Below are positions 1-64,000 of a stretch of DNA of 64,000 bases, in pieces. Positions within the stretch are counted from its first letter, which is position 1. Every line of letters begins with the position of its first letter. The position numbers and the translations under genes were made by a program. The stretch lies in IMG/VR virus record IMGVR_UViG_3300035695_000002, positions 56,725-120,724 of that record. One strand, written 5' to 3'. The notes under the pieces are model-generated. The model saw nothing but the letters and a program-made list of their open reading frames with translations, was not told where the DNA came from and did not search any database. The stretch comes from a virus.

Positions 1-1169
1 GCTATAATAGCAGGATTAATATCTAAATATGTGATAGATCCATTTGATCCACCTGTTTGATTTATTGCGGTTGTTATTGATACAGCAGTAAATGCTGCAG
101 TACCAGAAGCAGGGCTAAAAAATCCAGCGAAAGATGAACCTGTGATTGCTCCAGAAGTTGGAGTTACTGTATTTCCTGGGTTAATAGTAATACCGATCCC
201 ACTAGTAGCATTCCATGTACTGGGTTGATTAATAATAAACCCTGTATTTACTTGTATTTGATTTGCTACAGCGCTAGATCCGTTTAGAGTTATACCCCCA
301 ACATTACCTAATCCGGCAGCATCATTTATTTTTAATCCGTGAGCTTGAGTTAGTAATATTGCTCCATCTGATGCCAGTGTCAATCCTCCATTTGTAGAAC
401 TACCAGCAACCTTAGATTGAAATATTAAATTAGTAGTAGGGTTTGCAGATCCTTGAACCGGAAGATTATAAATTTGCCATAATGTTTGAACACTTGCTGT
501 TCCTGTTGTTTTCCACCCCTGACCCTCAAATGTTATTATAGGAGAAATCTGTTGAGCACCTGCTGCTGCTGCTGTGGAATTTGAAAACCATAAGCCAGCA
601 CCATCTACTACAGTAGTTCCTAAAGAAGCAAAGGAATATTTTATAATATTAGTTGTTGTACCTACTATTGTATTTGGTCCAGATAATGTTCCTCCAGAAG
701 CTAAAAGCCAAGAAAGTCCTGTAGATTGTTTACCATTAAATGTATTCCAATCGGCAGAGGATAAATATCCATTAGTTGATGTAGTAGCTTGAATAACTTG
801 AATAGTAGTATTTGCTAATAAAGTACTAGATCCTGTTATAGTAAGAACTGCTGAAGTAGCCTCTGTCAAATTACCAGCAGCAGTGTATGAAGGAGCAGCA
901 GATCCTCCTGTATTATTACCAAACCATGTGTGTGCTCCAGCATTAGACAATGAGAAAGATAGAGATGGAGTAGTGGTGGGAGTGCCTACAGAAGTAGTAA
1001 ATAAAGGAGATAGATTTCCACTAGAAAAAGAAGAAACTGTACCTCCTCCACCACCACCTGATATATTAGAAGCTACTTGTGTCAACCTTTCCATCTGTTT
1101 AGAGATGAAAGATAACCAATATTCTTCTGGTGCTGATTCTGCTCCTATTTGTCTATTAGGTACGGACAT
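1..1169 (-). CDS. Tail fibre-like protein (partial, runs off the window)
   Basis: The frame is open from an ATG at 1169 to the window edge, so only the N-terminal ~389 residues are present. The protein begins MSVPNRQIGAESAPEEYW, followed by a glycine run and a long Ser/Thr/Gly/Ala-rich beta-repeat region. It contains the phrase NGYLSSADWNTFNGKQ, which I recognise as a recurrent element of Bacteroidota phage fibre proteins. The composition (little Lys/Cys, many short beta-type repeats) suits a trimeric fibre shaft. It lies 22 nt downstream of the tail-spike gene and is probably cotranscribed with it. Receptor binding is inferred, not seen; the C-terminal tip domain lies outside the window. Confidence 0.75.
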   Translation of the reverse strand, partial: MSVPNRQIGAESAPEEYWLSFISKQMERLTQVASNISGGGGGGTVSSFSSGNLSPLFTTSVGTPTTTPSLSFSLSNAGAHTWFGNNTGGSAAPSYTAAGNLTEATSAVLTITGSSTLLANTTIQVIQATTSTNGYLSSADWNTFNGKQSTGLSWLLASGGTLSGPNTIVGTTTNIIKYSFASLGTTVVDGAGLWFSNSTAAAAGAQQISPIITFEGQGWKTTGTASVQTLWQIYNLPVQGSANPTTNLIFQSKVAGSSTNGGLTLASDGAILLTQAHGLKINDAAGLGNVGGITLNGSSAVANQIQVNTGFIINQPSTWNATSGIGITINPGNTVTPTSGAITGSSFAGFFSPASGTAAFTAVSITTAINQTGGSNGSITYLDINPAII

Positions 1170-1191
1170 TATATTTTTTATTTAAATTTTC

Positions 1192-3711
1192 TTAAACATT
1201 TTCTATTGTTGCTATCGGTAATCTGGAACTGTTAGTTATACCTGACTGTGTAATCCTCCACTTATAAACTGTAGGATTGCCTATGAAATCGGTATTATAA
1301 ATAATATCCCCCTTTTTATAACCAATTGAGTTTGCATTACTCGCCACAAATACCCCTTGTTCTATTCCTTGCCAATCTACCCCAGTAACCTCAACAAGAC
1401 CATTATCTATTGCATTATTGCTTACAGTTATTGTTGTACTTGTCACAGATATAATATGAGTGCCTTCTGGAAAATAAGGACTGAATATCGTCATTCTTGG
1501 AGCAGCAGAACTAATAGGAGCTTCTCCTACACAATTTGTTATTACATTACTACCACTTATAGCATCTCCTATTACAAAAAATGGATAAACATTTGGTATT
1601 CTACCTATATAAAAATTGTAATTAGTTACAGCATCAATCCCCTTCCCTATATAGGAGAGGGTTATAGTGGATGTTGCGTCGTTTTTAGCTGTAACTACAC
1701 CACAACACAAGTACCTATTCGCAATTCCGTATTCATCAAGAATATTAGTTGTTCCATTAAGGAAGATAGTGTCCTGAATATATACTTTGTTGTAATCATC
1801 CCCTGCACTCATCACTATATCTGCTGTAAGATTTATAGCATCTATATTGCTAAAACTTAATGTCCCTGACTTTAAAGGGAAAAAATACCATTCTTCAGGA
1901 GTTCTTGTTGTAGAAGTGGGATTTGTTATATTTGTATTTCTTTTCCTTTTGCGTATCAAAGAACTTGTATTACCAAGTGGAGTAGATCCATTTCTCCTAT
2001 TATAACTAATAATCATATCTGATAGTAATAGATATGGAGTATTTTCTGATAATTCTTGTGGTTTAGATACTGTTATAATATCAGAACTTCCAAACGGTAA
2101 AGTACTTTGAGCACTTGAACAATTAACAAATTCTAATTGTCCTTGTAAATAATAATTAATTGGAAGTTGATTGAAATAACATTTATCGAAATAAGCACTT
2201 TGACAATCAACTGCTAAAGGTGTATAATAAATAGCTCCGTAAGTAAAGAACATCGAATCAACAACTTTGAGGTAGCCCCCTTTAAATATTGTATATGCAT
2301 TATGTATTGCCGGACTTCCGTATACAGGAGCTTGAAAATTGATTCTACAACCCTCTAATGTCATATGACCAAAAACAGTAGAACCATTGAGCATATAAAA
2401 GCTCTCCAAATGTCCTCTTTTTATAATTATTCCTTTATTTGCAAAAGATGTTAGTTTAGCTATATATCTAACACTCCCTGCCACATTAAGCCCATCTACT
2501 TCAGGATGATCCCCCGTACCGTTACCATAATCAAAAGAATTAAAGATGGTTTCGGTGTGCCCCCAACACTTAAAATTATTTATCTGGCATGACCTATTCT
2601 GTGATTGTCCAATAGATACTGCACTTCTACAACTATCTCCCCAACAATTATTGATACAGATAGCATCTCCGTTTTGAGGAGTGATGTGGGGACTTAAGCA
2701 ATATCCAACAACTAAATTAGCTACTCTACAACTATCGAAAATAATATCTGTAGAGCCTCCATTACCGTCTGCTGAATTATAATATGAAGCAAAATCAGGA
2801 TATATATCAGTTGCTGAAGAATCATTAATAAAAGGATCAACTACAAATCCTGCATGAGGAGAATAAGGAGTATCTCTACATCCTCCTGAAAAATTAGTTG
2901 CTGGATTTTCTAAAACATCATAAACCGATAAGTTAGCAATAGCTGAATTAGCACCATTTAAAAAAATACCATAAACCCTCACCCCTTTACATTTATGTAA
3001 TCCTACCATAAAAGTATTTTTATTGGTTGTAGTTAATTTTGTTTGTCCGGCAGTCCCATCATATACATTCGTCTCTCCTTCTAATCTAAAACTATTACAG
3101 AATTGATTCAGTCCTTGTCTAACCAGTATGCCAATCCCTATTTTATAATTACCAAATGGTAAATAAACATATTTTAACTTAGAAACAATAGCACTATCTA
3201 TTGTCTTTTGAATTGCGGGTTGGTCATCTTGAATACCGTCCCCTAATGCTCCAAACCATCTTACTGACCATTTTCCTAAAGATAACGCCTCTGGAACAAT
3301 TGTTAAAGTGGTGTCGAATATTTTACTTCTAAAAGGACCATCAATAATACCACCATTAATAGTTCCTATTCCTGTTAAATATGTTCCATTTTCAAAAATT
3401 AAATATTTTCCAGAAGGAACTGTCACTGTACCACTTATTGTTATTGCTCCTCCTCCTTTTATATCAAATTTAACCCCTTTTACATTTGAACTTGATAAAA
3501 TTGTATTTAATTTAGTGGTCATATCAGAGCCATTAGCATAAATACCGGCATTTCTACATGGCACTATACCATTTAATTCTAATGCAATCCATTTATTAGT
3601 ACCGTCATCATAACCAAATACTCCATCATTAGAGTATCCGGCAGGAAATGCAGCCACTTGCATCATTATATTTCCTCTATCTTGAATAAATGCTCCAGAA
3701 GCTACTGACAT
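1192..3711 (-). CDS. Tail spike with pectate-lyase-type beta-helix (839 aa)
   Basis: Residues 152-170 (WFGALGDGIQDDQPAIQKT) match the start of the Pectate_lyase_3 / tailspike beta-helix family, where an FGAxGDG...DDxxAIQ motif opens a right-handed parallel beta-helix. Evenly spaced hydrophobic and Asn/Gly-rich repeats follow for several hundred residues. The first ~50 residues would be the virion-attachment part. Such spikes usually bind or cut host surface polysaccharide. I cannot name catalytic residues, so depolymerase activity is an inference. The gene starts 3 nt after the stop of a 71-aa gene and ends 22 nt before the next fibre gene. Confidence 0.85.
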   Translation of the reverse strand: MSVASGAFIQDRGNIMMQVAAFPAGYSNDGVFGYDDGTNKWIALELNGIVPCRNAGIYANGSDMTTKLNTILSSSNVKGVKFDIKGGGAITISGTVTVPSGKYLIFENGTYLTGIGTINGGIIDGPFRSKIFDTTLTIVPEALSLGKWSVRWFGALGDGIQDDQPAIQKTIDSAIVSKLKYVYLPFGNYKIGIGILVRQGLNQFCNSFRLEGETNVYDGTAGQTKLTTTNKNTFMVGLHKCKGVRVYGIFLNGANSAIANLSVYDVLENPATNFSGGCRDTPYSPHAGFVVDPFINDSSATDIYPDFASYYNSADGNGGSTDIIFDSCRVANLVVGYCLSPHITPQNGDAICINNCWGDSCRSAVSIGQSQNRSCQINNFKCWGHTETIFNSFDYGNGTGDHPEVDGLNVAGSVRYIAKLTSFANKGIIIKRGHLESFYMLNGSTVFGHMTLEGCRINFQAPVYGSPAIHNAYTIFKGGYLKVVDSMFFTYGAIYYTPLAVDCQSAYFDKCYFNQLPINYYLQGQLEFVNCSSAQSTLPFGSSDIITVSKPQELSENTPYLLLSDMIISYNRRNGSTPLGNTSSLIRKRKRNTNITNPTSTTRTPEEWYFFPLKSGTLSFSNIDAINLTADIVMSAGDDYNKVYIQDTIFLNGTTNILDEYGIANRYLCCGVVTAKNDATSTITLSYIGKGIDAVTNYNFYIGRIPNVYPFFVIGDAISGSNVITNCVGEAPISSAAPRMTIFSPYFPEGTHIISVTSTTITVSNNAIDNGLVEVTGVDWQGIEQGVFVASNANSIGYKKGDIIYNTDFIGNPTVYKWRITQSGITNSSRLPIATIENV

Positions 3712-3714
3712 AGA

Positions 3715-3930
3715 TTAATTTAAATTAAATACTGTGAAAGCACTTCCTCCTGAAAATCCTACAACATTTATAGTGAGATCAGGATAAATCCCTGTGATAG
3801 ATATATTTGCTCCAGGAAGAATATTAGGAAGAGGACCTATAGTAGATGTAATAAGCCTATCTAAATCAAGATAATCATTATATTTCTTCGCAGAAGTTAT
3901 CCAAAAACCCGTTTTTATATAATGAGGCAT
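3715..3930 (-). CDS. Small tail-fibre-related protein (71 aa)
   Basis: A short protein with the segment GANISITGIYPDLTINV. The 466-aa fibre protein at 43910-45310 has nearly the same phrase (GANITITGSYPNFTIA), so this is probably a small fibre or spike accessory or adaptor module. It is packed between the 210-aa membrane protein (4-nt gap) and the tail spike (3-nt gap), suggesting translational coupling with the spike. No membrane segment or enzyme motif is visible. Exact role unknown. Confidence 0.6.
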   Translation of the reverse strand: MPHYIKTGFWITSAKKYNDYLDLDRLITSTIGPLPNILPGANISITGIYPDLTINVVGFSGGSAFTVFNLN

Positions 3931-3933
3931 ATT

Positions 3934-4566
3934 TTATTTTTTACCCACTTTTAACTCTAATATTTGAGGAATATGTACATGAGGATTAGAAGAGGTCATT
4001 TCTGAGAAATATTTCTTCTTTCCTAAAAACCATTTCCTTTTCCAATATAATACTCCATCTATAGGAGCATCTACTTCGTACTTTAGTACTGCACTGTCTG
4101 GAGAAACTTGTTTATAATCGAATTTTGACCATTTGTCTTGTTTTTTCCAATCTTTAGCTACAAATTTGATAGTGTCTCCTTTTTTATCTATATATGTGAT
4201 AGTTGTGTCTTTTGGATGGATACGTAAACTATCTATAGATTGAGATTGGACTTGGAAAGCATACTCTAGATTTTTATAACTTTTCTTTAATCCTTGGAAT
4301 TCCTTTAGAAAGGAGAGATTTCCATCTTTTACAAGTTGTTTGATTGTGTTATTTTCAAGAACAACAGCTTGGTTTTTAGCTACTTCTTCCCCTGACTTAT
4401 TTTTATAATATTGAGTTTTCATTTGCTCTTTACTAAAAAGCTGTTCTACACCCTGTTTTTGAGCCTTTTCTTCTCTATATTTGTTGTAAAATGTATAAAG
4501 TAGAACACCAGTTATGATTAGCAATAATACTAACCCTGCTTCTATTTTAAGTCTTAAAGATAACAT
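3934..4566 (-). CDS. N-terminally anchored membrane protein of the lysis cassette (210 aa)
   Basis: Residues about 9-28 form one strongly hydrophobic helix (LVLLLIITGVLLYTF). A lysine-rich turn and then a charged, coiled-coil-like region to about residue 120 follow. The C-terminal part has beta-type sequence (TTITYIDKKGDTIKF, VLYWKRKWFLGKKKYF). The topology of one N-terminal helix with a long periplasmic part resembles inner-membrane spanins or accessory lysis proteins, and the neighbours (small membrane proteins, M15 endolysin) agree. It could equally be a membrane protein unrelated to lysis. No lipobox or catalytic motif was seen. Confidence 0.55.
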   Translation of the reverse strand: MLSLRLKIEAGLVLLLIITGVLLYTFYNKYREEKAQKQGVEQLFSKEQMKTQYYKNKSGEEVAKNQAVVLENNTIKQLVKDGNLSFLKEFQGLKKSYKNLEYAFQVQSQSIDSLRIHPKDTTITYIDKKGDTIKFVAKDWKKQDKWSKFDYKQVSPDSAVLKYEVDAPIDGVLYWKRKWFLGKKKYFSEMTSSNPHVHIPQILELKVGKK

Positions 4567-4568
4567 AA

Positions 4569-4766
4569 TTACTCGTCTATTTTTTCTCCTGATTGTAATT
4601 TGAAATATAGAGCTGTTTCATGCCCCACCCATGTAAGAAATAATGATAGAAATACCCACCATTTGTTATCTTGGAATAGTAATACAGCACTCATAGCTGA
4701 TCCCAGTCTACTAACACTGGCTCCTAGGAAAGAATATTCTTTAGGTGTATCAGGAAGATATTTCAT
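4569..4766 (-). CDS. Small membrane protein, holin candidate (65 aa)
   Basis: A short protein with two hydrophobic stretches, about residues 14-32 and 36-54 (KWWVFLSLFLTWVGHE), separated by a short turn, and a charged C-terminus. I recognise the general sequence type as conserved in crAss-like phages, without an assigned function. Its start codon overlaps the stop of the 109-aa gene (TAATG), so the two are translationally coupled. Its position beside the endolysin makes a holin or pinholin-type role plausible, but this is inferred from size and context only. Confidence 0.55.
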   Translation of the reverse strand: MKYLPDTPKEYSFLGASVSRLGSAMSAVLLFQDNKWWVFLSLFLTWVGHETALYFKLQSGEKIDE

Positions 4767-5095
4767 TACTTTACTATAAACTTATCTATTATATATATAA
4801 TAAGTCCCAATGTCATTACAATACCTTGCCAATTACCTTTTAAAGTGTTCATGAAGGATTTATTTTCTTCTACTTTTGGAGAAATGTCGTCCAAATCTCT
4901 ATCCAATACTCTAATTTTCTCTCCTACAGTGGCTCTAAGGACAGCTAAGTCTGTTTTTAGGTCATTGTGACTGGTTTCCAACCCTGTAACTCTACCATTG
5001 GTTTTTCTACATTCTGTTAGAGTGTTTTCTCCTGTAATTTTTATTACAGCCAACTGTTCTCTTATTGTTGATAATTCTTCAGCAATATCTGCCAT
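4766..5095 (-). CDS. Coiled-coil protein with C-terminal membrane helix, holin-like (109 aa)
   Basis: Residues 1-80 are charged and heptad-like (ELSTIREQLAVIKI... ETSHNDLKTDLAVLRATV). The last ~20 residues are a hydrophobic helix (GIVMTLGLIIYIIDKFIV) ending in Lys. This layout resembles the XhlA class of phage lysis membrane proteins. It is the first gene after the promoter/terminator in the 5133-5198 intergenic space and couples to the 65-aa membrane protein. A role in lysis is inferred from layout and neighbours. Confidence 0.6.
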   Translation of the reverse strand: MADIAEELSTIREQLAVIKITGENTLTECRKTNGRVTGLETSHNDLKTDLAVLRATVGEKIRVLDRDLDDISPKVEENKSFMNTLKGNWQGIVMTLGLIIYIIDKFIVK

Positions 5096-5120
5096 TATTA
5101 TAATAATTAAGGGATTTATA

Positions 5121-5152
5121 CAAAAGTATGACTAAAAAAGCAAATTTCCAAG
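5121..5152 (-). promoter_or_regulatory. Bacteroidota-type promoter for the membrane-protein lysis genes
   Basis: On the minus strand there is CTTG (5149-5152), 20 nt, then TACTTTTG (5121-5128), matching the Bacteroidota primary-sigma consensus TTTG-N19-21-TAnnTTTG. The ATG of the 109-aa gene lies 25 nt downstream. The -33 box sits inside the stem of the terminator hairpin at 5144-5167. Confidence 0.65.
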
Positions 5153-5167
5153 GATTTACTTGGAAAT
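5133..5167 (-). terminator. Rho-independent terminator after the endolysin gene
   Basis: On the minus strand a perfect 9-bp stem, ATTTCCAAG / CTTGGAAAT, with a 6-nt loop, is followed by TTGCTTTTTT. It lies about 30 nt downstream of the endolysin stop. It overlaps the promoter of the next genes. Confidence 0.75.
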
Positions 5168-5198
5168 TAATGCTATAGAGAAATTGAATTATATGGAA

Positions 5199-5705
5199 TT
5201 AAACTAATCCATCCCAAGTGGGATCTGTGGATTTAACTATTGAAAATTTATCTAAATTTGGGAGATATTGCCAATGCCATCTCTCTGATAGTACTGTTCT
5301 TACAAAACCGTAAGTTTTAGCATTATGAAACATCCATTTATAGACATCTGGAGGAACATTGAAATCATAAGCATCTCCGTTTTGATGATTGGAATATCCA
5401 GGTTTAGCTGTTCTAGGACTAAATAGTCCATTATCTGCATTTATTAGATATGTCCTATCGTTTATTTTAGTCTTATCTATTACATTCCTTTGACGAAATC
5501 CATATTGCTCTTCCCAAGTTCTGAATCCTTCATTTAAATGGAGAGTGATATTGTCCTTTTTAGCACCGTTAATGATTGATTGTACAAAAGAAAGATAAGA
5601 ATTAACGACCTTTTTACCATCAATTAAGGAAATCCCCTCATATCTTAGGAGTTTTCCATTGTCATATAAGGCATATTCTCCTTTTCCGTTTTGAGATTCT
5701 ATCAT
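5199..5705 (-). CDS. Endolysin: M15-family (VanY-type) peptidase, 168 aa
   Basis: A zinc peptidase that would cut peptide stems of peptidoglycan (D,D-carboxypeptidase or L-alanyl-D-glutamate endopeptidase class). The family motif SxHxxGxAxD is present (S105, H107, G110, A112, D114), as is the ERWHW block with E141 and H144. The zinc ligands would therefore be H107, D114 and H144. The upstream motif EGFRTWEEQ (59-67) is also typical. The whole chain is the catalytic domain. There is no signal peptide, so export would need the holin-like proteins encoded just downstream. The start overlaps the stop of the 149-aa gene (TAATG). Confidence 0.92.
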   Translation of the reverse strand: MIESQNGKGEYALYDNGKLLRYEGISLIDGKKVVNSYLSFVQSIINGAKKDNITLHLNEGFRTWEEQYGFRQRNVIDKTKINDRTYLINADNGLFSPRTAKPGYSNHQNGDAYDFNVPPDVYKWMFHNAKTYGFVRTVLSERWHWQYLPNLDKFSIVKSTDPTWDGLV

Positions 5706-6154
5706 TAATAATTTAAAAATAATCGTTCAAATAGATAGATATAATTATAACTTAAGTTTTGTTTGGTTTCTTCTAATCTTTTATTCATTATTTCCCAATC
5801 TGGGAGTTCTTCAAAAACAATAGTCACTTCACTATCTAACAATTCTTTAGTTTTAGATTGCTTTAAAATACCTAATTTTAGATTGTCTTCATCATTTTCC
5901 TTATAATCTTCAGGAAGAGTTCCATTATATAATTCAGCAAACCCCAGAAGATTAATAGCTTGAAATTGTTCCCTAGACACATTCTCTCCAACTTTCTTAA
6001 GGGTTTTATTGGCTATTCTCCTCACTCCTTCACTTATAGATTTTTCATTACAAAACCCTAAAATCTTAACATCTTCCTTACCATTATTGAAAGATACTCC
6101 AGCTAGGAGATTTAAGCATTCATATAATTCTTCTACCTTTAACTTTTTTTCCAT
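5705..6154 (-). CDS. Conserved-looking hypothetical protein before the endolysin (149 aa)
   Basis: An acidic, helical protein starting MEKKLKVEELYECLNLLAG. I do not recognise it. A longer frame begins at a TTG at 6178, but that codon lies inside the -7 promoter box (6176-6183), so the ATG at 6154 is the better start. Its stop overlaps the endolysin start (TAATG), so the two proteins are made together. Late expression with the endolysin suggests a lysis-linked or virion role, but nothing in the sequence fixes a function. Confidence 0.6.
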   Translation of the reverse strand: MEKKLKVEELYECLNLLAGVSFNNGKEDVKILGFCNEKSISEGVRRIANKTLKKVGENVSREQFQAINLLGFAELYNGTLPEDYKENDEDNLKLGILKQSKTKELLDSEVTIVFEELPDWEIMNKRLEETKQNLSYNYIYLFERLFLNY

Positions 6155-6175
6155 ATTTAATTGGTTTAATTTTCG

Positions 6176-6206
6176 CAAATATAGTAAAATAATTCAATAA
6201 TACAAA
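6176..6206 (-). promoter_or_regulatory. Bacteroidota-type promoter for the endolysin operon
   Basis: On the minus strand: TTTG (6203-6206), 19 nt, TATATTTG (6176-6183). This is a full match to the TTTG-N19-21-TAnnTTTG consensus. The ATG at 6154 follows 21 nt after the box. It lies in the only sizeable gap between the 454-aa fibre gene and the 149-aa gene. Confidence 0.75.
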
Positions 6207-6209
6207 TAG

Positions 6210-7574
6210 TTAGCTCCAATTTCCCACATTTGTTACAGAATTAGTACCTACAGGCCAAATTCTGAAATAAGAATTCACTCCCACTATGGCTGCTGAGGCT
6301 ACACCTAAGCTAACTTGAGGAATTAGTGTTCCTCCTGCATTGATTCTCACAATTCCCCATATTCTAGCATGACCTGTAGTAGTGGTATTAGCTGCACTTA
6401 TAGCAACATTGGCTGCCGTATTAAATGATATTAAAGGAGCACTAGCTGTAGCTAAAGTACTTTTAGTAGCTGAAGATTGCCAAGTTTGTGAGGTAAATGT
6501 AGCCGTTCCTCCAAAAGAAAAACCAAAAGCCCCTGACGTAGAGGACATGGAAGTTAAGGAGAAAAAACACTCAAAATAGTAAGATTTTGAACTTGATACT
6601 GTTAAAGCCCCATTAGTGGAAGAATTAAACAGTTTTTGTGCTGCTGTTTGAGATGTAAGAGTATATGCTCCTGTTAAGGATATGAATTGTTCACTGTCTA
6701 CTACAGATCTTTCACTGGTAGCATGAGTCCAATATCGGATACCGTTAGCATCCACTTCTCCTACACCTGCTATTGCTGATGTTAATAAAGCAGCACTTGT
6801 TAATATAAAAGTTTCTGCTCCAAAAGAAGCAGTTCCAGCAGCATGTATTAATACACCAGGATTAAATGTCTTATTTCCTGTAACTGTTTGTACAGAGGCT
6901 AATACCATATCTCCACTACCACTAGGAGACCCCCAACTTACATTAGATCCATCTGTAGTGAGATATTTTCCTGTATTTCCTATTTGAGAAGGTAGAAGAT
7001 TGGTTATAGCTCCTGCACCGAAAGATGTAAGAGAAGAAGCAGTGACTCCTGATGCTAATGTGATTCCTGTTAATGTTCCTGCTGCTGCTGCGATAGTAAT
7101 ATTTCCACTACCATCAAAACTTACACCATTAATAGTTCTTGCAGTCTGTAACACTGTAGCACTACCAGCGTTTCCTGTAATTGTAGTGATTGTTATATTT
7201 GATGATAGAGCACTTCCATTAATAGTCCTGGAAGAAGGAACAGCATCTGTAATACCATATCCTCCTAATGTAGTTGGAATAGAAGTTAAACTACCAAAAG
7301 CTAGTGAACTTATAGTTGCGAAAGTTCCAAGTCCTAAATTGCTTCTAGCTGTTGTATAATTACTGAGTCCTGATAAATTATCAGTTTTCATCATATCTCC
7401 ATATGTAGGAGTTGATACAAAAACTGACCCATTCCAATATCTTACAGCATTTAAATCTGTATTATATATCACTACATCATGAGAATCTAGAAGCAATTGT
7501 TGGGCAAAAGCATCCTCTTGAGATTGTGTATAATCTGTTATTAATTGTAACGCTTTTGTTAATCTTACAGACAT
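6210..7574 (-). CDS. Tail fibre protein with long-fibre repeats (454 aa)
   Basis: The reliable start is the ATG at 7574 (MSVRLTKALQLITDYTQSQ), since the upstream extension reads through a different gene in another frame. After an N-terminal attachment segment (to ~45) come fibre repeats. These include ARTINGVSFDGSGNITI, LTSIPTTLGGYGITDAV and YLTTDGSNVSWGS, the last a common element of phage long-tail-fibre proteins. The C-terminal ~170 residues form a Ser/Thr/Ala-rich beta domain that could be the receptor-binding tip. The gene is 2 nt downstream of the 103-aa gene. The specificity cannot be read from sequence. Confidence 0.75.
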   Translation of the reverse strand: MSVRLTKALQLITDYTQSQEDAFAQQLLLDSHDVVIYNTDLNAVRYWNGSVFVSTPTYGDMMKTDNLSGLSNYTTARSNLGLGTFATISSLAFGSLTSIPTTLGGYGITDAVPSSRTINGSALSSNITITTITGNAGSATVLQTARTINGVSFDGSGNITIAAAAGTLTGITLASGVTASSLTSFGAGAITNLLPSQIGNTGKYLTTDGSNVSWGSPSGSGDMVLASVQTVTGNKTFNPGVLIHAAGTASFGAETFILTSAALLTSAIAGVGEVDANGIRYWTHATSERSVVDSEQFISLTGAYTLTSQTAAQKLFNSSTNGALTVSSSKSYYFECFFSLTSMSSTSGAFGFSFGGTATFTSQTWQSSATKSTLATASAPLISFNTAANVAISAANTTTTGHARIWGIVRINAGGTLIPQVSLGVASAAIVGVNSYFRIWPVGTNSVTNVGNWS

Positions 7575-7576
7575 TG

Positions 7577-7888
7577 TTATGGATGTGTCGTAGTAGTGGT
7601 AGTTGTGGAAATAATATCTACAATTCCCCAATCTGGAGAGGTAATAGAAAGTCCTACATAAAGTATAGGAATACAAGTATCTAGGTAGAATTCCCCTACA
7701 TAGGTTGGTACAAATGTGGGAGCACCGCAACCCGTATCTGGGGGGATAGCATTATTAATCTTCCCCAAAATTACATCTAAGGCATCTAAAGGAGCTACTC
7801 CTAAGTTAGTCAGGTAGTCTCCATCATATATAATGCATTTAGCATTAATATATGTAGCACATGTGTCACAAATAGCAGCAGTTCTCAT
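7577..7888 (-). CDS. Small virion/tail adaptor with poly-Thr tail (103 aa)
   Basis: The start is taken as the ATG at 7888 (MRTAAICDTCATYINAKC), because an upstream TTG would lie within the promoter. The N-terminal part has four Cys. The segment CIIYDGDYLTNLGVAPLDAL and a following short helix recur in the fibre proteins at 43910-45310 and 45314-46432, so this is probably a small version of a shared virion-attachment module. The protein ends in a run of Thr (STTTTTTTHP), one of the Thr-rich tracts seen in several tail genes here. Role inferred: base or adaptor of the 454-aa fibre. Confidence 0.6.
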   Translation of the reverse strand: MRTAAICDTCATYINAKCIIYDGDYLTNLGVAPLDALDVILGKINNAIPPDTGCGAPTFVPTYVGEFYLDTCIPILYVGLSITSPDWGIVDIISTTTTTTTHP

Positions 7889-7894
7889 AATGTA

Positions 7895-7925
7895 CAAAAA
7901 TAGGTTAAATTAATGAAATTTCAAG
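7895..7925 (-). promoter_or_regulatory. Bacteroidota-type promoter for the 103-aa/454-aa fibre genes
   Basis: On the minus strand CTTG (about 7922-7925) is followed by 19 nt and TATTTTTG (7895-7902). Only 6 nt separate the box from the ATG at 7888, so transcripts would be leaderless or nearly so. Confidence 0.6.
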
Positions 7926-7964
7926 GATTATTTTTACTTTTTGGTTATAATATAGCAATTGTTC

Positions 7965-10900
7965 TTACTTTCTACTACTACTCTTACTTACAGTCACATC
8001 GAAATCCTTAGCAAATTGAGAATTTAGTATTGAGGCATAAGTTAAAGCTGACTTAGTAATCGGAAACATTTTCATTCCATATTTAATAGGTTGAGCCTTC
8101 TTTCTAACATCTTCATAGGAAGTATTAGGATCAAAATCCAATCCTGTAGTTTCTTTGAAGAAATGAACAACAAATTTCTGCATATCTTCAATTATACCTA
8201 CAGCAGGGAATATTCCTCCAGATAAGAGAGATTCCCAATCAGCAGGATTATAGAAGAACGAAAGTTCATTTACGAACTTATCTAGCACTTTTTGACTATA
8301 TCTGAAGAAATTCTTTGTAGCCTTATCTTCATCATCATCTGGAGCCATATATCCTAAGCTTATAGCTGATGCTATTAATCCTACAAAAATGGCTAATTCT
8401 CGCATTTGATTGGATAGATTAGTTCTTATAAGGTCTATGAAGTCTTCCCTAGTCATATTTAAGGTTTCTCCTGTCTCAGATTCATATTTTTGCTTGAAAT
8501 GCTCAAAAGCTTCATCTAGTCTAGCAATTCCTTGCTGATTCAAATAAAGAATATTTTTGAGGTTTGCTACCCCCTTAAATATACCATCTGATAGAATATA
8601 AGCTAAAAGCCTAATTCTACCAATATCATACTTTTGACCTTCAGCAATACCATCTTCGTTCACTCGTACAGAGAAATCATCGCTCACTTTTCTGAATTCA
8701 GAGAACCTAGTATCTGCCAGTTTAGGTATCCATCCCTTGAATATCATCATAGATTTAGTCCAAATAGACATAGACATTCTATTAATATCTCCATCTGTCA
8801 TACCTCCAGTGGCATTTCTAGATAGTCTTCTGGATAGGTTTGTTAGCCTTTGGAGTTCGTTTCTATCCTGTAAGTTTAATCCAGGTATGACCAATTTACC
8901 ATCTTCTAGCTTTTTAGTAGTGTCTATAGAGGAGGATTTCTTCAATTGTTCTGTTTCTGCATCAATTTTAGCCTTTATATCTCTATATGAGGAAGCATCG
9001 TTATATCTATCTTTATACTTGTTTTTAACGAATTCTTTAATATTCACTATCTTTCCATCCACCACCATTGTATTCTGTAATAGGGATAAGAATACGGATT
9101 TTTCAATGAGTTGTTCAGGCTTACGCATAAACACCATTAAATCATCTCCTATGTTTCTCCTTGTAAGAGATGTCATTCCTGCTTCCTTATACAATTCATA
9201 AGAAGGATCATCCTTTAAAGGCATGAAAGTGTTTATAAGCTGAATGAATATTTCCTTATCTTCTTGATTAGCGAAGTTATGGAGCATCAATTTATTCTCA
9301 TTCTTCCAGAATTCTCCAGCATTGAAGTAATTTCCTGCTTGTGTAATAGCCTGTAGATTTCCACCAAACATGTTTACAGCCCCAGATATAAACTCAAGTC
9401 CAAGGGTTTTCAATTGAAACCCTCTATTAGCTGCATCTATGGTCTTTATTAGAGATGTAGCTGTAGGATTTTCATTCTCTTTCCATATTTCCCTTCCAGC
9501 TACAGAATTAACTCCTTTTTTAACAAAATTCAATACTTTACCTACATTAAGAGGAGTGTCACTATCGGAAAGAACATATCTCTGATCATAAAGCAACACC
9601 CTAAGAAAATCATCAAACATTTTAGTGTTTTCTGCATTACCTGGAAGCTCTTCAGGTTTACCATCTTTTACTATTACATCCCCTGTTCTACCTGTATTTA
9701 AGTGGTTTTTGAACTCTTCTATAGTTTTAACAAGTTTTAATTGTCCTTCTATTTCGGACATATACTTGTATTTCTCCACTTGTTGGATGTATAAAATGAG
9801 GTTTTTAAACAAATCTTCACTCACTTGAGAATAGTCATTTACACCATCAGTTTTAGTAAAATCATGGGTGTAGTATTTAGGAATGCTATTTTCAAGCTCT
9901 CCTGTCACCTCATTTATATTACCATATCCTACATCATCTATGTTGATTTGTACACTCTTCTGGAAATTGGCTATGGGAGAGAATTCTCCATCAAAAGAGA
10001 GTTGTTCAGCCATAGATTTCCTTACAAAAGGAAGGAAGCTACTAGCCACTTTATTATCCAGATAACCTATATCTTTGGCCTTTTCATTGAAATTTACAAC
10101 AAAGTTGTATAATTCCAATAAATCATTGTCTTTTAAAATGTTCTTATATTCATCAGAATACCACTTTTCAAGAGGATGTCTTTTAAGAATATAGTTGTTC
10201 CAACCATTAAAATCTTCTCTATCTATATCATAGAGTTTCTTCACCCTAGCTTTTTCAGCATCTCTTATAAGCTCTTCTTCCTCTTCAGATCCATTATATC
10301 TGGTTTTATTGATATTTTCTATCTGCCTGTCTATGGCTTTTTGAGCTTCTTTCTTGTATTCTTCTACATTAATATTCTCTTTGAGCCATTGTAAATCCCC
10401 CCCTTCATTGGCTTTTTTGTCTATTTCTTTAAAGAATTCAGGACTGTATTTGAATATTAAATTATTTACTATTTTTCCTTCTTTGTCTTTTTGGTAGATT
10501 TGAGAAACAAGTGCTCTTAAATCCCCCCCTTTAACAGAGAGTTTCTTTCTAATGTCTGTAAGAGTGGTTATTTCTTTTAAAGCATCTGTAGAGGCTTTTC
10601 CTTGAGCTGCTCTAGTGAGTTTGTGTAATATCTCCAGAGAGCGTAGGGGTAATTCACTCACTCCTCTGAATAAGCTTCCTAGTCCTTTTACTATTTTCTC
10701 TGGTTTTAATAGCCCAGTTACAAGATTACGTTCTCCTATATGTTTATCTGCAAAAGCTAAAGCAGCTTTTTTTATCTCTTTTTGAGACTTTCTAATAAGT
10801 CTAGATTCTGTCTCTAAAAGATCTAAATATTGTTTTCTAATAAGCACCTCTTCAGAAGGAGCTTCTTCTTTCATCTCCTCTGTATATATCAAACTACCTA

Positions 10901-13559
10901 AATCATCCCCTATATCAGTGAATATTTCTGATAATTTGATGTAATCTCTCATCTCCTCTGCAAAATCTGAAAGTTCCTCATTAGTACTATCAGCTAATGT
11001 AGCAGGTCTATTCTTGTAAGAAAGAGAATAATCATCCAATATTCTATCTCCTTCTTTCCTCATCACCTCAATTACACTAATAAGAGGAACTACATTATGT
11101 GTAATGTGAGCTTGTCTAATGGCTTTATTAAGGGTATTTAACCTTTCTAATTTGAATTGTCTATCTTCTTCTGTAGTGGTTTTTTCTTTCCCTACTTGTC
11201 TTAAATGAGCATTCAGTTTCTTTATAATGTTGTCCAAAGCCTCATATCCTGTAGATTCTGATTCTTCTGCTATAGGAAGCAATGTAAGAGGTTCTAATGC
11301 TGAGGGACTAACACTCCCTATACCAATAGACTTTAGAATTAAAGGGGATTTTCTATCCTTTACATTCTTATTCTCAAAGTTCATTGTAATAGGAATAGCC
11401 CTCAACATACCAAATTCCTTGATATTATATTGTTTTTGGAGGATTTCTTTATATCTCCCTATTTGGACATTATAAGCTCCTTGTTTATACCATGCTACAT
11501 CATCTTGATTTTTACCAAAATTCATGAATTTCCAATCAAAAATAGAGGTTTTACCAGAAGGTTCTACAGCTAAAAAGTCTATAGTGCCAGCTTCTTTTTG
11601 TTTATCATCATAAATAATCACCTCTGAAAATATAAGAGTGTCCTTAGGAAAACTATCTACAAGTCCTACATAATACTTCTCTAGTTTGTTATACATCTCC
11701 TGAGAAGGGAGATTAAATTTAGATGGTCTTTCTTTGGGGGTTTCTCTTTTTGTTCCATCCTCATTGTAGTATCTGGAGTGAATTTCTTCAAAATCCTTAT
11801 GTCCCTCCACTCCATATTTCCTCTTAAGTTCATTGAATTCCTTTTCTTGTTCTGTAAATACCTTATTGCCAAATCTTTCTTTATACCAACGTTTCACTCT
11901 ATCTGTCACTCTTTTGGTGATTTTTTCCCATGTGCCATCTTCTTTCTGAATTCTGTAGAAATTATTGGCTTCTTCACTATCTAATAATAAAGGATCAGTT
12001 TTTCCTTCCTCCACTACCTTTTCCACTTTATTCCTTGTTTCAGCCAGCTTATCCTGTATACTCTTCTGTTTATCAGATAGTTGGAAGAAGGTTCCTTCTG
12101 TCTTAATATCTCCCACTGTTCCAATATCTTTGTTAAGAATATCAGAAGCAGCTTCTTTAAATATATCAATATTAGCCTTTTTATACAGTCCTCTTATCCA
12201 ATCAAGGATAGAATTCCACCATCCTTTTACTAAGGATTGATTGATCTCTTCTCTCAATTCAGGATTTTGCTCTAAATTCTCATTGTTATTTACAATGATT
12301 TCTGCTATAAGCTTATCTACAGCTTCTTTCTTAATCTTACGTATATCAGGCTTACCACTAGGAAGCTGATAATTCCTATCAGTTTTATAAGCATCAAATG
12401 TTTGTTTATAGATTTTGAACCTATCTATTTTGGCAATCATTTCTGTCACCATTTTAGGATTGGTTTGCTCTAAAATGGCTGTAGCCATGTGTACAGTTTC
12501 CTCTGTAATAGCTTCAGATTCCTTTCCTTCAGCAATAGATATAATACCAGCTAATAAATCAGCCTTCCCATTTACTCCTTCTGCTCCCTCAAGTGATTGA
12601 ATATCTATTCCCATCCTTTTAGCTGCTTCCTTCACCTTTTTAACAGTGTCTTCTGTAGCTAATGATTTAGGAGTTTTTTGTTTAGAAAGAATGATGTTAG
12701 CTGTCTCAAGTGTTCTAGGAAGAGGGGAGGGGATAAGTTTACTTATCTTAATAGAAGAGAGGTCATTAGCTAAGTCTTCTGCTTGTTTTCTGCCTTTTTC
12801 TGTTAATTCTGTGTTCTTTCCTCTAAACTTCTTATCTACATTGTCTTGAGTTTCCCCATGTCTAGCAATGATAATATCACCATTATCTCCTTTTATGACA
12901 AAGTGTTCCCCTGTATCAAATGTGTTATCTTGTTCTGTATACTTAATTCTCTGCTCCCTATCAAATTCATTAGGTCTACCTTCCTTATCCCAAAGCTTTA
13001 TAACTCCAAATACGGAGTTATGGGTCACCACTACAGTGTTATTTGGGGTTGTTTTTACTATTTCTTTGATTTCATTAATAACACGTTTTTCAGCTTGTTG
13101 AAAGGTTTCTCCTTCTTCTGACATTAACTCATCAGGAGTGTTAATAATGTTATTATGAATAGCTTTGTTTTTAGCTTCTGTTTGTGGTTGTCCTTCTAAG
13201 GAACCAAAATCAAATGTTCTAAATGCTGGTGTAGGAATTATAGGAGCATTAGATTTCTGAAATAACACTTCTTGTTTTATGTTTGCCAACGGTAACACGT
13301 TCACAGATAAGTAGTGCTGACCAGGAGACTTAGTGTTAATTCTTGCTATAGGGAGAGAATGTTCTTTATTTATACTAGCTACAAATTGTACACCTTTATT
13401 ATACTCGTTTTTTAGAGTGTAGAGCTTTCCTTCAAATTGTCTGAAATCTCCACTTTCCTTAGCTTTAGTGAAAACTTGGACATGAATATTTTCCAACCTA
13501 GATTTCTCAGAGTCTGATAATTGTGCTTGTTGAATGTAAGAAATTTTACAAATAGACAT
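7965..13559 (-). CDS. Giant virion cargo protein: permuted histidine phosphatase plus PD-(D/E)XK nuclease-like domain (1864 aa)
   Basis: Residues ~113-190 hold the C-terminal elements of a histidine phosphatase (FGSLEG 118-123, GET 150-152, VVTH 177-180). Residues 228-290 hold its N-terminal elements (RHGET 233-237, SPLPRTLET 278-286), so the domain reads as circularly permuted. Residues ~580-705 fit a RecB-like PD-(D/E)XK nuclease: GVEGHKDFEEIH, E646, D661 in GTIDFLAV, D675-x-K677 (DWK) and QIGRYKEIL. A segment EAITEETVHMA (349-359) resembles a degenerate zincin helix. The remaining ~1150 residues are mostly charged helix, with a hydrophobic patch near the C-terminus (AIFVGLIASAISLGYMA). Position beside the RNA polymerase suggests an ejected internal protein; that is inference. 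Confidence 0.8.
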   Translation of the reverse strand: MSICKISYIQQAQLSDSEKSRLENIHVQVFTKAKESGDFRQFEGKLYTLKNEYNKGVQFVASINKEHSLPIARINTKSPGQHYLSVNVLPLANIKQEVLFQKSNAPIIPTPAFRTFDFGSLEGQPQTEAKNKAIHNNIINTPDELMSEEGETFQQAEKRVINEIKEIVKTTPNNTVVVTHNSVFGVIKLWDKEGRPNEFDREQRIKYTEQDNTFDTGEHFVIKGDNGDIIIARHGETQDNVDKKFRGKNTELTEKGRKQAEDLANDLSSIKISKLIPSPLPRTLETANIILSKQKTPKSLATEDTVKKVKEAAKRMGIDIQSLEGAEGVNGKADLLAGIISIAEGKESEAITEETVHMATAILEQTNPKMVTEMIAKIDRFKIYKQTFDAYKTDRNYQLPSGKPDIRKIKKEAVDKLIAEIIVNNNENLEQNPELREEINQSLVKGWWNSILDWIRGLYKKANIDIFKEAASDILNKDIGTVGDIKTEGTFFQLSDKQKSIQDKLAETRNKVEKVVEEGKTDPLLLDSEEANNFYRIQKEDGTWEKITKRVTDRVKRWYKERFGNKVFTEQEKEFNELKRKYGVEGHKDFEEIHSRYYNEDGTKRETPKERPSKFNLPSQEMYNKLEKYYVGLVDSFPKDTLIFSEVIIYDDKQKEAGTIDFLAVEPSGKTSIFDWKFMNFGKNQDDVAWYKQGAYNVQIGRYKEILQKQYNIKEFGMLRAIPITMNFENKNVKDRKSPLILKSIGIGSVSPSALEPLTLLPIAEESESTGYEALDNIIKKLNAHLRQVGKEKTTTEEDRQFKLERLNTLNKAIRQAHITHNVVPLISVIEVMRKEGDRILDDYSLSYKNRPATLADSTNEELSDFAEEMRDYIKLSEIFTDIGDDLGSLIYTEEMKEEAPSEEVLIRKQYLDLLETESRLIRKSQKEIKKAALAFADKHIGERNLVTGLLKPEKIVKGLGSLFRGVSELPLRSLEILHKLTRAAQGKASTDALKEITTLTDIRKKLSVKGGDLRALVSQIYQKDKEGKIVNNLIFKYSPEFFKEIDKKANEGGDLQWLKENINVEEYKKEAQKAIDRQIENINKTRYNGSEEEEELIRDAEKARVKKLYDIDREDFNGWNNYILKRHPLEKWYSDEYKNILKDNDLLELYNFVVNFNEKAKDIGYLDNKVASSFLPFVRKSMAEQLSFDGEFSPIANFQKSVQINIDDVGYGNINEVTGELENSIPKYYTHDFTKTDGVNDYSQVSEDLFKNLILYIQQVEKYKYMSEIEGQLKLVKTIEEFKNHLNTGRTGDVIVKDGKPEELPGNAENTKMFDDFLRVLLYDQRYVLSDSDTPLNVGKVLNFVKKGVNSVAGREIWKENENPTATSLIKTIDAANRGFQLKTLGLEFISGAVNMFGGNLQAITQAGNYFNAGEFWKNENKLMLHNFANQEDKEIFIQLINTFMPLKDDPSYELYKEAGMTSLTRRNIGDDLMVFMRKPEQLIEKSVFLSLLQNTMVVDGKIVNIKEFVKNKYKDRYNDASSYRDIKAKIDAETEQLKKSSSIDTTKKLEDGKLVIPGLNLQDRNELQRLTNLSRRLSRNATGGMTDGDINRMSMSIWTKSMMIFKGWIPKLADTRFSEFRKVSDDFSVRVNEDGIAEGQKYDIGRIRLLAYILSDGIFKGVANLKNILYLNQQGIARLDEAFEHFKQKYESETGETLNMTREDFIDLIRTNLSNQMRELAIFVGLIASAISLGYMAPDDDEDKATKNFFRYSQKVLDKFVNELSFFYNPADWESLLSGGIFPAVGIIEDMQKFVVHFFKETTGLDFDPNTSYEDVRKKAQPIKYGMKMFPITKSALTYASILNSQFAKDFDVTVSKSSSRK

Positions 13560-13562
13560 TTA

Positions 13563-14018
13563 TTAATTGGTTACAACTGGAAAAATAATATAAATCATGA
13601 AATTATAGAGAAAATGAGCACTTACAGCAGACCAATAGGACATACCATTCTTAACATACACCCAACCAAAAGCAAAACCTGCCACTCCTTGTATGAGAAT
13701 ATTGTAAAATCCTCCATGTATTGCTCCAAATAATATGGCTAATATGGCTACAAAATACATGGATTTTTCTTTAAACAATTGTGTATCTTTCAATAGTGTT
13801 AGAGGGATAAATCGGAATACTAATTCTTCAAAAATCGGAGCTACAGTAAGCCCCCTAAGAATTTGATACCAAGGAATTGTTTTAAGCCCTAGTTTCATAT
13901 CATACCCTGGAATTAATGTATTTAATATAGATGAGTTTATAATTATGATAAGTAATGATAACCCTACGGCTACTAGAATATTAAGTCCTTTTGATGTTAA
14001 TGATTGGTTTGTTTCCAT
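13563..14018 (-). CDS. CPBP-type (CAAX-like) intramembrane protease (151 aa)
   Basis: It has several hydrophobic helices and the three CPBP motifs: EExxxR (E64, E65, R69 in EELVFR), FxxxH (FGAIH, H101) and HxxxN (HFLYN, H135 and N139). In this family the paired Glu and the two His form an intramembrane metal or catalytic site. Cellular members act on prenylated or membrane proteins, bacteriocins or immunity factors. At 151 aa it is near the minimal core of the family. It sits in a 3-nt/3-nt sandwich between the 4030-aa and 1864-aa virion genes, so it is coexpressed with the cargo. Possible roles are processing of cargo proteins, modifying the host membrane for ejection, or superinfection control. 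Confidence 0.85.
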   Translation of the reverse strand: METNQSLTSKGLNILVAVGLSLLIIIINSSILNTLIPGYDMKLGLKTIPWYQILRGLTVAPIFEELVFRFIPLTLLKDTQLFKEKSMYFVAILAILFGAIHGGFYNILIQGVAGFAFGWVYVKNGMSYWSAVSAHFLYNFMIYIIFPVVTN

Positions 14019-14021
14019 GTT

Positions 14022-17000
14022 TTAACTGCAATTTGGCAGGTTTGAATTTGAGTCATCTTCATCCTCTACTACTTCCTTTGTGGGACTTTCAAAATATGAA
14101 AGAATAGACTCATCAGAAGCCTCTTTTTCCACCTTTATAAATCCATTATCAATTATAGAAGGTTTTGCTACATTGTAGAACTCATTAGCAGAGAAATATA
14201 CACCATCAGAAGAATGAGAGTCCCCCCATGCATTTATGGCCTTGTATACATAATCACTTATAAGTGTGTCTCCTATAGAGAAATCTATTGTGTAAGGGGT
14301 TCCATATTGTTTAACTTTTTTAAACAATCCTCTCTTAATATAAGAATAATCCCCTTGTTTTTTAAGTTTATCTTTTTCTGCTTTAGTACCAGTTTCCCAT
14401 GTATAGACAATAACATCATTTTCAGCTTCCCTAGACTTAGTGTTAATTTTCACTAATTGAGGAATTTCCTTTTTAGCTATGGCTGCACTCACTCTCTTAT
14501 ATCCAATAAACTTCATGTTATTGTTGTATTTCCATTCACCATTCTTATTTTGCTTCCATTTAGCCTTTCTTTGTGGCACTAAATCATCATTATTCCAGTT
14601 GTTTCTCTGGAATACATCTAGAACTTTAAAGTCTGCTAAGTTAGGATATTCTTCTAATATAGACAAGGTTTTATTGTAAATATTTTTGAAATCCTCATAA
14701 GGCAGTAAGGAAGTGAAAGAAATAGGGGAATTTGACAGTCCTGATTGTAATACTGCCAATCTAACTAATGATCCATATAAAGGACTATCTTGAACTTTAA
14801 GATATTGTCTCAGCTCAGAGAATGCATATATCATCTGATTTTGATCATACACCTTATTATCCTTATTCTTGATTTTAAGATTATTCACACCTTCATTCTT
14901 TTCAGAGAAATGAGGGGTTACTAGTTTTACAATCTGATTGTTATACAAAGGATGATTTTCATCTTTTCTTACCTTAGTAACAAAATCTGACACTTCTTTA
15001 GCTGTATTATCGTCAGAAAGTAATATTTTCTGTATCTGGTTGTTCAGTTTTCTATCATTTTGCACAGCCCAATCAAACAAATCATTTACTGCTTTTTGAG
15101 CTAATTTCACAAAATCCCTATCATTCATGTCCACATAAGGACGTAGAACATCTTCTATCACCTCTCTTACATTAGGTTTATCAGAGGTAAGAATAGTGGA
15201 GAAAGCATCTCTTACATCATATATTTTCTCACTTAATTTCCCTATAAACGATCCTTTAACTAAATCGTTCACTGAGGAAATAATAGTAGATTGAGCTTTT
15301 TTAAATTGCTCATTCTTTTTAAATACTAGATAAGGATCATTAAAATTGGCAGTATCCCAGTTAGCTCCTTGGGTTACAAGGAATTGGTGGTTGGCCATTT
15401 TAGCATATTTCAAGAATTCATTAAGTATGAACTGTTGTTGAGCTTTCTCTTGAGGAGATAGTTTTTCCTTTCCTACAGTTTCTCCAAGATTTGAAGGAAT
15501 TTCTTTGATTTTATTGAATTCTGAAGGAGCCACTTTATATTTAGGAGAATCTTTTATATCTTCTACAAAATCCTCTATGAAAAGCCATACATATCCTGCA
15601 TTCTCAATACTATCTAGATAATCCCTAATAATAGGTTGATTCATGAAATAGGCTACATCTTTAATAGGTACACCTAATTTAACTAAAAATAACCATGTAG
15701 AGGCTACATTAGGAGAAGCTCCAAGTTCCATAATCCAAGGACCTTTGGAAATATCTACATATCCATCAATAAACTGTCCTATAATATCAGATATATTTTC
15801 TCCTTTAGCATTCTTTATCATGGAAAGCGTAGGGACAGATTTATCATTTACATCTATCTTGTTGTAGTTTTTGAACTTTATAGCTACATCTTCTTTCTTG
15901 AAAGTTCCTCCAGATAGCCAGAACTTATCCTCCTCTGATACCAATCCCCATCTTTCTTGATCTATGTATATAGGTTGTCTTTGGTTTAAAGAGTGATTTG
16001 TTTGATTAACAGCAGCTATACCAATGGCATATTTACCAGACACAAACGCCTGTCTAAGCCTAGACATAAAATGCCTGTTAAGCATGTTTTTAGGATCATC
16101 ATATGTAAATTCTGCAAACCCAAGCTTTTTAGTAATATCCTTAGCTAGAGCTTTTAATTGATCAGCAGAGTTAGGTTTTACAAGATTCTCAAAATTATCA
16201 GGATGTGATATAAGATTCTGTAGAGATTGAATATATTCATTCTCCAGGGACTTCTTATATATCTGATTGACAATTCTCTCTTTAAGATTTTCATCTGAAT
16301 TTGCTTCTAAAAAGTCATCTATCACCTCTTGATCAAAAGCTCCTTGTCCGAATATAGCTGTAGCTAGTTTATTTACTACATCCTGTCTTTCATCTAAAGC
16401 TCTTGTTTTTATCCAATTATTAACCCTGTTTCTATCTTCTTTCTTTAAGAATTCTCCTTGGTCATATAATTCACCAAGTTTAGCTTTAGCTGCTTCCCCA
16501 TATCCATAGAATGGAATTTGTTTAATATTGCCTTTTAAGCTAGTGTATGTGTTTTTGAAATAGATGAAGAGTTTATCAATATCAAAGTCAGACCCCACCT
16601 TTCTTACAAGTTCTGAAGGAATGACTACAGAATCTCCAAATTCTTTAGGAAGGAACTGCTTTATTACAAAACTATCAATAGAGTTCTGTTTCTGTGTAGG
16701 AATTCTATACGCTACACCAGATAATAAAGATTGCCCTTCTTTGGTTTTATTCAAATAGTTCAATAATTCACTGTCAGAAAGAGGGCTATTAAACCATCTT
16801 CCCACCATTATTTCACATGTTCTCTTACCATCTTCATCTTTATAAAATCTGAGAAAATCAGAAGTATAAGCCCCTTTTTCTTTCTTAGCTTTTACAGATT
16901 CCAATAATGTAGAAGGAATTTGTACCTTTTGTCCTCCTGAAATCTTAGGAGAAATAACATTCCTATCAGCTATAGAATATAGGATATTTCTTATTTGTTG

Positions 17001-20000
17001 ATAAGCAGGGGTAGCTTCTAATACAACATCACCGTTCTTAAATCCTTCAAAAGCATCTACGATATTGTCATTCACCTCTCTTTTCAACACCTCATCCCTA
17101 AGAGTATCACTCACTTTATCAAAATCCTTAATAATGAAATCACCATCTTTGGTTTGTTCAATACCCATCTTTGTTAATAGGGAATTATATCCATTATCAA
17201 TAATGGCTTCCAATAAATGCTGATTGTTCTTTATTTCCTTATATAGCTCAGATTTGGCTAATTTCTGGGTTTCTGAAAGTTTATTCCATTCATTGAGCCT
17301 TTGTGTGAAATTAGCTCCTTTACTGAAGTCTACAGGAACTCCAGCCTCCATATAGTCCATTGTAACTAATTTGGTGATTTGAGATCCTCTAGTAACCAAA
17401 GGTTCATCCTTGGAAGGAACCTCTGATTGTATGGAAATAATACCATGAGAGACGTTTACAAGAGCCTCATAAGGAGATTCATTGAATGTTCCATCTTCAT
17501 TATAAATAGGATTAAGTCCTTCAGAACCCACTTTTCTACCGGAAGCAAATACTGTATAATCAATGTTCTCTTTCTGCATTTTATTATAATGCTTAATAGC
17601 ATTACTCTCAGGATTGAGAGAATGAACTATTCTAAAGGAAAGAGGATAGAGAGCAAACTTATCTAATACAACATCATTATAAGGTTTCCCGTTGAGTTTA
17701 TTTCCAAACACAATAGGTTTAATAGGAGTGTATGCACTCTTTACTTCAGGATTGATTCCGTCTAAAAGTGTTCTTTCTTCTTTAGATAGATCAATTCCTT
17801 TAATATCTTTCTCATAAGCAATGTCATATCTGTATTGCTTTTCTTCATCATCATTCCATTCTCCAGCTTTGATTCTAAACCACCTGTAGGCTTTATGTGA
17901 GATTATACCTCCACCGTCAGTTTCTTCAAAGTTCCCATAATCCTTTAAATCGGAGGTAGAAACAACATCTTCAGATGTAACTGTTCTGAAATAATCCCTA
18001 GTCATATCTGTATATCCCACATCCCCTTTATCATACCCCTTATTCCATATCTTATTAAGAGCTTTGTTGAAATTAGGAGAATTGTTAATTATAGCCTGTC
18101 TAGGAGAAAGAGCATTCTTAATACGCTTTAATTCATCAGAATATTGATAGGGGTCAGAATATAAGAGCTTATGAAACTCTATGTTATTGACAATATAATT
18201 GATTGTAATAGCACTTAATTGTCTATTTAATACAGGTTCTGTAATAACTTCTCCATCAGAGAAAGACAGATTTTGCACTTTGATTCCCTCACTATCCTTT
18301 TTAATAATGTCATATTTGGAGAGAAGTTCTCTTAAATTAACAGTTTCCTGCTTAATAAAAGCGTCAACTGCCTTATTTATCTGGGACTGATATTTTGCAT
18401 ACACTTCCTCAGTAGACAATTTTTCCTTTAATATAGACTTCTGTAACTCTTCTCCAAGTATGGACTTTAAGAACCTTAGATCTTCACTATCCCTCTTTTT
18501 AGCTACAGGTCTATCCTCCCTAGAAAGCTCTAATTCTGACAGAAAATACCCTTTGAATATATCATGTACTTTAGACATTCCTGATAATAGACTATCTGAA
18601 GATATATGATTTCCCATATAGGTCATCCATTCCATAGAAGCATCTCCAGGTACAAGATTGTAATAATATCCTTTAGAATTAAGATTGATTTCCTGTACAA
18701 GTCTTTCTTTGTATGTCAATTTGGCAGATTGTTTCTTCTTACCATTAGACGTATTGACAGTACCATCAGCATACCCAGGATGCATTAATTGCTCTCCTCC
18801 TTTGATTCTGTTTCCTGTAACAGGATTAAATATCTTATCCAAAATCACACTTCCTTGTGCAAAACTATCCGTAAGAAGATATTCGTAAGGAGTGTTGACT
18901 AGTTCGTTTTTATTGTTTATCTGGGAAAGAACATCAAATAAATCACTTGTAGGATTGGTTCCTATGAAAGTTTGTGTACGTTCTCCTTTTACATTAAAGA
19001 ATGTACTATCGAACTCTGGATTGTCAATAGAAGCCCTAATCAATGAAAGCTGCATAAGCCTTCCTTTGATGTTAAGCACTTTTCTACTCACTGTGGCTAT
19101 TTTCTCAGCTTCTTGAATACTCTTCTTTATACCAGCAACTGCTTCTATAAAGGATTGTTTTTTATCAGCAGAAAGTTTAGAAAGCTCTGAAGTCTTAAAC
19201 TCTATACCTAGGGATTTAAGGAAATTTATCCTATTTTGATCAGTAGATAGGGACACAGATTTTACACCAGAAGGTTTCCCTATATAAGCTTTCTCCTTGT
19301 TAGAATACTCAAAATAAGGATTTTTACTCTTTACTGTCTTTATAATAGAATTACCATAATCTGCACTCACTTGTCTAGCAGCACTAGATAGATTGCTATC
19401 TCCTACTTCTACATCTCCATTATCAAATATGTAAACATTCTTTACATCAGGAGACTGTTTTTTGAATGTTCTCCAGAAAGCAGCTAGAAGCTGTCCATCA
19501 TGTACTTCTGATATTTCCGATAGGTCAGAGGTGTTTTTTGTAAGTCTATTATATAGAGTTTTATAGTTATTATCATCCTCTGACATTTCCTTAATTCTAT
19601 CCATCATCTCATCGATGCTTCTGGAAGTATGGACATTATTCATAATAGCCATAAACACTTGACTAGAAGGAAGGAGTCTCACTCCTCCTATAGAAGACCT
19701 AACTAAATGATTTTTACTATCAACTATCGGAATAGTGGAAAGAAGAAGTTTTACAGCACTATTGGCTTTCTTGAATACATCTATTTTAGTAGCCTCCTGA
19801 TAATCCCCTTTCTTGGAAGCATCTTCGTCCTTAAGTACTAAATCATCATTTTCATCAAATTCAATAGAATAGGTTTTAAGGTATTCTTGGTGTTTTTTCA
19901 CCAATTCATCCCATTCACCAGATTGTTCAGCTATCTTTGTAAACCTAGTTTTAAGTCTATCGTACAGTTCTTTCTTATGTATATCAGGAATAGAGAATAA

Positions 20001-23000
20001 GCTCTTATTATCCTTAATAAGATCTGTAAGTGTTAAATAGGTCATATGCTGCATAATGTCATTCACCTTATCAGCAGGAATGTTTTTTATGCGAAATTCA
20101 CTGAAATTATCAGTGTATGCTTGTTCTACATCAATAAACCCTTCTTTAGCAAAGGAGAGCTGTTGTTCATGAGGAATGAATTGTTTATAGTATCCTCTAC
20201 CTATTTTATCAAATAACTTGTCTGTATTAGAAACAGCAGTATTTCCAGTGAAAAATGACTTTATAAAGTCTACTAAGTCACGGAATAGTTTTATAATAAA
20301 ATGTGTATTTTTAGCTTTTGGAGGAGATTTCTTATTAAGAACATAGTCTCTAAATTCTTCAGCCAATTGTTCTTTTATTTGAAAATCTGTAGCTTCAGAA
20401 TAATTAACAGTTTTGCCTGTAGGTCTGTCTACAAAACTACCTTCCCTGTCTTTGAATTCTTTTATTACATTAGCTTGTTCCTGAGGATCGGAGAACATTT
20501 TCCACACAGCTTCAAATACTTCATGGTAGATGGTTCCTAATTCTGCATCCTTAGATATGTAAATAGCTCCATTTTTTAACATACCCCAAGCTTGCTGGCC
20601 ATTAGTAGCCTGAATTACATTCTTCACTCTATATACAGGAAGGTTAGGGAAGTTAGCTTTTAACCACTTCTGCATCTCTTCCCAATTCTCAGGTTCAAAA
20701 TACTTAAGAGGTTCTTCAAGTTTAACTCTTAAGGCTACTTCCTCCCCATCTAAATCATCTATAGACCATTCCATTTTCTCCTCTATAGGAGATGTTGTTA
20801 TAATGGCTGGTTTCCTTTCAGGAGAAGGTGTTTCTGTTGATTTGTTAAATATAGACTTCTTAGGAGCCTTTTCCTCTGTTATTTGTGGAGCTATTGCTTG
20901 TTTAATTTTGCCTTCTATAGATGCTTTAGCTACATCTTTGTCATATTTCTCTGTAAGAGATTTGCGTATTTCTTCTACATCCCCTCCTGTTAATATGGTG
21001 ATTTTACCTTCAGAGGTGGCTTTGAAGTTTATATTTTTCCCTTCTGGGGAGGTATAAGTGTTAACTGTTTTACCATCCAGAATATAACCTTTCTGAGAAA
21101 CCTCCTTTTTAGCACTAGGAGCAACAACAGCTTTCTTGGGAGCATTTTCATAATTATCAGCACTATCTGTTAATGTGAAATATATACCATGTCTATTAAC
21201 GGCTCCTTCACCCACAGGTTTCATATTGGTGGAAAGAGGGAGTTCTGAAGATTTTCTTCCTTCCTTGGACAATAGATAGGTTTGATAATTAGGCCATGAT
21301 TTAGCCTCTATAACTCCTTCTCTGGAAATAGAGGTTATTTCCTCATAAGGAGTATTCCATAACTCAGGCTTATCAGTAAGCCCTGAATTAATATTATTAT
21401 ACATCCCTTCTAATAAGGAGATGATTTCCTCTTTACTCCCTTCTATAGAAGAAGGTGTGAAAGGATAAGTTTTATCTTTTCCTGATATAGATAGAGAGAA
21501 TTCCCCATTAATAGTACTAAACCATACACTGTTAAATCCTGCTGCATTCTTAGGAGATCCCCAATAAATGATGGATTTAAGCCAATTCATCAATCTTTTA
21601 GATTGTTCTGATTGAGCATCTTGGTTATTAAATATATCAATAGCTAATTGATGAATAGCTTCATATATTGTATTTACTTCATTCTTAGTAAGTTTTCTAT
21701 TGTCAAGCTTTACATATCCATTAGGAAGATTAAGGAAAGGACGTCCTAGAGGACTAGTGAAAGATACACTTCCTTTCTCTACAGTGGTGTCTGTGGTAGG
21801 AATGAATATTACAGGTTTTTCAGATAGGTCAGAAGACTTTATTAGTCCAGCTTCCTCTACACTAGTTTTAGCTGTATAGTCTCTTTTATTATTCCCTTTC
21901 TCATCTAAATTGGTAACATATTCAGGTATGCCGAAAGAAGCAGAAACAGGATGTTCATTTAAAGAAGGTTTCTCTAAAGCATTCTTTACCCATTCTGCGT
22001 AACGCATTTTGTAGTATTCTATCTGTTCAGGAGTAGTGTCCTTTCTAAACATAGTACCACCACCAAATTCCTTACTCCATTCTAATTTAGGATCAGGCAT
22101 CACTTGAACAATAATATTATCGAATGATGGGAATTCTAACTTTTTACCATCTTCTCCTACAGGAACACCATTCTCCACCATTACCAAAGCAATGATTTTA
22201 GAAGCATCTGCATCAGAATCTCCTTTTAAGAAATTAGTGAGTCCTTTAAGTCCTAATTCCTCTTCATTTTTAGATGTCAATAAAACACCTTTGATTTTCT
22301 GTCTATTAGGAAAACTATCTAAATTAGCTCCAAACTTATTACTTCTTATATGATGAGGAAGTGTAGAACTACCAGCAGGTTTTGTAGAAGTTACTACAGC
22401 CACATCAGTTTTCTTTGGTTTTGGTTCATAGGAAGATTCAGAATTCACTGTCTGAACTCCAGGATCTGCACTTCCTAATATCTCTTTTTGAAGCTTTTTA
22501 CTATTCTTTATTTTCTCTTCTTCTTCCTTTTGTCTAATAAATTTATCTGCTACTTCTTGAAATTTAGCAAGAATTAAATCTTTTGCTTTCAGTTCTTTTT
22601 CAGCATCACTTAGTTTAGTTTGAAGTCCTTTTAATTCTGTAACAAGTTCGTTTAATGTACGCTCATTAGGAGTAATGTCCAAGTCCTCTACTTGAGATAC
22701 AAGTTCTTCCACCTTAGAAAGCATATCCTTATAATCAGGATTTTTCTTAAGGAAGTTAGGATTTGACTTTAAAAAGTCCACCCACTCTTGTCCAATAGCT
22801 AAAGGAGCTTTAGGATAGAGAGTTTTGAAATCACTAATTATATCTCTTAAATATGCTACAGCAGAATCTAATGCTCCTTTTACCCCATCTACAAGTTTGG
22901 AAAGAGTATTTATTTCCTTACCTGTTTCCAAAATAAGAGATTCTAAGTTGTTTCTCTGTTCCTTTAATTCTTCTAAAAAGTCTTTAGTGTTAGTAGGAAG

Positions 23001-26000
23001 TTCATCTATATTCTGAGCCAAATCTGCTATATAGGCAGAGTTTAATTCAGTCTCATCTCTCTCTGCTTCTAATGCTGATATTTCTTCTTTTATTTGATCT
23101 TGAAGTCTAGAAAGCTTCATAGCAGCTTCTAAAGCTCTTCTACTAGAAGCTTTAAATCTGTTCTTTTTAGTAAATTGACTATCTTTTATTTTATCTTGTA
23201 AAGCAGATAAATCTTTTGTAATATTCTCTAATTGAGCCTGTTTCTCAGAAATAAGCTCTTTTGTTTTTTCATGTCTCTTGCTTACTTCATCAAATAGTTC
23301 TGTAAGAATCTTAAGTCTGCCTGTTCTTTTTTCAGTAATTCTATTATCTTGTTCTGTAGAAAATTCATCTAAAGATTTTTGTTGAGCAGGAGAAAGCTCC
23401 CCCACCTTACTTATCATAGGAAGAGAATATCCTTTTTTAGGGACAAATTGATCACCTGTTACTTCAATGGACTTTATTCTACCTTTAGCATCTTTATATA
23501 CAAAATTAAGGGTTTTATCTTTAGAGGAGTATTCCAGTCTACCCTTCTGTTTCTTCCCCTTACCAAAGTTGAATTCAAATATGGAGTTTATATTATCCAT
23601 ATAGAACTTAGCCTTCTTGTTATTTACAGTATCACTTACCTTACCAAGTTTATAGTCTTCTAATACAGCCTTGGATACATTTTTAACATTACCTTTCCCA
23701 TCACTAACTTTTATAGTACCGTCTTCATTTTCTCCAAGTATAGTAATACGAGGGAACCTATATACCTCTTTCCCAGATTTATCATATTCTACAGTTTTAC
23801 CCAAGAAATATTCTTCTCCAACAATTACCTCTTCCTCACCATCTTTGGTTTTAACTAATATTTTCTCTGGTTCTACCCCTGGAGTTGCAGTAGGAATCTG
23901 AACATCTTTATATGATTCTGGAGTTTTCTTAATATCATTATAGTCTTTAAGAAAAGACTGTCTCCTTAAAGCTAATTCTGATATATCATCTAAATCTCTT
24001 ACAAGTTCTTCTTTCTCATCATCGTTTATATCAAAAGATTCTATTTGAGAAAGGGCTTCATTGTATTTTTCAGACCTACCTTTTGCTACATCATTAATAA
24101 CATCAGAGGTTACAACACCTTTTAAAGCTAAAGAATTAGCTATTTGAGGAATACGCTTATCATAATCAGCCACTTTAGAGGCAGCATACACCATCTTATC
24201 TATCACCTCTGGAGAATAGACAGGTTTTCCATCCTTTACAAGATTACCATATCTTATTTGAAGAGATTCATAAAGCCCTTTTACATGTTTAGCTACTTCT
24301 TCTAAATTAGAAAGTCTTTGTAAATATGCCAATCTGGAGTCCCCCTGTAGCACTTTACCATCTGCTTGTAATTGAGAAAATCCTTCATTTGTAGAAGCTA
24401 GATGTTTATATTCATTTATATCACTTTGAACTAAATCAAATCTACCATACTTTATCCTAGGAGATAGATAGTTGATAATATAGTCTTGTTCCTTGTCTTT
24501 AGCTTCAAGAACATCACCTCTTCTTAAAGAAGCTTCTCTTTCTTCTTGAAGAACAGTACCTCTATTAACAGCATCTACTGTAGCTTTGGTAAAATCAGAA
24601 AGGTTATATCCATTGAATTTAGCAATAGCGTCTGCTGTATTTGCTTTTATTTGTCTATTCTCTTGGAACTTCCCTCTACCTAACATAAGAGCACCAGAGA
24701 GTCCTCCTATAAGAACATTCTCCATTCCCTCATTAGTACCAATAGTTTGTTTAGCTCCTTGAAATAAGGATTCTAACCAATCAGTGGACTTATTATCATA
24801 CTTCTTATTGTAATAATCGTTAGTTCCTTGGGAAATAGCATATTGAGCACCTTCTTCAAATCCTTCAGATGTGGAGAAAGTGTATGGTCTGATACCATTT
24901 ATAGAGGATAGTATTCTACCTGTTCTAGTGGAAGCTTCTTGTTTAATGAACTTACCTGTAGCATCTTTAGTAATATCTCCTATTTCCTTAGTGGTGGTGG
25001 AAGCAATTAAGCTTCTCTCTGCTTTATCAGAAGATCCTAGGATTTTAGGGAATTGTATATAATTTGTAGCTGTTAAAAGAGCTGTGTTTAATAAAAAAGA
25101 ACTGTTTCCTACACCATCAGAAGCAGCGTTTATAGCATCTAAATCTGAACCTATAGGTCCCCATCCATCATGGGAGTCTTTATATTCTTGAATTTTTGTA
25201 TTCCTGAAATCATTAAGATTGTAATAGGCTTCAAATCCGGCTTCCCCTGTTGTAGCCAATCCAGCTACTAATACTCTTTGTCCTTTGTTAAGAGTATTAT
25301 ATGTACCAAGGAACTTGTTGGACAAACTCTCTACTTTTCCATAAGTTTCAGCGGCCTTATCAGCAGCCATTAAGGCTTCTTCTGTAGCAGCTAATGTTTC
25401 ACCAGCCTTTCCTACAGAGAACAATTTAGCCATTCCTGGGAGAGCTGATAGAGATTTTAATCCAGAAGCATATACACCTCCTGAAAGGTAGGCTCCTGCT
25501 GCAAATCCCATATTCTTAATAATACCATCCCATAAGAAATTAGCTGTTAAAAGCTTTTTAGGAGAATACCAATTAGCATTCTTTTCTCCGTCTGTATAGT
25601 AATTAGGAAGAGTGTTTTCTAAGTTTTTATTGAATTCGTCTAAGGCTCTATTGAACTCATTATCATAAAATGAGGCTGCTCTACCATCCGTTAGAGCTTT
25701 TCCTAGCCCTATAACAGTACCTGCTGTAGATTGAAGGAATGTAGTTCCTGTTAAAGAAAGACCTTTCCCTACAGCATTTACCATTTTAGAAGGCCATCCC
25801 TGACCTAAAGCATAAGCATCTTCATTATTATAGTCTCCAGGTACATATTGATCGAATCTATTAGAGGATACTTCTTTAAGACTTCTAGGAATAGAACCAC
25901 CTGTAATCTTTCCATCTCCACCACTAGAAATAGAAAATAACTTATTCTCCAATGCACTTAGTGCAGAGGGTGTAGGATTTCCTCCTTCACTTGGAAGCAA

Positions 26001-26114
26001 AGAAGTATCAAATCCTTTATAAGGAAGATTTGGGAGATTTACGTCTGTAGGAGGAGAATATGTCTGAGAAGCATCTTGTAATGCTTGTTCATTCAATAAT
26101 GGTGTATCAGTCAT
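14022..26114 (-). CDS. Virion RNA polymerase polyprotein, crAss-like (4030 aa)
   Basis: The catalytic signature DFDID is at residues 3176-3180 within VGSDFDIDKLFIYF. It matches the metal-binding motif of the crAss-like phage virion RNA polymerase (phi14:2 gp66), a two-barrel polymerase related to RNA-silencing polymerases. In that system the polymerase is injected and transcribes early genes. Upstream are: residues ~100-470 with hydrophobic/Gly-Ala helices (GFAAGAYLSGGVYASG, NVLIGGLSGALMLGRG); a long coiled coil near 960-1240; and a zincin-like YHEVFEAV at 1863-1870, where HExxE replaces HExxH. The chain is far longer than phi14:2 gp66 (~2180 aa), so extra domains are fused N-terminally. Its start codon overlaps nothing; the 849-aa gene ends at its ATG. 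Confidence 0.88.
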   Translation of the reverse strand: MTDTPLLNEQALQDASQTYSPPTDVNLPNLPYKGFDTSLLPSEGGNPTPSALSALENKLFSISSGGDGKITGGSIPRSLKEVSSNRFDQYVPGDYNNEDAYALGQGWPSKMVNAVGKGLSLTGTTFLQSTAGTVIGLGKALTDGRAASFYDNEFNRALDEFNKNLENTLPNYYTDGEKNANWYSPKKLLTANFLWDGIIKNMGFAAGAYLSGGVYASGLKSLSALPGMAKLFSVGKAGETLAATEEALMAADKAAETYGKVESLSNKFLGTYNTLNKGQRVLVAGLATTGEAGFEAYYNLNDFRNTKIQEYKDSHDGWGPIGSDLDAINAASDGVGNSSFLLNTALLTATNYIQFPKILGSSDKAERSLIASTTTKEIGDITKDATGKFIKQEASTRTGRILSSINGIRPYTFSTSEGFEEGAQYAISQGTNDYYNKKYDNKSTDWLESLFQGAKQTIGTNEGMENVLIGGLSGALMLGRGKFQENRQIKANTADAIAKFNGYNLSDFTKATVDAVNRGTVLQEEREASLRRGDVLEAKDKEQDYIINYLSPRIKYGRFDLVQSDINEYKHLASTNEGFSQLQADGKVLQGDSRLAYLQRLSNLEEVAKHVKGLYESLQIRYGNLVKDGKPVYSPEVIDKMVYAASKVADYDKRIPQIANSLALKGVVTSDVINDVAKGRSEKYNEALSQIESFDINDDEKEELVRDLDDISELALRRQSFLKDYNDIKKTPESYKDVQIPTATPGVEPEKILVKTKDGEEEVIVGEEYFLGKTVEYDKSGKEVYRFPRITILGENEDGTIKVSDGKGNVKNVSKAVLEDYKLGKVSDTVNNKKAKFYMDNINSIFEFNFGKGKKQKGRLEYSSKDKTLNFVYKDAKGRIKSIEVTGDQFVPKKGYSLPMISKVGELSPAQQKSLDEFSTEQDNRITEKRTGRLKILTELFDEVSKRHEKTKELISEKQAQLENITKDLSALQDKIKDSQFTKKNRFKASSRRALEAAMKLSRLQDQIKEEISALEAERDETELNSAYIADLAQNIDELPTNTKDFLEELKEQRNNLESLILETGKEINTLSKLVDGVKGALDSAVAYLRDIISDFKTLYPKAPLAIGQEWVDFLKSNPNFLKKNPDYKDMLSKVEELVSQVEDLDITPNERTLNELVTELKGLQTKLSDAEKELKAKDLILAKFQEVADKFIRQKEEEEKIKNSKKLQKEILGSADPGVQTVNSESSYEPKPKKTDVAVVTSTKPAGSSTLPHHIRSNKFGANLDSFPNRQKIKGVLLTSKNEEELGLKGLTNFLKGDSDADASKIIALVMVENGVPVGEDGKKLEFPSFDNIIVQVMPDPKLEWSKEFGGGTMFRKDTTPEQIEYYKMRYAEWVKNALEKPSLNEHPVSASFGIPEYVTNLDEKGNNKRDYTAKTSVEEAGLIKSSDLSEKPVIFIPTTDTTVEKGSVSFTSPLGRPFLNLPNGYVKLDNRKLTKNEVNTIYEAIHQLAIDIFNNQDAQSEQSKRLMNWLKSIIYWGSPKNAAGFNSVWFSTINGEFSLSISGKDKTYPFTPSSIEGSKEEIISLLEGMYNNINSGLTDKPELWNTPYEEITSISREGVIEAKSWPNYQTYLLSKEGRKSSELPLSTNMKPVGEGAVNRHGIYFTLTDSADNYENAPKKAVVAPSAKKEVSQKGYILDGKTVNTYTSPEGKNINFKATSEGKITILTGGDVEEIRKSLTEKYDKDVAKASIEGKIKQAIAPQITEEKAPKKSIFNKSTETPSPERKPAIITTSPIEEKMEWSIDDLDGEEVALRVKLEEPLKYFEPENWEEMQKWLKANFPNLPVYRVKNVIQATNGQQAWGMLKNGAIYISKDAELGTIYHEVFEAVWKMFSDPQEQANVIKEFKDREGSFVDRPTGKTVNYSEATDFQIKEQLAEEFRDYVLNKKSPPKAKNTHFIIKLFRDLVDFIKSFFTGNTAVSNTDKLFDKIGRGYYKQFIPHEQQLSFAKEGFIDVEQAYTDNFSEFRIKNIPADKVNDIMQHMTYLTLTDLIKDNKSLFSIPDIHKKELYDRLKTRFTKIAEQSGEWDELVKKHQEYLKTYSIEFDENDDLVLKDEDASKKGDYQEATKIDVFKKANSAVKLLLSTIPIVDSKNHLVRSSIGGVRLLPSSQVFMAIMNNVHTSRSIDEMMDRIKEMSEDDNNYKTLYNRLTKNTSDLSEISEVHDGQLLAAFWRTFKKQSPDVKNVYIFDNGDVEVGDSNLSSAARQVSADYGNSIIKTVKSKNPYFEYSNKEKAYIGKPSGVKSVSLSTDQNRINFLKSLGIEFKTSELSKLSADKKQSFIEAVAGIKKSIQEAEKIATVSRKVLNIKGRLMQLSLIRASIDNPEFDSTFFNVKGERTQTFIGTNPTSDLFDVLSQINNKNELVNTPYEYLLTDSFAQGSVILDKIFNPVTGNRIKGGEQLMHPGYADGTVNTSNGKKKQSAKLTYKERLVQEINLNSKGYYYNLVPGDASMEWMTYMGNHISSDSLLSGMSKVHDIFKGYFLSELELSREDRPVAKKRDSEDLRFLKSILGEELQKSILKEKLSTEEVYAKYQSQINKAVDAFIKQETVNLRELLSKYDIIKKDSEGIKVQNLSFSDGEVITEPVLNRQLSAITINYIVNNIEFHKLLYSDPYQYSDELKRIKNALSPRQAIINNSPNFNKALNKIWNKGYDKGDVGYTDMTRDYFRTVTSEDVVSTSDLKDYGNFEETDGGGIISHKAYRWFRIKAGEWNDDEEKQYRYDIAYEKDIKGIDLSKEERTLLDGINPEVKSAYTPIKPIVFGNKLNGKPYNDVVLDKFALYPLSFRIVHSLNPESNAIKHYNKMQKENIDYTVFASGRKVGSEGLNPIYNEDGTFNESPYEALVNVSHGIISIQSEVPSKDEPLVTRGSQITKLVTMDYMEAGVPVDFSKGANFTQRLNEWNKLSETQKLAKSELYKEIKNNQHLLEAIIDNGYNSLLTKMGIEQTKDGDFIIKDFDKVSDTLRDEVLKREVNDNIVDAFEGFKNGDVVLEATPAYQQIRNILYSIADRNVISPKISGGQKVQIPSTLLESVKAKKEKGAYTSDFLRFYKDEDGKRTCEIMVGRWFNSPLSDSELLNYLNKTKEGQSLLSGVAYRIPTQKQNSIDSFVIKQFLPKEFGDSVVIPSELVRKVGSDFDIDKLFIYFKNTYTSLKGNIKQIPFYGYGEAAKAKLGELYDQGEFLKKEDRNRVNNWIKTRALDERQDVVNKLATAIFGQGAFDQEVIDDFLEANSDENLKERIVNQIYKKSLENEYIQSLQNLISHPDNFENLVKPNSADQLKALAKDITKKLGFAEFTYDDPKNMLNRHFMSRLRQAFVSGKYAIGIAAVNQTNHSLNQRQPIYIDQERWGLVSEEDKFWLSGGTFKKEDVAIKFKNYNKIDVNDKSVPTLSMIKNAKGENISDIIGQFIDGYVDISKGPWIMELGASPNVASTWLFLVKLGVPIKDVAYFMNQPIIRDYLDSIENAGYVWLFIEDFVEDIKDSPKYKVAPSEFNKIKEIPSNLGETVGKEKLSPQEKAQQQFILNEFLKYAKMANHQFLVTQGANWDTANFNDPYLVFKKNEQFKKAQSTIISSVNDLVKGSFIGKLSEKIYDVRDAFSTILTSDKPNVREVIEDVLRPYVDMNDRDFVKLAQKAVNDLFDWAVQNDRKLNNQIQKILLSDDNTAKEVSDFVTKVRKDENHPLYNNQIVKLVTPHFSEKNEGVNNLKIKNKDNKVYDQNQMIYAFSELRQYLKVQDSPLYGSLVRLAVLQSGLSNSPISFTSLLPYEDFKNIYNKTLSILEEYPNLADFKVLDVFQRNNWNNDDLVPQRKAKWKQNKNGEWKYNNNMKFIGYKRVSAAIAKKEIPQLVKINTKSREAENDVIVYTWETGTKAEKDKLKKQGDYSYIKRGLFKKVKQYGTPYTIDFSIGDTLISDYVYKAINAWGDSHSSDGVYFSANEFYNVAKPSIIDNGFIKVEKEASDESILSYFESPTKEVVEDEDDSNSNLPNCS

Positions 26115-28663
26115 TAAAAAGGTTTTTTGGAAGCAAGTTTAACTTGTTTTAAATCATTCTCTGTAGAAGGAGTTTCATTCAATAGTTCATATATTGCACT
26201 GTCATTAAGTCCTATTAGGGCATCATATAGTGCTTTTTCACTTATCATCTTTGAAGGATAGGATATATTTTCATGCCATACTTTCTGTGTAGGATCAAAT
26301 ATACTAAGTTTAATTTGATATAAATCTCCAGCAGGTTGTATGATGTTGGCTTTTACGCCATAAGTTCCTACATTAGGAAAATCTACACTTGATAGAAAAC
26401 TGTTATTGTGAGTTGATTCTCCAGGTGATAGAGCTGTACTATATCCTCCCATCTTTCTTATTTGCTCTTGATAAGGTCTAATAGCTTGTACTCTAGGATC
26501 AGCTTCAAATCTTTGACCAAACATTGATAGTTTGTGTTCTGGAGTGATAAGAGCTTTAGTTACCAAATCTTTATCCCCCACCTTTCCACTAGCTGTTAAT
26601 TCATACATTGCTGGTTGAAATTCACTACCTTCTACAACATTCAATCTGTATTGTGTGTTAGGAGAAGAGGATAATTTTCTAGCAACATCAACATCAAAAT
26701 CAGGAGATCCTGGAAGTTTACCATTTGTCTTTTCTGCTAAATTAGCCAATCCTGCAAGATTACCCCCCATTGATCTAATTTGAGCTTCGTTCTCTGTAGG
26801 AACTGTATATTCCATCCCTTGAGGAGATGTTATTCTATTCTTTAATTCTTCTTGAGAGAGGTCATTTATTTTTCCTATCATCTCTCTATTTGGATTATTT
26901 ACTATTTGATTATAATGTTGAACATTATTTAATAATATTTTATTAGCTTCATTTAAAGGTTTTTTACTAGCTTGTACTTCTAATAAATGATATTCTTTAG
27001 GGGAAAGTTCTTGTTTAGCTTTGTTAAAATCAAAAGCTACTCCTCCAGTATTTAAAGAAGATATATATTTAGACAAATTATTATTATAATTAACAAAATC
27101 TTTAGGAGAATAAATATACTGATTCACACCATCATTATACTGTATATCTGGAGCATTCTTAGGAATAAGTTTATTAATATATTCTGAAGGATCTCCTATT
27201 CCTAAAGCCTTTCCTGCTTCTTTTTGAGTACTTATTAACATGGCTTTATTAGCCTCTGTTATTCTTCTAAGAGGTTCTGTGGAAGCTAAATGATAAGCTA
27301 CTTCACTTTCCACACCATTAGGACTTCTAGTCCAAGCTTCTCTTTGCTGATTAAGCCATTCTTCATTTTTACCCTTTTTACCAAGGAAACCATTATCTAA
27401 GGAAGATAAGGAATTTGCATATTCCTGTGTTTTATCTACTACAGAAGCTATATTTACTTTTGGAAGATTTTCCTGATTTGAAGGTTGAGGAAGCCCTCCA
27501 TATCCACTATCTAATTTTAGTTTAGATGCTTGAATATCTACTTCTCTCTTTCTTAATTCATATGTTTTTTGAAATTTATCCCAGTCTCTTGCTTGTTCTT
27601 CTCTCCATTGTTGAGCTTTAGCAAAAGGATTGGTTTCATATGTATTAGAGGTTTCTGTGTAAGAGAAGGCTTTTGAGAAGTTATTAAGGAAATTGCTTGT
27701 ATGTAATTGAGCTTTAACACCTTCTATATTTCCATGAGCTAAAGCATCGTCCATTTGCTTCTGTTCTCCTGATATACCTCCTAATACTTTCTCCAAAGAA
27801 GCAATCTGTTCATCCAGCTTGCTCTTTTGTAACACAGAAGTTGTGGAGCTTTTAGCATTCTCCAGTATTCTCTTTTGTTCATTATAGAAATCCACCTTTG
27901 TTCTATAGGAAGATTTGAGATTTTGAGAGAATTGTTCTGGTGAAACATTAGAATAAGTATATCTACCATCTATCTCCATTTGCTTAAAATCAGCAGGGGA
28001 AAGGGTAGCCATTAGAGCTTGTTGTATTTTCCCTGGATCTATACCAGCTAGTTTCTTCCTTACAATAGCATCAGCTATTACAAGATTCCCTTTAGAGTCT
28101 AATGTGAAAGCGTCATCTGTAATAGATTCATCCTTTGTAAGAGCTTTAATGGTATCTAAAGCATTTTTTTTATAATTGGTATATGGGTTATATCCCCCAG
28201 AGAAGCCCGATTTTATATCCTTGTTATTAAGCCAATTTGAGGCTTGAGTTTGAAAATCCCATTCATTAGAAGGAGAAGACTTCCCTTCCTTTTTAGCAGA
28301 TTCCATGTCTGCTAACCCTTTCCTATACTTCATTGTAGAGGCTACAGCATTCTGTATATTAGGATCTTTAACTATTTGCTTAGTCATTCCTCCTACAGAA
28401 TTTACTAATTGAAAATTAGAGAAATCTCCAGCAGCCACCTTTTTAAGATTGCTTCCTAGCTCATTTAACCTAGATTGAAGATATTGTTTATCCACATCCC
28501 TCACTACATCCAATCCAGCAATATCGTCAACTTGGGATTGGATTTTCTGTACACCCTCATTGTATTGTTGCTGCTTGTACATACCCACCTCCTTCATTGC
28601 ATTTACAGGCAATTGAGCTACATAAGGAGTATATGGTAATAATTGATCGGTGAACGAAGCCAT
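26114..28663 (-). CDS. Internal virion (cargo) protein, crAss-like (849 aa)
   Basis: The N-terminus (YTPYVAQLPVNAMKEVGMYKQQQYNEGVQKI) and the following VAAGDFSNFQLVNSVGGMTKQIVKDP block are phrases I recognise from a conserved crAss-like virion protein found beside the RNA polymerase. The protein is long, polar and mostly helical, with coiled-coil-prone stretches at ~230-300 and ~370-400. There is no signal peptide or enzyme motif. It is the first gene of the cargo set after a strong-looking promoter, with only 5 nt between the -7 box and the ATG. A role as ejected cargo is inferred from family and position. Confidence 0.75.
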   Translation of the reverse strand: MASFTDQLLPYTPYVAQLPVNAMKEVGMYKQQQYNEGVQKIQSQVDDIAGLDVVRDVDKQYLQSRLNELGSNLKKVAAGDFSNFQLVNSVGGMTKQIVKDPNIQNAVASTMKYRKGLADMESAKKEGKSSPSNEWDFQTQASNWLNNKDIKSGFSGGYNPYTNYKKNALDTIKALTKDESITDDAFTLDSKGNLVIADAIVRKKLAGIDPGKIQQALMATLSPADFKQMEIDGRYTYSNVSPEQFSQNLKSSYRTKVDFYNEQKRILENAKSSTTSVLQKSKLDEQIASLEKVLGGISGEQKQMDDALAHGNIEGVKAQLHTSNFLNNFSKAFSYTETSNTYETNPFAKAQQWREEQARDWDKFQKTYELRKREVDIQASKLKLDSGYGGLPQPSNQENLPKVNIASVVDKTQEYANSLSSLDNGFLGKKGKNEEWLNQQREAWTRSPNGVESEVAYHLASTEPLRRITEANKAMLISTQKEAGKALGIGDPSEYINKLIPKNAPDIQYNDGVNQYIYSPKDFVNYNNNLSKYISSLNTGGVAFDFNKAKQELSPKEYHLLEVQASKKPLNEANKILLNNVQHYNQIVNNPNREMIGKINDLSQEELKNRITSPQGMEYTVPTENEAQIRSMGGNLAGLANLAEKTNGKLPGSPDFDVDVARKLSSSPNTQYRLNVVEGSEFQPAMYELTASGKVGDKDLVTKALITPEHKLSMFGQRFEADPRVQAIRPYQEQIRKMGGYSTALSPGESTHNNSFLSSVDFPNVGTYGVKANIIQPAGDLYQIKLSIFDPTQKVWHENISYPSKMISEKALYDALIGLNDSAIYELLNETPSTENDLKQVKLASKKPF

Positions 28664-28668
28664 GAGTG

Positions 28669-28700
28669 CAAATTTAACTTAAGAAATTATTATATCCAAA
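28669..28700 (-). promoter_or_regulatory. Bacteroidota-type promoter for the cargo/RNA-polymerase genes
   Basis: On the minus strand: TTTG (28697-28700), 20 nt, TAAATTTG (28669-28676). Both boxes fully match the consensus. The ATG at 28663 is 5 nt beyond the box, which predicts a leaderless mRNA for the 849-aa gene and the RNA polymerase behind it. Confidence 0.8.
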
Positions 28701-28740
28701 TTGGATAACGAATATTATTAATCTTGTATAACTAGAATGA

Positions 28741-31700
28741 TTATTTAAGAGCCTTTACTAGATAGCCATTTTTAGCCTTATTTTTCTTCTTTTGATCTAT
28801 AAGGCTTTGTAATTGGTCAACAGATAAGTCCTTTCCTACCTCAGGAATATTGAATTGTGCCAATCCATTGAGATTATAAGCTCTTCCTTGATCGTCATAT
28901 CTATATCCATAAAGGTTCTCGTATACACCTAATGTTCTATTTTCAAGCTTATTTTGCTGTATTTTAGAAGCAATAGAAGAAAGAGCCATTTGAGCAGTTG
29001 CTTTAGTATTACTCTTAGCTTGAGCTTGTCTTACATATTGTTGGTCTAATAAAGCCAAGTTCTTCAAACTAGCATCATTTACAGTATCTCTGTTCTTAGA
29101 GTATATTCCAGCCTTGTTAGCCTGATTAGCCCTAAATTGTGCTCCTAGGACATTTGAATTTGCAGCATATTTCTGACCAGCTAATATTGATTGAGCTGCT
29201 GGATTGTAAGCTGTTTGTCTCTGGAGGGCATTAAAGTCACTTTGATTAGCATTCAATTGGTCCTGAAAGGATATATCATAAGGTTGATCTAATAGAGGGC
29301 TGTATTTTTGAGCATTTACAGGATCTAATGTATTATTACTTAAAGCATAGTATTCCCCTGCTAATTGATTAGGATCTAAACCTATTTGATTTGTGGGTCT
29401 GAAATAAGGCCACAATGAGTTAAAAGCATCTCCTGCATTAAATCCTTTAAATTTGAAATCTTTTGCAGTTTTTGAAGATGGGTTATTTTCTAATTGTACT
29501 TTTGAGGAACCAGAAGGACCGATTTCATCCATAGTAAATGGGTGATATGCTGGAGCAGAATCCATATTAGGAGCTACTTCTCCACCTTTTATTCCTACAT
29601 ATTTTTCTGAACCAGATGGTTTAGCTAATTCCATTAGCTGCTTTCCCCAAGGAGAGTCTATTACCTTACCTTTATTTTTAGAATATTTTTCTTTAAACCA
29701 CTCATTATAATTTTTACTTCCTTTAGTAGAAACTTGATTATAAAAAGCTTTCTTTAGAACATTAGGATTTTCTGTAGGTATATGTCCTGTTTTTATATAT
29801 TCATCTTTTTGTTCAGGTGTAATATATTCTGATATTTTATTCTTATAGTCACCAAATATATTAAGTAAATTCAAGTCTGCTGCCGCAGAATTAGATTTAC
29901 CAGTATCTCCACTTTGCGCATACCTCATATTTGCACCATTTTTGGCCTTTTTAATCTTTCCTTTAGCTAAAGCATCACTATCTAAGTTATGCTCATGGGC
30001 TGTTTCTAGAATGGCATTTTGAACATTCCCTGCTGCTTGTTTTTGTTCTGCTAATAATTTCAGTTTCATATTTCCTCCTTCTAAAAGAGCTTTCCCAGAG
30101 GCTATTTTAAGTTGATCGAAGGCATCCCTATCATCGGTGTCATTGATAAGTTTAAGTCCTTTATTCACCACCTTATTTTGCTTTTCTTCTCTTTCGCTCA
30201 ATTTAGCTATATAATTCTTGAATTTCATACCTTTAGCATCTTTATCTCCTATTTCATTCACCCCATAAGAAGGAATTTTCATATTCCCAAATACCACCAA
30301 ATTGTCTTCCCCTGTACCACCATCTTGTAATTTGACAGCAGGTTCCCCTCCTTCTACCTCCACAGGTTGTTTACCAAAAGAAATAGGCATACCTCCATCA
30401 GCATGAGATTTCCCCCTGAACATTACAGTTTCCCCATTATCTGGTAGATAGGGATTTGAAGATATAGATTCAGCATGACCTCCTCCATGTACCTTCAATT
30501 CTCCTCCCATAGCCATTGTATTCTGTCTGATATTTCCCCCTGTTCTTAGGGAATGAAGACCTTCATGAGCTACATCATACACTTCTTTGGCTGTATAGTC
30601 ACCAAATTTAGTAATCACCTGAGGATTCCAATTATGAGATAGGAAACCACCATTTTCCATAAATGAAGAATTCTGAGTTTGCATATTTCTAACCCCTTGC
30701 TGTAGTCCTATTTTATTAAGATTTACATTACTTAAATCATTAAATCTATTGATTCTCTTCCCATTCTTATCTATTGCTCCTCCAGCTATAGCTCCTACAG
30801 CAGTACCTACAAGTCCTCCTACAGGTCCAAAGAAGGAACCAACAGCCCCTCCTAATGTAGATCCTATTTGACTTCCTGCATTACCTGCTGCTTGAAGACG
30901 ACCGCTTCCTATAGAAGCTCCTATAGCTTGTCCATATTGATTAACTTGTCCTTGTACATAAGAATTAGCAGCAGATTGAGCTATTCCACTAGCAATAGCC
31001 CCCCATTGAGCTTTTTTACCACCATTTTTGAACTGTTTCTTTTTACCACTTTCATTCAATGGTTCATATCCCAAATCATCATAGAGTGTATGAGGAGCAT
31101 ATGTATTCTGGATTTCTCCTATTACAGATACTCCATTTTTTCCAGATAGATAGTTTGTTCCTACACCTGTAGAAGGGAACATTTGATCTGGTTGTATAAC
31201 CATATCTTCTGGTCTCACATATTTACGTTTAACTGCTTCCGGTCTAGTTTCTGAAGCTTTAGCAGCTAAACTAGAAAGTTGGAAATTTTGCTCTGCTGCT
31301 TGCTTTTGTTTCTTTTCAGCTTTCAACATCTTCAATCCTCTCACTACACCTCCTATAACACTGACCCCATTAATTATATTTCCAGCAACAGTTTTCTTAG
31401 GTAGAGAATAATCTGTTTGATCTAAGTTAAGTTGAGGAGCTTGATAATTTCCATAGCTACCTTGAGATTGAGGTTGTTGTCCTAGATTTAAAGGTTGATA
31501 AGCCATTCCTTGAGGAGGGCCAAAATTAGGAGCTGTTGTATTATATTGAGAAAGATCAAGAGTTTGATAACCGTTTTGACCATAAGGGACTGTTCCTCCG
31601 TCTTTGTGAAAACCATGATGTTTTTTCATGGTTTTAGCAAATGCTTTTCTTCTTGGAGTGCAAGTAGATTTTGTCATAGGAGTACAATATCCTTTATGTT

Positions 31701-32835
31701 TTGGATTTACAGCCCCCTGTATCCAGTTACCCCCATTCTTGGCTTGTTCCATATTGTTATTATTTGAAAAATCTGTCAACTGCTTCAGTTTCTTCAACTG
31801 TCCTTTATCTTGTTTTCCCATAGGATATTCTGTTACATTACTACCTTGAAATTTATATTGTCCTTCTGGTTGCATTAATTGAGTATGACCAGTGTTACTT
31901 ACTCCTAATACAGGGTAGGGCACATTACTCATTGTTATATCAGGGGAGTTGATTTTTGTTACTTTCCCAGGATGTGCCCATTGACCTCTATTATCATTAA
32001 TTGGTTGTTCTTGTTGAAAATAATCCAACATTCCATTGTTAACCTTCTGATAATCATGAGGATATTTATCATAAAGTGTTTGTCTAACACTATCTCTTTT
32101 CTGATTTCTTTTCTTTAATGCTTTTACATCAAACATTCCACCATCCTGCATCCCCTTAGTTTTGAAATCCTGCCCATGTTGATAATAAACCATTCCTCCA
32201 TCTTGTAATTCCATTCCATTTATATGAGAGGTCTTCTTTACTCCACTATATGTGGTGTCAGAAGAGAAGGATTGAGGAAGAGAAAAACGTCTTCTAAGTA
32301 AATCATTAGGACTTTCTTGTCCTAATTTAGTAGTCATATACCCTATATCATTAGGATTTACCCCTTTAGGGATAGGAGTATTATATAATTTTTGTTGATC
32401 TATATAAGGCATTCTATACATAGTTCCTCTTTGTAGGGTGTCTGCTGTATTATATCCTTGTTTTCTCCATGATTCTACAGGAAATATAGAAGCTCCTTTT
32501 TGAGCAGAAGCTTTAGTTTTCTTAGAATATTTACCATTAGAAGGTGTACTACCTGTTCTAGCATATGTAAAACCTACAGATCCAGGCATACTTCCTCCCA
32601 TTTGAAACTGTCCTCCCCAAGCTGGAGATTTCCAGTTTTTACTATTGTATCCGCTTCCTACAAATCCACTAGGTAAATGAGTGAAATTGTTATTCTCATT
32701 CTGCATTGTTATACCTAAATTAGCATTAGCCACATAACCAAAATAACGTCTCTGTTTATCTGTTATAGGTTTTCCATGAGCAGTGCCATCGTGTAATATT
32801 TCTGCTGCCTTAGCTTTGGAGAGTTTCTTTGCCAT
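28741..32835 (-). CDS. Large glycine-rich internal virion protein with glycine zipper (1364 aa)
   Basis: The N-terminal ~450 residues contain many short repeats ending in DGG or NGG (LQDGGMVYYQHGQ, MQDGGMFD, FHKDGGTVPYGQNG). About 610-690 is a glycine/alanine-zipper region (GSTLGGAVGSFFGPVGGLVGT and onwards) of the kind that inserts in membranes. About 790-960 holds a conserved block (HADGGMPISFG, VEVEGGEPAVKL), which I recognise from crAss-like virion proteins. The C-terminal ~300 residues are Gln/Asn-rich and helical. The profile suits an ejection protein that forms a conduit for DNA and the RNA polymerase. That is inference; no enzyme motif was seen. The first ATG lies 1 nt after the upstream gene's stop. 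Confidence 0.75.
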   Translation of the reverse strand: MAKKLSKAKAAEILHDGTAHGKPITDKQRRYFGYVANANLGITMQNENNNFTHLPSGFVGSGYNSKNWKSPAWGGQFQMGGSMPGSVGFTYARTGSTPSNGKYSKKTKASAQKGASIFPVESWRKQGYNTADTLQRGTMYRMPYIDQQKLYNTPIPKGVNPNDIGYMTTKLGQESPNDLLRRRFSLPQSFSSDTTYSGVKKTSHINGMELQDGGMVYYQHGQDFKTKGMQDGGMFDVKALKKRNQKRDSVRQTLYDKYPHDYQKVNNGMLDYFQQEQPINDNRGQWAHPGKVTKINSPDITMSNVPYPVLGVSNTGHTQLMQPEGQYKFQGSNVTEYPMGKQDKGQLKKLKQLTDFSNNNNMEQAKNGGNWIQGAVNPKHKGYCTPMTKSTCTPRRKAFAKTMKKHHGFHKDGGTVPYGQNGYQTLDLSQYNTTAPNFGPPQGMAYQPLNLGQQPQSQGSYGNYQAPQLNLDQTDYSLPKKTVAGNIINGVSVIGGVVRGLKMLKAEKKQKQAAEQNFQLSSLAAKASETRPEAVKRKYVRPEDMVIQPDQMFPSTGVGTNYLSGKNGVSVIGEIQNTYAPHTLYDDLGYEPLNESGKKKQFKNGGKKAQWGAIASGIAQSAANSYVQGQVNQYGQAIGASIGSGRLQAAGNAGSQIGSTLGGAVGSFFGPVGGLVGTAVGAIAGGAIDKNGKRINRFNDLSNVNLNKIGLQQGVRNMQTQNSSFMENGGFLSHNWNPQVITKFGDYTAKEVYDVAHEGLHSLRTGGNIRQNTMAMGGELKVHGGGHAESISSNPYLPDNGETVMFRGKSHADGGMPISFGKQPVEVEGGEPAVKLQDGGTGEDNLVVFGNMKIPSYGVNEIGDKDAKGMKFKNYIAKLSEREEKQNKVVNKGLKLINDTDDRDAFDQLKIASGKALLEGGNMKLKLLAEQKQAAGNVQNAILETAHEHNLDSDALAKGKIKKAKNGANMRYAQSGDTGKSNSAAADLNLLNIFGDYKNKISEYITPEQKDEYIKTGHIPTENPNVLKKAFYNQVSTKGSKNYNEWFKEKYSKNKGKVIDSPWGKQLMELAKPSGSEKYVGIKGGEVAPNMDSAPAYHPFTMDEIGPSGSSKVQLENNPSSKTAKDFKFKGFNAGDAFNSLWPYFRPTNQIGLDPNQLAGEYYALSNNTLDPVNAQKYSPLLDQPYDISFQDQLNANQSDFNALQRQTAYNPAAQSILAGQKYAANSNVLGAQFRANQANKAGIYSKNRDTVNDASLKNLALLDQQYVRQAQAKSNTKATAQMALSSIASKIQQNKLENRTLGVYENLYGYRYDDQGRAYNLNGLAQFNIPEVGKDLSVDQLQSLIDQKKKNKAKNGYLVKALK

Positions 32836-32836
32836 A

Positions 32837-33709
32837 TTATAAATAACTTATTTGTGCAGGTGCTACAAGGAATTGACTAACTACGTGAATGTCACTACGA
32901 TTATCCAAAATTTGTCTAACTTTCAAATCTTTAGCTCTAATTGTAAATTTCTTAAATGATTGAGATGTATATATCATATTACTCTGATTCAGTTCTTTAT
33001 CTATAGAAAGAGACTGACAAGAATTTATAAATAAAGGAATAGTTTTATCTTTTACAACATCCCAAAATGTATTATATTGATAGAAGTTGTCTCTTTTAGA
33101 GAACAGGATGGTTTTACTATCTGTGTTATATTTGGGATAGGAAAGATAAGCTTTCAGGTTATTTTGAGGTTTATCAACTAATTGTAATACACCTGAAGAC
33201 TGTTGATCGTTGTAAATGATGCTTTTGTTAAAGTAATCACTATCAGTTTCTATCTTTCTATTGTAATTAAATACTCCATCGTCTGTAGAAAGGTATTTAT
33301 ACACCTTGGTGTAATCCTTTACATTTTGTACAATTTCATCATGATATTGATAAGCAAAAGGATATTCTATTATATAAGGAGCAATACATCCATAGAAGTT
33401 GTTATACAACACAGGATTGGTAAGATGTCTCCATAATGAAGAAGTATTAGCTTCCTGAAACTTCATGGCTGCTAAGTCTATCTGTGTTATTGTAGATACC
33501 GGAATATTCCATGTTTTAGAACAGCAATTTATTCCTGTAGAACTAAGAATTATTACATTAACGGAAGCATCTATTATAAACGCTACTCCTGAAATAAGGT
33601 CAGCTTTGGACACATTGGTGGCTAGTACATTCCCCAAATCATCAGAGATGGAGAATGTAGATAGCCTGTTTCCAGCTTTTTTTAGCTTTATAATAATTCT
33701 ATTAGTCAT
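32837..33709 (-). CDS. Tail (muzzle-module) protein, 290 aa
   Basis: The start is the ATG at 33709 (MTNRIIIKLKKAG), which overlaps the previous stop (TAATG). Residues 1-75 share a pattern with the N-terminus of the upstream 220-aa protein: VSKA-x-L-x-x-G, then IxxxST and a Cys before a PVS/PIS motif. The C-terminal ~110 residues (LSYPKYNTDSKTILFSKRDN, SFKKFTIRAKDLKVRQILDN, VSQFLVAPAQISYL) resemble the end of crAss-like muzzle/tail-stabilisation proteins as I remember them. This suggests that the muzzle C-terminus is encoded as a separate gene here. No enzyme motif. Confidence 0.65.
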   Translation of the reverse strand: MTNRIIIKLKKAGNRLSTFSISDDLGNVLATNVSKADLISGVAFIIDASVNVIILSSTGINCCSKTWNIPVSTITQIDLAAMKFQEANTSSLWRHLTNPVLYNNFYGCIAPYIIEYPFAYQYHDEIVQNVKDYTKVYKYLSTDDGVFNYNRKIETDSDYFNKSIIYNDQQSSGVLQLVDKPQNNLKAYLSYPKYNTDSKTILFSKRDNFYQYNTFWDVVKDKTIPLFINSCQSLSIDKELNQSNMIYTSQSFKKFTIRAKDLKVRQILDNRSDIHVVSQFLVAPAQISYL

Positions 33710-34371
33710 TAGCAAGCATATGGGTTAACACAAGCAGTAGAAAGCACAATCGTTACCGTTGTACCGCCTATTACAATTGTATCCCCGTTATGTTTAGTAG
33801 AACCATTTACTACAATTGAATTAAATCTTCTATATGAAAGAGTTCCGCAAGTCATAGGACTAGAACCACTACCCATTCCTGAAGTAGAACCAGCAGGTAT
33901 TGTTAATGTTCCAACTAACGCATCGCTCTCATTAAAAGGAGAACAAGCTCCTAAATCAGATCCATTAACCGTAGCAGAGGTTATATTTACCGCAGTAGAA
34001 GGAATGGCTGCTGACAAATCAAAGAAGAAATTGCCACTTTGATAACTAGTAAATGTCAAATTAGCAGTTCCTGGATCAGGAGGAATTGTTGTAGTAGTTG
34101 TAGTAGTGCTTGTACTAGAAGTAGATGTTGTGGTGGTAGTAGTCAAAGAAATTGGTAAATCTACATAATTAGTACATAATGCACTAGTCGATTTAACCCT
34201 TATTGTAGTAGCTGCATCAGGAACTAATACAGAAGTATATCCTGCTAAAAGAGAAGCTTTTGAAACTCCTGCTTCAAAAGCAGACAAATATCCGTCCACA
34301 TTTGAATATAGATCAAAGGGACCTGTATCAGTTCCTGCTACTGTTAATGTTATTAATACTGTTTGTGCCAT
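33709..34371 (-). CDS. Tail-associated protein with Thr-rich linker (220 aa)
   Basis: There are three parts. Residues 1-75 are a beta-type domain paralogous to the N-terminus of the 290-aa protein downstream. Residues ~76-98 are a Thr/Ser linker with a run of Thr. Residues ~100-220 are a Ser/Thr/Gly-rich beta domain with paired Cys (LGACSPF, PMTCGTL) and a Cys-rich end (STACVNPYAC). It lies between the 1627-aa muzzle-type gene (12-nt gap) and the 290-aa gene (coupled stop/start). An accessory surface domain of the tail is likely; specificity unknown. Confidence 0.6.
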   Translation of the reverse strand: MAQTVLITLTVAGTDTGPFDLYSNVDGYLSAFEAGVSKASLLAGYTSVLVPDAATTIRVKSTSALCTNYVDLPISLTTTTTTSTSSTSTTTTTTTIPPDPGTANLTFTSYQSGNFFFDLSAAIPSTAVNITSATVNGSDLGACSPFNESDALVGTLTIPAGSTSGMGSGSSPMTCGTLSYRRFNSIVVNGSTKHNGDTIVIGGTTVTIVLSTACVNPYAC

Positions 34372-34383
34372 ATTTTTATATTT

Positions 34384-37300
34384 TTATAAACAAGCCATTG
34401 ATGCACATGAATCGTGCGGTGTATAATTAAAGATGTTATTATCAGCAGGAGCATTTGTAATTGCTACTATTGAACATACATTCCCATCATCCAGATAATA
34501 GAATTTTCCAATAACCACAGGGTTGACTGCTGTTATAACTCCTGCCCCCAAAGGATTGCAAATAGAACAAGCAAATATATTCACTGAATATTTTGCTTCT
34601 TGTAAAGCTGTTCCCTCTAACCCACAATCTGGAGCTATTGTAGTAGTGGTAGACGTTGTTGTTGTAGTTCCTAATGCAAATCCTTCTACATCACAATTGG
34701 GTGTATAAGCAGATCCAGCTAATCCACAATTGTATACAACTGTGGTTGTAGTGGTTGTAGTAGGAGATTGTACTTCTATAGCAGCTATTGCTTCTAAATC
34801 ACATCCTTCATTTAATCCAGAATAGAAGAAATTATTCTCTGCTATATAGAAATTAGGAATATAACTATGGAAACTTGTCCAACTTTGTGTATTTACATTA
34901 TATGAAAGAGTCCATGATTTATTACAGAAATACGTAATATCCGTTAAATCTACTTTTTTCCTGATTATAATAGGAGATAAGGTGGTAGTAGAAGTAGTGG
35001 TAGCAGGATGAATTAATGTTGTTGTAGTGGATGTGGTTGGAGATTCTTGAGGATAGATTAAATCTATATAAAACTCCTGTAATACACTATCATACTTTAT
35101 ATCCTTACTTAATGGAATATAGTCTAATTTTGATATTATTACTCTATCAAACTTACTATCATATACCCCATGTAACCCTATTCCATTGAAATGATTATCT
35201 GTATTTACATTAGGGAAATATCTTAATATTTCAAATGCTAGATGGTCTGTGAAAAATCTATTCATTCCACTACCAAAAGCAGACAAATCACTAACTCCAT
35301 TTCCTGATACAAGAAATACTTGTCCTCTTTTGGCATCTATGGTTATCTGTCCTTGGGGGATTTTTAACAAAAGTTTATTCTGACTCCCCACATATCCTAA
35401 GTCTGTCTCTGCAAAATCTATAGGAGGACTACTTCTAAATAATGTACTATTTCCCAGATAAGCAGCTTGGGGGTTGCTTGTATCAATTGTGAGTAAAGTA
35501 TTGTATAACAAGCTCTTGTTCTCAAATCTAGCTAAAATGGCCTTATTTTGTATACCATCTAAAGATGTTAATTTTCCATAATTCTGAGGAAAATCAAAAT
35601 AAGAAGATGCTCTATATATTAACCAACTATTTATCCTATTATCTGTAAAAGACTGTTGAGGATCTGAATATACTGTTCTAAATGGAAAATGTGTAAAACA
35701 CAATTGTTGTGTCCAATTTAAAGGAAGATGTGTAAACAAATTTTCCTTATTCTGCTTGGAATAAGACACATTGTAGTAATATGTATTATCGAATATAATA
35801 GGAACAAAGCTCTCTTGTACCCAATCATCAGGAATATCAGTACTTACATGAGGAAAGAAATCTCCTTCTCTATTATTAAACGCTTGTCTTAAATCCACAT
35901 TCACACTGGATTCGCAATAAAATGTAGGAATTCCATAAGCAAACATGTACATTTTACCATCGTAATAAGTTCTTCCAGGGTTTACCACTGGAGGAGTAAT
36001 GGTAGGATTTGGTGCAGGAAGTTGATTATTTGGACAATCTAAATAATGAGCTTTTATAGATATTAGATTTTTACCATAAATACCTGCAAACTTGTAATCA
36101 TATAGAACAGACCTAGCAGAATGCCAATATTGAGGATAGGCCACATTCCCTATTTCATCATAGAAAATATCACTATCATCAGGAGCACCCACTCTATTAT
36201 CTATAAAGAATGGAAGCTTTGTTTTGAATGAAAATCTATTAATAAAGGTATCTCCTCCAAATATAGTAACATCTGTAGGAGCACCGTTCAATATATCTTG
36301 TGTATTTACAAGAGTTTGAAATCCTGTATCAATAGTATCATAAGAGTACATTTGACCCCATTGATTGAGAATAATATCCTTAAGTGATCCATAGTAAGAA
36401 ACTACACTTATATCAAACTGTTTTTGAGGATTTGAACAGTCTTGTTGAGAGTTTACATATCTAGACTTATCTTCTATAGCACTTGTACTGTCTGGAAGGG
36501 TTAAAGAAGGAGTTTGGCTAGCAAATGGTAATGGAGTAGTAGTTCCTTTAGTTTTTAGATATAAAGAGGATTCTCTATTGTAATTATTGATAATATGAGT
36601 ATCTCCAAGAGACTCTACAACAGGAATAAGATATTGGCATATATCTAGTTCTCTTTGCTTAATTCCCAGATTATTGTCTATTTCAGCATTATAATTATAA
36701 CTTGCTATTGAATTATAACTCCATCCATAATTTCTTCTAGTTATTCCATTTACATAAATGGTAAGGTATGCCTGATAAGCAGTGAACATTGCTGTAGCAT
36801 TGAAAGGAGCTGTTATATTTGCTATGTTATAACTAGAATTTAAAGCATCTTCTTGAGCCTCCTTTGTAAGAAGTTTATACAATGCATTTTTCTTCACTTC
36901 TACAAAATGTCCTTTTCCTGCTCCAAATACAACATCTTCTAATTTTAAGACTGTTCCTAGAAAAGGTTGTCCAAATGATGTTTCTGGAGAATTTAATACA
37001 TATCTATATTTACTATCATCAGTGGTAAAAGCTGAAAGATTATTAGGATAGCAAAGAATATTCTTAAATGTGTTTACTTGTTGTATTGTTCCAAAACTAA
37101 ACGGCCATAATGTAGGAACTGTTCCTTCTTTTACTAATATAGTGGCAGGAGAATTTAGATACACAAGTATAGTTTGTGGATTATTGTCTACATCAATATA
37201 AGCAAATGTAGAATAACCTATACTAGATGTAAGAAGATATGTATCTGAGCTTATTACAACTATTGGAGCTGTATAAGTTCCTGTCAATATTACAGGAAGA

Positions 37301-39267
37301 GTTAAAGAACATACTGTTATAGTAGTACCAGCAGTCATTGTTGCTACAGTAGTAGTATTGGTAAAACAGTCAGTGTATTGATATGTTCCATCTCCTGTAA
37401 CTGCAAACTTATAAGTATAACATAATGCATTAAAAGCATTAGGTTTTTCTAATAAGAAAGGATCTTCTCTTAAGTCATTATAAGGATAGTTAGCGAAAAA
37501 ATAATCTGTTCCTTCTCTTGTGTATTTTCCTACATTCCTTAATATACCTTTTGCTATTATGGATTTGTTAGTACTTCTATCTCCTCTTACTATCTTAAAT
37601 CCTGCAATACTATCCTTTTGGTCTTGTGTTAGATTGGAAGCAATTATAAATTGCCATACTTGCTCTATATTAAGTTTTACCCCTATAGGGAAAATAGCAG
37701 ATTTCTCCATCACTGGAGTAATAGGAGATCCTGAAGTGTATAAAGAGCTTTCGAATATAGGACTAACTAAAACATCTGGAAACTTGTGATGTCTTATAGG
37801 TTGACCAGCCAATTCTCCCCATACATCACTGTTACATGGGTAGGTCTCTGTGGATTCCCAGTATGAGAATTTTCCATACTGATATGGACCTTTATAAGAA
37901 GGATCAGAAGTAAAACCTCCATCAGTAGCTATAACACTTCCTGTATTATATATCTGCCAATATGGCAAACTATTAGTTAATGGATTAGGAGTCCCTATAA
38001 AATCAGGATTGGTAGAAGGAACGTCTAATAAATCAAGAGCTTCTGCCACTCTACCTGGAATATGAAAACCATCTGTTTGCTTACCGTTCTTTAAAAGGAA
38101 AACAATCTCAAATGGATAGATTTCGTCTCTTAAGTATCCTCTTAAATTAGTAGCATTTAACTCATCTGCATAGTTTTCCGTAGAAGGAATTCTATAAGTT
38201 TCCCAGAATAGTGTAATTTTACTAGCAATTTGTTGGTAATTTATCCTATCTATAGATGTAAGTTGATCCCACACTAATATATCTTGTACATTAGTCACAT
38301 CTTGAGCAACATCATAAAAAGGAAACTTCTCAAATATATCTGCTATAGTTAACTGTACTTGTGTCTGATTCTGACCACTATATATGATTTGTTTTCTTAT
38401 ATTATCTATAGTGTAAGTTCCTATAAGTTGAACAGATGGTACACCATTAATAGTCTTTATTACAGCTACATTGAAATATTGAAAGTATCCTGTAGCATCT
38501 ATATTCGAAATATCCAGCACAATAGACTTGTTTACATTATAATTGAAATTTAATGTATCTATTTGAGGATTTGCTAAAGGAACAGGATTTGTAACAGAAT
38601 AATAGGATGTATAAGCATCTCCTGCTACATCACAGTATTGAATAGCAAACTGATAAGTTCCTGCCAAATTGTCACCTCCATTTATAACATCTACTACTTG
38701 TAGATTAGGAATAGCAAAATTAGGCTGTATTTTAAGCTTATTACAATCTATTTGTTTAAAAGTCTTTACATCACAAATAGTACTTTCTATTAACGTTCTA
38801 TAAGGAATCTTGTTTAGATCAAGAAATCTTCTAGGATTTATACCATCTGTCCAATATATCTCTGTAGAACAGTTAGTTATTTTATGTACTATTTTATGAA
38901 TAGGATGATTGATGTCAAAATTTAAACAATTATCCTCTATATAAGTATGATAGAGACAATCATTGTTATCCATGTATCCTATCTGAGAATCTCCTGTATT
39001 AGGATTTACTAAGAAGAATATGTGTTTATTTTGTTCCTGAATGAAATGATTACCTATAAGTTTGAAATCTTCAGGAAATTGTAAACATAAGTTATTTCCT
39101 TGTTCATTTTGATAGGATATACTATTAGCATCAAAGTTTTCAACTGCTCCATTTAAAGAGTACGTAGTTTGTCCTTTAGGGATTTGATTCATAGAACTAT
39201 CCATGTTCATTCCTGTTCTAAGAGCATTGTTCTCTTGTCTTATATTAGATTCTTGTTGATCAGCCAC
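34384..39267 (-). CDS. Muzzle-type tail (stabilisation) protein with C-terminal Thr-linked Cys modules (1627 aa)
   Basis: The start is a GTG at 39267 (ADQQESNIRQENNALRTGMNMD), directly after the GIY-YIG stop. The N-terminus (GMNMDSSMNQIPKGQTTYSLNGA, then ENFDANSISYQNEQGN) is a phrase I recognise from crAss-like tail-muzzle / P22 gp10-like stabilisation proteins. The ~1430-residue body is beta-rich. From ~1430 on, Thr-rich linkers (SPTTTTTTTVV, TTTTTSTTTTIAPDC) separate short repeats of the form CxLxGxA (NCGLAGSA, NCDVEGFA, DCGLEGTA, and GCDLEAIA). The protein would sit at the tail tip. The tail end normally found in this family appears to be encoded separately (290-aa gene). Confidence 0.75.
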   Translation of the reverse strand: MADQQESNIRQENNALRTGMNMDSSMNQIPKGQTTYSLNGAVENFDANSISYQNEQGNNLCLQFPEDFKLIGNHFIQEQNKHIFFLVNPNTGDSQIGYMDNNDCLYHTYIEDNCLNFDINHPIHKIVHKITNCSTEIYWTDGINPRRFLDLNKIPYRTLIESTICDVKTFKQIDCNKLKIQPNFAIPNLQVVDVINGGDNLAGTYQFAIQYCDVAGDAYTSYYSVTNPVPLANPQIDTLNFNYNVNKSIVLDISNIDATGYFQYFNVAVIKTINGVPSVQLIGTYTIDNIRKQIIYSGQNQTQVQLTIADIFEKFPFYDVAQDVTNVQDILVWDQLTSIDRINYQQIASKITLFWETYRIPSTENYADELNATNLRGYLRDEIYPFEIVFLLKNGKQTDGFHIPGRVAEALDLLDVPSTNPDFIGTPNPLTNSLPYWQIYNTGSVIATDGGFTSDPSYKGPYQYGKFSYWESTETYPCNSDVWGELAGQPIRHHKFPDVLVSPIFESSLYTSGSPITPVMEKSAIFPIGVKLNIEQVWQFIIASNLTQDQKDSIAGFKIVRGDRSTNKSIIAKGILRNVGKYTREGTDYFFANYPYNDLREDPFLLEKPNAFNALCYTYKFAVTGDGTYQYTDCFTNTTTVATMTAGTTITVCSLTLPVILTGTYTAPIVVISSDTYLLTSSIGYSTFAYIDVDNNPQTILVYLNSPATILVKEGTVPTLWPFSFGTIQQVNTFKNILCYPNNLSAFTTDDSKYRYVLNSPETSFGQPFLGTVLKLEDVVFGAGKGHFVEVKKNALYKLLTKEAQEDALNSSYNIANITAPFNATAMFTAYQAYLTIYVNGITRRNYGWSYNSIASYNYNAEIDNNLGIKQRELDICQYLIPVVESLGDTHIINNYNRESSLYLKTKGTTTPLPFASQTPSLTLPDSTSAIEDKSRYVNSQQDCSNPQKQFDISVVSYYGSLKDIILNQWGQMYSYDTIDTGFQTLVNTQDILNGAPTDVTIFGGDTFINRFSFKTKLPFFIDNRVGAPDDSDIFYDEIGNVAYPQYWHSARSVLYDYKFAGIYGKNLISIKAHYLDCPNNQLPAPNPTITPPVVNPGRTYYDGKMYMFAYGIPTFYCESSVNVDLRQAFNNREGDFFPHVSTDIPDDWVQESFVPIIFDNTYYYNVSYSKQNKENLFTHLPLNWTQQLCFTHFPFRTVYSDPQQSFTDNRINSWLIYRASSYFDFPQNYGKLTSLDGIQNKAILARFENKSLLYNTLLTIDTSNPQAAYLGNSTLFRSSPPIDFAETDLGYVGSQNKLLLKIPQGQITIDAKRGQVFLVSGNGVSDLSAFGSGMNRFFTDHLAFEILRYFPNVNTDNHFNGIGLHGVYDSKFDRVIISKLDYIPLSKDIKYDSVLQEFYIDLIYPQESPTTSTTTTLIHPATTTSTTTLSPIIIRKKVDLTDITYFCNKSWTLSYNVNTQSWTSFHSYIPNFYIAENNFFYSGLNEGCDLEAIAAIEVQSPTTTTTTTVVYNCGLAGSAYTPNCDVEGFALGTTTTTSTTTTIAPDCGLEGTALQEAKYSVNIFACSICNPLGAGVITAVNPVVIGKFYYLDDGNVCSIVAITNAPADNNIFNYTPHDSCASMACL

Positions 39268-39270
39268 TTG

Positions 39271-40020
39271 TTATGCCTCTAGATATGTTAAATGAGTTAA
39301 CTTTCTTCTATTATTTTTATGAGCAATTCTGAGAGATCTGGTTAATATTCCGTAATTTATATTTAACTTTTCAGATGCATCTTTAGCAGACAAATAAATT
39401 TCCTTTGTTAAACTATTAATGACTTTTTTAGCAAAAGGACTATTTCCCTTAGTTTTACCAAACATTGGATGTTTATTTCCTGTTCTACCAAAACAGGGAG
39501 ATAATTCTCCTACCTTTCCTAAATTAGGATGTTTTAATCCTTTCTCTTTCCAATTCTTCCAATACCCTTCGTTTCCAAAAGCTCCATGATCTTTTCCAAA
39601 TTTACTATACATTACATTCTTTTCGCCAGATCTAGACATGCTCATTTTTTTCTTACTTTCTTCAGAATGTTTTCCATTAGATCCAGGGAACTTAATATTC
39701 AACATTTCAAACCCTAAATCTTTATAATATTGCCAAAAATAAACTTCATAAAAATCTAAAATATTTTGAGATATAGAAAGTGGTAAATGTAATAATATTT
39801 CTATTTTATGATTATCTATTCCGTATTTCTTTAAAGATCTGTATAAATATATTTGACTTTCGCATTCTAATTTCTTATATTTACTCTTTCTACTTATCCA
39901 ATCCCAACTTTGTCCAATATAAATTTTTCCAGCAGGGGAAGTTATCTTATAAATTAGAGGTAAATTAAAATCTCCCATTCCTACGCCAGAGACCTCTGAT
40001 TGTTCCACTCGGTAATTCAT
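39271..40020 (-). CDS. GIY-YIG homing endonuclease with NUMOD repeats (249 aa)
   Basis: The N-terminal nuclease domain has LIYKITSPAGKIYIGQSWD (the GIY-YIG core, here IYK...YIG) and a downstream LYRSLKKYG. It is followed by NUMOD3-type DNA-binding repeats (KHSEESKKKMSMSRSG, HPNLGKVG, SPCFGRTG, HPMFGKTKG). The end holds a NUMOD1-like helix-turn-helix (SAKDASEKLNINYGILTRSL). The start may be the ATG at 40020 or at 39978; both lie inside the 3' end of the 310-aa gene. It is a free-standing selfish endonuclease wedged between two conserved virion genes. Confidence 0.9.
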   Translation of the reverse strand: MNYRVEQSEVSGVGMGDFNLPLIYKITSPAGKIYIGQSWDWISRKSKYKKLECESQIYLYRSLKKYGIDNHKIEILLHLPLSISQNILDFYEVYFWQYYKDLGFEMLNIKFPGSNGKHSEESKKKMSMSRSGEKNVMYSKFGKDHGAFGNEGYWKNWKEKGLKHPNLGKVGELSPCFGRTGNKHPMFGKTKGNSPFAKKVINSLTKEIYLSAKDASEKLNINYGILTRSLRIAHKNNRRKLTHLTYLEA

Positions 40021-40897
40021 ATTTGTTAAAACTATTAAGTTGACTCTTTATTGCTCTAAACTTTTGATAACTTGTATTTTTTTGTATTTCTAGTTGTGCC
40101 ATTATATAGGCTTCATCAGCTAATTGTTTAGCTTCTTGCTTCTTCTGAGAAAGCTGATTGAAGGTTTCATCGTTCACTTGATTACACAAGGTTTCAAACA
40201 TCTTGTACTTAATGAATAGTTCAATAAACTCCTTAATCCTGTAATTATCAGGAATAAGTTGATTATCACAACTATCGTATTCTGTAGCATAGAATATCAG
40301 ATGAACATGTCCGTTCCTAAAATTAGTAAAAAATTTATTGTCTCTAATGTCAAAACTATCTGGTCCAGAAGCACCGAAGTTAGCACAATGTAAAGAACAG
40401 TGCTTTTTAGTTGATATATTTCCAGGCTTTAAAAGATATTCTCTTTTAAATGTGTGATTGAATGTATTGTTAGTTTTATATACAGCTTGTATGAATTCAG
40501 GCATACATCCAGGACAATTACTATCCTGACACTCTACATTAGTACAGGCTTTTCCTCCTGATATAACAGGGGAAACTTGGATGGTTTGTAAGGAAGCAGC
40601 TTGAGAATAAAAAGAATTTGCTGATTGTACAGGGAATCCGTTCACTACTGTACATAACCACGCTTCTCTTACAGCATAGAAATTATCGGGCAGTCTAGCT
40701 TCAAAATCCTCCATATGAAGAATTTCTTCTTCTATTACATAAGATGACTTTCCAAGCTTATTTAAGCATTTGTTTGTATAAATTGGAAACAATAAATCAT
40801 CTATAGCCCCCGTATCATAATACGACTTCATTTCCTCTTTTATTATGGCATAAATTGGCTCTGGAGACACAAAGTTATATTTGTAAAAATAGCTCAT
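39965..40897 (-). CDS. Conserved crAss-like ring/adaptor-type virion protein (310 aa)
   Basis: It starts MSYFYKYNFVSPEPIYAIIKEEMKSYYDTGAIDD. The middle has a Cys cluster (KACTNVECQDSNCPGC) and HCSLHC. The end is a helical segment rich in Lys/Gln and a basic tail (GTIRGLWRRNGRF). The sequence type and its place between a ring protein and the muzzle fit the crAss-like head-tail ring / P22 gp4-like accessory group. I do not assign a specific ring position. Its last 56 nt overlap the GIY-YIG endonuclease frame. Confidence 0.65.
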   Translation of the reverse strand: MSYFYKYNFVSPEPIYAIIKEEMKSYYDTGAIDDLLFPIYTNKCLNKLGKSSYVIEEEILHMEDFEARLPDNFYAVREAWLCTVVNGFPVQSANSFYSQAASLQTIQVSPVISGGKACTNVECQDSNCPGCMPEFIQAVYKTNNTFNHTFKREYLLKPGNISTKKHCSLHCANFGASGPDSFDIRDNKFFTNFRNGHVHLIFYATEYDSCDNQLIPDNYRIKEFIELFIKYKMFETLCNQVNDETFNQLSQKKQEAKQLADEAYIMAQLEIQKNTSYQKFRAIKSQLNSFNKYELPSGTIRGLWRRNGRF

Positions 40898-41331
40898 TAT
40901 ATTTTCTTTTTATTGTATTTATATTCCATAGTTAGTGCCTTCTCTATAGGAATTCCTTTCGATAATCTTTCTTTCAATGTCTGATAGTGCAAATCAAATT
41001 TATTTGCTAAATCTTTTAATATAAATTTTTCACCATTATATTCTATATAGATATTAGTTCTCTTGTTTCTATCTTGAGTGTATCTATTTGACCACTTACA
41101 ATTTTCCTTACAATAATTTCCATTAACCTCTATTCTATCTATAGATGCTTTCTCGAATGGTTTAAATCCCATGTCTTCAAAGAAACCTTCAAACTTCAAC
41201 CATTTTTCACATATTGTTATCCCTCTAGCTCCGTAATTCTTATAGTGCTTATTATTAGGATTTAAACATCTTTGTTTCATTGATTCCCAAGAACTATATT
41301 CTGAGGAATTATGCATATTATGAATTGTCAT
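40897..41331 (-). CDS. HNH/AP2-type homing endonuclease-like protein (144 aa)
   Basis: The core YSSWESMKQRCLNPNNKHYKNYGARGITICEKWLKFEGFFEDMG with SIDRIEVNGNYCKENCKWSNRYTQDRNKR (given in the pieces YSSWESMKQRC, YGARGITICEKW, SIDRIEVNGNYC, ENCKWSNRYTQ) is typical of a large family of phage HNH-associated homing proteins with an AP2-like DNA-binding fold. The C-terminus (FILKDLANKFDLHYQTLKERL) is a helix-turn-helix. It lies between two conserved virion genes with tiny gaps, as free-standing homing genes do. Confidence 0.8.
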   Translation of the reverse strand: MTIHNMHNSSEYSSWESMKQRCLNPNNKHYKNYGARGITICEKWLKFEGFFEDMGFKPFEKASIDRIEVNGNYCKENCKWSNRYTQDRNKRTNIYIEYNGEKFILKDLANKFDLHYQTLKERLSKGIPIEKALTMEYKYNKKKI

Positions 41332-41334
41332 ATG

Positions 41335-41814
41335 TTAAGGCTTCCAACATTGGTAGAGATGTTGATATTTAGGGTCTGCTTTAATATAGTGGTTTATAAG
41401 TCTTGATGTAATTCTGGATGGTTTAAACCACCATAAGTCTACATTCTTTATTCTTGTTGATTTCTTGAACCACATCCATCCAAAGAAATATCCTTCTGTA
41501 TGAAAGTTGAAATTATAGATTTTCTTACCTTTTTCTTTAGACTTCTTCCAATCTACAGGAAGATTGATATGTTCTTTACCATCTGGATCTATGGTTATTC
41601 TTTTTCTCTTCTTTTTTGTTATTGAAAATTCTCCAAATCCAGAAGGAATTCTTGCTTTAAGTCCTGTTTCCAGAATATAAGTCTTGAAAGACTCATTAAA
41701 TCCATATATAATATTTCTCCATTGGTCAAATGATACCTTTATATTAGGATGCTTTTTACAAAAAGCTATGTAATTATCTCTACTTCCAGATCTATAATCT
41801 ACACTTACGCGCAT
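41335..41814 (-). CDS. Conserved crAss-like hypothetical protein, aromatic-rich (159 aa)
   Basis: A basic protein with many Trp/Tyr/Phe (YNFNFHTEGYFFGWMWFKKS, VDLWWFKPS) and a Lys/Arg stretch (TKKKRKRITIDPDGKEHINLPVDW). I recognise its type from crAss-like late regions but know no function. The start overlaps the stop of the 241-aa gene, and the HNH-type gene follows 3 nt after its stop. DNA or RNA binding is possible from the basic/aromatic composition but is not shown. Confidence 0.6.
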   Translation of the reverse strand: MRVSVDYRSGSRDNYIAFCKKHPNIKVSFDQWRNIIYGFNESFKTYILETGLKARIPSGFGEFSITKKKRKRITIDPDGKEHINLPVDWKKSKEKGKKIYNFNFHTEGYFFGWMWFKKSTRIKNVDLWWFKPSRITSRLINHYIKADPKYQHLYQCWKP

Positions 41815-42539
41815 TAATTTGCATTTGTTGAGTTAGGAGCTTGACCATCTACGTTATCTGATGTCTTATCTGTCTTCAAGCGATAGTACGTATTAAGAAG
41901 CTTTTGAGATGTTAACTCTAAAACAGGTTTTTCTAAATATCCAGGAAGGTGAAATTCTTTATCTAGGGGATTTTTACATAAATCATCTAGTGTATATTCT
42001 ATTCCACAATCACAATCTGGGAAAGCTATTTCGTTAGGAATATCTTCTTCAAAGAAAGCTGCCATTCTGACAGTTTGTAAAAGAGGATTGGTTGCATATA
42101 AATAATCATTCACTATAAAGTAATATACGTCTTTCTTTATAATTTGTAACTTTAAAAGATTAATATAACGATTTACTGTTATTTCTTTAAGTTTCTTTCC
42201 TCTACCTCCTAGAGCATTTATACTCCATACTCCCTGTATGGTGTATTGATAATTTCCTTCTGATATTCTAGGAAGTTTATGTTTACTTCTAGCTATTGTA
42301 TGTTCATCTACATAATCACAACATTCTGAAACAGGAACTTCTATCATCTCTAAACAAGGAATATTATCAAAAAGAGTATCTGTCGCCCACAATTTCCTAA
42401 GATTTGTTTCTCTCTTTACCAAAAATATAGTATTATTTCTAATTTCTGACAAAATGGCACGGTCTGTAATATTATTATCTATTGATAATAGCTTGTGCAT
42501 ACTACGAACGTCTGAAACTATTTTCCTTGCTGTTGCCAT
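41814..42539 (-). CDS. Conserved crAss-like virion ring protein candidate (241 aa)
   Basis: The N-terminal SDVRSMHKLLSIDNNITDRAI and then FLVKRETNLRKLWATDTLF, IPCLEMIEVPVSECCDYVD are phrases conserved in a crAss-like structural family. It has a Cys pair at ECC and a CDCGIEY motif. Neighbours are ring/adaptor and fibre genes. The role as a head-tail ring component is from family memory and position. The C-terminus is polar and Asn-rich (DGQAPNSTNAN). It starts 4 nt after the phosphoesterase stop. Confidence 0.65.
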   Translation of the reverse strand: MATARKIVSDVRSMHKLLSIDNNITDRAILSEIRNNTIFLVKRETNLRKLWATDTLFDNIPCLEMIEVPVSECCDYVDEHTIARSKHKLPRISEGNYQYTIQGVWSINALGGRGKKLKEITVNRYINLLKLQIIKKDVYYFIVNDYLYATNPLLQTVRMAAFFEEDIPNEIAFPDCDCGIEYTLDDLCKNPLDKEFHLPGYLEKPVLELTSQKLLNTYYRLKTDKTSDNVDGQAPNSTNAN

Positions 42540-42543
42540 ATTA

Positions 42544-43737
42544 TTATAATCTTACTTCAAATTCTGCTATTTTCCCTTGCTCTGGATGATATACAAGAGC
42601 TAAAGCAGCGTGTATTTTATTCTCAAAATTATTGTCTCTATGCCATCTATCTGTCTTTGATAGAGAAGGCATCTGTTGAATTCTTACTCCCTGTACTTCT
42701 TTAGCCATATAGTGGTGTTTATCCCCTGTATGAATTTCTCTATATTTGGCATTACCAAAATTAGAGGCATCCTTTCCTGTAGCAAAGACTAATGGGAGGT
42801 TTTCTAATTTAACTGAATTACCATGATGGTAACCAATAAAGGTATTTCCTAAGACCACAGATTTTGTAACAGAATGCTCTCTCTGGAACTTCACTTTCTT
42901 ATATCCTTTGAAGAATATCTCTAAAGCATGAGCTACGTAGAAACCCTTAGTTCTATCATGATTTCCTTGCACCAGAACTACCTCCACCTCCTCTGCTTGT
43001 GTCACTAGATAATTAATACTATTGGCTAATATATCAAATCCTTTCTCATATTCCTCATCATACCAAGCAGTTACATCTTGAGGAGTACCATTTGTAGTTG
43101 TATTCTGAATATTGTCAGTATGAAAGAAGTCGTTACTTATAGGAAATACAAGTTTTCTTATATTATAATTAGCTCTTATTTTAGAAATCAAATCGTTCAC
43201 AACTGAGTAATAATCAAACTCTTTTGAATATAAATCATCTCCTTCAAATGTTCTTTTAGCTAAGTGAAAATCTGCTATATTTAACTCTACATCTACCTTA
43301 TCTAAGGTATTATTAGTTACTTTAACATAACTTTCTAGTTTTGGTTTCCAATTACTAAGAAACTTAACAAAATCCTCTGGAGTGTAATCTACTGGCCTTT
43401 TAAGAGTGGCAAATACTGAAGATGTGAATTTACCATTGGATTTAAGCTTTGACCAATAAGAGCTTATTTTATACTTGGTTTTATCTATCTTGTGTAGTTT
43501 ATAAAGATCTTCATCTGATTTAGGCTCAAAATCAAGTTCTATTGAGCTTTCTAAGGTTCCTTTATCATTATTGATCTTTTTAGAGGTTTCTGAGGGTTCT
43601 TCTTCTTTATTTAGTTGTTTTATCAATTCTTCTAATTCGTCTTCTGTTACTCCTAGTTTACCTGCCACAAAAGCCTTGGATTTCTTCCACCCTAAGAGTT
43701 TCTGTAGCTGTTCTAATATCTCTGGATTTTCAGCCAT
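42544..43737 (-). CDS. Calcineurin-like metallophosphoesterase (397 aa)
   Basis: After a charged N-terminal region to about 90, the metallophosphoesterase metal-site motifs appear in order: IADFHLAK (D-x-H), ISNDFFH (usually GD, here ND), QGNHDR, GYHHGN and HTGDKHHY. The fold hydrolyses phosphomono- or diesters using two metals. The GD-to-ND change should be noted but need not abolish activity. The gene starts its own unit after a terminator and a promoter-like element, inside the structural cluster. A role in nucleic-acid processing (SbcD/Mre11-like) or nucleotide metabolism cannot be decided. Confidence 0.85.
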   Translation of the reverse strand: MAENPEILEQLQKLLGWKKSKAFVAGKLGVTEDELEELIKQLNKEEEPSETSKKINNDKGTLESSIELDFEPKSDEDLYKLHKIDKTKYKISSYWSKLKSNGKFTSSVFATLKRPVDYTPEDFVKFLSNWKPKLESYVKVTNNTLDKVDVELNIADFHLAKRTFEGDDLYSKEFDYYSVVNDLISKIRANYNIRKLVFPISNDFFHTDNIQNTTTNGTPQDVTAWYDEEYEKGFDILANSINYLVTQAEEVEVVLVQGNHDRTKGFYVAHALEIFFKGYKKVKFQREHSVTKSVVLGNTFIGYHHGNSVKLENLPLVFATGKDASNFGNAKYREIHTGDKHHYMAKEVQGVRIQQMPSLSKTDRWHRDNNFENKIHAALALVYHPEQGKIAEFEVRL

Positions 43738-43758
43738 TTTATGATTGTTTAGTTAAAT

Positions 43759-43797
43759 CAAAGGTAAAGGTACATAAATAGTTTTATATTTCCCAAA
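43759..43797 (-). promoter_or_regulatory. Promoter-like element before the phosphoesterase operon
   Basis: On the minus strand TTTG (43794-43797) is followed 21 nt later by TACCTTTA (43765-43772), with an overlapping better -7 match TACCTTTG (43759-43766) at longer spacing. It lies between the terminator at 43845-43875 and the ATG at 43737. Confidence 0.55.
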
Positions 43798-43844
43798 CTT
43801 ATTTAACTATTTTAATTAGAAAGAATAACGAAACTAATTAGAAT

Positions 43845-43875
43845 TAAAAAGCCCTCTCCTTTTGAGAGAAGGCTA
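43845..43875 (-). terminator. Rho-independent terminator after the 466-aa fibre gene
   Basis: Minus strand: AGCC(T)TCTCTC, loop AAAA, GGAGAGGGCT, then TTTTTAAT. It is placed about 35 nt beyond the fibre gene stop. Confidence 0.8.
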
Positions 43876-43909
43876 TAAATTAGTCACTAAACCAATAAAA
43901 GTGCTAATT

Positions 43910-45310
43910 TTAAGTCAAAGCTACTTTTTTCCAAGATCCATTATATATATAAAAATTGTTATTAGTTTTATCATAATACATAGGGACCACATTAGATCCT
44001 CCTGTAGGAACTCCTGTTGGAATCCCTGCTGCTGATGGAATATATATAAATCCATCTGTCATACCTGTTGTTCCTGAGCTAGGATAAATATTTAATAATC
44101 TATCAATAGATAGAGCTGCTACATGGTTTATGGATAATATCACTGCACCAGGAGTTCCTCCTCCTATTCCTGCTCCTGATGTTATACTTATATTTCCTCC
44201 ATTCGCTACTCCTACACTTGCGTCTCCTCCATCAATAATAACATCTCCTCCAGCTACTCCTGTTACAGAGCTTTGTCCTCCTATGATAACTGCTCTTCCT
44301 GCTGCAAGAGCTGCTCCTGTAGCATTATTTCCTTTAAAATTATTATCCAGAGGAGTACCAGAGGTAACACTTACTCCTCCCACATTAGTTTGTACTACTC
44401 CAGAAAAACTTGCTGTACCTGAAGTTGCAAAATTTAACGTACCTGTACCTTTTGCGAAAATATTTATTCCTACATTAGATGCACTTCCATCTGCTTGAAT
44501 AGTTCTTGATGCACCAGCAAAGGTTGGCCCTCCTAATGTCATAGTTCCTGATGGACCATCAAACTTAAAAAGTACTGTATTTGTAGGGTATTCGAAGGTA
44601 AAAGTAGTTGGGGTGAGTCTAGCTGTAAAAGTATTTGTATCAGCATTAGAGTTTTGACTCCAGAAAGACTGTGTAGAACTTACCTGAAAATATCCTCCGT
44701 GATTTGTGGCATCATTCATTCTGATACCAAGTATATTATCCTGAATACTAGATATAGTTGTTAATGTGCCTCCCGTTAATGTGCCTCCTAGTTGAACATC
44801 TGTTCCAACTGCTGTCAATCCTTGGGATGCTGTAATTAATCCTCCTCCTCCCCCACCACTAGCAGCAATTGTAAAATTAGGATAGGAACCTGTAATAGTA
44901 ATATTGGCTCCCTGTGTAAGTGTTACTGTTTGATCTGGGGCACTATTAGTAATTACTCCTGTAACATTATTATAATTAATACCTGTTCCTCCAGATAAGC
45001 TGGCTAGGGTTATGGTATTCCAAGTCCTGTTTGCTGATAAATCTTGTGTAACTCCATTAATTGTAATAGTTCGTGTATTAGGAACTGCTCCGCTAACTGT
45101 TATAATAGCAGCATCTAATTTAGCTAAAGCTAATGTTAGATTGTCATTAGTGTTTATTTCAGAATTAACTAAGTCTACACCAGTATATATTACATCTGCA
45201 CTATTGATTTTCACAGGAGAACATCCACATGGGAACCATGTAAAAGTTAATCCTTTATTACAATCTAAAGGGGAAGGAGCTTCCCATCCTGGCATTCCTG
45301 GTATATTCAT
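43910..45310 (-). CDS. Head or tail fibre protein with beta repeats (466 aa)
   Basis: The N-terminal ~60 residues have CGCSPVKINSADVIYTGVDL and a following LTLALAKLDAAI helix, a module shared with the 103-aa and 372-aa proteins. Next come fibre repeats: TRTITINGVTQDLSANRTW, GANITITGSYPNFTIA, GGGGGL, and LGGTLTGGT. The C-terminal half is Gly/Ala/Thr-rich (VFSGAGIGGGTPGAV-type sequence), ending TNNNFYIYNGSWKKVALT, a common fibre end. It is paired with the 372-aa collar-type fibre upstream (3-nt gap) and is followed by a terminator. It could be a head fibre or tail fibre; receptor binding inferred. Confidence 0.7.
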   Translation of the reverse strand: MNIPGMPGWEAPSPLDCNKGLTFTWFPCGCSPVKINSADVIYTGVDLVNSEINTNDNLTLALAKLDAAIITVSGAVPNTRTITINGVTQDLSANRTWNTITLASLSGGTGINYNNVTGVITNSAPDQTVTLTQGANITITGSYPNFTIAASGGGGGGLITASQGLTAVGTDVQLGGTLTGGTLTTISSIQDNILGIRMNDATNHGGYFQVSSTQSFWSQNSNADTNTFTARLTPTTFTFEYPTNTVLFKFDGPSGTMTLGGPTFAGASRTIQADGSASNVGINIFAKGTGTLNFATSGTASFSGVVQTNVGGVSVTSGTPLDNNFKGNNATGAALAAGRAVIIGGQSSVTGVAGGDVIIDGGDASVGVANGGNISITSGAGIGGGTPGAVILSINHVAALSIDRLLNIYPSSGTTGMTDGFIYIPSAAGIPTGVPTGGSNVVPMYYDKTNNNFYIYNGSWKKVALT

Positions 45311-45313
45311 TAA

Positions 45314-46432
45314 CTAGGGTAAATAAATGATGTAGTAACAAGCCAAAGAAGGTTGTTTATTATCATGAGCTAATCCTCCTCCTGTATTTTGAGCACTTAC
45401 TCCTGATACAACAGTGGATGTTTGCATTGTATTATCGGGAGTGGTCTGTCCTCCAAAAGCATCTGCTCCACCACCGGCATCAAATCTAGTACCATACGTT
45501 CCTCCGCTTCTAGAGAGATATAAAGCAGCAGGACCTCCTGTTATAGTACCAGCAGCATGCATTGTATGTACGTGACCAGGATCTGTAATAGAGTGAGTGT
45601 GGGAAGGTATTTCTGTAGCATCTAGAGTTATCTTATTAACCCCATATATAATGTCTCCTAGGGCATAATTAGGATTGAATGTAGGATCTGAGGCAGGATT
45701 AACTGTTGCAGCCAAAGCTCCTCCAGGAACTCCTTGAATAGCTCCTACAGGCACTCTACCCCTTTTATCAGGGGTTCCATTTAATCCGTTACATAAATAG
45801 ATATTTTCCCAATCTCCAAGTCCAGCTCCTGTAGCATCAAAATTGGCTAATGTGCCGTAATACTCCACTGCTGTATAAGGAACCATTTTGGTAGAAAACT
45901 TAGTACTTGTACCAATATTATCTAAATAAGCCTGAATAAGGGTATTTAAATCAGAAAGTTTTACATAATTAGTAAGAACATTTAATGCTAGTGCTGATAA
46001 TGTTGTATCTAAGGCACATAGTTTAGTTATAACTGCCTGTAAAACATCATGAGTATCAGAACTGTTTGTTACTCCTGATAAGCAATCTATATCATAGTCT
46101 GCATTCAATGTGGTTAGTGTAGCGTTTATTACATCTATTTGCTCTTGTAAATCACAAGTTGCTTTAATTAATGCTTCAAATAGATTTAAGGCTGTCAAAT
46201 CCTCACATGTAGGAATATATTTCTTAACTACATCACATATGATAGAAGAATCAATAGTGAGTTTTATACCTGTTCCGTCTAATGTAGATGTTAAAAAGGT
46301 AATGAGAGCCTGTTCTATATAAGAAAGACTATCTCCTGTTTTTATACCTAATACAGGAACATCTATTCCTGTATATCTAACACATTTATCTGAGGTGATG
46401 TCCGTACATCCGTTATAACAATTAGAGCACAT
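45314..46432 (-). CDS. Tail-collar-domain fibre protein (372 aa)
   Basis: The N-terminus (MCSNCYNGCTDITSDKCVRY) is Cys-rich and has the shared YTGIDVPVLGIKTGDSL module. The middle is helical with a repeated C..LTALN/LCALD pattern. The C-terminal ~180 residues carry the phage tail-collar (Phage_Collar-type) signature: LCNGLNGTPDKRGRVPVGA, then IPSHTHSITDPGHVHTM with repeated His, and NKQPSLACYYIIYLP. In this family the His pairs bind metal along a trimeric fibre. Likely a receptor-facing fibre. Confidence 0.85.
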   Translation of the reverse strand: MCSNCYNGCTDITSDKCVRYTGIDVPVLGIKTGDSLSYIEQALITFLTSTLDGTGIKLTIDSSIICDVVKKYIPTCEDLTALNLFEALIKATCDLQEQIDVINATLTTLNADYDIDCLSGVTNSSDTHDVLQAVITKLCALDTTLSALALNVLTNYVKLSDLNTLIQAYLDNIGTSTKFSTKMVPYTAVEYYGTLANFDATGAGLGDWENIYLCNGLNGTPDKRGRVPVGAIQGVPGGALAATVNPASDPTFNPNYALGDIIYGVNKITLDATEIPSHTHSITDPGHVHTMHAAGTITGGPAALYLSRSGGTYGTRFDAGGGADAFGGQTTPDNTMQTSTVVSGVSAQNTGGGLAHDNKQPSLACYYIIYLP

Positions 46433-46445
46433 TCTTTATATTGAT

Positions 46446-46712
46446 TTATTTGTTGATTAATATTTTTATCCTCGATGCTATTTTCTTCACTGTATATTTA
46501 CAAGCATAGTTGGGATTGTAAAGTTTATATGTAAGAATCCTTTTATAGTTTAATAGGTCCCAAAAAGCACCTCTATCTATACATTTATTTAAGTCAAATA
46601 TAGTGTTATTATATTCACTTTTAGCTAATGAGAATATCTTACAGTTAATCTCTGATAAGAGAATAGGGATTGTTGTACAATCTACACAATTATTTAGTCT
46701 GTGGTGAAGCAT
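46446..46712 (-). CDS. Small conserved-looking protein of unknown function (88 aa)
   Basis: The sequence MLHHRLNNCVDCTTIPILLSE has a CxxC pair, and further Cys are at NCKIF and KCID. The C-terminus is basic (YTVKKIASRIKILINK). The ATG at 46712 lies inside the 3' end of the 49-aa Cys-rich gene (23-nt overlap), so they are coupled. I recognise no domain; a small virion-assembly protein is a guess from location. Confidence 0.5.
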   Translation of the reverse strand: MLHHRLNNCVDCTTIPILLSEINCKIFSLAKSEYNNTIFDLNKCIDRGAFWDLLNYKRILTYKLYNPNYACKYTVKKIASRIKILINK

Positions 46713-46839
46713 TTACTTGAGGTGGTTGAGTATTTGGATTGGTAGCCTGTAAGGAAGCTGAATAACATCCTGGACAAAGTCCATTAGTTAATTGACAGGA
46801 ACATCCTTGCTCTGCACCACATTTAGCGCATTTTGCCAT
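46690..46839 (-). CDS. Tiny Cys-rich putative zinc protein (49 aa)
   Basis: Starts at an ATG at 46839 and ends at TAA at 46690-46692. The sequence begins MAKCAKCGAEQGCSCQLTNG and continues LCPGC, giving six Cys (4, 7, 13, 15, 22, 25) in two CxxC pairs plus a CxC: a zinc-ribbon- or rubredoxin-like knuckle. The tail is Pro/Gln/Asn-rich. It fills the gap between the 189-aa and 88-aa genes and overlaps the latter by 23 nt. Function unknown. Confidence 0.65.
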   Translation of the reverse strand: MAKCAKCGAEQGCSCQLTNGLCPGCYSASLQATNPNTQPPQVNASPQTK

Positions 46840-46845
46840 ATTATA

Positions 46846-47415
46846 TTATACGAAATTGGTTATAAAATTATTAGCTCTGGAGCATCCACAATTATTAGCA
46901 ATGAAATTACAAAGTTGTTTATCTGCTTGTCTATAAAGAGTATTGGCTGTATCTATAGCACATTCGTTAGCAGCAGCTTTAGATCCTTGTATAAAGAAGT
47001 AAATTGTGGTTAAATCTACTTTAGATTGAGTTTTGATAGCTAAATCACATTGCATCATATCTAGTTTCATGAAAGCATTATCAAACTTCTCTTGTATCAC
47101 TTCTGTTCTTTGGAATGTTTTTGTAACAAAGTTCTCAAAAGACGGTGTTACAGAATAAGTGAGTGTATAAGTTCCATCAGGAAGAGGAGTTAAATCATCT
47201 CCTGGAGCACTAAGTCCTAAAGAGAGAGAATTAAATACATTAAAGTCACTAGGAGTAAAAGGAAGAGACACTGTACCAAAGCCATTAGGAATCTCTATAG
47301 TAATAGTAGGAGAAGAAACAGGAGGACTATCTGGATATGTAGAAATATCAGCTATACCAAGAGTGTTCTTATCGTAGGTTTCTATTACTAATATGTCTAG
47401 TTTTAAATCTGCCAT
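46846..47415 (-). CDS. Conserved crAss-like virion protein candidate (189 aa)
   Basis: The N-terminal ~100 residues look like a beta-sandwich (LKLDILVIETYDKNTLGIAD, PSPTITIEIPNGF-type, DGTYTLTYSVTPSFEN). The C-terminal ~80 are helical with Cys (DMMQCDLAIK, ADKQLCNFIANNCGCS). It lies just after a terminator behind the 385-aa virion gene, with the tiny Cys-rich gene following. A structural role, perhaps a fibre base, is inferred from sequence type and neighbours. Confidence 0.55.
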   Translation of the reverse strand: MADLKLDILVIETYDKNTLGIADISTYPDSPPVSSPTITIEIPNGFGTVSLPFTPSDFNVFNSLSLGLSAPGDDLTPLPDGTYTLTYSVTPSFENFVTKTFQRTEVIQEKFDNAFMKLDMMQCDLAIKTQSKVDLTTIYFFIQGSKAAANECAIDTANTLYRQADKQLCNFIANNCGCSRANNFITNFV

Positions 47416-47432
47416 TATTTATTAGTTTAAAT

Positions 47433-47473
47433 AAAAAAAGGAGGAAAGCTTTTTACTTTCTCTCCTTTTTCAA
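47433..47473 (-). terminator. Rho-independent terminator after the 385-aa virion gene
   Basis: Minus strand: AAAGGAG(A)GAAAG, loop TAAAAAG, CTTTCCTCCTTT, then more T. It lies 22 nt after the stop at 47495. Confidence 0.8.
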
Positions 47474-47494
47474 GTTTATTATTGAGTTATCCTA

Positions 47495-48652
47495 TTAAGG
47501 AGTCAATGTAGACGTTGTGCTAGTAGTAGGCCATACAGTTGTCGTAGTAGACGTTGTAGTGATACAAGAGTTGTCATTTGCAACAGTTCCAAGAGCAGCT
47601 TCAAGAACAGCTTGAATACCTGCTGTAAGAGCTGTAGGAACAGCTACAATCACCAAACTATCTTCTTCAATATAATCACCCCACTGGTAAGCTGATTTGC
47701 TGAATTCATTGAATCTGATATAGAAGGTATCATATGTTGTGCCTGTAGTTACCCAAGACTCAAAGTTCTCGTTATAACCATTCATTCTATAAAGACTCTT
47801 CAAATATCCAGCTTGGTAGCTATAAAAGTTCTTTTCAAGTTGAGCAATCTCATCAGAAGTACCTGTAGCATAAGACGCACGTTGAGTTATAAGTGCTGTA
47901 GCTACAATATTACAACTGTCTGGTACAATAAAGTCAGCAGTGGTAGCAGGGCCTGAATATACGAATGTTCTAAACCACATTCTATCATATTCAAAAGGAA
48001 AAGCTGCAATATCGCAAGGTTGACCGTATTTAGTAAGAGGCTTACCAGAAATACGAAGAATTGCATTTGCGTCATTTCCTATACGTTGGAACTGATAGAA
48101 CTGAATTAGTTCAATATTATCAGAGTTAATTCCTGGAGCATGTTGACTAAGAGCTATAATTAGCTTGTCAATCAATGCTGGAACATCTGTGTTAGTACAA
48201 GGATCAGCACCGCAATTACAGCAAGGAGCTTGTACAGTTACACTACGAGTGAAACCATTGAAATAGAGAGTTGAAAGATAAGAAGATTGGGCACGTAAAG
48301 TAAGAGTGATAATATCACCGCATTTTACATTCCATCCACTTACATCTGTCACTTGTGTTGCAGGAGTAGGACATCCTATCACCTTACGCCATTCTGTAAC
48401 ATTGGAAGTACAATTTGCTGTTGCACAACCTTTGATTTTATCAGAACGTTTACTACCTTGTAAGTAGGTATTTGTTCTACCTTGGGCAAGATAGAAATAA
48501 TTAGAAGCAGCAATATTACCAGCGTTAGCCACTGTATAATCGCTTCTAAAAATACCAAACTGACCAGCAGTTAAGTCTTGTGTACTACCAGAGCTAGGGA
48601 GTGTATTCCCTACTGGAACCACGAAGACGGTGGTTAATGAGAAATCTGACAT
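47495..48652 (-). CDS. Major structural (auxiliary capsid-type) virion protein candidate (385 aa)
   Basis: The N-terminus (MSDFSLTTVFVVPVGNTLPS, then STQDLTAGQFGIF and YFYLAQGRTNTYLQGSKRSDKIKGC) is strongly reminiscent of a conserved crAss-like virion protein. The centre has a Cys cluster (APCCNCGADPC). The last ~25 residues are a Thr/Ser tract (TTTSTTTTVWPTTSTTSTL). It is followed by its own terminator, consistent with high expression. I think it is a capsid-decorating or abundant tail/head protein, but which one cannot be told from sequence alone. Confidence 0.65.
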   Translation of the reverse strand: MSDFSLTTVFVVPVGNTLPSSGSTQDLTAGQFGIFRSDYTVANAGNIAASNYFYLAQGRTNTYLQGSKRSDKIKGCATANCTSNVTEWRKVIGCPTPATQVTDVSGWNVKCGDIITLTLRAQSSYLSTLYFNGFTRSVTVQAPCCNCGADPCTNTDVPALIDKLIIALSQHAPGINSDNIELIQFYQFQRIGNDANAILRISGKPLTKYGQPCDIAAFPFEYDRMWFRTFVYSGPATTADFIVPDSCNIVATALITQRASYATGTSDEIAQLEKNFYSYQAGYLKSLYRMNGYNENFESWVTTGTTYDTFYIRFNEFSKSAYQWGDYIEEDSLVIVAVPTALTAGIQAVLEAALGTVANDNSCITTTSTTTTVWPTTSTTSTLTP

Positions 48653-48678
48653 TGTTTATTTAATTTAAATTGTTTAAG

Positions 48679-49410
48679 TTATTCGTCCGTTTTTATCCTA
48701 AATTCAGAGTTTTGAGCAGCAGCAGTATTTTCTGTATACATTGCTAAGTTCTCCACTGTTAAATCTATTAATTCATCCTCTAGATAGTTCTTTAGTTCAC
48801 AATCTACATCTGTAGAATTAGTACCATCAAACTTTACATATCCTGTTTTATCTATATACTTAGGATAGCGTATATATGAAAGATAGAGTTTAGAGGGGGT
48901 AAAAGTACCATCTGTAAATATTGATATTTCATCAGATGATATAATATTGAAAGTCTCCTGATATTCAAAAGAAGGCTTTGTATGATCGTTAGCTAGGAGA
49001 ATTTGTATATCTCCATGTCTTGCTAAATCTGGGTTTATTTTTACCCTTCTATCCTTACATTTCCCTTTACTTGCTAAAATGTAGCTATCTACATAGAACA
49101 TATAAGCAGGACTTACTTCAGATAGGGAGGCTGTCCATTTATTTAAAACAGTGTTGGTTTCTTCTAAATCAAGCGGATGATCTTCATAAGACTCTATGAG
49201 CTTTTCTAAATCCTCATATCTCTTCTTAAAAGCATCAAGTCCTAAACCACTAACTGTATTTTGACCATCAAGCTTTTGCTTTATCAGCTTTATTTGAGCC
49301 TCATTTAAAGCTAAAATCTTGTCTTCTAATTGAATTCTCTGATGTTCGTTACTTGATAGTTTATTTAGTTTTTGGTCTATTTTGTATAATAAACTATCTA
49401 CTGGGATCAT
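48679..49410 (-). CDS. Conserved crAss-like ring/adaptor protein candidate (243 aa)
   Basis: Residues 1-90 form a coiled coil (LLYKIDQKLNKLSSNEHQRI, LEDKILALNEAQIKLIKQKL). The second half is beta-type (FNIISSDEISIFTDGTFTPS, LYLSYIRYPKYIDKTGYVKF). It ends in a helix (ELIDLTVENLAMYTENTAAA). These phrases match a conserved crAss-like connector family. The start overlaps the previous stop by 4 nt. It sits between the MCP/321-aa genes and the 385-aa virion protein. Head-tail ring function is inferred. Confidence 0.65.
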   Translation of the reverse strand: MIPVDSLLYKIDQKLNKLSSNEHQRIQLEDKILALNEAQIKLIKQKLDGQNTVSGLGLDAFKKRYEDLEKLIESYEDHPLDLEETNTVLNKWTASLSEVSPAYMFYVDSYILASKGKCKDRRVKINPDLARHGDIQILLANDHTKPSFEYQETFNIISSDEISIFTDGTFTPSKLYLSYIRYPKYIDKTGYVKFDGTNSTDVDCELKNYLEDELIDLTVENLAMYTENTAAAQNSEFRIKTDE

Positions 49411-50372
49411 ACAGACATTAATTTTTTAGATTGTAATTTTTGTTGTAACATTATCAAATCTTCTTGGTGATCTTCATTAAGAAGGAATTTAACCAAGTCA
49501 TCCTCATCTTTTGCTATTTCAGCCTCTCCTTCATAGATTTTACCATTAGGTTTCATTCTGTAAATGGAGTGTGTAATTGCTTGTTTTACCAAGTCTTTAG
49601 CATGAAGAATATCTTCTTTCATATCAGCAAACCTAGTGAATACCTCTATAGGATTGAGTCCTTGGAAACTACCAGATTTAAATTCACTCTTTTTAAAGAC
49701 ATCATCTATTAAGTTATAAACAATCTCTTCTTTTGTATCTTCTGTTACAGGAAGTCCTAATTGTCTTGCCACCTTTCTCTTAGTCTCAGGAGACATCTTA
49801 TCAAGGGTTATAATTGCCTTGTTAACAGCTTTTTTCTTGTTATATGCTATTGTATTTTCAATTTCATCATCCACTACATACCATTGTGTATCTGCTGCAT
49901 ATTCTCCTCTTTCCCATGCTTGAAAAGAAGAAGCAATAGTTGGATGTACTCTAAGCCATGCAAATGCTAGTTCCTGATAGGGGATTCCTAAATCGAAGTA
50001 ATTGTCTCCATCTACCAATTTTACAGGTTGAACATGAGATTGATCTTCTGCTGAAAGAGATTTACTATGATCCCAGAAAGATGACTTAGGACCTAAGTCC
50101 ACACCTAATTCTTCTTCTAATTTCTTTCGAAGTTTTGAAACCCTTTCGATTTCTACATCTTTTGCCACCTTATCTTGGATTCTCCCGATATAGGAAGCTT
50201 GTGGATCTAAGCCTGTTCTGTACTTACCTGTTAATTCCTTATAAGGAAACTTTGTAGCACTTGTTCCAGGAACTCTTGTCATTCCATGTTTTGCAAGTTC
50301 ACTTTGCATTGTTTGCAATTGTGAACCAGAATAATTCCTTTTAATAGAGGAAATTTTAGCAGATCTGCCCAT
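49407..50372 (-). CDS. Conserved crAss-like head-module protein (321 aa)
   Basis: It starts MGRSAKISSIKRNYSGSQLQ. The middle is charged and helical (LRKKLEEELGVDLGPKSSFW), with YFDLGIPYQELAFAWLRVHP and a Lys-rich helical region (NKKKAVNKAIITLDKMSPET). It ends DLVKFLLNEDHQEDLIMLQQ. I recognise no enzyme motif. The location (after MCP, before the ring protein) suggests a head or head-completion role. A lone tRNA-like gene and a long hairpin lie just upstream. Confidence 0.55.
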   Translation of the reverse strand: MGRSAKISSIKRNYSGSQLQTMQSELAKHGMTRVPGTSATKFPYKELTGKYRTGLDPQASYIGRIQDKVAKDVEIERVSKLRKKLEEELGVDLGPKSSFWDHSKSLSAEDQSHVQPVKLVDGDNYFDLGIPYQELAFAWLRVHPTIASSFQAWERGEYAADTQWYVVDDEIENTIAYNKKKAVNKAIITLDKMSPETKRKVARQLGLPVTEDTKEEIVYNLIDDVFKKSEFKSGSFQGLNPIEVFTRFADMKEDILHAKDLVKQAITHSIYRMKPNGKIYEGEAEIAKDEDDLVKFLLNEDHQEDLIMLQQKLQSKKLMSV

Positions 50373-50407
50373 ATGTAGTTAATTTGTTGTTTGGTTTATT
50401 TTATTGT

Positions 50408-50480
50408 AGCGTTGTCTTGGATTCGAACCAAGGATTTCAAGCTTATGAGGCTTGCGAGATAGTCCACTTCTCTAACCCGC
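50408..50480 (-). tRNA. Lone tRNA-Met(CAT)-like gene with weak acceptor stem
   Basis: The D arm (GAGA/TCTC), anticodon arm (CAAGC, loop CTCATAA, GCTTG) and T arm (CTTGG, TTCGAAT, CCAAG) are perfect. The acceptor strands GCGGGTT and ACAACGC pair only at 1-3 and 7, with two G-A and one T-C mismatch. It is 11 kb from the main tRNA array, between the HNH gene and the 321-aa gene. It may be decaying, or may act as an RNA-processing signal. Confidence 0.7.
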
Positions 50481-50608
50481 TATTTGTAACTACTCTCGCC
50501 CAGTCACCAAGCGCTTATTCATGTTTTATACTAGTAAATAAGAACTAGTTTTTATTTTTGAAGACCCTCTTCGTACTCAGCACTACGAAGAGGTTGGGTC
50601 TTCTGTAA
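50481..50608. other. Intergenic stretch with long hairpin and ACTAGT repeats
   Basis: A stem-loop at 50560-50603 pairs GAAGACCC with GGGTCTTC and TCTTCGT with ACGAAGA, with a 4-nt bulge and a 10-nt loop. It is not followed by a T-run on either strand. Two ACTAGT palindromes 8 nt apart lie next to it (50530-50549). No gene is seen here. Confidence 0.6.
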
Positions 50609-51109
50609 TTATTGTAAATTTTTAATACTTCCTTTTTTCAAATATTCTAATTCTAGTACTCTCTTTACATGTGATTTATCTAAATAAGGATTATGAAGTT
50701 CTCTATGACAATTTGAACATAACAGTATACATTTCAAGGCTTCATTTAAAATTTCATCATCTGTCTTTGATTTTATATTTTGAACCTTTACTTCAAAACT
50801 TTTATCATATGGATTTTTGTGATGAAAGTCAAATGCTGATATATTTTTGTCATATCCACATTTTTCACATTTACCTCCAAAAAGCTCAATTAATTCTAGT
50901 TTCTTTTGAATTCCTCGTAAGGTGTACTTATTTAAACCATATTCATCTTTAAACTTTTTATGTTGTTTAGATGAGTTTATATATTTCGCCTTATCGTGAC
51001 ACTTCTGATTACAAAACCTTTTATCTCTTTTGAACTTTCTCTTTCCTATTTTACTTTTAAGTTCCTTACCACAATATTCACAATTCTTTATTTCGTTGTC
51101 AATATCCAC
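50609..51109 (-). CDS. Free-standing HNH homing endonuclease after the major capsid gene (166 aa)
   Basis: The N-terminal zinc finger has CEYCGKEL and CNQKCHDKA. The HNH core is CEKCGYDKNISAFDFHHKNP and CILLCSNCHRELHN, i.e. CxxC...HH...CxxCH. The start is a GTG that overlaps the MCP stop (TAGTG), so translation is coupled to the capsid gene. This placement directly behind a highly conserved gene is typical of selfish endonucleases. Confidence 0.88.
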   Translation of the reverse strand: MDIDNEIKNCEYCGKELKSKIGKRKFKRDKRFCNQKCHDKAKYINSSKQHKKFKDEYGLNKYTLRGIQKKLELIELFGGKCEKCGYDKNISAFDFHHKNPYDKSFEVKVQNIKSKTDDEILNEALKCILLCSNCHRELHNPYLDKSHVKRVLELEYLKKGSIKNLQ

Positions 51110-52662
51110 TAAAATTGCGGAATTTCCTCTATGAGAACTGTACGAGATAGATCTTCGATGAAGACATCACAACGATCTTGCATCCAAAGTTCGTATCCTG
51201 GGAACTTGTTAGCAGAACTCATACCTTGTGATTTTGCAAATCCTAAGTGGTGACGTCTACCATCAATATATCCCCAAGTCATAGAAGGTTCACCTTCCAT
51301 ACGCACTTCACGAATATTGTTTACAAGAGAACCATCTGACATAGGAGATACATCAAATACAAAGAATACTGGTGTAGACTTCTTATTTTGACCGAATTCC
51401 AAGTTAGATTGAGGAAGATCAAGTTCTTTTAAGTGAACTAATTCCACCCTACCTGTTTCCCTTGTAACCATGCTGTCGAAGGCAAAGTTATAAGTGATGT
51501 GTTGACCTTCTCCTTGCATATAACGATTACCGCTATCTGCCATGAATGTCAATCCAGAGTTCAAAGCATCTGTTTTCAAAGCTTGCTGGAAGGTATCAAA
51601 TCCAGCTTCATTAGTGTACATTTTAACCCTACGGTCTTTAACATCCACCCTACGATAGAACAAGTCTCCAAATACACTACGGATTAAGTTAGCAGAGAAT
51701 TCTCCACGATTGTATTGTACAAGGTTTCCGTTATTACGCATTCTGTGATAAACACCAGCAGTAGTACGCTTAAGCTCTTGTTTAGAACCTTTGCTCTTCA
51801 CTGTTCCAGGCTTACCCCAAATCATCTTTTTCACCTTCAATTCCAGCATTGCTTTACGCATCCAGAATTCAATGAAAGGTTCCCATTTAATATCATTACG
51901 TGTAAGAGGGAGTTGGTTTCTACGTTGTGGAAGATATACAAGAATATCCAAAGGTTTTCCTGAGCTATCTTTCAACATTTTAGTATCTGCCCATGCTGTG
52001 ATTTTGTGTTCGAAACCATATCCTGAACCCAAAGATTCAAACATTGTGATTTTTTCACCCAAACGAGGAAGTCCTAGTAAATCTTGGTCAAATTCACCAA
52101 TTGATGCATCTACCAATTCTAGTTCCAAACCAATCTCCAAGAATACAGGAGCCACAAAATCCACTGTAGGATTGTCCGTTACTAATGTAAACGAATAAAG
52201 GTATCCCATGTTCCAAGGTTGAGGATCTCTAATTACATAGAAACGAGGACCGTATTGACGGCTACCTACAGAAACTATTGAATTTGCAGAAAATTCATTA
52301 GTATCAAGTACTAATGAAAATTCTTGTCCATCAATTCCTGGCTTACTAAGAGCCTGTGTTGTAACAGGAACATCTATAATTTTAGGGAATTTGTAAGGAA
52401 CGTTAACATCCCATTTCCATGCATCACTGTTTGTATCAATGTAGAATGGAGTGGATTTGTTAATCATGTCCAAAAAGTCATTGCTATACAACGAACTTTG
52501 GGTATACAAACTTATGATTTTTTTGTCATAGTTTGCAGGATCTGTAGAGTGAAAACTCTCCAAGTGATTAGCGTCTGTAAGCTTACCTACAGCACGTTTG
52601 TCCATAGAAGCTACCCTAGCATAGGTAAAACCAGTTAGTCCTGGGATTGTTTGAATTGCCAT
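51109..52662 (-). CDS. Major capsid protein, crAss-like (517 aa)
   Basis: The sequence begins MAIQTIPGLTGFTYARVASM. It contains VSVGSRQYGPRFYVIRDPQP and TFMADSGNRYMQGEGQHITY, and ends with MEGEPSMTWGYIDGRRHHLG and DVFIEDLSRTVLIEEIPQF. The length, the position after a scaffold-like gene and these phrases match the HK97-fold major capsid protein of crAss-like phages as I know it. It assembles the icosahedral shell. No obvious prosequence is seen; the scaffold is encoded separately just upstream. Confidence 0.85.
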   Translation of the reverse strand: MAIQTIPGLTGFTYARVASMDKRAVGKLTDANHLESFHSTDPANYDKKIISLYTQSSLYSNDFLDMINKSTPFYIDTNSDAWKWDVNVPYKFPKIIDVPVTTQALSKPGIDGQEFSLVLDTNEFSANSIVSVGSRQYGPRFYVIRDPQPWNMGYLYSFTLVTDNPTVDFVAPVFLEIGLELELVDASIGEFDQDLLGLPRLGEKITMFESLGSGYGFEHKITAWADTKMLKDSSGKPLDILVYLPQRRNQLPLTRNDIKWEPFIEFWMRKAMLELKVKKMIWGKPGTVKSKGSKQELKRTTAGVYHRMRNNGNLVQYNRGEFSANLIRSVFGDLFYRRVDVKDRRVKMYTNEAGFDTFQQALKTDALNSGLTFMADSGNRYMQGEGQHITYNFAFDSMVTRETGRVELVHLKELDLPQSNLEFGQNKKSTPVFFVFDVSPMSDGSLVNNIREVRMEGEPSMTWGYIDGRRHHLGFAKSQGMSSANKFPGYELWMQDRCDVFIEDLSRTVLIEEIPQF

Positions 52663-52686
52663 TTGTTATTTAGATTTTAAATTTAT

Positions 52687-54012
52687 TTATAAGTATTCAG
52701 AAAACAATGATTTTGAGTCTCCTGACTGCTTACTAGATTTCACCGAAGTTTTGCTGGATTGCTTCACCAGTTCACCAAATAAAGTGTTAGACTTTTTAGT
52801 GACACCTGATTTCTGAATTGTGGAGAGAGTAGGATCTTTTTCTAAGATTTTTAGAAGAAGGGCTATTTTCACCTTTGTTTCATGATTTTCAGGTCTTTTT
52901 AGTTCAAGTATTGTTCTATCGAAATCTGTTAAGGTTTCTCCAGAAGGAGTTTTCCACTTGTCTACTAAAAGGAAATCTTGTAGTTCGCCAGCCAACTTAG
53001 GATTGATGGGAATACCATCAAATTCTTTGTCTTTTAATTTATTTTGAAGAACTGTATTGACGTTCTTAACATACTGATTCTTTACTTCAGCTTGTTGTCT
53101 TAATTTAAGTTCACTTTCTTGTTCTAACTGAGAGAGTTTTTCTGCTTCCTTTTTAACTAGGATTTTCTGATATTTCTGAGACATATCCTCCAAATCCCCA
53201 TAATCTTTCAATTTTTGAATTTGACCTTCTACATCTGCTGGTTCAAAACCTTGTGTGACTAACCCTGCTCTGACAACCACTACTTGATTCTCTTCTTTAG
53301 TTAAATCTATTTCTGATAGATTTTCAATTTTATTGTATGTAGAGAAATATTCTTTTGGGTCTACTCCTTTTTCAAATATAGCTGAAAACGCATGTCTCCT
53401 ATCCTCTCCAAATTGGCTGATGAAATTGTTAACCATCTCCCTAGCTCCTTTTTCCTTTTCAAAATTGAACCTTTCAAGGAACTGTTCTGGGGTTTTAGCG
53501 ATTACATCATCCTCTTCGTCTTCTTTGGAAAATACTCCTAGGTTAAGCAATTCCTGGGATAGGACTTCAAACTGGTTCTTTTCACCACCCTCTTCTTGAC
53601 TATCCTCCTCCTTAGGAGCTTCTTCTGAAGTTTTGCTTTTGGTGGGTTTTTGTTTCTCTTCCTCATCACCTTCTTCAGAAGGTTCTTCCTCCTCTTCTTC
53701 TGTCTCTTTTCCTTCAAGAAGATTATTAAGTTTCCTGTCAGCTTCTTGTTTAGCCTTTACTCTTGCTTCCTCAGCAAGTTCTTTAGAAGACTTTTTATCA
53801 TCTGTTTTAGGAACTTCCTTTGTTTTTGAGATGGGTTTAGTCTTTTCTCCTTCTTCAATCTTCTCCAGTTCATCAGGAGAACCTGTTGCAGAGTCTGAAG
53901 CATAGAGTTCTTCAAGAAGTTCTTGATTTCCTGCCATCTCTATAGTATCGGAAATATTGAAATTTCCAAATAAGTCCTTAGAGGACTCAAGATTAGGTGC
54001 TTTCTCAGCCAT
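52687..54012 (-). CDS. Scaffolding-type head assembly protein (441 aa)
   Basis: Very acidic N-terminal half with Glu/Lys/Ser/Pro-rich low complexity (KETEEEEEEPSEEGDEEEKQ). A coiled-coil helix follows at ~270-330 (LVKKEAEKLSQLEQESELKL). The end is polar and Ser/Lys-rich (KTSVKSSKQSGDSKSLFSEYL). Such an acidic, helical protein directly before the capsid gene is the usual layout of phage scaffolds. No enzyme motif. It has its own promoter-like element upstream. Confidence 0.7.
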   Translation of the reverse strand: MAEKAPNLESSKDLFGNFNISDTIEMAGNQELLEELYASDSATGSPDELEKIEEGEKTKPISKTKEVPKTDDKKSSKELAEEARVKAKQEADRKLNNLLEGKETEEEEEEPSEEGDEEEKQKPTKSKTSEEAPKEEDSQEEGGEKNQFEVLSQELLNLGVFSKEDEEDDVIAKTPEQFLERFNFEKEKGAREMVNNFISQFGEDRRHAFSAIFEKGVDPKEYFSTYNKIENLSEIDLTKEENQVVVVRAGLVTQGFEPADVEGQIQKLKDYGDLEDMSQKYQKILVKKEAEKLSQLEQESELKLRQQAEVKNQYVKNVNTVLQNKLKDKEFDGIPINPKLAGELQDFLLVDKWKTPSGETLTDFDRTILELKRPENHETKVKIALLLKILEKDPTLSTIQKSGVTKKSNTLFGELVKQSSKTSVKSSKQSGDSKSLFSEYL

Positions 54013-54044
54013 AAAATTTAGTTGTTTTCTGTTGGTTTTATATG

Positions 54045-54075
54045 TAAAAGTATGATAGATTTATGAAATAACAAA
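54045..54075 (-). promoter_or_regulatory. Promoter-like element for scaffold and major capsid genes
   Basis: On the minus strand: TTTG (54072-54075), 19 nt, TACTTTTA (54045-54052; consensus TAnnTTTG with G changed to A). The ATG at 54012 is 32 nt downstream. It lies in the 125-nt gap before the scaffold gene. Confidence 0.55.
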
Positions 54076-54137
54076 GAGAATATCCTCAGAATCAATGAAT
54101 TTACAAGATAATATAGCATTAAGGAAATTTACTCTAA

Positions 54138-54542
54138 TCAAATTTGTTTAGTTTTTCTATATAGTTTTTTATACCTAGCTATTGTAGAATGAACTTTGTT
54201 AACCACATCCTCTAAATAATAACATTCCATTTCATCATTCGTTATAGAAAGCTTATATCCATGCCAATTAAATAGAATATTTATAAGATGTTTCACTTCA
54301 TGGGCTATTTCCCCAGGTTTAGCCGAATATTTAAAGAAAAGCATATATTTCTTCTTTCCATCTTCTGCTTCATAAGCATAAGTGTATGCCTTAATGTTCT
54401 TCTTTTCTTCTTCTACAGCTATTTTTTCCGAAGTTTTATCTTCAGCATAGTCTATTGCTTGCCTTACAGTATTTCCTATTAACACCCATATAGTGACCTT
54501 GAACACAGGAAGCTTGAACTTGTGTAATAGGATTGGTTTCAT
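54138..54542 (-). CDS. HExxH putative metalloprotease in the head module (134 aa)
   Basis: The zincin motif HEVKH is at residues 81-85, in GEIAHEVKHLINILFNWHGY. It is followed 18 residues later by an acidic segment NDEMECYYLE (102-111), where the third zinc ligand is expected in related phage proteins. The protein is small and soluble. Position between portal and scaffold is where a prohead maturation protease would be. The gene starts 9 nt after the portal stop. Protease activity is inferred from the motif; a structural role is possible. Confidence 0.75.
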   Translation of the reverse strand: MKPILLHKFKLPVFKVTIWVLIGNTVRQAIDYAEDKTSEKIAVEEEKKNIKAYTYAYEAEDGKKKYMLFFKYSAKPGEIAHEVKHLINILFNWHGYKLSITNDEMECYYLEDVVNKVHSTIARYKKLYRKTKQI

Positions 54543-54551
54543 GTATTTATA

Positions 54552-57155
54552 TTACTTCTTAGGTTTCTTGGAAGCTGCTTGTTTTTTAGCTTTTAAGTTT
54601 AATTTCGCTATTGTTAAGTCATTTTCCATCTTCTTAGTCTCTACACCAAGCTTCTTCTCCTCTAAGGCTTTCTGGTCAGCAGCCTGTTTATTCTTGGAAG
54701 CCATATCAGAAAGCTTTAAATTATAGTCTTTTAAAGCACTTTCTTGGTCATGTATAAGTCTGGAAGCTTCTAAAACATCAGGAATATTATTTTGGTTCAA
54801 GTCTTCAGACTCTACCTTTCCAAACCCTGTAGCTTGAATAATAGCAATTTTCTCTTTAGACTCTCTATCCAGTTGTTTTTGATAGTCATCATGAGCAACT
54901 TGCTTATCATGTTGCTCTGCTGCCTGTTGTAATTGAGCTTGAGAAATACCAGCTTGTTGCTCAATTTCCTGTTGTTTCTGTTGTAATTGTTGATTTTGGA
55001 ATTCTTCTTGTCTTTCTTTAAGAACCTTGAAAGATTTTTGCATCTGTCTAATACTGTCTGTAGAATACAATTCTACAATATCGTATAAAGAAGCCCCATT
55101 CTGCATAGCAGGTTGAGCCAACATTCTGATTTCTTTAAATAACTCTCTGTCTTCAGCTCTGTTAGTAGGGAACACTTTTAAGTCCCTAAGTTTCAAATCT
55201 GTACCATTTACCTGTACAAAGGCAGATTCTCCTTTATTGGTAATATAGGACAATGTAGATTGTGGTTTCTGAGACTCCACATACAGGGAAGCGTCCATTA
55301 TGGCCTGATATACTTGTCTTATTACATACTCATGGGCTACAAATACAGGCTCTGTTTGAGAATAAGACTGTGTGATGGCAGCATTAGTGCCTGTAGCAGA
55401 TTCTGAAGCTGATACTGTACCAAGTCTTTGTTTAGACATACCTATGAGTTCCCAACACTCGTTCTTCATTTGTACAGCTAAATTGTATCTAGCTTGTATT
55501 TCATTAGTTCTTGTTAGATCTATATTTCCAGCTACAGATTGATTGGTGACAGGACCTTTGGTATTTTCTGGACTATCGTCATCAAACATTATACCTCTAC
55601 GTCTAGCCTCTAATTCCCACATATCAATATCATCTTGAGCATCTCCATCCTTCACCCTAGGAACTCTTCTTAAACTAACCCTGGCTACATTACCAATTTC
55701 CTTCTTTAAAAGCTCAAACATCTGATTCATACAGACGTTATATATTACTTGGAAAGGTTTCATCATATCCACTAAGGACTTAGCCTCAGTATTCTTCACC
55801 TCATAGTTTATCCCTATAATAGGACAATAATCTAAGAGTTTGTAAGGCTTAATATGATAGATGTCTGGACCAATTTTAACACCTTGATACCATTGATTCA
55901 CCCATCCCCATTCTAGTGATATTTGTGTGGGAATTGTCTTGTTTTTATAGTTTTCGTCTACGAGAATAGATTGTTCGTTCCCTAATTCATCCTCATATAT
56001 AACCTTTCCTATCTTTCTTTTACTAATCCAATAAGCCCTAACTACTACATATTTATATCCGAATGAAGAAACATTAGATGTAAGTCCTAGGAAATCCTTT
56101 AAACTATCATTATTTTCCTTCATATCACTTTCTATCATCATTCTTTCTTCAAGAATAAGAGGATCAAAAGTGTCATATTTTATGGAATCTATACCTGGAG
56201 CCACACTAGAATTACCCAAATTAGACTCTCTTACATTAATAAGACCATAATCTTGAAGAGAAGATCTAAGGTGATCTATTTCATCTTTGGTAATATCTGG
56301 GAAGGTTTCTATGATTTCAGAGATTTCCATTACATGAACACCTCCAGCAGCATAAGCTCCTCTTGCTCTACCACTAGGATCTGATGTATATTTCCTATCA
56401 GGAGTGGAAAGAAACCATGTATTCTTGGGATTGAACACTTCTATATTAAACCCTGTTTTTGAGTTATCCTCATATATATGGAAATATTCCCTAGCAGAAA
56501 TACACATATCCCTATATCCATCTTCACTTAATTCCTTTATATTGAAGTCTGCTTTAGAACATGTTAATATATGATTTCCCCACTTTTCAGCAGTGGAGGT
56601 GTAACTGTCTAGTTCATCTTTTACATCATCTAAGGTCATTTGTTGAAGTTGATCATCATCAACTTCCTGTCCTTCCATAGCCAGTTTTTCTTCTATTCTT
56701 TGTTTGGCTTGTGCCACCACAAATTGCTGCAATATCTGGGTTTTAAACTCTAATTCTTCAGCTTTACTATCATCATCGAAAGCTTTTACTTTATATCCAT
56801 CTGGTCTTTTAGAGAGTTCTCCAACTAGTTCATTAATAGGAGTAGTGAGAATGGAATAGTGTTTTACGTAAGCAGGGAGGTCTAAATCTCTAGTAAGAGT
56901 TTCTGTGAAACTGCTCACTTCTGGAGTTTCATAGAAATCCTCATGTCTAAGTATACCTTTTACTAAATCGTAGTTTTTAACAAAGGTGTCCCTGTTTTTC
57001 TTATATTCTACATATGCCTTATTAGCAAAGTAGTCCATAGTGTTCTTTATCCAACTATCGTCCTTCTTCTCCTCTTCAGTTTTAAACTGATCAGGGAAGA
57101 TGTTCAGATAGGCATATCTGATTGTAGCATCCTTTGTATATCTAATAATCGCCAT
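54552..57155 (-). CDS. Portal protein, crAss-like (867 aa)
   Basis: Long protein directly after TerL. The N-terminal half has the mixed alpha/beta sequence expected of a portal (IRYTKDATIRYAYLNIFPDQ, VKHYSILTTPINELVGEL, EYFHIYEDNSKTGFNIEVFN). The C-terminal ~200 residues are a Gln/Lys-rich coiled coil (QNQQLQQKQQEIEQQAGISQ, KNKQAADQKALEEKKLGVET), matching the long barrel/crown helix of large podovirus portals. It forms the dodecameric DNA gate at one capsid vertex. The start overlaps the TerL stop. Confidence 0.88.
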   Translation of the reverse strand: MAIIRYTKDATIRYAYLNIFPDQFKTEEEKKDDSWIKNTMDYFANKAYVEYKKNRDTFVKNYDLVKGILRHEDFYETPEVSSFTETLTRDLDLPAYVKHYSILTTPINELVGELSKRPDGYKVKAFDDDSKAEELEFKTQILQQFVVAQAKQRIEEKLAMEGQEVDDDQLQQMTLDDVKDELDSYTSTAEKWGNHILTCSKADFNIKELSEDGYRDMCISAREYFHIYEDNSKTGFNIEVFNPKNTWFLSTPDRKYTSDPSGRARGAYAAGGVHVMEISEIIETFPDITKDEIDHLRSSLQDYGLINVRESNLGNSSVAPGIDSIKYDTFDPLILEERMMIESDMKENNDSLKDFLGLTSNVSSFGYKYVVVRAYWISKRKIGKVIYEDELGNEQSILVDENYKNKTIPTQISLEWGWVNQWYQGVKIGPDIYHIKPYKLLDYCPIIGINYEVKNTEAKSLVDMMKPFQVIYNVCMNQMFELLKKEIGNVARVSLRRVPRVKDGDAQDDIDMWELEARRRGIMFDDDSPENTKGPVTNQSVAGNIDLTRTNEIQARYNLAVQMKNECWELIGMSKQRLGTVSASESATGTNAAITQSYSQTEPVFVAHEYVIRQVYQAIMDASLYVESQKPQSTLSYITNKGESAFVQVNGTDLKLRDLKVFPTNRAEDRELFKEIRMLAQPAMQNGASLYDIVELYSTDSIRQMQKSFKVLKERQEEFQNQQLQQKQQEIEQQAGISQAQLQQAAEQHDKQVAHDDYQKQLDRESKEKIAIIQATGFGKVESEDLNQNNIPDVLEASRLIHDQESALKDYNLKLSDMASKNKQAADQKALEEKKLGVETKKMENDLTIAKLNLKAKKQAASKKPKK

Positions 57156-59185
57156 TATCCAAATAATTTAATTTTTCTTCTTTGTGTAAATAAGCTTGGA
57201 GTTTCTCCAAATAGTGTGGGTGCTTGTTTCCTTTCCTTTGAATACAGTTGTTTCACCATATCGTTACTCTGGGTAGCTTTCCCATATATAGGGTCCATTT
57301 TCATAGCTTGTGCTATAGCCAATTCTGCTGCTACAATCCTGTCAAAGTTCCCCTCATCATTATATTGTATCATTTCTTCAAGAAGCATAGGATCTAATAT
57401 CTTATGCATTCCTGTTACTTGTTTTATAATGTTTCCTTCTTTATCCTTTTCCTCATATATCACTTCTTCTGTATACTTCTTAAGACATCCATGTAGGAAG
57501 TCTATGAACTTGTCTGAGGATCTGGAAACTCCAAAATCCCTACTTTGAGTGGTATTAGGTATGATTTCTTTTATCCATTCAGGTTGCTTCTCCAGATAAT
57601 GAGCATCCCCTTTGGCTTTCATATATTCTATAAACGATATATCATCATTCTCACATAACGTTCTAGCATTATAATACTTTATAAGAAGTCTAGCTTGTTC
57701 TTCCCATGTTTCTTTTTTATCAGGTCTAGCTACATAAGAAGCTACAAACATATCCTGGTACTTTTCTCCAGTGATGTCATGCATCCTTTTGTATATATAA
57801 ATGGCCCCTAGAGACGTACTATAAGCTGCTTTCCCTTGTCTATAAGGGTCAGCTCCTGCTGTACAAAGTCCATAGATAGCTCCTAATACAGGGAACTCAT
57901 ATATAACTATAGGAGCATCTTTATCGTCTGAAGGTTTTAAAGGGAAGTTAGTGATAGGTTGCTTGTCTGTAAAACTGTGCTCTATACCGTTCTCCCCTGC
58001 AAATAATATAACAGGAGTGCCTGTTCTTTCCTGTTGTAACAGTCTGGCTTTCTGCCTTTTAGCTGCCTCTATATCAAATATATTGGTATTTTCATTTAAG
58101 AAAATGTCATCCACTGTTTTAGGATAGTACATTTTCTCCTTAAGATAGGCTATTCTATCTCCAGCTTTCTTAGCTCTTTTTAGATTGTCATCTGTAATTT
58201 TTTCAGCTATTTCCTCATCACTTACCAACATCTCCATTTTCTTTAGTTCTGGAGAATCTATCTGTAAGTAGTCTGCTAGCGTGGAAGGTCTTTTAGCTTC
58301 CATTCTATATTTGTGTCCAAGGAACAATCCGTGAACCCTTTTATCATCTTCTTTATTATTGTAGGATAGGAAATTGAAAGCTTCTACATCAAACATTAAA
58401 AGTTTAGCATCTGCAAACTTTGTCATATCCCCTCCTGTGAAGGTGACTATTGGCGAGCATCCCCATCCATAAGGGGTGGTAAATCCAGGAATAGCAGCCT
58501 GAAGACCTCTTAAGAAAGAGCCTTTTCCTCCTTCATCTATAATTAGTTTTCTGGGTTTTGTACCAGCAATAGCTTCCTCATTATTACCTTCATCTAAGTT
58601 CCTTATAAGGATGGCTGAGAAAGGTATCCGTTCTCCTGCTTTAGTTTTAACTCCTAGAGTTACTTGATTCTTCCAATTATCCTCAATTCTTTGCCATCTC
58701 CAAGCCTCAGGAATGAAATTAAGTCCTTTGTCTATCTTATCTGTAACTAGCTTTATATCTGGGGAATTTAATCCTGATATAACATTCTGAGAGTTTTCAT
58801 CAAATGTGGCTCCCCATCCTATGTAAGAGGCTTCTATTACAGACTTAGCTAAACGTCTAATACCTCCTATAGCAAGTCCTTTCTTTTCTACATGAGCTTT
58901 CTCAATAGCCTCTGTAACTATCCATTCATTGTCCCTAAGATAGGGGTTGGCATACTTCTGGGATATTTTTCCTTTCTCGTCTATAATATCTACCTCTGTA
59001 TGCCATATGTTCAAGTGCCAATACAAAAAGGGGTTGAAATAAACCCCTCCCACTATACATCCATTTAAACATAGTTCCTTATGAAAATTAAAGAACTCTT
59101 TATACTCCATAGATCCCTTATCAGGAATGCGTTTCTGGTTAATAAACCAGTCTTTGTAGTCTATGGATTTTACGTCATTGTTCAT
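57155..59185 (-). CDS. terL: Terminase large subunit (TerL), 676 aa
   Basis: ATPase: an atypical Walker A, GGIRRLAKS (107-115), and Walker B plus catalytic Glu, KLIIDEGG (213-220; D217, E218). Nuclease part: TAGADPYRQGKAAY with an acidic metal ligand, then NDDISFIEYMKAKG and SRSSDKFIDFLHGCL. The N-terminal NPFLYWHLNIWHTEVDI segment is typical of crAss-like terminases. It packages DNA through the portal. Start at ATG 59185, overlapping the stop of the 110-aa gene by 4 nt. Confidence 0.93.
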   Translation of the reverse strand: MNNDVKSIDYKDWFINQKRIPDKGSMEYKEFFNFHKELCLNGCIVGGVYFNPFLYWHLNIWHTEVDIIDEKGKISQKYANPYLRDNEWIVTEAIEKAHVEKKGLAIGGIRRLAKSVIEASYIGWGATFDENSQNVISGLNSPDIKLVTDKIDKGLNFIPEAWRWQRIEDNWKNQVTLGVKTKAGERIPFSAILIRNLDEGNNEEAIAGTKPRKLIIDEGGKGSFLRGLQAAIPGFTTPYGWGCSPIVTFTGGDMTKFADAKLLMFDVEAFNFLSYNNKEDDKRVHGLFLGHKYRMEAKRPSTLADYLQIDSPELKKMEMLVSDEEIAEKITDDNLKRAKKAGDRIAYLKEKMYYPKTVDDIFLNENTNIFDIEAAKRQKARLLQQERTGTPVILFAGENGIEHSFTDKQPITNFPLKPSDDKDAPIVIYEFPVLGAIYGLCTAGADPYRQGKAAYSTSLGAIYIYKRMHDITGEKYQDMFVASYVARPDKKETWEEQARLLIKYYNARTLCENDDISFIEYMKAKGDAHYLEKQPEWIKEIIPNTTQSRDFGVSRSSDKFIDFLHGCLKKYTEEVIYEEKDKEGNIIKQVTGMHKILDPMLLEEMIQYNDEGNFDRIVAAELAIAQAMKMDPIYGKATQSNDMVKQLYSKERKQAPTLFGETPSLFTQRRKIKLFG

Positions 59186-59514
59186 CCTCTTCCTTTAAGA
59201 AACTCACTAGCTTGTGTAGAAAGCTCTCCTTTTCCTCTAATTTCAATCTTTTGTTCTTCCTTCTCCCTCATACTGTCTACTGTACGTAAGATTTCAGCAT
59301 AGTCTTTTAAAGCTTGGGAAAGATCTTTCCTTTGAGCTTCTTTGTTAGCTACACAAATAGGAATAACTCCTCCTCCTTTAGTTTCCTTGTAAGCCATCCT
59401 ATCCTTAAGTTCTGAGAGAGGATTGGCTTCTATATACTTCTTTAATTCCTTTAGTTGAGTTTCAAGGAATTCAAGTTCATATTCAATAAGTAGTTCAGCT
59501 TTCTTTTTAGCCAT
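59182..59514 (-). CDS. Small helical protein before TerL, possible small terminase (110 aa)
   Basis: Mostly charged helix with coiled-coil character (ELEFLETQLKELKKYIEANP; ALKDYAEILRTVDSMREKEE), ending GELSTQASEFLKGRG. It directly precedes TerL with a 4-nt overlap, a common place for the small terminase subunit. No helix-turn-helix can be confirmed, so the assignment stays tentative. The type is conserved in crAss-like phages. Confidence 0.5.
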   Translation of the reverse strand: MAKKKAELLIEYELEFLETQLKELKKYIEANPLSELKDRMAYKETKGGGVIPICVANKEAQRKDLSQALKDYAEILRTVDSMREKEEQKIEIRGKGELSTQASEFLKGRG

Positions 59515-59828
59515 TATTCGTATATATTCTGTTCTCTAATATCTTCATCCTCCTCGTCTTCTCCTAATACATTAGATAGGGATAGGTCCATACCGTCTTT
59601 TATTATCTTATCTAGTTCCTCAGGAGCAGCTAAAGGGGCTTCTAGTTCTAATTGCACTTTGTATTTTTCTAAGGCAAATAAGAACTCCTTATCTGTTATC
59701 CCCCAAAAATCCCTATAGTCTCCTAGAGCTGTAGCAATATGCATACCCATTGTGTATGTGGGATATTTAGTTTGTAGCTCCTGCAGAGTGTGAATTATGT
59801 GATTGTAGTGTTTTGGTTTCCTTCCCAT
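59514..59828 (-). CDS. Conserved small phage protein (104 aa)
   Basis: The sequence MGRKPKHYNHIIHTLQELQT with TMGMHIATALGDYRDFWGIT (pieces of ~20) is followed by an acidic tail (GEDEEDEDIREQNIYE). The N-terminal part is basic and helical, which could bind nucleic acid, and the tail is strongly acidic. The stop overlaps the next start. I recognise it only as recurrent next to crAss-like terminases; function unknown. Confidence 0.55.
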   Translation of the reverse strand: MGRKPKHYNHIIHTLQELQTKYPTYTMGMHIATALGDYRDFWGITDKEFLFALEKYKVQLELEAPLAAPEELDKIIKDGMDLSLSNVLGEDEEDEDIREQNIYE

Positions 59829-59830
59829 AC

Positions 59831-60118
59831 CTATAAAATTAAATCGTTTATATCTTTGTCTGTTAGTTTGAATGTCACTCTAGGAGCTGGTTTGGAAATA
59901 ATTTCTTCCTCTTCCTCTTGTACAAATCCTGTTTCAAATGTCTCCTTATATTCTTCATCCATATATGATTTACAGAAAGAGAAGCATATTTCATCCTGCT
60001 CATCTCCTTGTTTCCCAGAAATGTCAACATAATCCACACCCTTGTCATAAAGCATTGTTAATGTCTCTATCATAGACATCACATTTATCATTCTAAATTC
60101 ATGCTTTTGCTCTTCCAT
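59831..60118 (-). CDS. Small acidic protein of unknown function (95 aa)
   Basis: An acidic protein (ETGFVQEEEEEIISK) with a helical N-terminus (RMINVMSMIETLTMLYDKGV) and FTLTDKDINDLI-like end (TFKLTDKDINDLIL). No motif recognised. It is tightly packed in the small-gene run before TerL, with a 2-nt gap to the next gene and 3 nt behind the Cys-rich gene. Confidence 0.5.
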   Translation of the reverse strand: MEEQKHEFRMINVMSMIETLTMLYDKGVDYVDISGKQGDEQDEICFSFCKSYMDEEYKETFETGFVQEEEEEIISKPAPRVTFKLTDKDINDLIL

Positions 60119-60121
60119 ATA

Positions 60122-60445
60122 TCACTTGTTTAGTTTGTTATTTAATAGTTCTTCCTGTTGTGGTGTAGAAACTGCAAGCCATTTATTGGCTGGGCAACTA
60201 CAAGAAAGACATTTGGTTTTCTTTTGTAAAGGACATCCACACCCTTGAAATCCGTCTATTTTAACATGCTTATTACAGCACGGAGCTGTCAAAGGTAGAG
60301 CGCACCCTTCTCCTTTTTCATCATAAGCTATACAGGTTTTACATATAGCTAGTCTGTCTTCACTAGTTTGATTAATTAGTTCTCTTAGTTTTTCCGAAGG
60401 AAGAATGTCATTTTTCCACCCTTCAAATATCTCACTCCACTTCAT
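60122..60445 (-). CDS. Cys-rich zinc-binding-type protein (107 aa)
   Basis: The N-terminal helix (MKWSEIFEGWKNDILPSEKL) is followed by many Cys in pairs: ICKTC, PCC, GCGC, KCLSCSCP. This looks like two zinc-knuckle units, a pattern I recognise from a small crAss-like family. It could bind DNA or a protein partner during packaging. The start is overlapped by 14 nt by the end of the HU/IHF-like gene. Confidence 0.6.
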   Translation of the reverse strand: MKWSEIFEGWKNDILPSEKLRELINQTSEDRLAICKTCIAYDEKGEGCALPLTAPCCNKHVKIDGFQGCGCPLQKKTKCLSCSCPANKWLAVSTPQQEELLNNKLNK

Positions 60446-60791
60446 TTAGTTTCAACTTGGTTTTTAATACTTCTATATCCTTTAACGTATTATTTAGTTT
60501 GTTTGTATAGGATTGCCTTTTCTGCTCTGTTAGAGACATGTCTTTAGACAGAGTTTCAAAGAATATCTTTTTAGAATATGCCTTTTCTAGCTTCCTTGTA
60601 GCTGCTTTGGTTTTAAATACAAACTTCCCAAACCCTGAAAGCTCCACACTATAGTTGTTTTTCAAAGCCTCATTGGCTTTCTCAAACTGATGAGACACAA
60701 TAGCATCTATTGTAGCTAAAGGTGTGTTGGTCTTTATACTCAACATCCTACATAAATAGTCCTTGTCGGACATCGAAATAGGCTTATCCAT
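60432..60791 (-). CDS. HU/IHF-like DNA-binding protein (119 aa)
   Basis: Start at the ATG at 60791 (MDKPISMSDKDYL); longer TTG/ATG starts would overlap the upstream gene more. The segment IDAIVSHQFEKANEALKNNY, then VELSGFGKFVFKTKAATRKL, carries the HU/IHF dimer pattern (helices followed by the GFGxF beta-arm turn). The C-terminal ~45 residues are a coiled coil. HU/IHF proteins bend and condense DNA; crAss-like phages commonly encode one near the packaging genes. Likely abundant and virion- or nucleoid-associated. Confidence 0.8.
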   Translation of the reverse strand: MDKPISMSDKDYLCRMLSIKTNTPLATIDAIVSHQFEKANEALKNNYSVELSGFGKFVFKTKAATRKLEKAYSKKIFFETLSKDMSLTEQKRQSYTNKLNNTLKDIEVLKTKLKLNEVE

Positions 60792-61143
60792 GTAGGATGG
60801 AGATTTGTAACACAACATCCTTATCAAAATCTAGGAGAAATTGAGGATTCACCTTTATCTTTCCACTTTCCTTTACAAGGATGTTCACCTTCTTAAGCTT
60901 AGAAATGATGTTATTAATTGTAGGGGAAGATGACTTATAGAGGGAACAAAACTCTTCTCTATTGGTAGAATATGATATATTCCCTTTAATAGCTGTAAAG
61001 GCTATTAATTGTATCTCCCTTTCTGTCAATTTTGTATTACTAATAGCCGACAATAAACTGTAATATCTCTGGGCTATTGATAAACTATCCTTCTCTGAAA
61101 GCTTAATTTTCTGTAAAAGTGTTTTTCTATCCTTGGTTTCCAT
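60784..61143 (-). CDS. Winged-helix-like DNA-binding protein (119 aa)
   Basis: The start is the ATG at 61143 (METKDRKTLL); an upstream TTG lies in the -33 box of the promoter. The core LTEREIQLIAFTAIKGNISY, then SSSPTINNIISKLKKVNILV and KESGKIKVNPQF, reads as a helix-turn-helix with a beta-wing. The pattern is conserved in crAss-like phages at this place. It could regulate the late operon or act as a packaging factor. It overlaps the HU/IHF-like gene by 8 nt. Confidence 0.65.
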   Translation of the reverse strand: METKDRKTLLQKIKLSEKDSLSIAQRYYSLLSAISNTKLTEREIQLIAFTAIKGNISYSTNREEFCSLYKSSSPTINNIISKLKKVNILVKESGKIKVNPQFLLDFDKDVVLQISILHG

Positions 61144-61157
61144 ACGTAATTCTAATA

Positions 61158-61189
61158 CAAATGTAGGAGGAATTATTCTAACTAACAAG
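61158..61189 (-). promoter_or_regulatory. Bacteroidota-type promoter for the packaging/head operon
   Basis: Minus strand: CTTG (61186-61189), 20 nt, TACATTTG (61158-61165). The ATG at 61143 follows 14 nt later. It is the likely start of the long late transcript. Confidence 0.7.
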
Positions 61190-61227
61190 AATAATTATAA
61201 ATAAATGCCATATTATGTCAAGAATTC

Positions 61228-61332
61228 CTATTTGAATAACTCAGCTATTGTATTTATTACCACTGCTGCTATAAGGAATACTATCCTATACATGACCAAT
61301 CCTATCATTATTACTATAATTGCTCCTACCAT
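61228..61332 (-). CDS. Tiny membrane peptide (34 aa)
   Basis: An ATG at 61332 opens MVGAIIVIMIGLVMYRIVFL, continuing IAAVVINTIAELFK and a TAG stop. Almost the whole chain is one or two hydrophobic helices with a single central Arg and a charged end. It lies between tRNA-Cys and the winged-helix gene, in an otherwise empty gap. No family recognised; coding status rests on the clean hydrophobic pattern. Confidence 0.5.
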   Translation of the reverse strand: MVGAIIVIMIGLVMYRIVFLIAAVVINTIAELFK

Positions 61333-61347
61333 ATTGTTTAAATTTAG

Positions 61348-61418
61348 AATCAGGAGTGAGGTTCGAACTCACGTAATAGGTTTTGCAGACCTATGTTTAA
61401 CCACTCAACCATCCTGAT
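61348..61418 (-). tRNA. tRNA-Cys (GCA)
   Basis: Acceptor ATCAGGA/TCCTGAT; anticodon arm TAGGT, loop CTGCAAA, ACCTA. The last tRNA of the array in the direction of transcription. No encoded CCA. Confidence 0.93.
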
Positions 61419-61579
61419 ATTGCTTATCTGGAATTTCAAAGCCCTATATATTCCCAAGACCCTGCCACCCATCCCCAAAGTTACTGCCTTTTATGGGAGG
61501 ATTGCAAATAACATTCTAAGTTATTTTCTAACTATTTGATAATGAGGAGGAATAATTTCAAGTGAACACTTGACAAAAG
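61419..61579. other. 160-nt tRNA spacer holding a promoter
   Basis: Between tRNA-Gly and tRNA-Cys. I see no tRNA or gene here; the recognisable element is the promoter at 61476-61508. Confidence 0.6.
61476..61508 (-). promoter_or_regulatory. Bacteroidota-type promoter before tRNA-Cys
   Basis: Minus strand: TTTG (61505-61508), 21 nt, TAACTTTG (61476-61483). It points at tRNA-Cys and the 34-aa gene. Confidence 0.65.
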
Positions 61580-61651
61580 TGCAGTAAGTGAGACTTGAAC
61601 TCACAGCCCTTGGTTTGGAAGACCAATGCTCTACCTTGGAGCTATTACTGC
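61580..61651 (-). tRNA. tRNA-Gly (TCC)
   Basis: Acceptor GCAGTAA/TTACTGC; anticodon arm TTGGT, loop CTTCCAA, ACCAA. Confidence 0.93.
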
Positions 61652-61656
61652 ATATG

Positions 61657-61727
61657 TACCCAATGATGGAATCAAACCACCGCTACATGGATGTAAACCA
61701 AGTGCGCTATCATTACGCCAATTGGGC
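61657..61727 (-). tRNA. tRNA-Val (TAC)
   Basis: Acceptor GCCCAAT/ATTGGGT; anticodon loop TTTACAT on a stem CTTGG/CCATG with one mismatch. Confidence 0.88.
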
Positions 61728-61731
61728 ATTG

Positions 61732-61804
61732 TGGAACCATCTAGTAACGATCTAGAATTTCTCCCTCTTCAGGGGAGCACATATACCATATATGTTATAG
61801 TTCC
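61732..61804 (-). tRNA. tRNA-Phe (GAA)
   Basis: Acceptor GGAACTA/TGGTTCC; D arm ACAT/ATGT; anticodon arm CTCCC, loop CTGAAGA, GGGAG; T arm TCTAG/CTAGA with an unusual loop ATCGTTA. Confidence 0.85.
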
Positions 61805-61813
61805 TGATATGGA

Positions 61814-61857
61814 GCCAAGGGGCAGTGCTCCCACTGTAAGTTCCCTTTCAACTTGGC
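61814..61857 (-). ncRNA. Compact structured spacer RNA in the tRNA array
   Basis: Minus strand: outer stem GCCAAG/CTTGGC, then GGG/CCC, and an inner hairpin CAGTG-GGAG-CACTG. It is 44 nt long, too short for a tRNA and without an anticodon arm. It fills the gap between tRNA-Phe and the next tRNA. It could be a tRNA remnant or a processing element. Confidence 0.5.
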
Positions 61858-61863
61858 ATTTAG

Positions 61864-61934
61864 ATGCGAAGAGGGGAGTCGAACCCCTACGGTGAGGATA
61901 TGAGCCTCATGATCTACCATTAATCTACCTCGCA
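61864..61934 (-). tRNA. tRNA with CAT anticodon (elongator Met or Ile2)
   Basis: Acceptor TGCGAGG/CTTCGCA; anticodon arm TGAGG, loop CTCATAT, CCTCA. Whether it is elongator Met or lysidine-modified Ile2 (reading AUA) cannot be settled by eye. Confidence 0.88.
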
Positions 61935-61940
61935 ATATTG

Positions 61941-62013
61941 TTGTGATATTAGGAATCGAACCTAAAACCTCCACCTTATCAGAGTGTTGCGCTGCCAGTT
62001 GCGCCATATCACA
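61941..62013 (-). tRNA. tRNA-Ile (GAT)
   Basis: Acceptor TGTGATA/TATCACA; anticodon loop CTGATAA; T arm TAGG-TTCGATT-CCTA. Confidence 0.9.
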
Positions 62014-62017
62014 ATAA

Positions 62018-62090
62018 GTTCTGCCACAGGGAATCGAACCCTGGTCTGAAAGTTAAAAGCTTCCAGCTCTACCATTGAGCTATGACAGAA
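62018..62090 (-). tRNA. tRNA-Lys (TTT)
   Basis: Acceptor TTCTGTC/GGCAGAA; anticodon arm GGAAG, loop CTTTTAA, CTTTC. Confidence 0.92.
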
Positions 62091-62133
62091 TAAATCTTGT
62101 CATAGTCTTTCTTATCTGTTTCCATAATATTTT

Positions 62134-62161
62134 AACTGAGTGACATCAATGTCCTTCAGTT
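62134..62161 (-). ncRNA. Spacer hairpin upstream of tRNA-Lys
   Basis: A near-symmetric inverted repeat: AACTGA, 2 nt, GACAT, 2-nt loop, ATGTC, 2 nt, TCAGTT. That is 11 paired positions with a 2x2 internal loop. It starts 5 nt after the initiator-like tRNA. No T-run follows, so it is not a terminator; a processing site is possible. Confidence 0.5.
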
Positions 62162-62166
62162 GATAG

Positions 62167-62238
62167 TTGACCCTAGCAGTACCGATCTGCTGACCATCTC
62201 ATTATGAGTGAGGTGCTCCACCATTGAGCTAAGGGTCG
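62167..62238 (-). tRNA. tRNA-Met (CAT), initiator-like
   Basis: Acceptor CGACCCT/AGGGTCA, paired at 2-7 with a C1-A72 mismatch, the hallmark of bacterial initiator tRNA. D arm GCTC/GAGC; anticodon loop CTCATAA; T arm AGCAG/CTGCT with loop ATCGGTA. The three G-C pairs normal in the initiator anticodon stem are absent. Confidence 0.85.
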
Positions 62239-62241
62239 ATG

Positions 62242-62313
62242 TAGTCCTACTGAGATTCGAACTCAGACCAAAAGATTAGAAGTCTCTTATTCTTCCAATT
62301 AAACTATAGAACC
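62242..62313 (-). tRNA. tRNA-Arg (TCT)
   Basis: Acceptor GGTTCTA/TAGGACT; anticodon arm AGAGA, loop CTTCTAA, TCTTT; T arm CTGAG-TTCGAAT-CTCAG. Confidence 0.9.
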
Positions 62314-62350
62314 TTGTTCTACAGTTGTCTCCTTATGTTTACTTTCATAG

Positions 62351-62424
62351 ATCCCTAGGTCAGAGTTGAACTGACAGCCTCCAGTTTACAAAACTATTGC
62401 TCCACCAATTGAGCTACGTAGGGA
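62351..62424 (-). tRNA. tRNA-Thr (TGT)
   Basis: Acceptor TCCCTAC/CTAGGGA with a mismatch at pair 7; anticodon loop TTTGTAA; T arm GTCAG-TTCAACT-CTGAC. Confidence 0.87.
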
Positions 62425-62430
62425 ATATTG

Positions 62431-62499
62431 CACGCCCCCATAGAATCGAACTATGTCCTACGGTTTTGGAGACCGTCTGGCTACCTTAGCCTGAAGCAT
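62431..62499 (-). tRNA. tRNA-Trp (CCA)
   Basis: Acceptor ATGCTTC/GGGGCGT with three G-T pairs; anticodon arm ACGGT, loop CTCCAAA, ACCGT. Confidence 0.9.
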
Positions 62500-62506
62500 G
62501 TGTATG

Positions 62507-62577
62507 AGGGAAGTGATAGAATCGAACTACCATATAGTGATTAACAGTCACTTGTTCTGCCATTGAACTAACAACCC
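62507..62577 (-). tRNA. tRNA-Asn (GTT)
   Basis: Anticodon arm AGTGA, loop CTGTTAA, TCACT; T arm GGTAG-TTCGATT-CTATC. Acceptor GGGTTGT/ACTTCCC has two T-T mismatches. Confidence 0.87.
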
Positions 62578-62583
62578 TTTAAG

Positions 62584-62656
62584 CAGTCTTGAAGGGATTT
62601 GAACCCTCTCCGTACCCATAGACAGTGGGACATCTTAACCATTTGACCTCAAGACT
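62584..62656 (-). tRNA. tRNA-Asp (GTC)
   Basis: Acceptor AGTCTTG/CAAGACT; anticodon loop CTGTCTA on CCCA/TGGG. Confidence 0.9.
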
Positions 62657-62660
62657 ATGT

Positions 62661-62733
62661 GGAAAGGTTGGGGCTTCGAACCCCAGACTCCTGAATGCAA
62701 ATCAGGTGTGATAGCCAGCTTCACCAAACCCCC
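62661..62733 (-). tRNA. tRNA-Ala (TGC)
   Basis: Anticodon arm CCTGA, loop TTTGCAT, TCAGG; D arm GTGA/TCAC; acceptor GGGGGTT/ACCTTTC with three G-T pairs and one mismatch. It directly follows the hairpin at 62741-62767. Confidence 0.88.
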
Positions 62734-62740
62734 ATAAAAC

Positions 62741-62767
62741 AAAAAAGACTCCTTTTTGGGGAGCCTT
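62741..62767 (-). terminator. Terminator-like hairpin just upstream of tRNA-Ala
   Basis: Minus strand: AAGGCTCC, loop CCAAAAA, GGAGTCTT, then TTTT. It lies upstream of tRNA-Ala, not after a gene, and resembles the hairpin before tRNA-Pro in stem, loop and spacing. Confidence 0.75.
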
Positions 62768-62898
62768 ATTAACCTATTAGGTTATATCTTTTATTGGCTC
62801 CAACAATACACTCCCACCTTACCACAATCTCTTGTCGCAAACATGGTGAATATAATATTAAACCAATTCCTTTTCATATTATTCTATTTAAACTTCTG
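62768..62898. other. 130-nt spacer without a recognised gene
   Basis: Between the hairpin and tRNA-Glu. It contains a small palindrome (AACCTATTAGGTT) and a 17-codon frame that I do not call. Nothing else seen. Confidence 0.5.
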
Positions 62899-62971
62899 TA
62901 CTCCCAAGGGGCTATGATCCCCTGTTTTAACATTGAAAGTGTTATGTCCTAGCCAATTAGACGATGGGAGC
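62899..62971 (-). tRNA. tRNA-Glu (TTC)
   Basis: Acceptor GCTCCCA/TGGGAGT; anticodon arm TAACA, loop CTTTCAA, TGTTA. Confidence 0.9.
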
Positions 62972-63026
62972 ATATTGCTCCTCACTCTCTATTTCACTAT
63001 TTTGGACTATGTCTTTCATGGGAATA

Positions 63027-63034
63027 CAAACCTA
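63027..63034 (-). promoter_or_regulatory. Possible -7 promoter box before tRNA-Glu
   Basis: TAGGTTTG on the minus strand matches TAnnTTTG, but no good TTG box lies 19-21 nt upstream. It sits in the 108-nt gap between tRNA-Tyr and tRNA-Glu. Confidence 0.35.
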
Positions 63035-63079
63035 GTAAATAAAATACATAATTCCTAATATTTATCAAGTTATTTTTAG

Positions 63080-63160
63080 TTGTATAGGCAGGAATCGAAC
63101 CTACATAGCCTAAGCGGTGGTTTTACAGACCCTTGATTTAGCCAATTTACCATCTATACA
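63080..63160 (-). tRNA. tRNA-Tyr (GTA)
   Basis: Acceptor TGTATAG/CTATACA; anticodon loop CTGTAAA; long variable arm as expected for bacterial tRNA-Tyr. Confidence 0.92.
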
Positions 63161-63166
63161 ATATAG

Positions 63167-63251
63167 AAGAGAGTAGGAGATTTGAACTTCTGGAGCTGTT
63201 ACACCCTTTTGTTTAGCAAACAAACACAATAAGCCACTCTGTCAACTCTCT
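63167..63251 (-). tRNA. tRNA-Ser (GCT)
   Basis: Acceptor AGAGAGT/ACTCTCT; anticodon arm TTTGT, loop TTGCTAA, ACAAA; long variable arm. Confidence 0.92.
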
Positions 63252-63255
63252 GTAG

Positions 63256-63342
63256 AAGAGGGTGTGGGATTCAAACCCACGGAACTTTTACATCCTCTGG
63301 TTTTCAAGACCAGTGCAATAAATCAGACTCTACCAACCCTCT
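63256..63342 (-). tRNA. tRNA-Ser (TGA)
   Basis: Acceptor AGAGGGT/ACCCTCT; anticodon arm CTGGT, loop CTTGAAA, ACCAG; long variable arm. Confidence 0.93.
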
Positions 63343-63347
63343 TTATG

Positions 63348-63435
63348 TATCCCTAGAAGGCATCGAACCTTCACACTACTATTATTTCGCTTTAGATTTT
63401 AAGTCTAACGTGTCTGCCAATTTCACCATAGGGAC
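63348..63435 (-). tRNA. tRNA-Leu (TAA)
   Basis: Acceptor GTCCCTA/TAGGGAT; anticodon arm TTAGA, loop CTTAAAA, TCTAA; long variable arm. Confidence 0.93.
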
Positions 63436-63438
63436 ATG

Positions 63439-63513
63439 TACTTCAGGTGGAATTCGAATCCACAAGCCCCTGATTCTAAATCAGAGAGGTTTACCATTTT
63501 CCTTCACTGAAGC
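63439..63513 (-). tRNA. tRNA-Leu (TAG) with short variable arm
   Basis: Acceptor GCTTCAG/CTGAAGT; anticodon arm TCTGA, loop TTTAGAA, TCAGG; T arm GTGGA-TTCGAAT-TCCAC. The variable region is only about 5-6 nt, unlike normal type II tRNA-Leu. Confidence 0.82.
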
Positions 63514-63519
63514 ATATAG

Positions 63520-63591
63520 TCTTTTCTTAAGGATTTGAACCTTAATTGCAGAGTTCGTAGCCCTGAGTCCTTCCATTTAAACGAAGAAAAG
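63520..63591 (-). tRNA. tRNA-Arg (ACG)
   Basis: Acceptor CTTTTCT/AGAAAAG; anticodon arm CAGGG, loop CTACGAA, CTCTG. A34 would need inosine editing to read CGC/CGA. Confidence 0.9.
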
Positions 63592-63596
63592 AAATA

Positions 63597-63667
63597 GGTG
63601 TCTGATGGGAATTGACCCCACACATCTTTGATTCACAGTCAAAGGCTCTACATTAAGCTACAGACAC
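63597..63667 (-). tRNA. tRNA-His (GTG)
   Basis: Acceptor GTGTCTG/CAGACAC with C73; anticodon arm TTTGA, loop CTGTGAA, TCAAA. Position -1 is T in the gene, not the usual G. Confidence 0.9.
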
Positions 63668-63669
63668 AG

Positions 63670-63741
63670 TTTTAATATTGGGATTCGAACCCAAACTACC
63701 AGATTCAAAATCCGAGGTGCTAACCGTTACACCATATTAAA
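63670..63741 (-). tRNA. tRNA-Gln (TTG)
   Basis: Acceptor TTTAATA/TATTAAA; anticodon arm TCGGA, loop TTTTGAA, TCTGG. Confidence 0.9.
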
Positions 63742-63743
63742 AG

Positions 63744-63819
63744 TCTAGATGGCAGGATTTGAACCTGCGTAATCCTGCTTCCAAGGCAGGCTAGATAAAC
63801 CTAACTCCTATACATCTAG
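63744..63819 (-). tRNA. tRNA-Pro (TGG)
   Basis: Acceptor CTAGATG/CATCTAG; anticodon arm CCTGC, loop CTTGGAA, GCAGG. First tRNA of the array in the direction of transcription. Confidence 0.92.
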
Positions 63820-63824
63820 AAAAT

Positions 63825-63852
63825 AAAAAACCCCTCTTTTTGGGAGGGGTCT
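63825..63852 (-). terminator. Terminator-like hairpin just upstream of tRNA-Pro
   Basis: Minus strand: GACCCCTC, loop CCAAAAA, GAGGGGTT, then TTTTATTTT. It lies between the promoter at 63968-63999 and the first tRNA, 5 nt before tRNA-Pro. Confidence 0.8.
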
Positions 63853-63875
63853 ATGCTTTAAAAAGTTGTTCTGAA

Positions 63876-63962
63876 TCAACTATAATCAAACACAAATATC
63901 CCCTCACCTCCTAGATAACTAGGGAGCGAATGCTGTTGTGAAGGGCGTAAGTATTGTTTCAT
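63876..63962 (-). CDS. Possible 28-aa leader peptide ahead of the tRNA array
   Basis: ATG at 63962, starting 5 nt after the -7 box, so it would be translated from a leaderless RNA. Peptide MKQYLRPSQQHSLPSYLGGE, then GIFVFDYS and TGA. A hairpin (CTCCCTAG/CTAGGAGG) lies inside it and a terminator follows 23 nt after its stop. The promoter - short ORF - hairpin - terminator - tRNA order looks like an attenuator, but coding is unproven. Confidence 0.35.
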   Translation of the reverse strand: MKQYLRPSQQHSLPSYLGGEGIFVFDYS

Positions 63963-63967
63963 AAAGG

Positions 63968-63999
63968 CAAATATATGTAAAAGGATTGACATTTCCAAA
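63968..63999 (-). promoter_or_regulatory. Bacteroidota-type promoter ahead of the tRNA array
   Basis: Minus strand: TTTG (63996-63999), 20 nt, TATATTTG (63968-63975). Both boxes fully match the consensus TTTG-N19-21-TAnnTTTG. Confidence 0.8.
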
Positions 64000-64000
64000 T

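Follow-up and report, generated by a model that had tools for sequence, protein, structure and literature searches.

A complete, non-redundant phage tRNA set with leaders that may sense the tRNAs they precede

The role of tRNA genes carried by phages has been disputed for 50 years. The window analyzed here, a stretch of 64,000 nucleotides of viral DNA, raises the question of why a phage would carry tRNA genes for all amino acids, and of when such genes would be expressed. Based on sequence analysis, we consider it very probable that the array forms a complete tRNA set without redundancy, divided into two transcription units, each under ribosome-mediated attenuation that senses the unit's own tRNAs. 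The phage itself carries Crassvirales markers, namely a crAss-type portal, large terminase and major head protein (PHROG matches), and its portal matches crAss-like portals by tblastn.

The cluster at 61347–63819 contains 24 tRNA genes, all on the minus strand and representing all 20 amino acids; ARAGORN and Rfam thus confirmed the genes, strand and anticodons listed in the initial annotation. With default settings ARAGORN called 22 of them, and 21 exceeded the Rfam gathering score. Trp(CCA) (28.0 bits) and Tyr(GTA) (24.4 bits) fell slightly below that score and were also recovered by ARAGORN at a relaxed threshold, whereas Phe(GAA) was matched by ARAGORN only, with no Rfam match, its stem being preserved in the relatives L009 and L122 through compensatory change. 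A 25th tRNA, lying outside the cluster (43.8 bits in Rfam), lies close to the major head protein gene, a position kept in many relatives that lack the array. The tRNA genes are as follows.

63743–63819, minus: tRNA-Pro(TGG) (ARAGORN, Rfam)
63669–63741, minus: tRNA-Gln(TTG) (ARAGORN, Rfam)
63597–63667, minus: tRNA-His(GTG) (ARAGORN, Rfam)
63519–63591, minus: tRNA-Arg(ACG) (ARAGORN, Rfam)
63438–63513, minus: tRNA-Leu(TAG) (ARAGORN, Rfam)
63347–63435, minus: tRNA-Leu(TAA) (ARAGORN, Rfam)
63255–63342, minus: tRNA-Ser(TGA) (ARAGORN, Rfam)
63166–63251, minus: tRNA-Ser(GCT) (ARAGORN, Rfam)
63081–63159, minus: tRNA-Tyr(GTA), weak score (relaxed ARAGORN, Rfam sub-gathering)
62898–62971, minus: tRNA-Glu(TTC) (ARAGORN, Rfam)
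62661–62733, minus: tRNA-Ala(TGC) (ARAGORN, Rfam)
62583–62656, minus: tRNA-Asp(GTC) (ARAGORN, Rfam)
62506–62577, minus: tRNA-Asn(GTT) (ARAGORN, Rfam)
62431–62499, minus: tRNA-Trp(CCA) (relaxed ARAGORN, Rfam sub-gathering)
62350–62424, minus: tRNA-Thr(TGT) (ARAGORN, Rfam)
62241–62313, minus: tRNA-Arg(TCT) (ARAGORN, Rfam)
62166–62238, minus: tRNA(CAT), probably Ile2 (ARAGORN)
62018–62089, minus: tRNA-Lys(TTT) (ARAGORN, Rfam)
61940–62013, minus: tRNA-Ile(GAT) (ARAGORN, Rfam)
61863–61934, minus: tRNA(CAT), Met, either elongator or initiator (ARAGORN, Rfam)
61731–61804, minus: tRNA-Phe(GAA) (ARAGORN only)
61656–61727, minus: tRNA-Val(TAC) (ARAGORN, Rfam)
61579–61651, minus: tRNA-Gly(TCC) (ARAGORN, Rfam)
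61347–61418, minus: tRNA-Cys(GCA) (ARAGORN, Rfam)
50408–50480, minus: 25th tRNA (CAT), initiator-like (Rfam)

Among the ARAGORN calls at the relaxed threshold, those that overlapped genuine tRNAs or lay on the opposite strand were rejected, and a "Ser(act)" called in L009 is a misfolded Leu(TAG). The possibility that many of these genes are pseudogenes, which would have refuted the initial annotation, did not hold: besides the Rfam scores, anticodons and their order are unchanged in all 24 slots of L122, identity is 95% in the anticodon loops and 49% in the anticodon stems, and the stem differences comprise 51 double compensatory changes as opposed to 10 broken pairs, which argues against decaying genes. 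As for decoding, the CGG gap pointed out earlier formally exists, yet this codon occurs only 0.1 times per 1000 codons in the phage. AUA had been said to depend on a CAT tRNA being Ile2, and the one at 62166 probably is, since it has C4-G69 and C5-G68, and L009 holds Ile(TAT) in the equivalent slot. The elongator or initiator identity of the CAT tRNAs at 61863 and 50408 could not be resolved. A contribution of phage synthetases or RNA ligases is unsupported, as no Pfam match to either was obtained among 30 larger proteins from the genome's other half.

We then focused our attention on the sequences preceding the tRNAs. The array appears to comprise two transcription units of 10 and 14 tRNAs, each opening with a 28-codon leader ORF followed, about 25 nt past the leader stop codon, by an intrinsic terminator. 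Leader 1 holds at least one codon for each of the ten tRNAs downstream, leader 2 does the same for all fourteen, and the 3' end of each leader is complementary to the 5' arm of its terminator, which is the layout of a ribosome-mediated attenuator. Bacteroidota-type promoters are assigned by the consensus TAnnTTTG.

63968–63999, minus: promoter-like motif of unit 1, Bacteroidota type, TTTG (63999–63996) and TATATTTG (63975–63968), found by sequence inspection and kept in L009
63876–63962, minus: leader ORF 1, MKQYLRPSQQHSLPSYLGGEGIFVFDYS, codons for 10/10 unit-1 tRNAs
63900–63905, minus: antiterminator segment GAGGGG within leader 1, partner CCCCTC in terminator 1
63821–63851, minus: intrinsic terminator 1, GACCCCTCccaaaaaGAGGGGTT and T-run, -12.4 kcal/mol
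62791–62877, minus: leader ORF 2, MKRNWFNIIFTMFATRDCGKVGVYCWSQ, codons for 14/14 unit-2 tRNAs, including ATA, ATG and AGR
62796–62801, minus: antiterminator segment GGAGCC, final codons of leader 2 (counterpart in L018, TTGGAAC:GTTCCAA)
62735–62767, minus: intrinsic terminator 2, AAGGCTCCccaaaaaGGAGTCTT and T-run, -9.3 kcal/mol

In L009, the reading frame of leader 1 survives a 3-nt indel, and leader 2 differs by synonymous changes only. Even with a cutoff of E <= 1, the array region gave no match to the T-box riboswitch covariance model of Rfam. Neither the apparent control of the array nor the 25th tRNA had been noticed in the initial annotation.

This arrangement of leader and terminator recurs in six deposited phage genomes and in three other relatives that carry an array. 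The 10 phages have 23 leaders, of which 21 contain codons for all tRNA classes of the unit they precede (183 of 185 downstream classes). When leaders and units were permuted within phages, the true pairing ranked first among the 41,472 arrangements. A caveat on the coverage test is that its null took codon usage from the window for all phages. Both uncovered classes are Glu, in two phages whose tRNA-Glu has a Glu-rich leader of its own. Moreover, L018 lacks seven tRNA classes, five of which are also absent from its leaders (Fisher P 0.003), and six leaders discovered after the hypothesis had been formed, in phi38:1, phi10:1 and Gundel_1, are all complete. Leader peptides vary in order and sequence between phages, their codon-class content being constant. 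If composition and not sequence is conserved, it is expected that tblastn with the leader peptides returned nothing convincing outside their own phages; leader-2 DNA patterns recovered from sequence collections only known relatives and one chance match, inside a coding gene of L174. It should be noted that leaders were initially spotted by eye, that units were assigned manually, and that several relatives are not independent.

Every leader precedes an intrinsic terminator with a T-run, starting mostly 22 to 35 nt past the stop codon. Complementarity between leader and terminator exceeds that of shuffles (combined P 2e-11) and covaries between phages, although the antiterminator is individually non-significant in one or both tests for phi4:1 leaders 2 and 3, Panino leaders 2 and 3, and Lbo-JY46 A. 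In a kinetic fold model, the terminator arm is sequestered with a probability of 0.71 when the ribosome is stalled, 0.45 with shuffled leaders and 0.08 when the ribosome has reached the stop codon (stalled against shuffled and stalled against stop, both Wilcoxon P 8e-6, n = 18 leaders). An equilibrium model of the terminators is less clear, still favoring the terminator in several leaders despite a stalled ribosome, and the switch would therefore have to be kinetic. Comparable terminators were not found upstream of 75 tRNAs in four control phages. XacN1, PA5oct, Myrna and Salmonella PS5 have no terminator hit directly 5' of a tRNA. Two hits were discounted: one before Ile(tat) in Sixama, a hairpin inside a tRNA-like sequence, and one before Gln in Lbo-JY46, located in the neighboring tRNA.

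Leaders, codon content, terminators, alternative pairing, conservation and covariation can all be read from the DNA, while actual control of read-through and its natural trigger are inferred. In the mechanism we propose, which takes transcription and translation to be coupled in Bacteroidota, RNA polymerase would first transcribe the leader ORF, with its at least one codon per tRNA of the unit. With all charged tRNAs present, the ribosome would reach the stop codon and cover the antiterminator segment at the ORF end, so that the terminator would fold about 25 nt downstream and no tRNAs would be produced. Scarcity of any single tRNA would stall the ribosome upstream, allowing the antiterminator to pair with the terminator 5' arm; polymerase would then read through, and the entire unit would be expressed until supply recovers. 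The array tRNAs are thus probably made only when the cell is short of them, although no transcript or reporter data are available. The likely purpose would be to sustain phage translation once host tRNAs are cut or lost, for example by defense nucleases. That the array helps to cope with loss of host tRNAs had been suggested earlier from gene content; the attenuators lend this independent support, as they would activate the array upon a shortage of cognate tRNAs, but survival of phage translation after cleavage has not been shown.

In addition, three tRNAs, those for Glu, Lys and Arg(UCU), are preceded by a further, private leader.

62957–63019, minus: Glu leader ORF, MKDIVQNSEIESEEQYAPIV, four Glu codons, stop codon within tRNA-Glu
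62069–62125, minus: Lys leader ORF, METDKKDYDKIYSVIAQW, stop codon within tRNA-Lys
62319–62348, minus: Arg leader ORF, MKVNIRRQL (AGG AGA), forming a hairpin with the tRNA-Arg(TCT) 5' acceptor

The Glu leader has a promoter-like motif, TAGGTTTG, upstream, and a GGAGC:GCTCC hairpin that covers the 5' acceptor strand of tRNA-Glu and covaries in L009 (GGAAC:GTTCC). Likewise, a CTATGACA:TGTCATAG hairpin at the Lys leader covers the 5' acceptor strand of tRNA-Lys and covaries in L009 and L122. How these leaders work is inferred. Taken together, it is possible, and we offer it only tentatively, that Bacteroidota phages of several families keep a silent, complete minimal tRNA set whose leaders test every codon class and release it upon destruction of any host tRNA, and that the Glu, Lys and Arg leaders represent a new second control, in which translation of the ORF into the tRNA gene would gate tRNA folding by freeing the sequestered acceptor strand.

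A different trigger remains conceivable, even if we regard it as unlikely: the attenuators may be real but respond in nature to uncharged tRNA during amino-acid starvation, or to generally slow translation, the array tuning supply rather than countering nucleases. A stalled ribosome is blind to whether a tRNA is uncharged or destroyed, and known precedents are amino-acid operons (e.g., ilvBNC). Nevertheless, extra tRNA does not help a cell that is starved of amino acids, the set is complete without redundancy, and the privately led tRNAs include Lys(UUU), which PrrC and PARIS target.

Far less credible is the reverse polarity, in which the array would need leader translation and be on only when translation is healthy. 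Some leader ORFs of other attenuators behave in this way; however, here the antiterminator lies at the ORF end, past the cognate codons, so that a ribosome completing the ORF would mask it, and the fold model assigns the terminator a probability of 0.95 once the ribosome is on the stop codon. We grant no greater chance to the array being a codon-usage patch for phage genes. It does read AUA, a frequent codon in the phage (34 per 1000), but it holds one tRNA per box regardless of usage, and retains Arg(ACG) though CGN codons are nearly unused. Moreover, the commonest codons of the four-codon boxes mostly end in U while the array tRNAs have U34, which upholds the rejection of a codon-bias patch in the initial annotation. 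Finally, AT-rich phage DNA is rich in short ORFs and terminators, but the idea that the terminators merely punctuate upstream genes and the leaders are chance frames, the least tenable of all, is already contradicted by leader codon classes matching their own unit, the frame maintained in L009, a nearly constant distance from stop codon to terminator, covarying antiterminators and the lack of comparable terminators in the control phages.

If the arrays do respond to a lack of the very tRNAs they encode, phage tRNAs would in these phages be conditional replacements for lost tRNAs and not codon-bias supplements, and attenuation would be widened from single amino acids to sensing of the whole codon table. 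The proposal would be directly testable in cultured phages (Cellulophaga phi4:1, phi38:1 and phi10:1, Maribacter Panino, Tenacibaculum Gundel_1), and the leaders would offer a ready reporter of tRNA depletion by defense nucleases. At the anticodon level, the set matches the smallest tRNA complement with which translation is known to be possible, a point of relevance to the design of minimal cells.

Among known systems, phage tRNAs counter tRNA-cutting defenses in T5 against PARIS (PMC12409363), against retrons (PMC11555353) and by anticodon-loop escape (PMC10264068). Similarly to what is proposed here, they substitute for tRNAs destroyed by host immunity, with alterations near the cleavage site; we found no description in the literature of depletion-sensing regulation for these arrays. 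Large phage arrays are known from XacN1 (PMC5852040), Shigella phage Sf14 (PMC12482277) and mycobacteriophage cluster C1 (PMC10264068), and further include Myrna and Gordonia phage Sixama. They share clustered tRNA genes, in some cases for all 20 amino acids and with HNH endonucleases within the array, but unlike the window they are mostly redundant sets. A minimum of 25 tRNA species is a plastid or apicoplast set (PMC3499367, PMC12069591), derived for tobacco plastids, in which ACG is the only anticodon serving the CGN box (PMC3499367). The 24 anticodons of the array and the solitary CAT equal these 25 without redundancy, with one U34 tRNA per four-codon box, the anticodon content of a superwobble minimum. 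The organellar resemblance remarked upon earlier thus holds, but only for anticodons, as elongator or initiator identity could not be assigned to the CAT tRNAs at 61863 and 50408; U34 modification is not established either. Unlike the plastid set, the array is virus-borne, coexists with host tRNAs, and depends on host synthetases and modification enzymes.

Ribosome-mediated attenuators control amino-acid operons through the trp, his, leu, ilv, thr and pheST leaders. Both these and the phage leaders combine a leader ORF with control codons, a downstream intrinsic terminator and a mutually exclusive antiterminator pairing. However, attenuators of amino-acid operons sense one to three amino acids and target biosynthetic or synthetase genes, whereas the phage leaders sample up to 14 codon classes and would control the matching tRNA genes themselves.

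The window is the last part (bases 56,725-120,724) of a 120,724-base virus contig, and its phage is assigned to the crAss-like phages on the basis of PHROG matches (portal, large terminase, major head protein) and tblastn matches to crAss-like portals; IMG/VR holds up to a few hundred relatives, the count varying with the query gene. All 24 array tRNA genes of the initial annotation were recovered, 22 by ARAGORN and two, Trp and Tyr, at relaxed settings. In an alignment with the related phage L009, the non-tRNA blocks conserved as strongly as the tRNAs were two ORFs of 28 codons, with an intrinsic terminator downstream of each:

61347-63819, minus strand: cluster of 24 tRNA genes
63962-63876, minus strand: leader 1, ahead of unit 1, reading MKQYLRPSQQHSLPSYLGGEGIFVFDYS
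62877-62791, minus strand: leader 2, ahead of unit 2, reading MKRNWFNIIFTMFATRDCGKVGVYCWSQ
50408-50480: 25th tRNA (CAT), outside the cluster

Leader 1 is followed by Pro, Gln, His, Arg(ACG), Leu(TAG), Leu(TAA), Ser(TGA), Ser(GCT), Tyr and Glu, and its codons represent every tRNA of this unit, with the two Leu, the two Ser and CGN each taken as separate classes. Likewise, every tRNA of unit 2 (Ala, Asp, Asn, Trp, Thr, Arg(TCT), Ile2, Lys, Ile, Met, Phe, Val, Gly, Cys) is represented in leader 2, with ATA, ATG and AGR among its codons. GAGGGG in leader 1 and GGAGCC in leader 2 could base-pair with the 5' arms of their respective terminators, and the antiterminator:terminator pairs covary across phages, both for leader 1 (GAGGGG:CCCCTC, TAGAGG:CCTCTA, ACAGGGG:CCCCTGT) and for leader 2 (GGAGCC:GGCTCC, TTGGAAC:GTTCCAA). 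A G-rich element resembling a G-quadruplex motif (GGGGATGGGTGGCAGGGTCTTGGG, 61477-61450, minus strand) lies close to the array's downstream end and is conserved in four relatives (L009 ~5800, L018 ~5215 and L011 ~4245 among the positions).

This layout would fit ribosome-mediated attenuation, in which each unit is switched on when the tRNAs it encodes run short. A ribosome at the leader stop codon would let the terminator form, while one stalled upstream would leave the terminator 5' arm captured, allowing read-through; this polarity is expected because the antiterminator comes after the control codons. In a fold model, the predicted terminator probability was 0.95 when the ribosome had reached the stop codon and 0.62 when it was stalled within the first 60% of the leader. 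In a kinetic model, upstream sequence captured the terminator 5' arm at 0.71 when stalled, compared to 0.45 for shuffled leaders and 0.08 once the ribosome had reached the stop (18 leaders then known; Wilcoxon P 8e-6 in each comparison). The sequence itself shows codon coverage and antiterminator pairing; control of read-through is inferred.

Altogether, 21 of 23 leaders are complete and 183/185 tRNA classes are covered, two CAT tRNAs of one unit being counted as one class met by AUA or an internal AUG. On average, a leader covers 0.99 of its own unit versus 0.63 of a random unit; both misses are Glu, in the relatives L018 and L122, whose tRNA-Glu is preceded by a leader of its own. Among 41,472 within-phage permutations of the 23 leaders, the true leader-unit pairing ranked first without a tie (1 of 3,456 for the first 17 alone). 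Duplex energies between leader and terminator arms also beat dinucleotide shuffles (combined P 2e-11). Since combined P values take related phages as independent, they overstate the evidence; safer ground is offered by the permutation test and by the six leaders found later.

Leaders were also compared in relatives. L018 retains 16 tRNAs; its unit 1 leader lacks UUR and UCN codons, corresponding to the missing Leu(TAA) and Ser(TGA), and its unit 2 leader lacks AUY, AUA/AUG and GUN codons, corresponding to the missing Ile, CAT and Val tRNAs (Fisher P 0.003), with Lys and Ser(GCT) codons staying as exceptions after loss of those tRNAs. L122 has a complete leader 2, and Glu is the one class absent from its leader 1. 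In L011, leader 1 and its terminator are intact and the array has collapsed and includes a chimeric Pro/Phe tRNA, Pro in its 5' part and Phe in its 3' part (3255-3550), which suggests a recent deletion. By eye, HNH homing endonuclease-like ORFs were noticed within arrays (L009 ~4900-5200, L018 3876-4264, L011 3640-4860, L101 55-500), the one in L101 splitting a tRNA-Phe gene.

Leaders were also found in deposited phages. In Leptolyngbya phage Lbo-JY46 (portal 26% identical), each of three units has a matching leader, and leader C (MKITRQHTQFWFPTGTGLGML) stands ahead of Pro, Thr, Phe, Gln, His, Arg and Trp. Three leaders each were found in Cellulophaga phi4:1 and Maribacter Panino. The phages phi38:1 (three leaders), Tenacibaculum Gundel_1 (two) and phi10:1 (MLKKWSYSCFSYSFKNGEVIL, ahead of Tyr, Trp, Phe, Ser and Cys) were examined after the hypothesis was fixed, and their leaders are complete in 6/6 cases. 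The records of these phages name Pervagoviridae, Assiduviridae and Pachyviridae, and therefore the layout is not restricted to crAss-like phages. In control arrays (XacN1, PA5oct, Myrna, Salmonella PS5), a terminator lay directly upstream of 0/75 tRNAs.

Regarding the records themselves, Lbo-JY46 (PP438436.1) carries Bacteroidota-type promoter motifs (TTTG / TAnnTTTG) upstream of each leader and lists a cyanobacterial host; it may in fact infect a Bacteroidota companion present in that culture. ARAGORN finds its Ser(TGA) (~5687-5776), Arg(ACG) (~6639-6710) and Trp(CCA) (~6716-6785), unannotated in the record. The tmRNA annotated in Panino (PP540027.1, 2858-3190) overlaps the array tRNA-Asp and tRNA-Thr, and may be a false call.

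Some tRNAs also have leaders of their own. Ahead of tRNA-Glu (window, L009, L018, L122), a Glu-rich ORF that has a separate promoter-like motif extends into the tRNA gene, where a hairpin with covarying bases covers the 5' acceptor strand. The Lys leader ORF (METDKK...) has a hairpin that tracks the acceptor through its complete change in L122, and short ORFs containing AGR codons accompany Arg(UCU), whose hairpins are weak in L009 and L122. Enrichment for the cognate codons reaches significance for Glu and Arg and is marginal for Lys; PrrC and PARIS are both known to attack Lys(UUU) (PMC10264068, PMC12409363). These single-tRNA leaders are putative, and their mode of action is not established.

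The objection that many array genes could be pseudogenes was not upheld. The 24 tRNAs recur in identical order in L120 and L122; between the window and L122, anticodons agree in 24/24 cases and loops are 95% identical, with stems only 49% identical, and the stem changes are mostly compensatory (51 double compensatory changes versus 10 broken pairs; 39 versus 7 against L009), so the genes look functional. It had also been proposed that AUA reading depends on a CAT tRNA being Ile2. The CAT tRNA at 62166-62238 is a probable Ile2, because Ile(TAT) fills its slot in L009 (4523-4611) and because it has C4-G69 and C5-G68, cited as Ile2 determinants (PMC12069591), with the caveat that the E. coli determinant G27-U43 is absent. 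In L009, the swap keeps AUA decoding through a different tRNA, without lysidine. The solitary tRNA(CAT) at 50408-50480 is initiator-like and lies near the major head protein gene, a place where many array-less relatives also carry a tRNA-Met(CAT), with equivalents at L009 17241, L020 15576, L068 14041, L178 15664 and others; several of the relatives' copies have the C1-A72 mismatch typical of initiators.

Of possible triggers, host tRNA destruction by defence nucleases agrees best with a set that is complete, non-redundant and depletion-sensing. The cleavage site of PARIS is at the anticodon stem, and a resistant T5 tRNA escapes through stem changes (PMC12409363). Between relatives, the anticodon stem of array tRNAs is more variable than the acceptor stem or anticodon loop; a link to PARIS-type cutting is an inference. 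The phage still depends on host synthetases and CCA addition, and probably on host TilS; a scan of 30 proteins encoded in the other half of the genome turned up neither a synthetase nor an RNA ligase.

Attenuation of phage tRNA arrays was not described in the literature searched, but most subscription journals lay outside its coverage and prior work is not excluded. The 25-tRNA minimum for plastids starts from a full list of 30 tRNAs. In tobacco, Gly-GCC, Thr-GGU, Leu-CAA, Ser-GGA and Val-GAC are dispensed with and the CGN box is read by ACG alone (PMC3499367); the window's 25 anticodons equal this minimum, bearing out, at the anticodon level, the earlier description of a minimal organellar decoding set. 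The apicoplast set, described as the lowest known (PMC12069591), also has 25 tRNAs, a likeness in count with no anticodon-by-anticodon match made. Arrays spanning all 20 amino acids are already known, as in XacN1 (PMC5852040). The proposed control would follow the logic of trp-type attenuators, with leaders that hold many codons instead of one or two.
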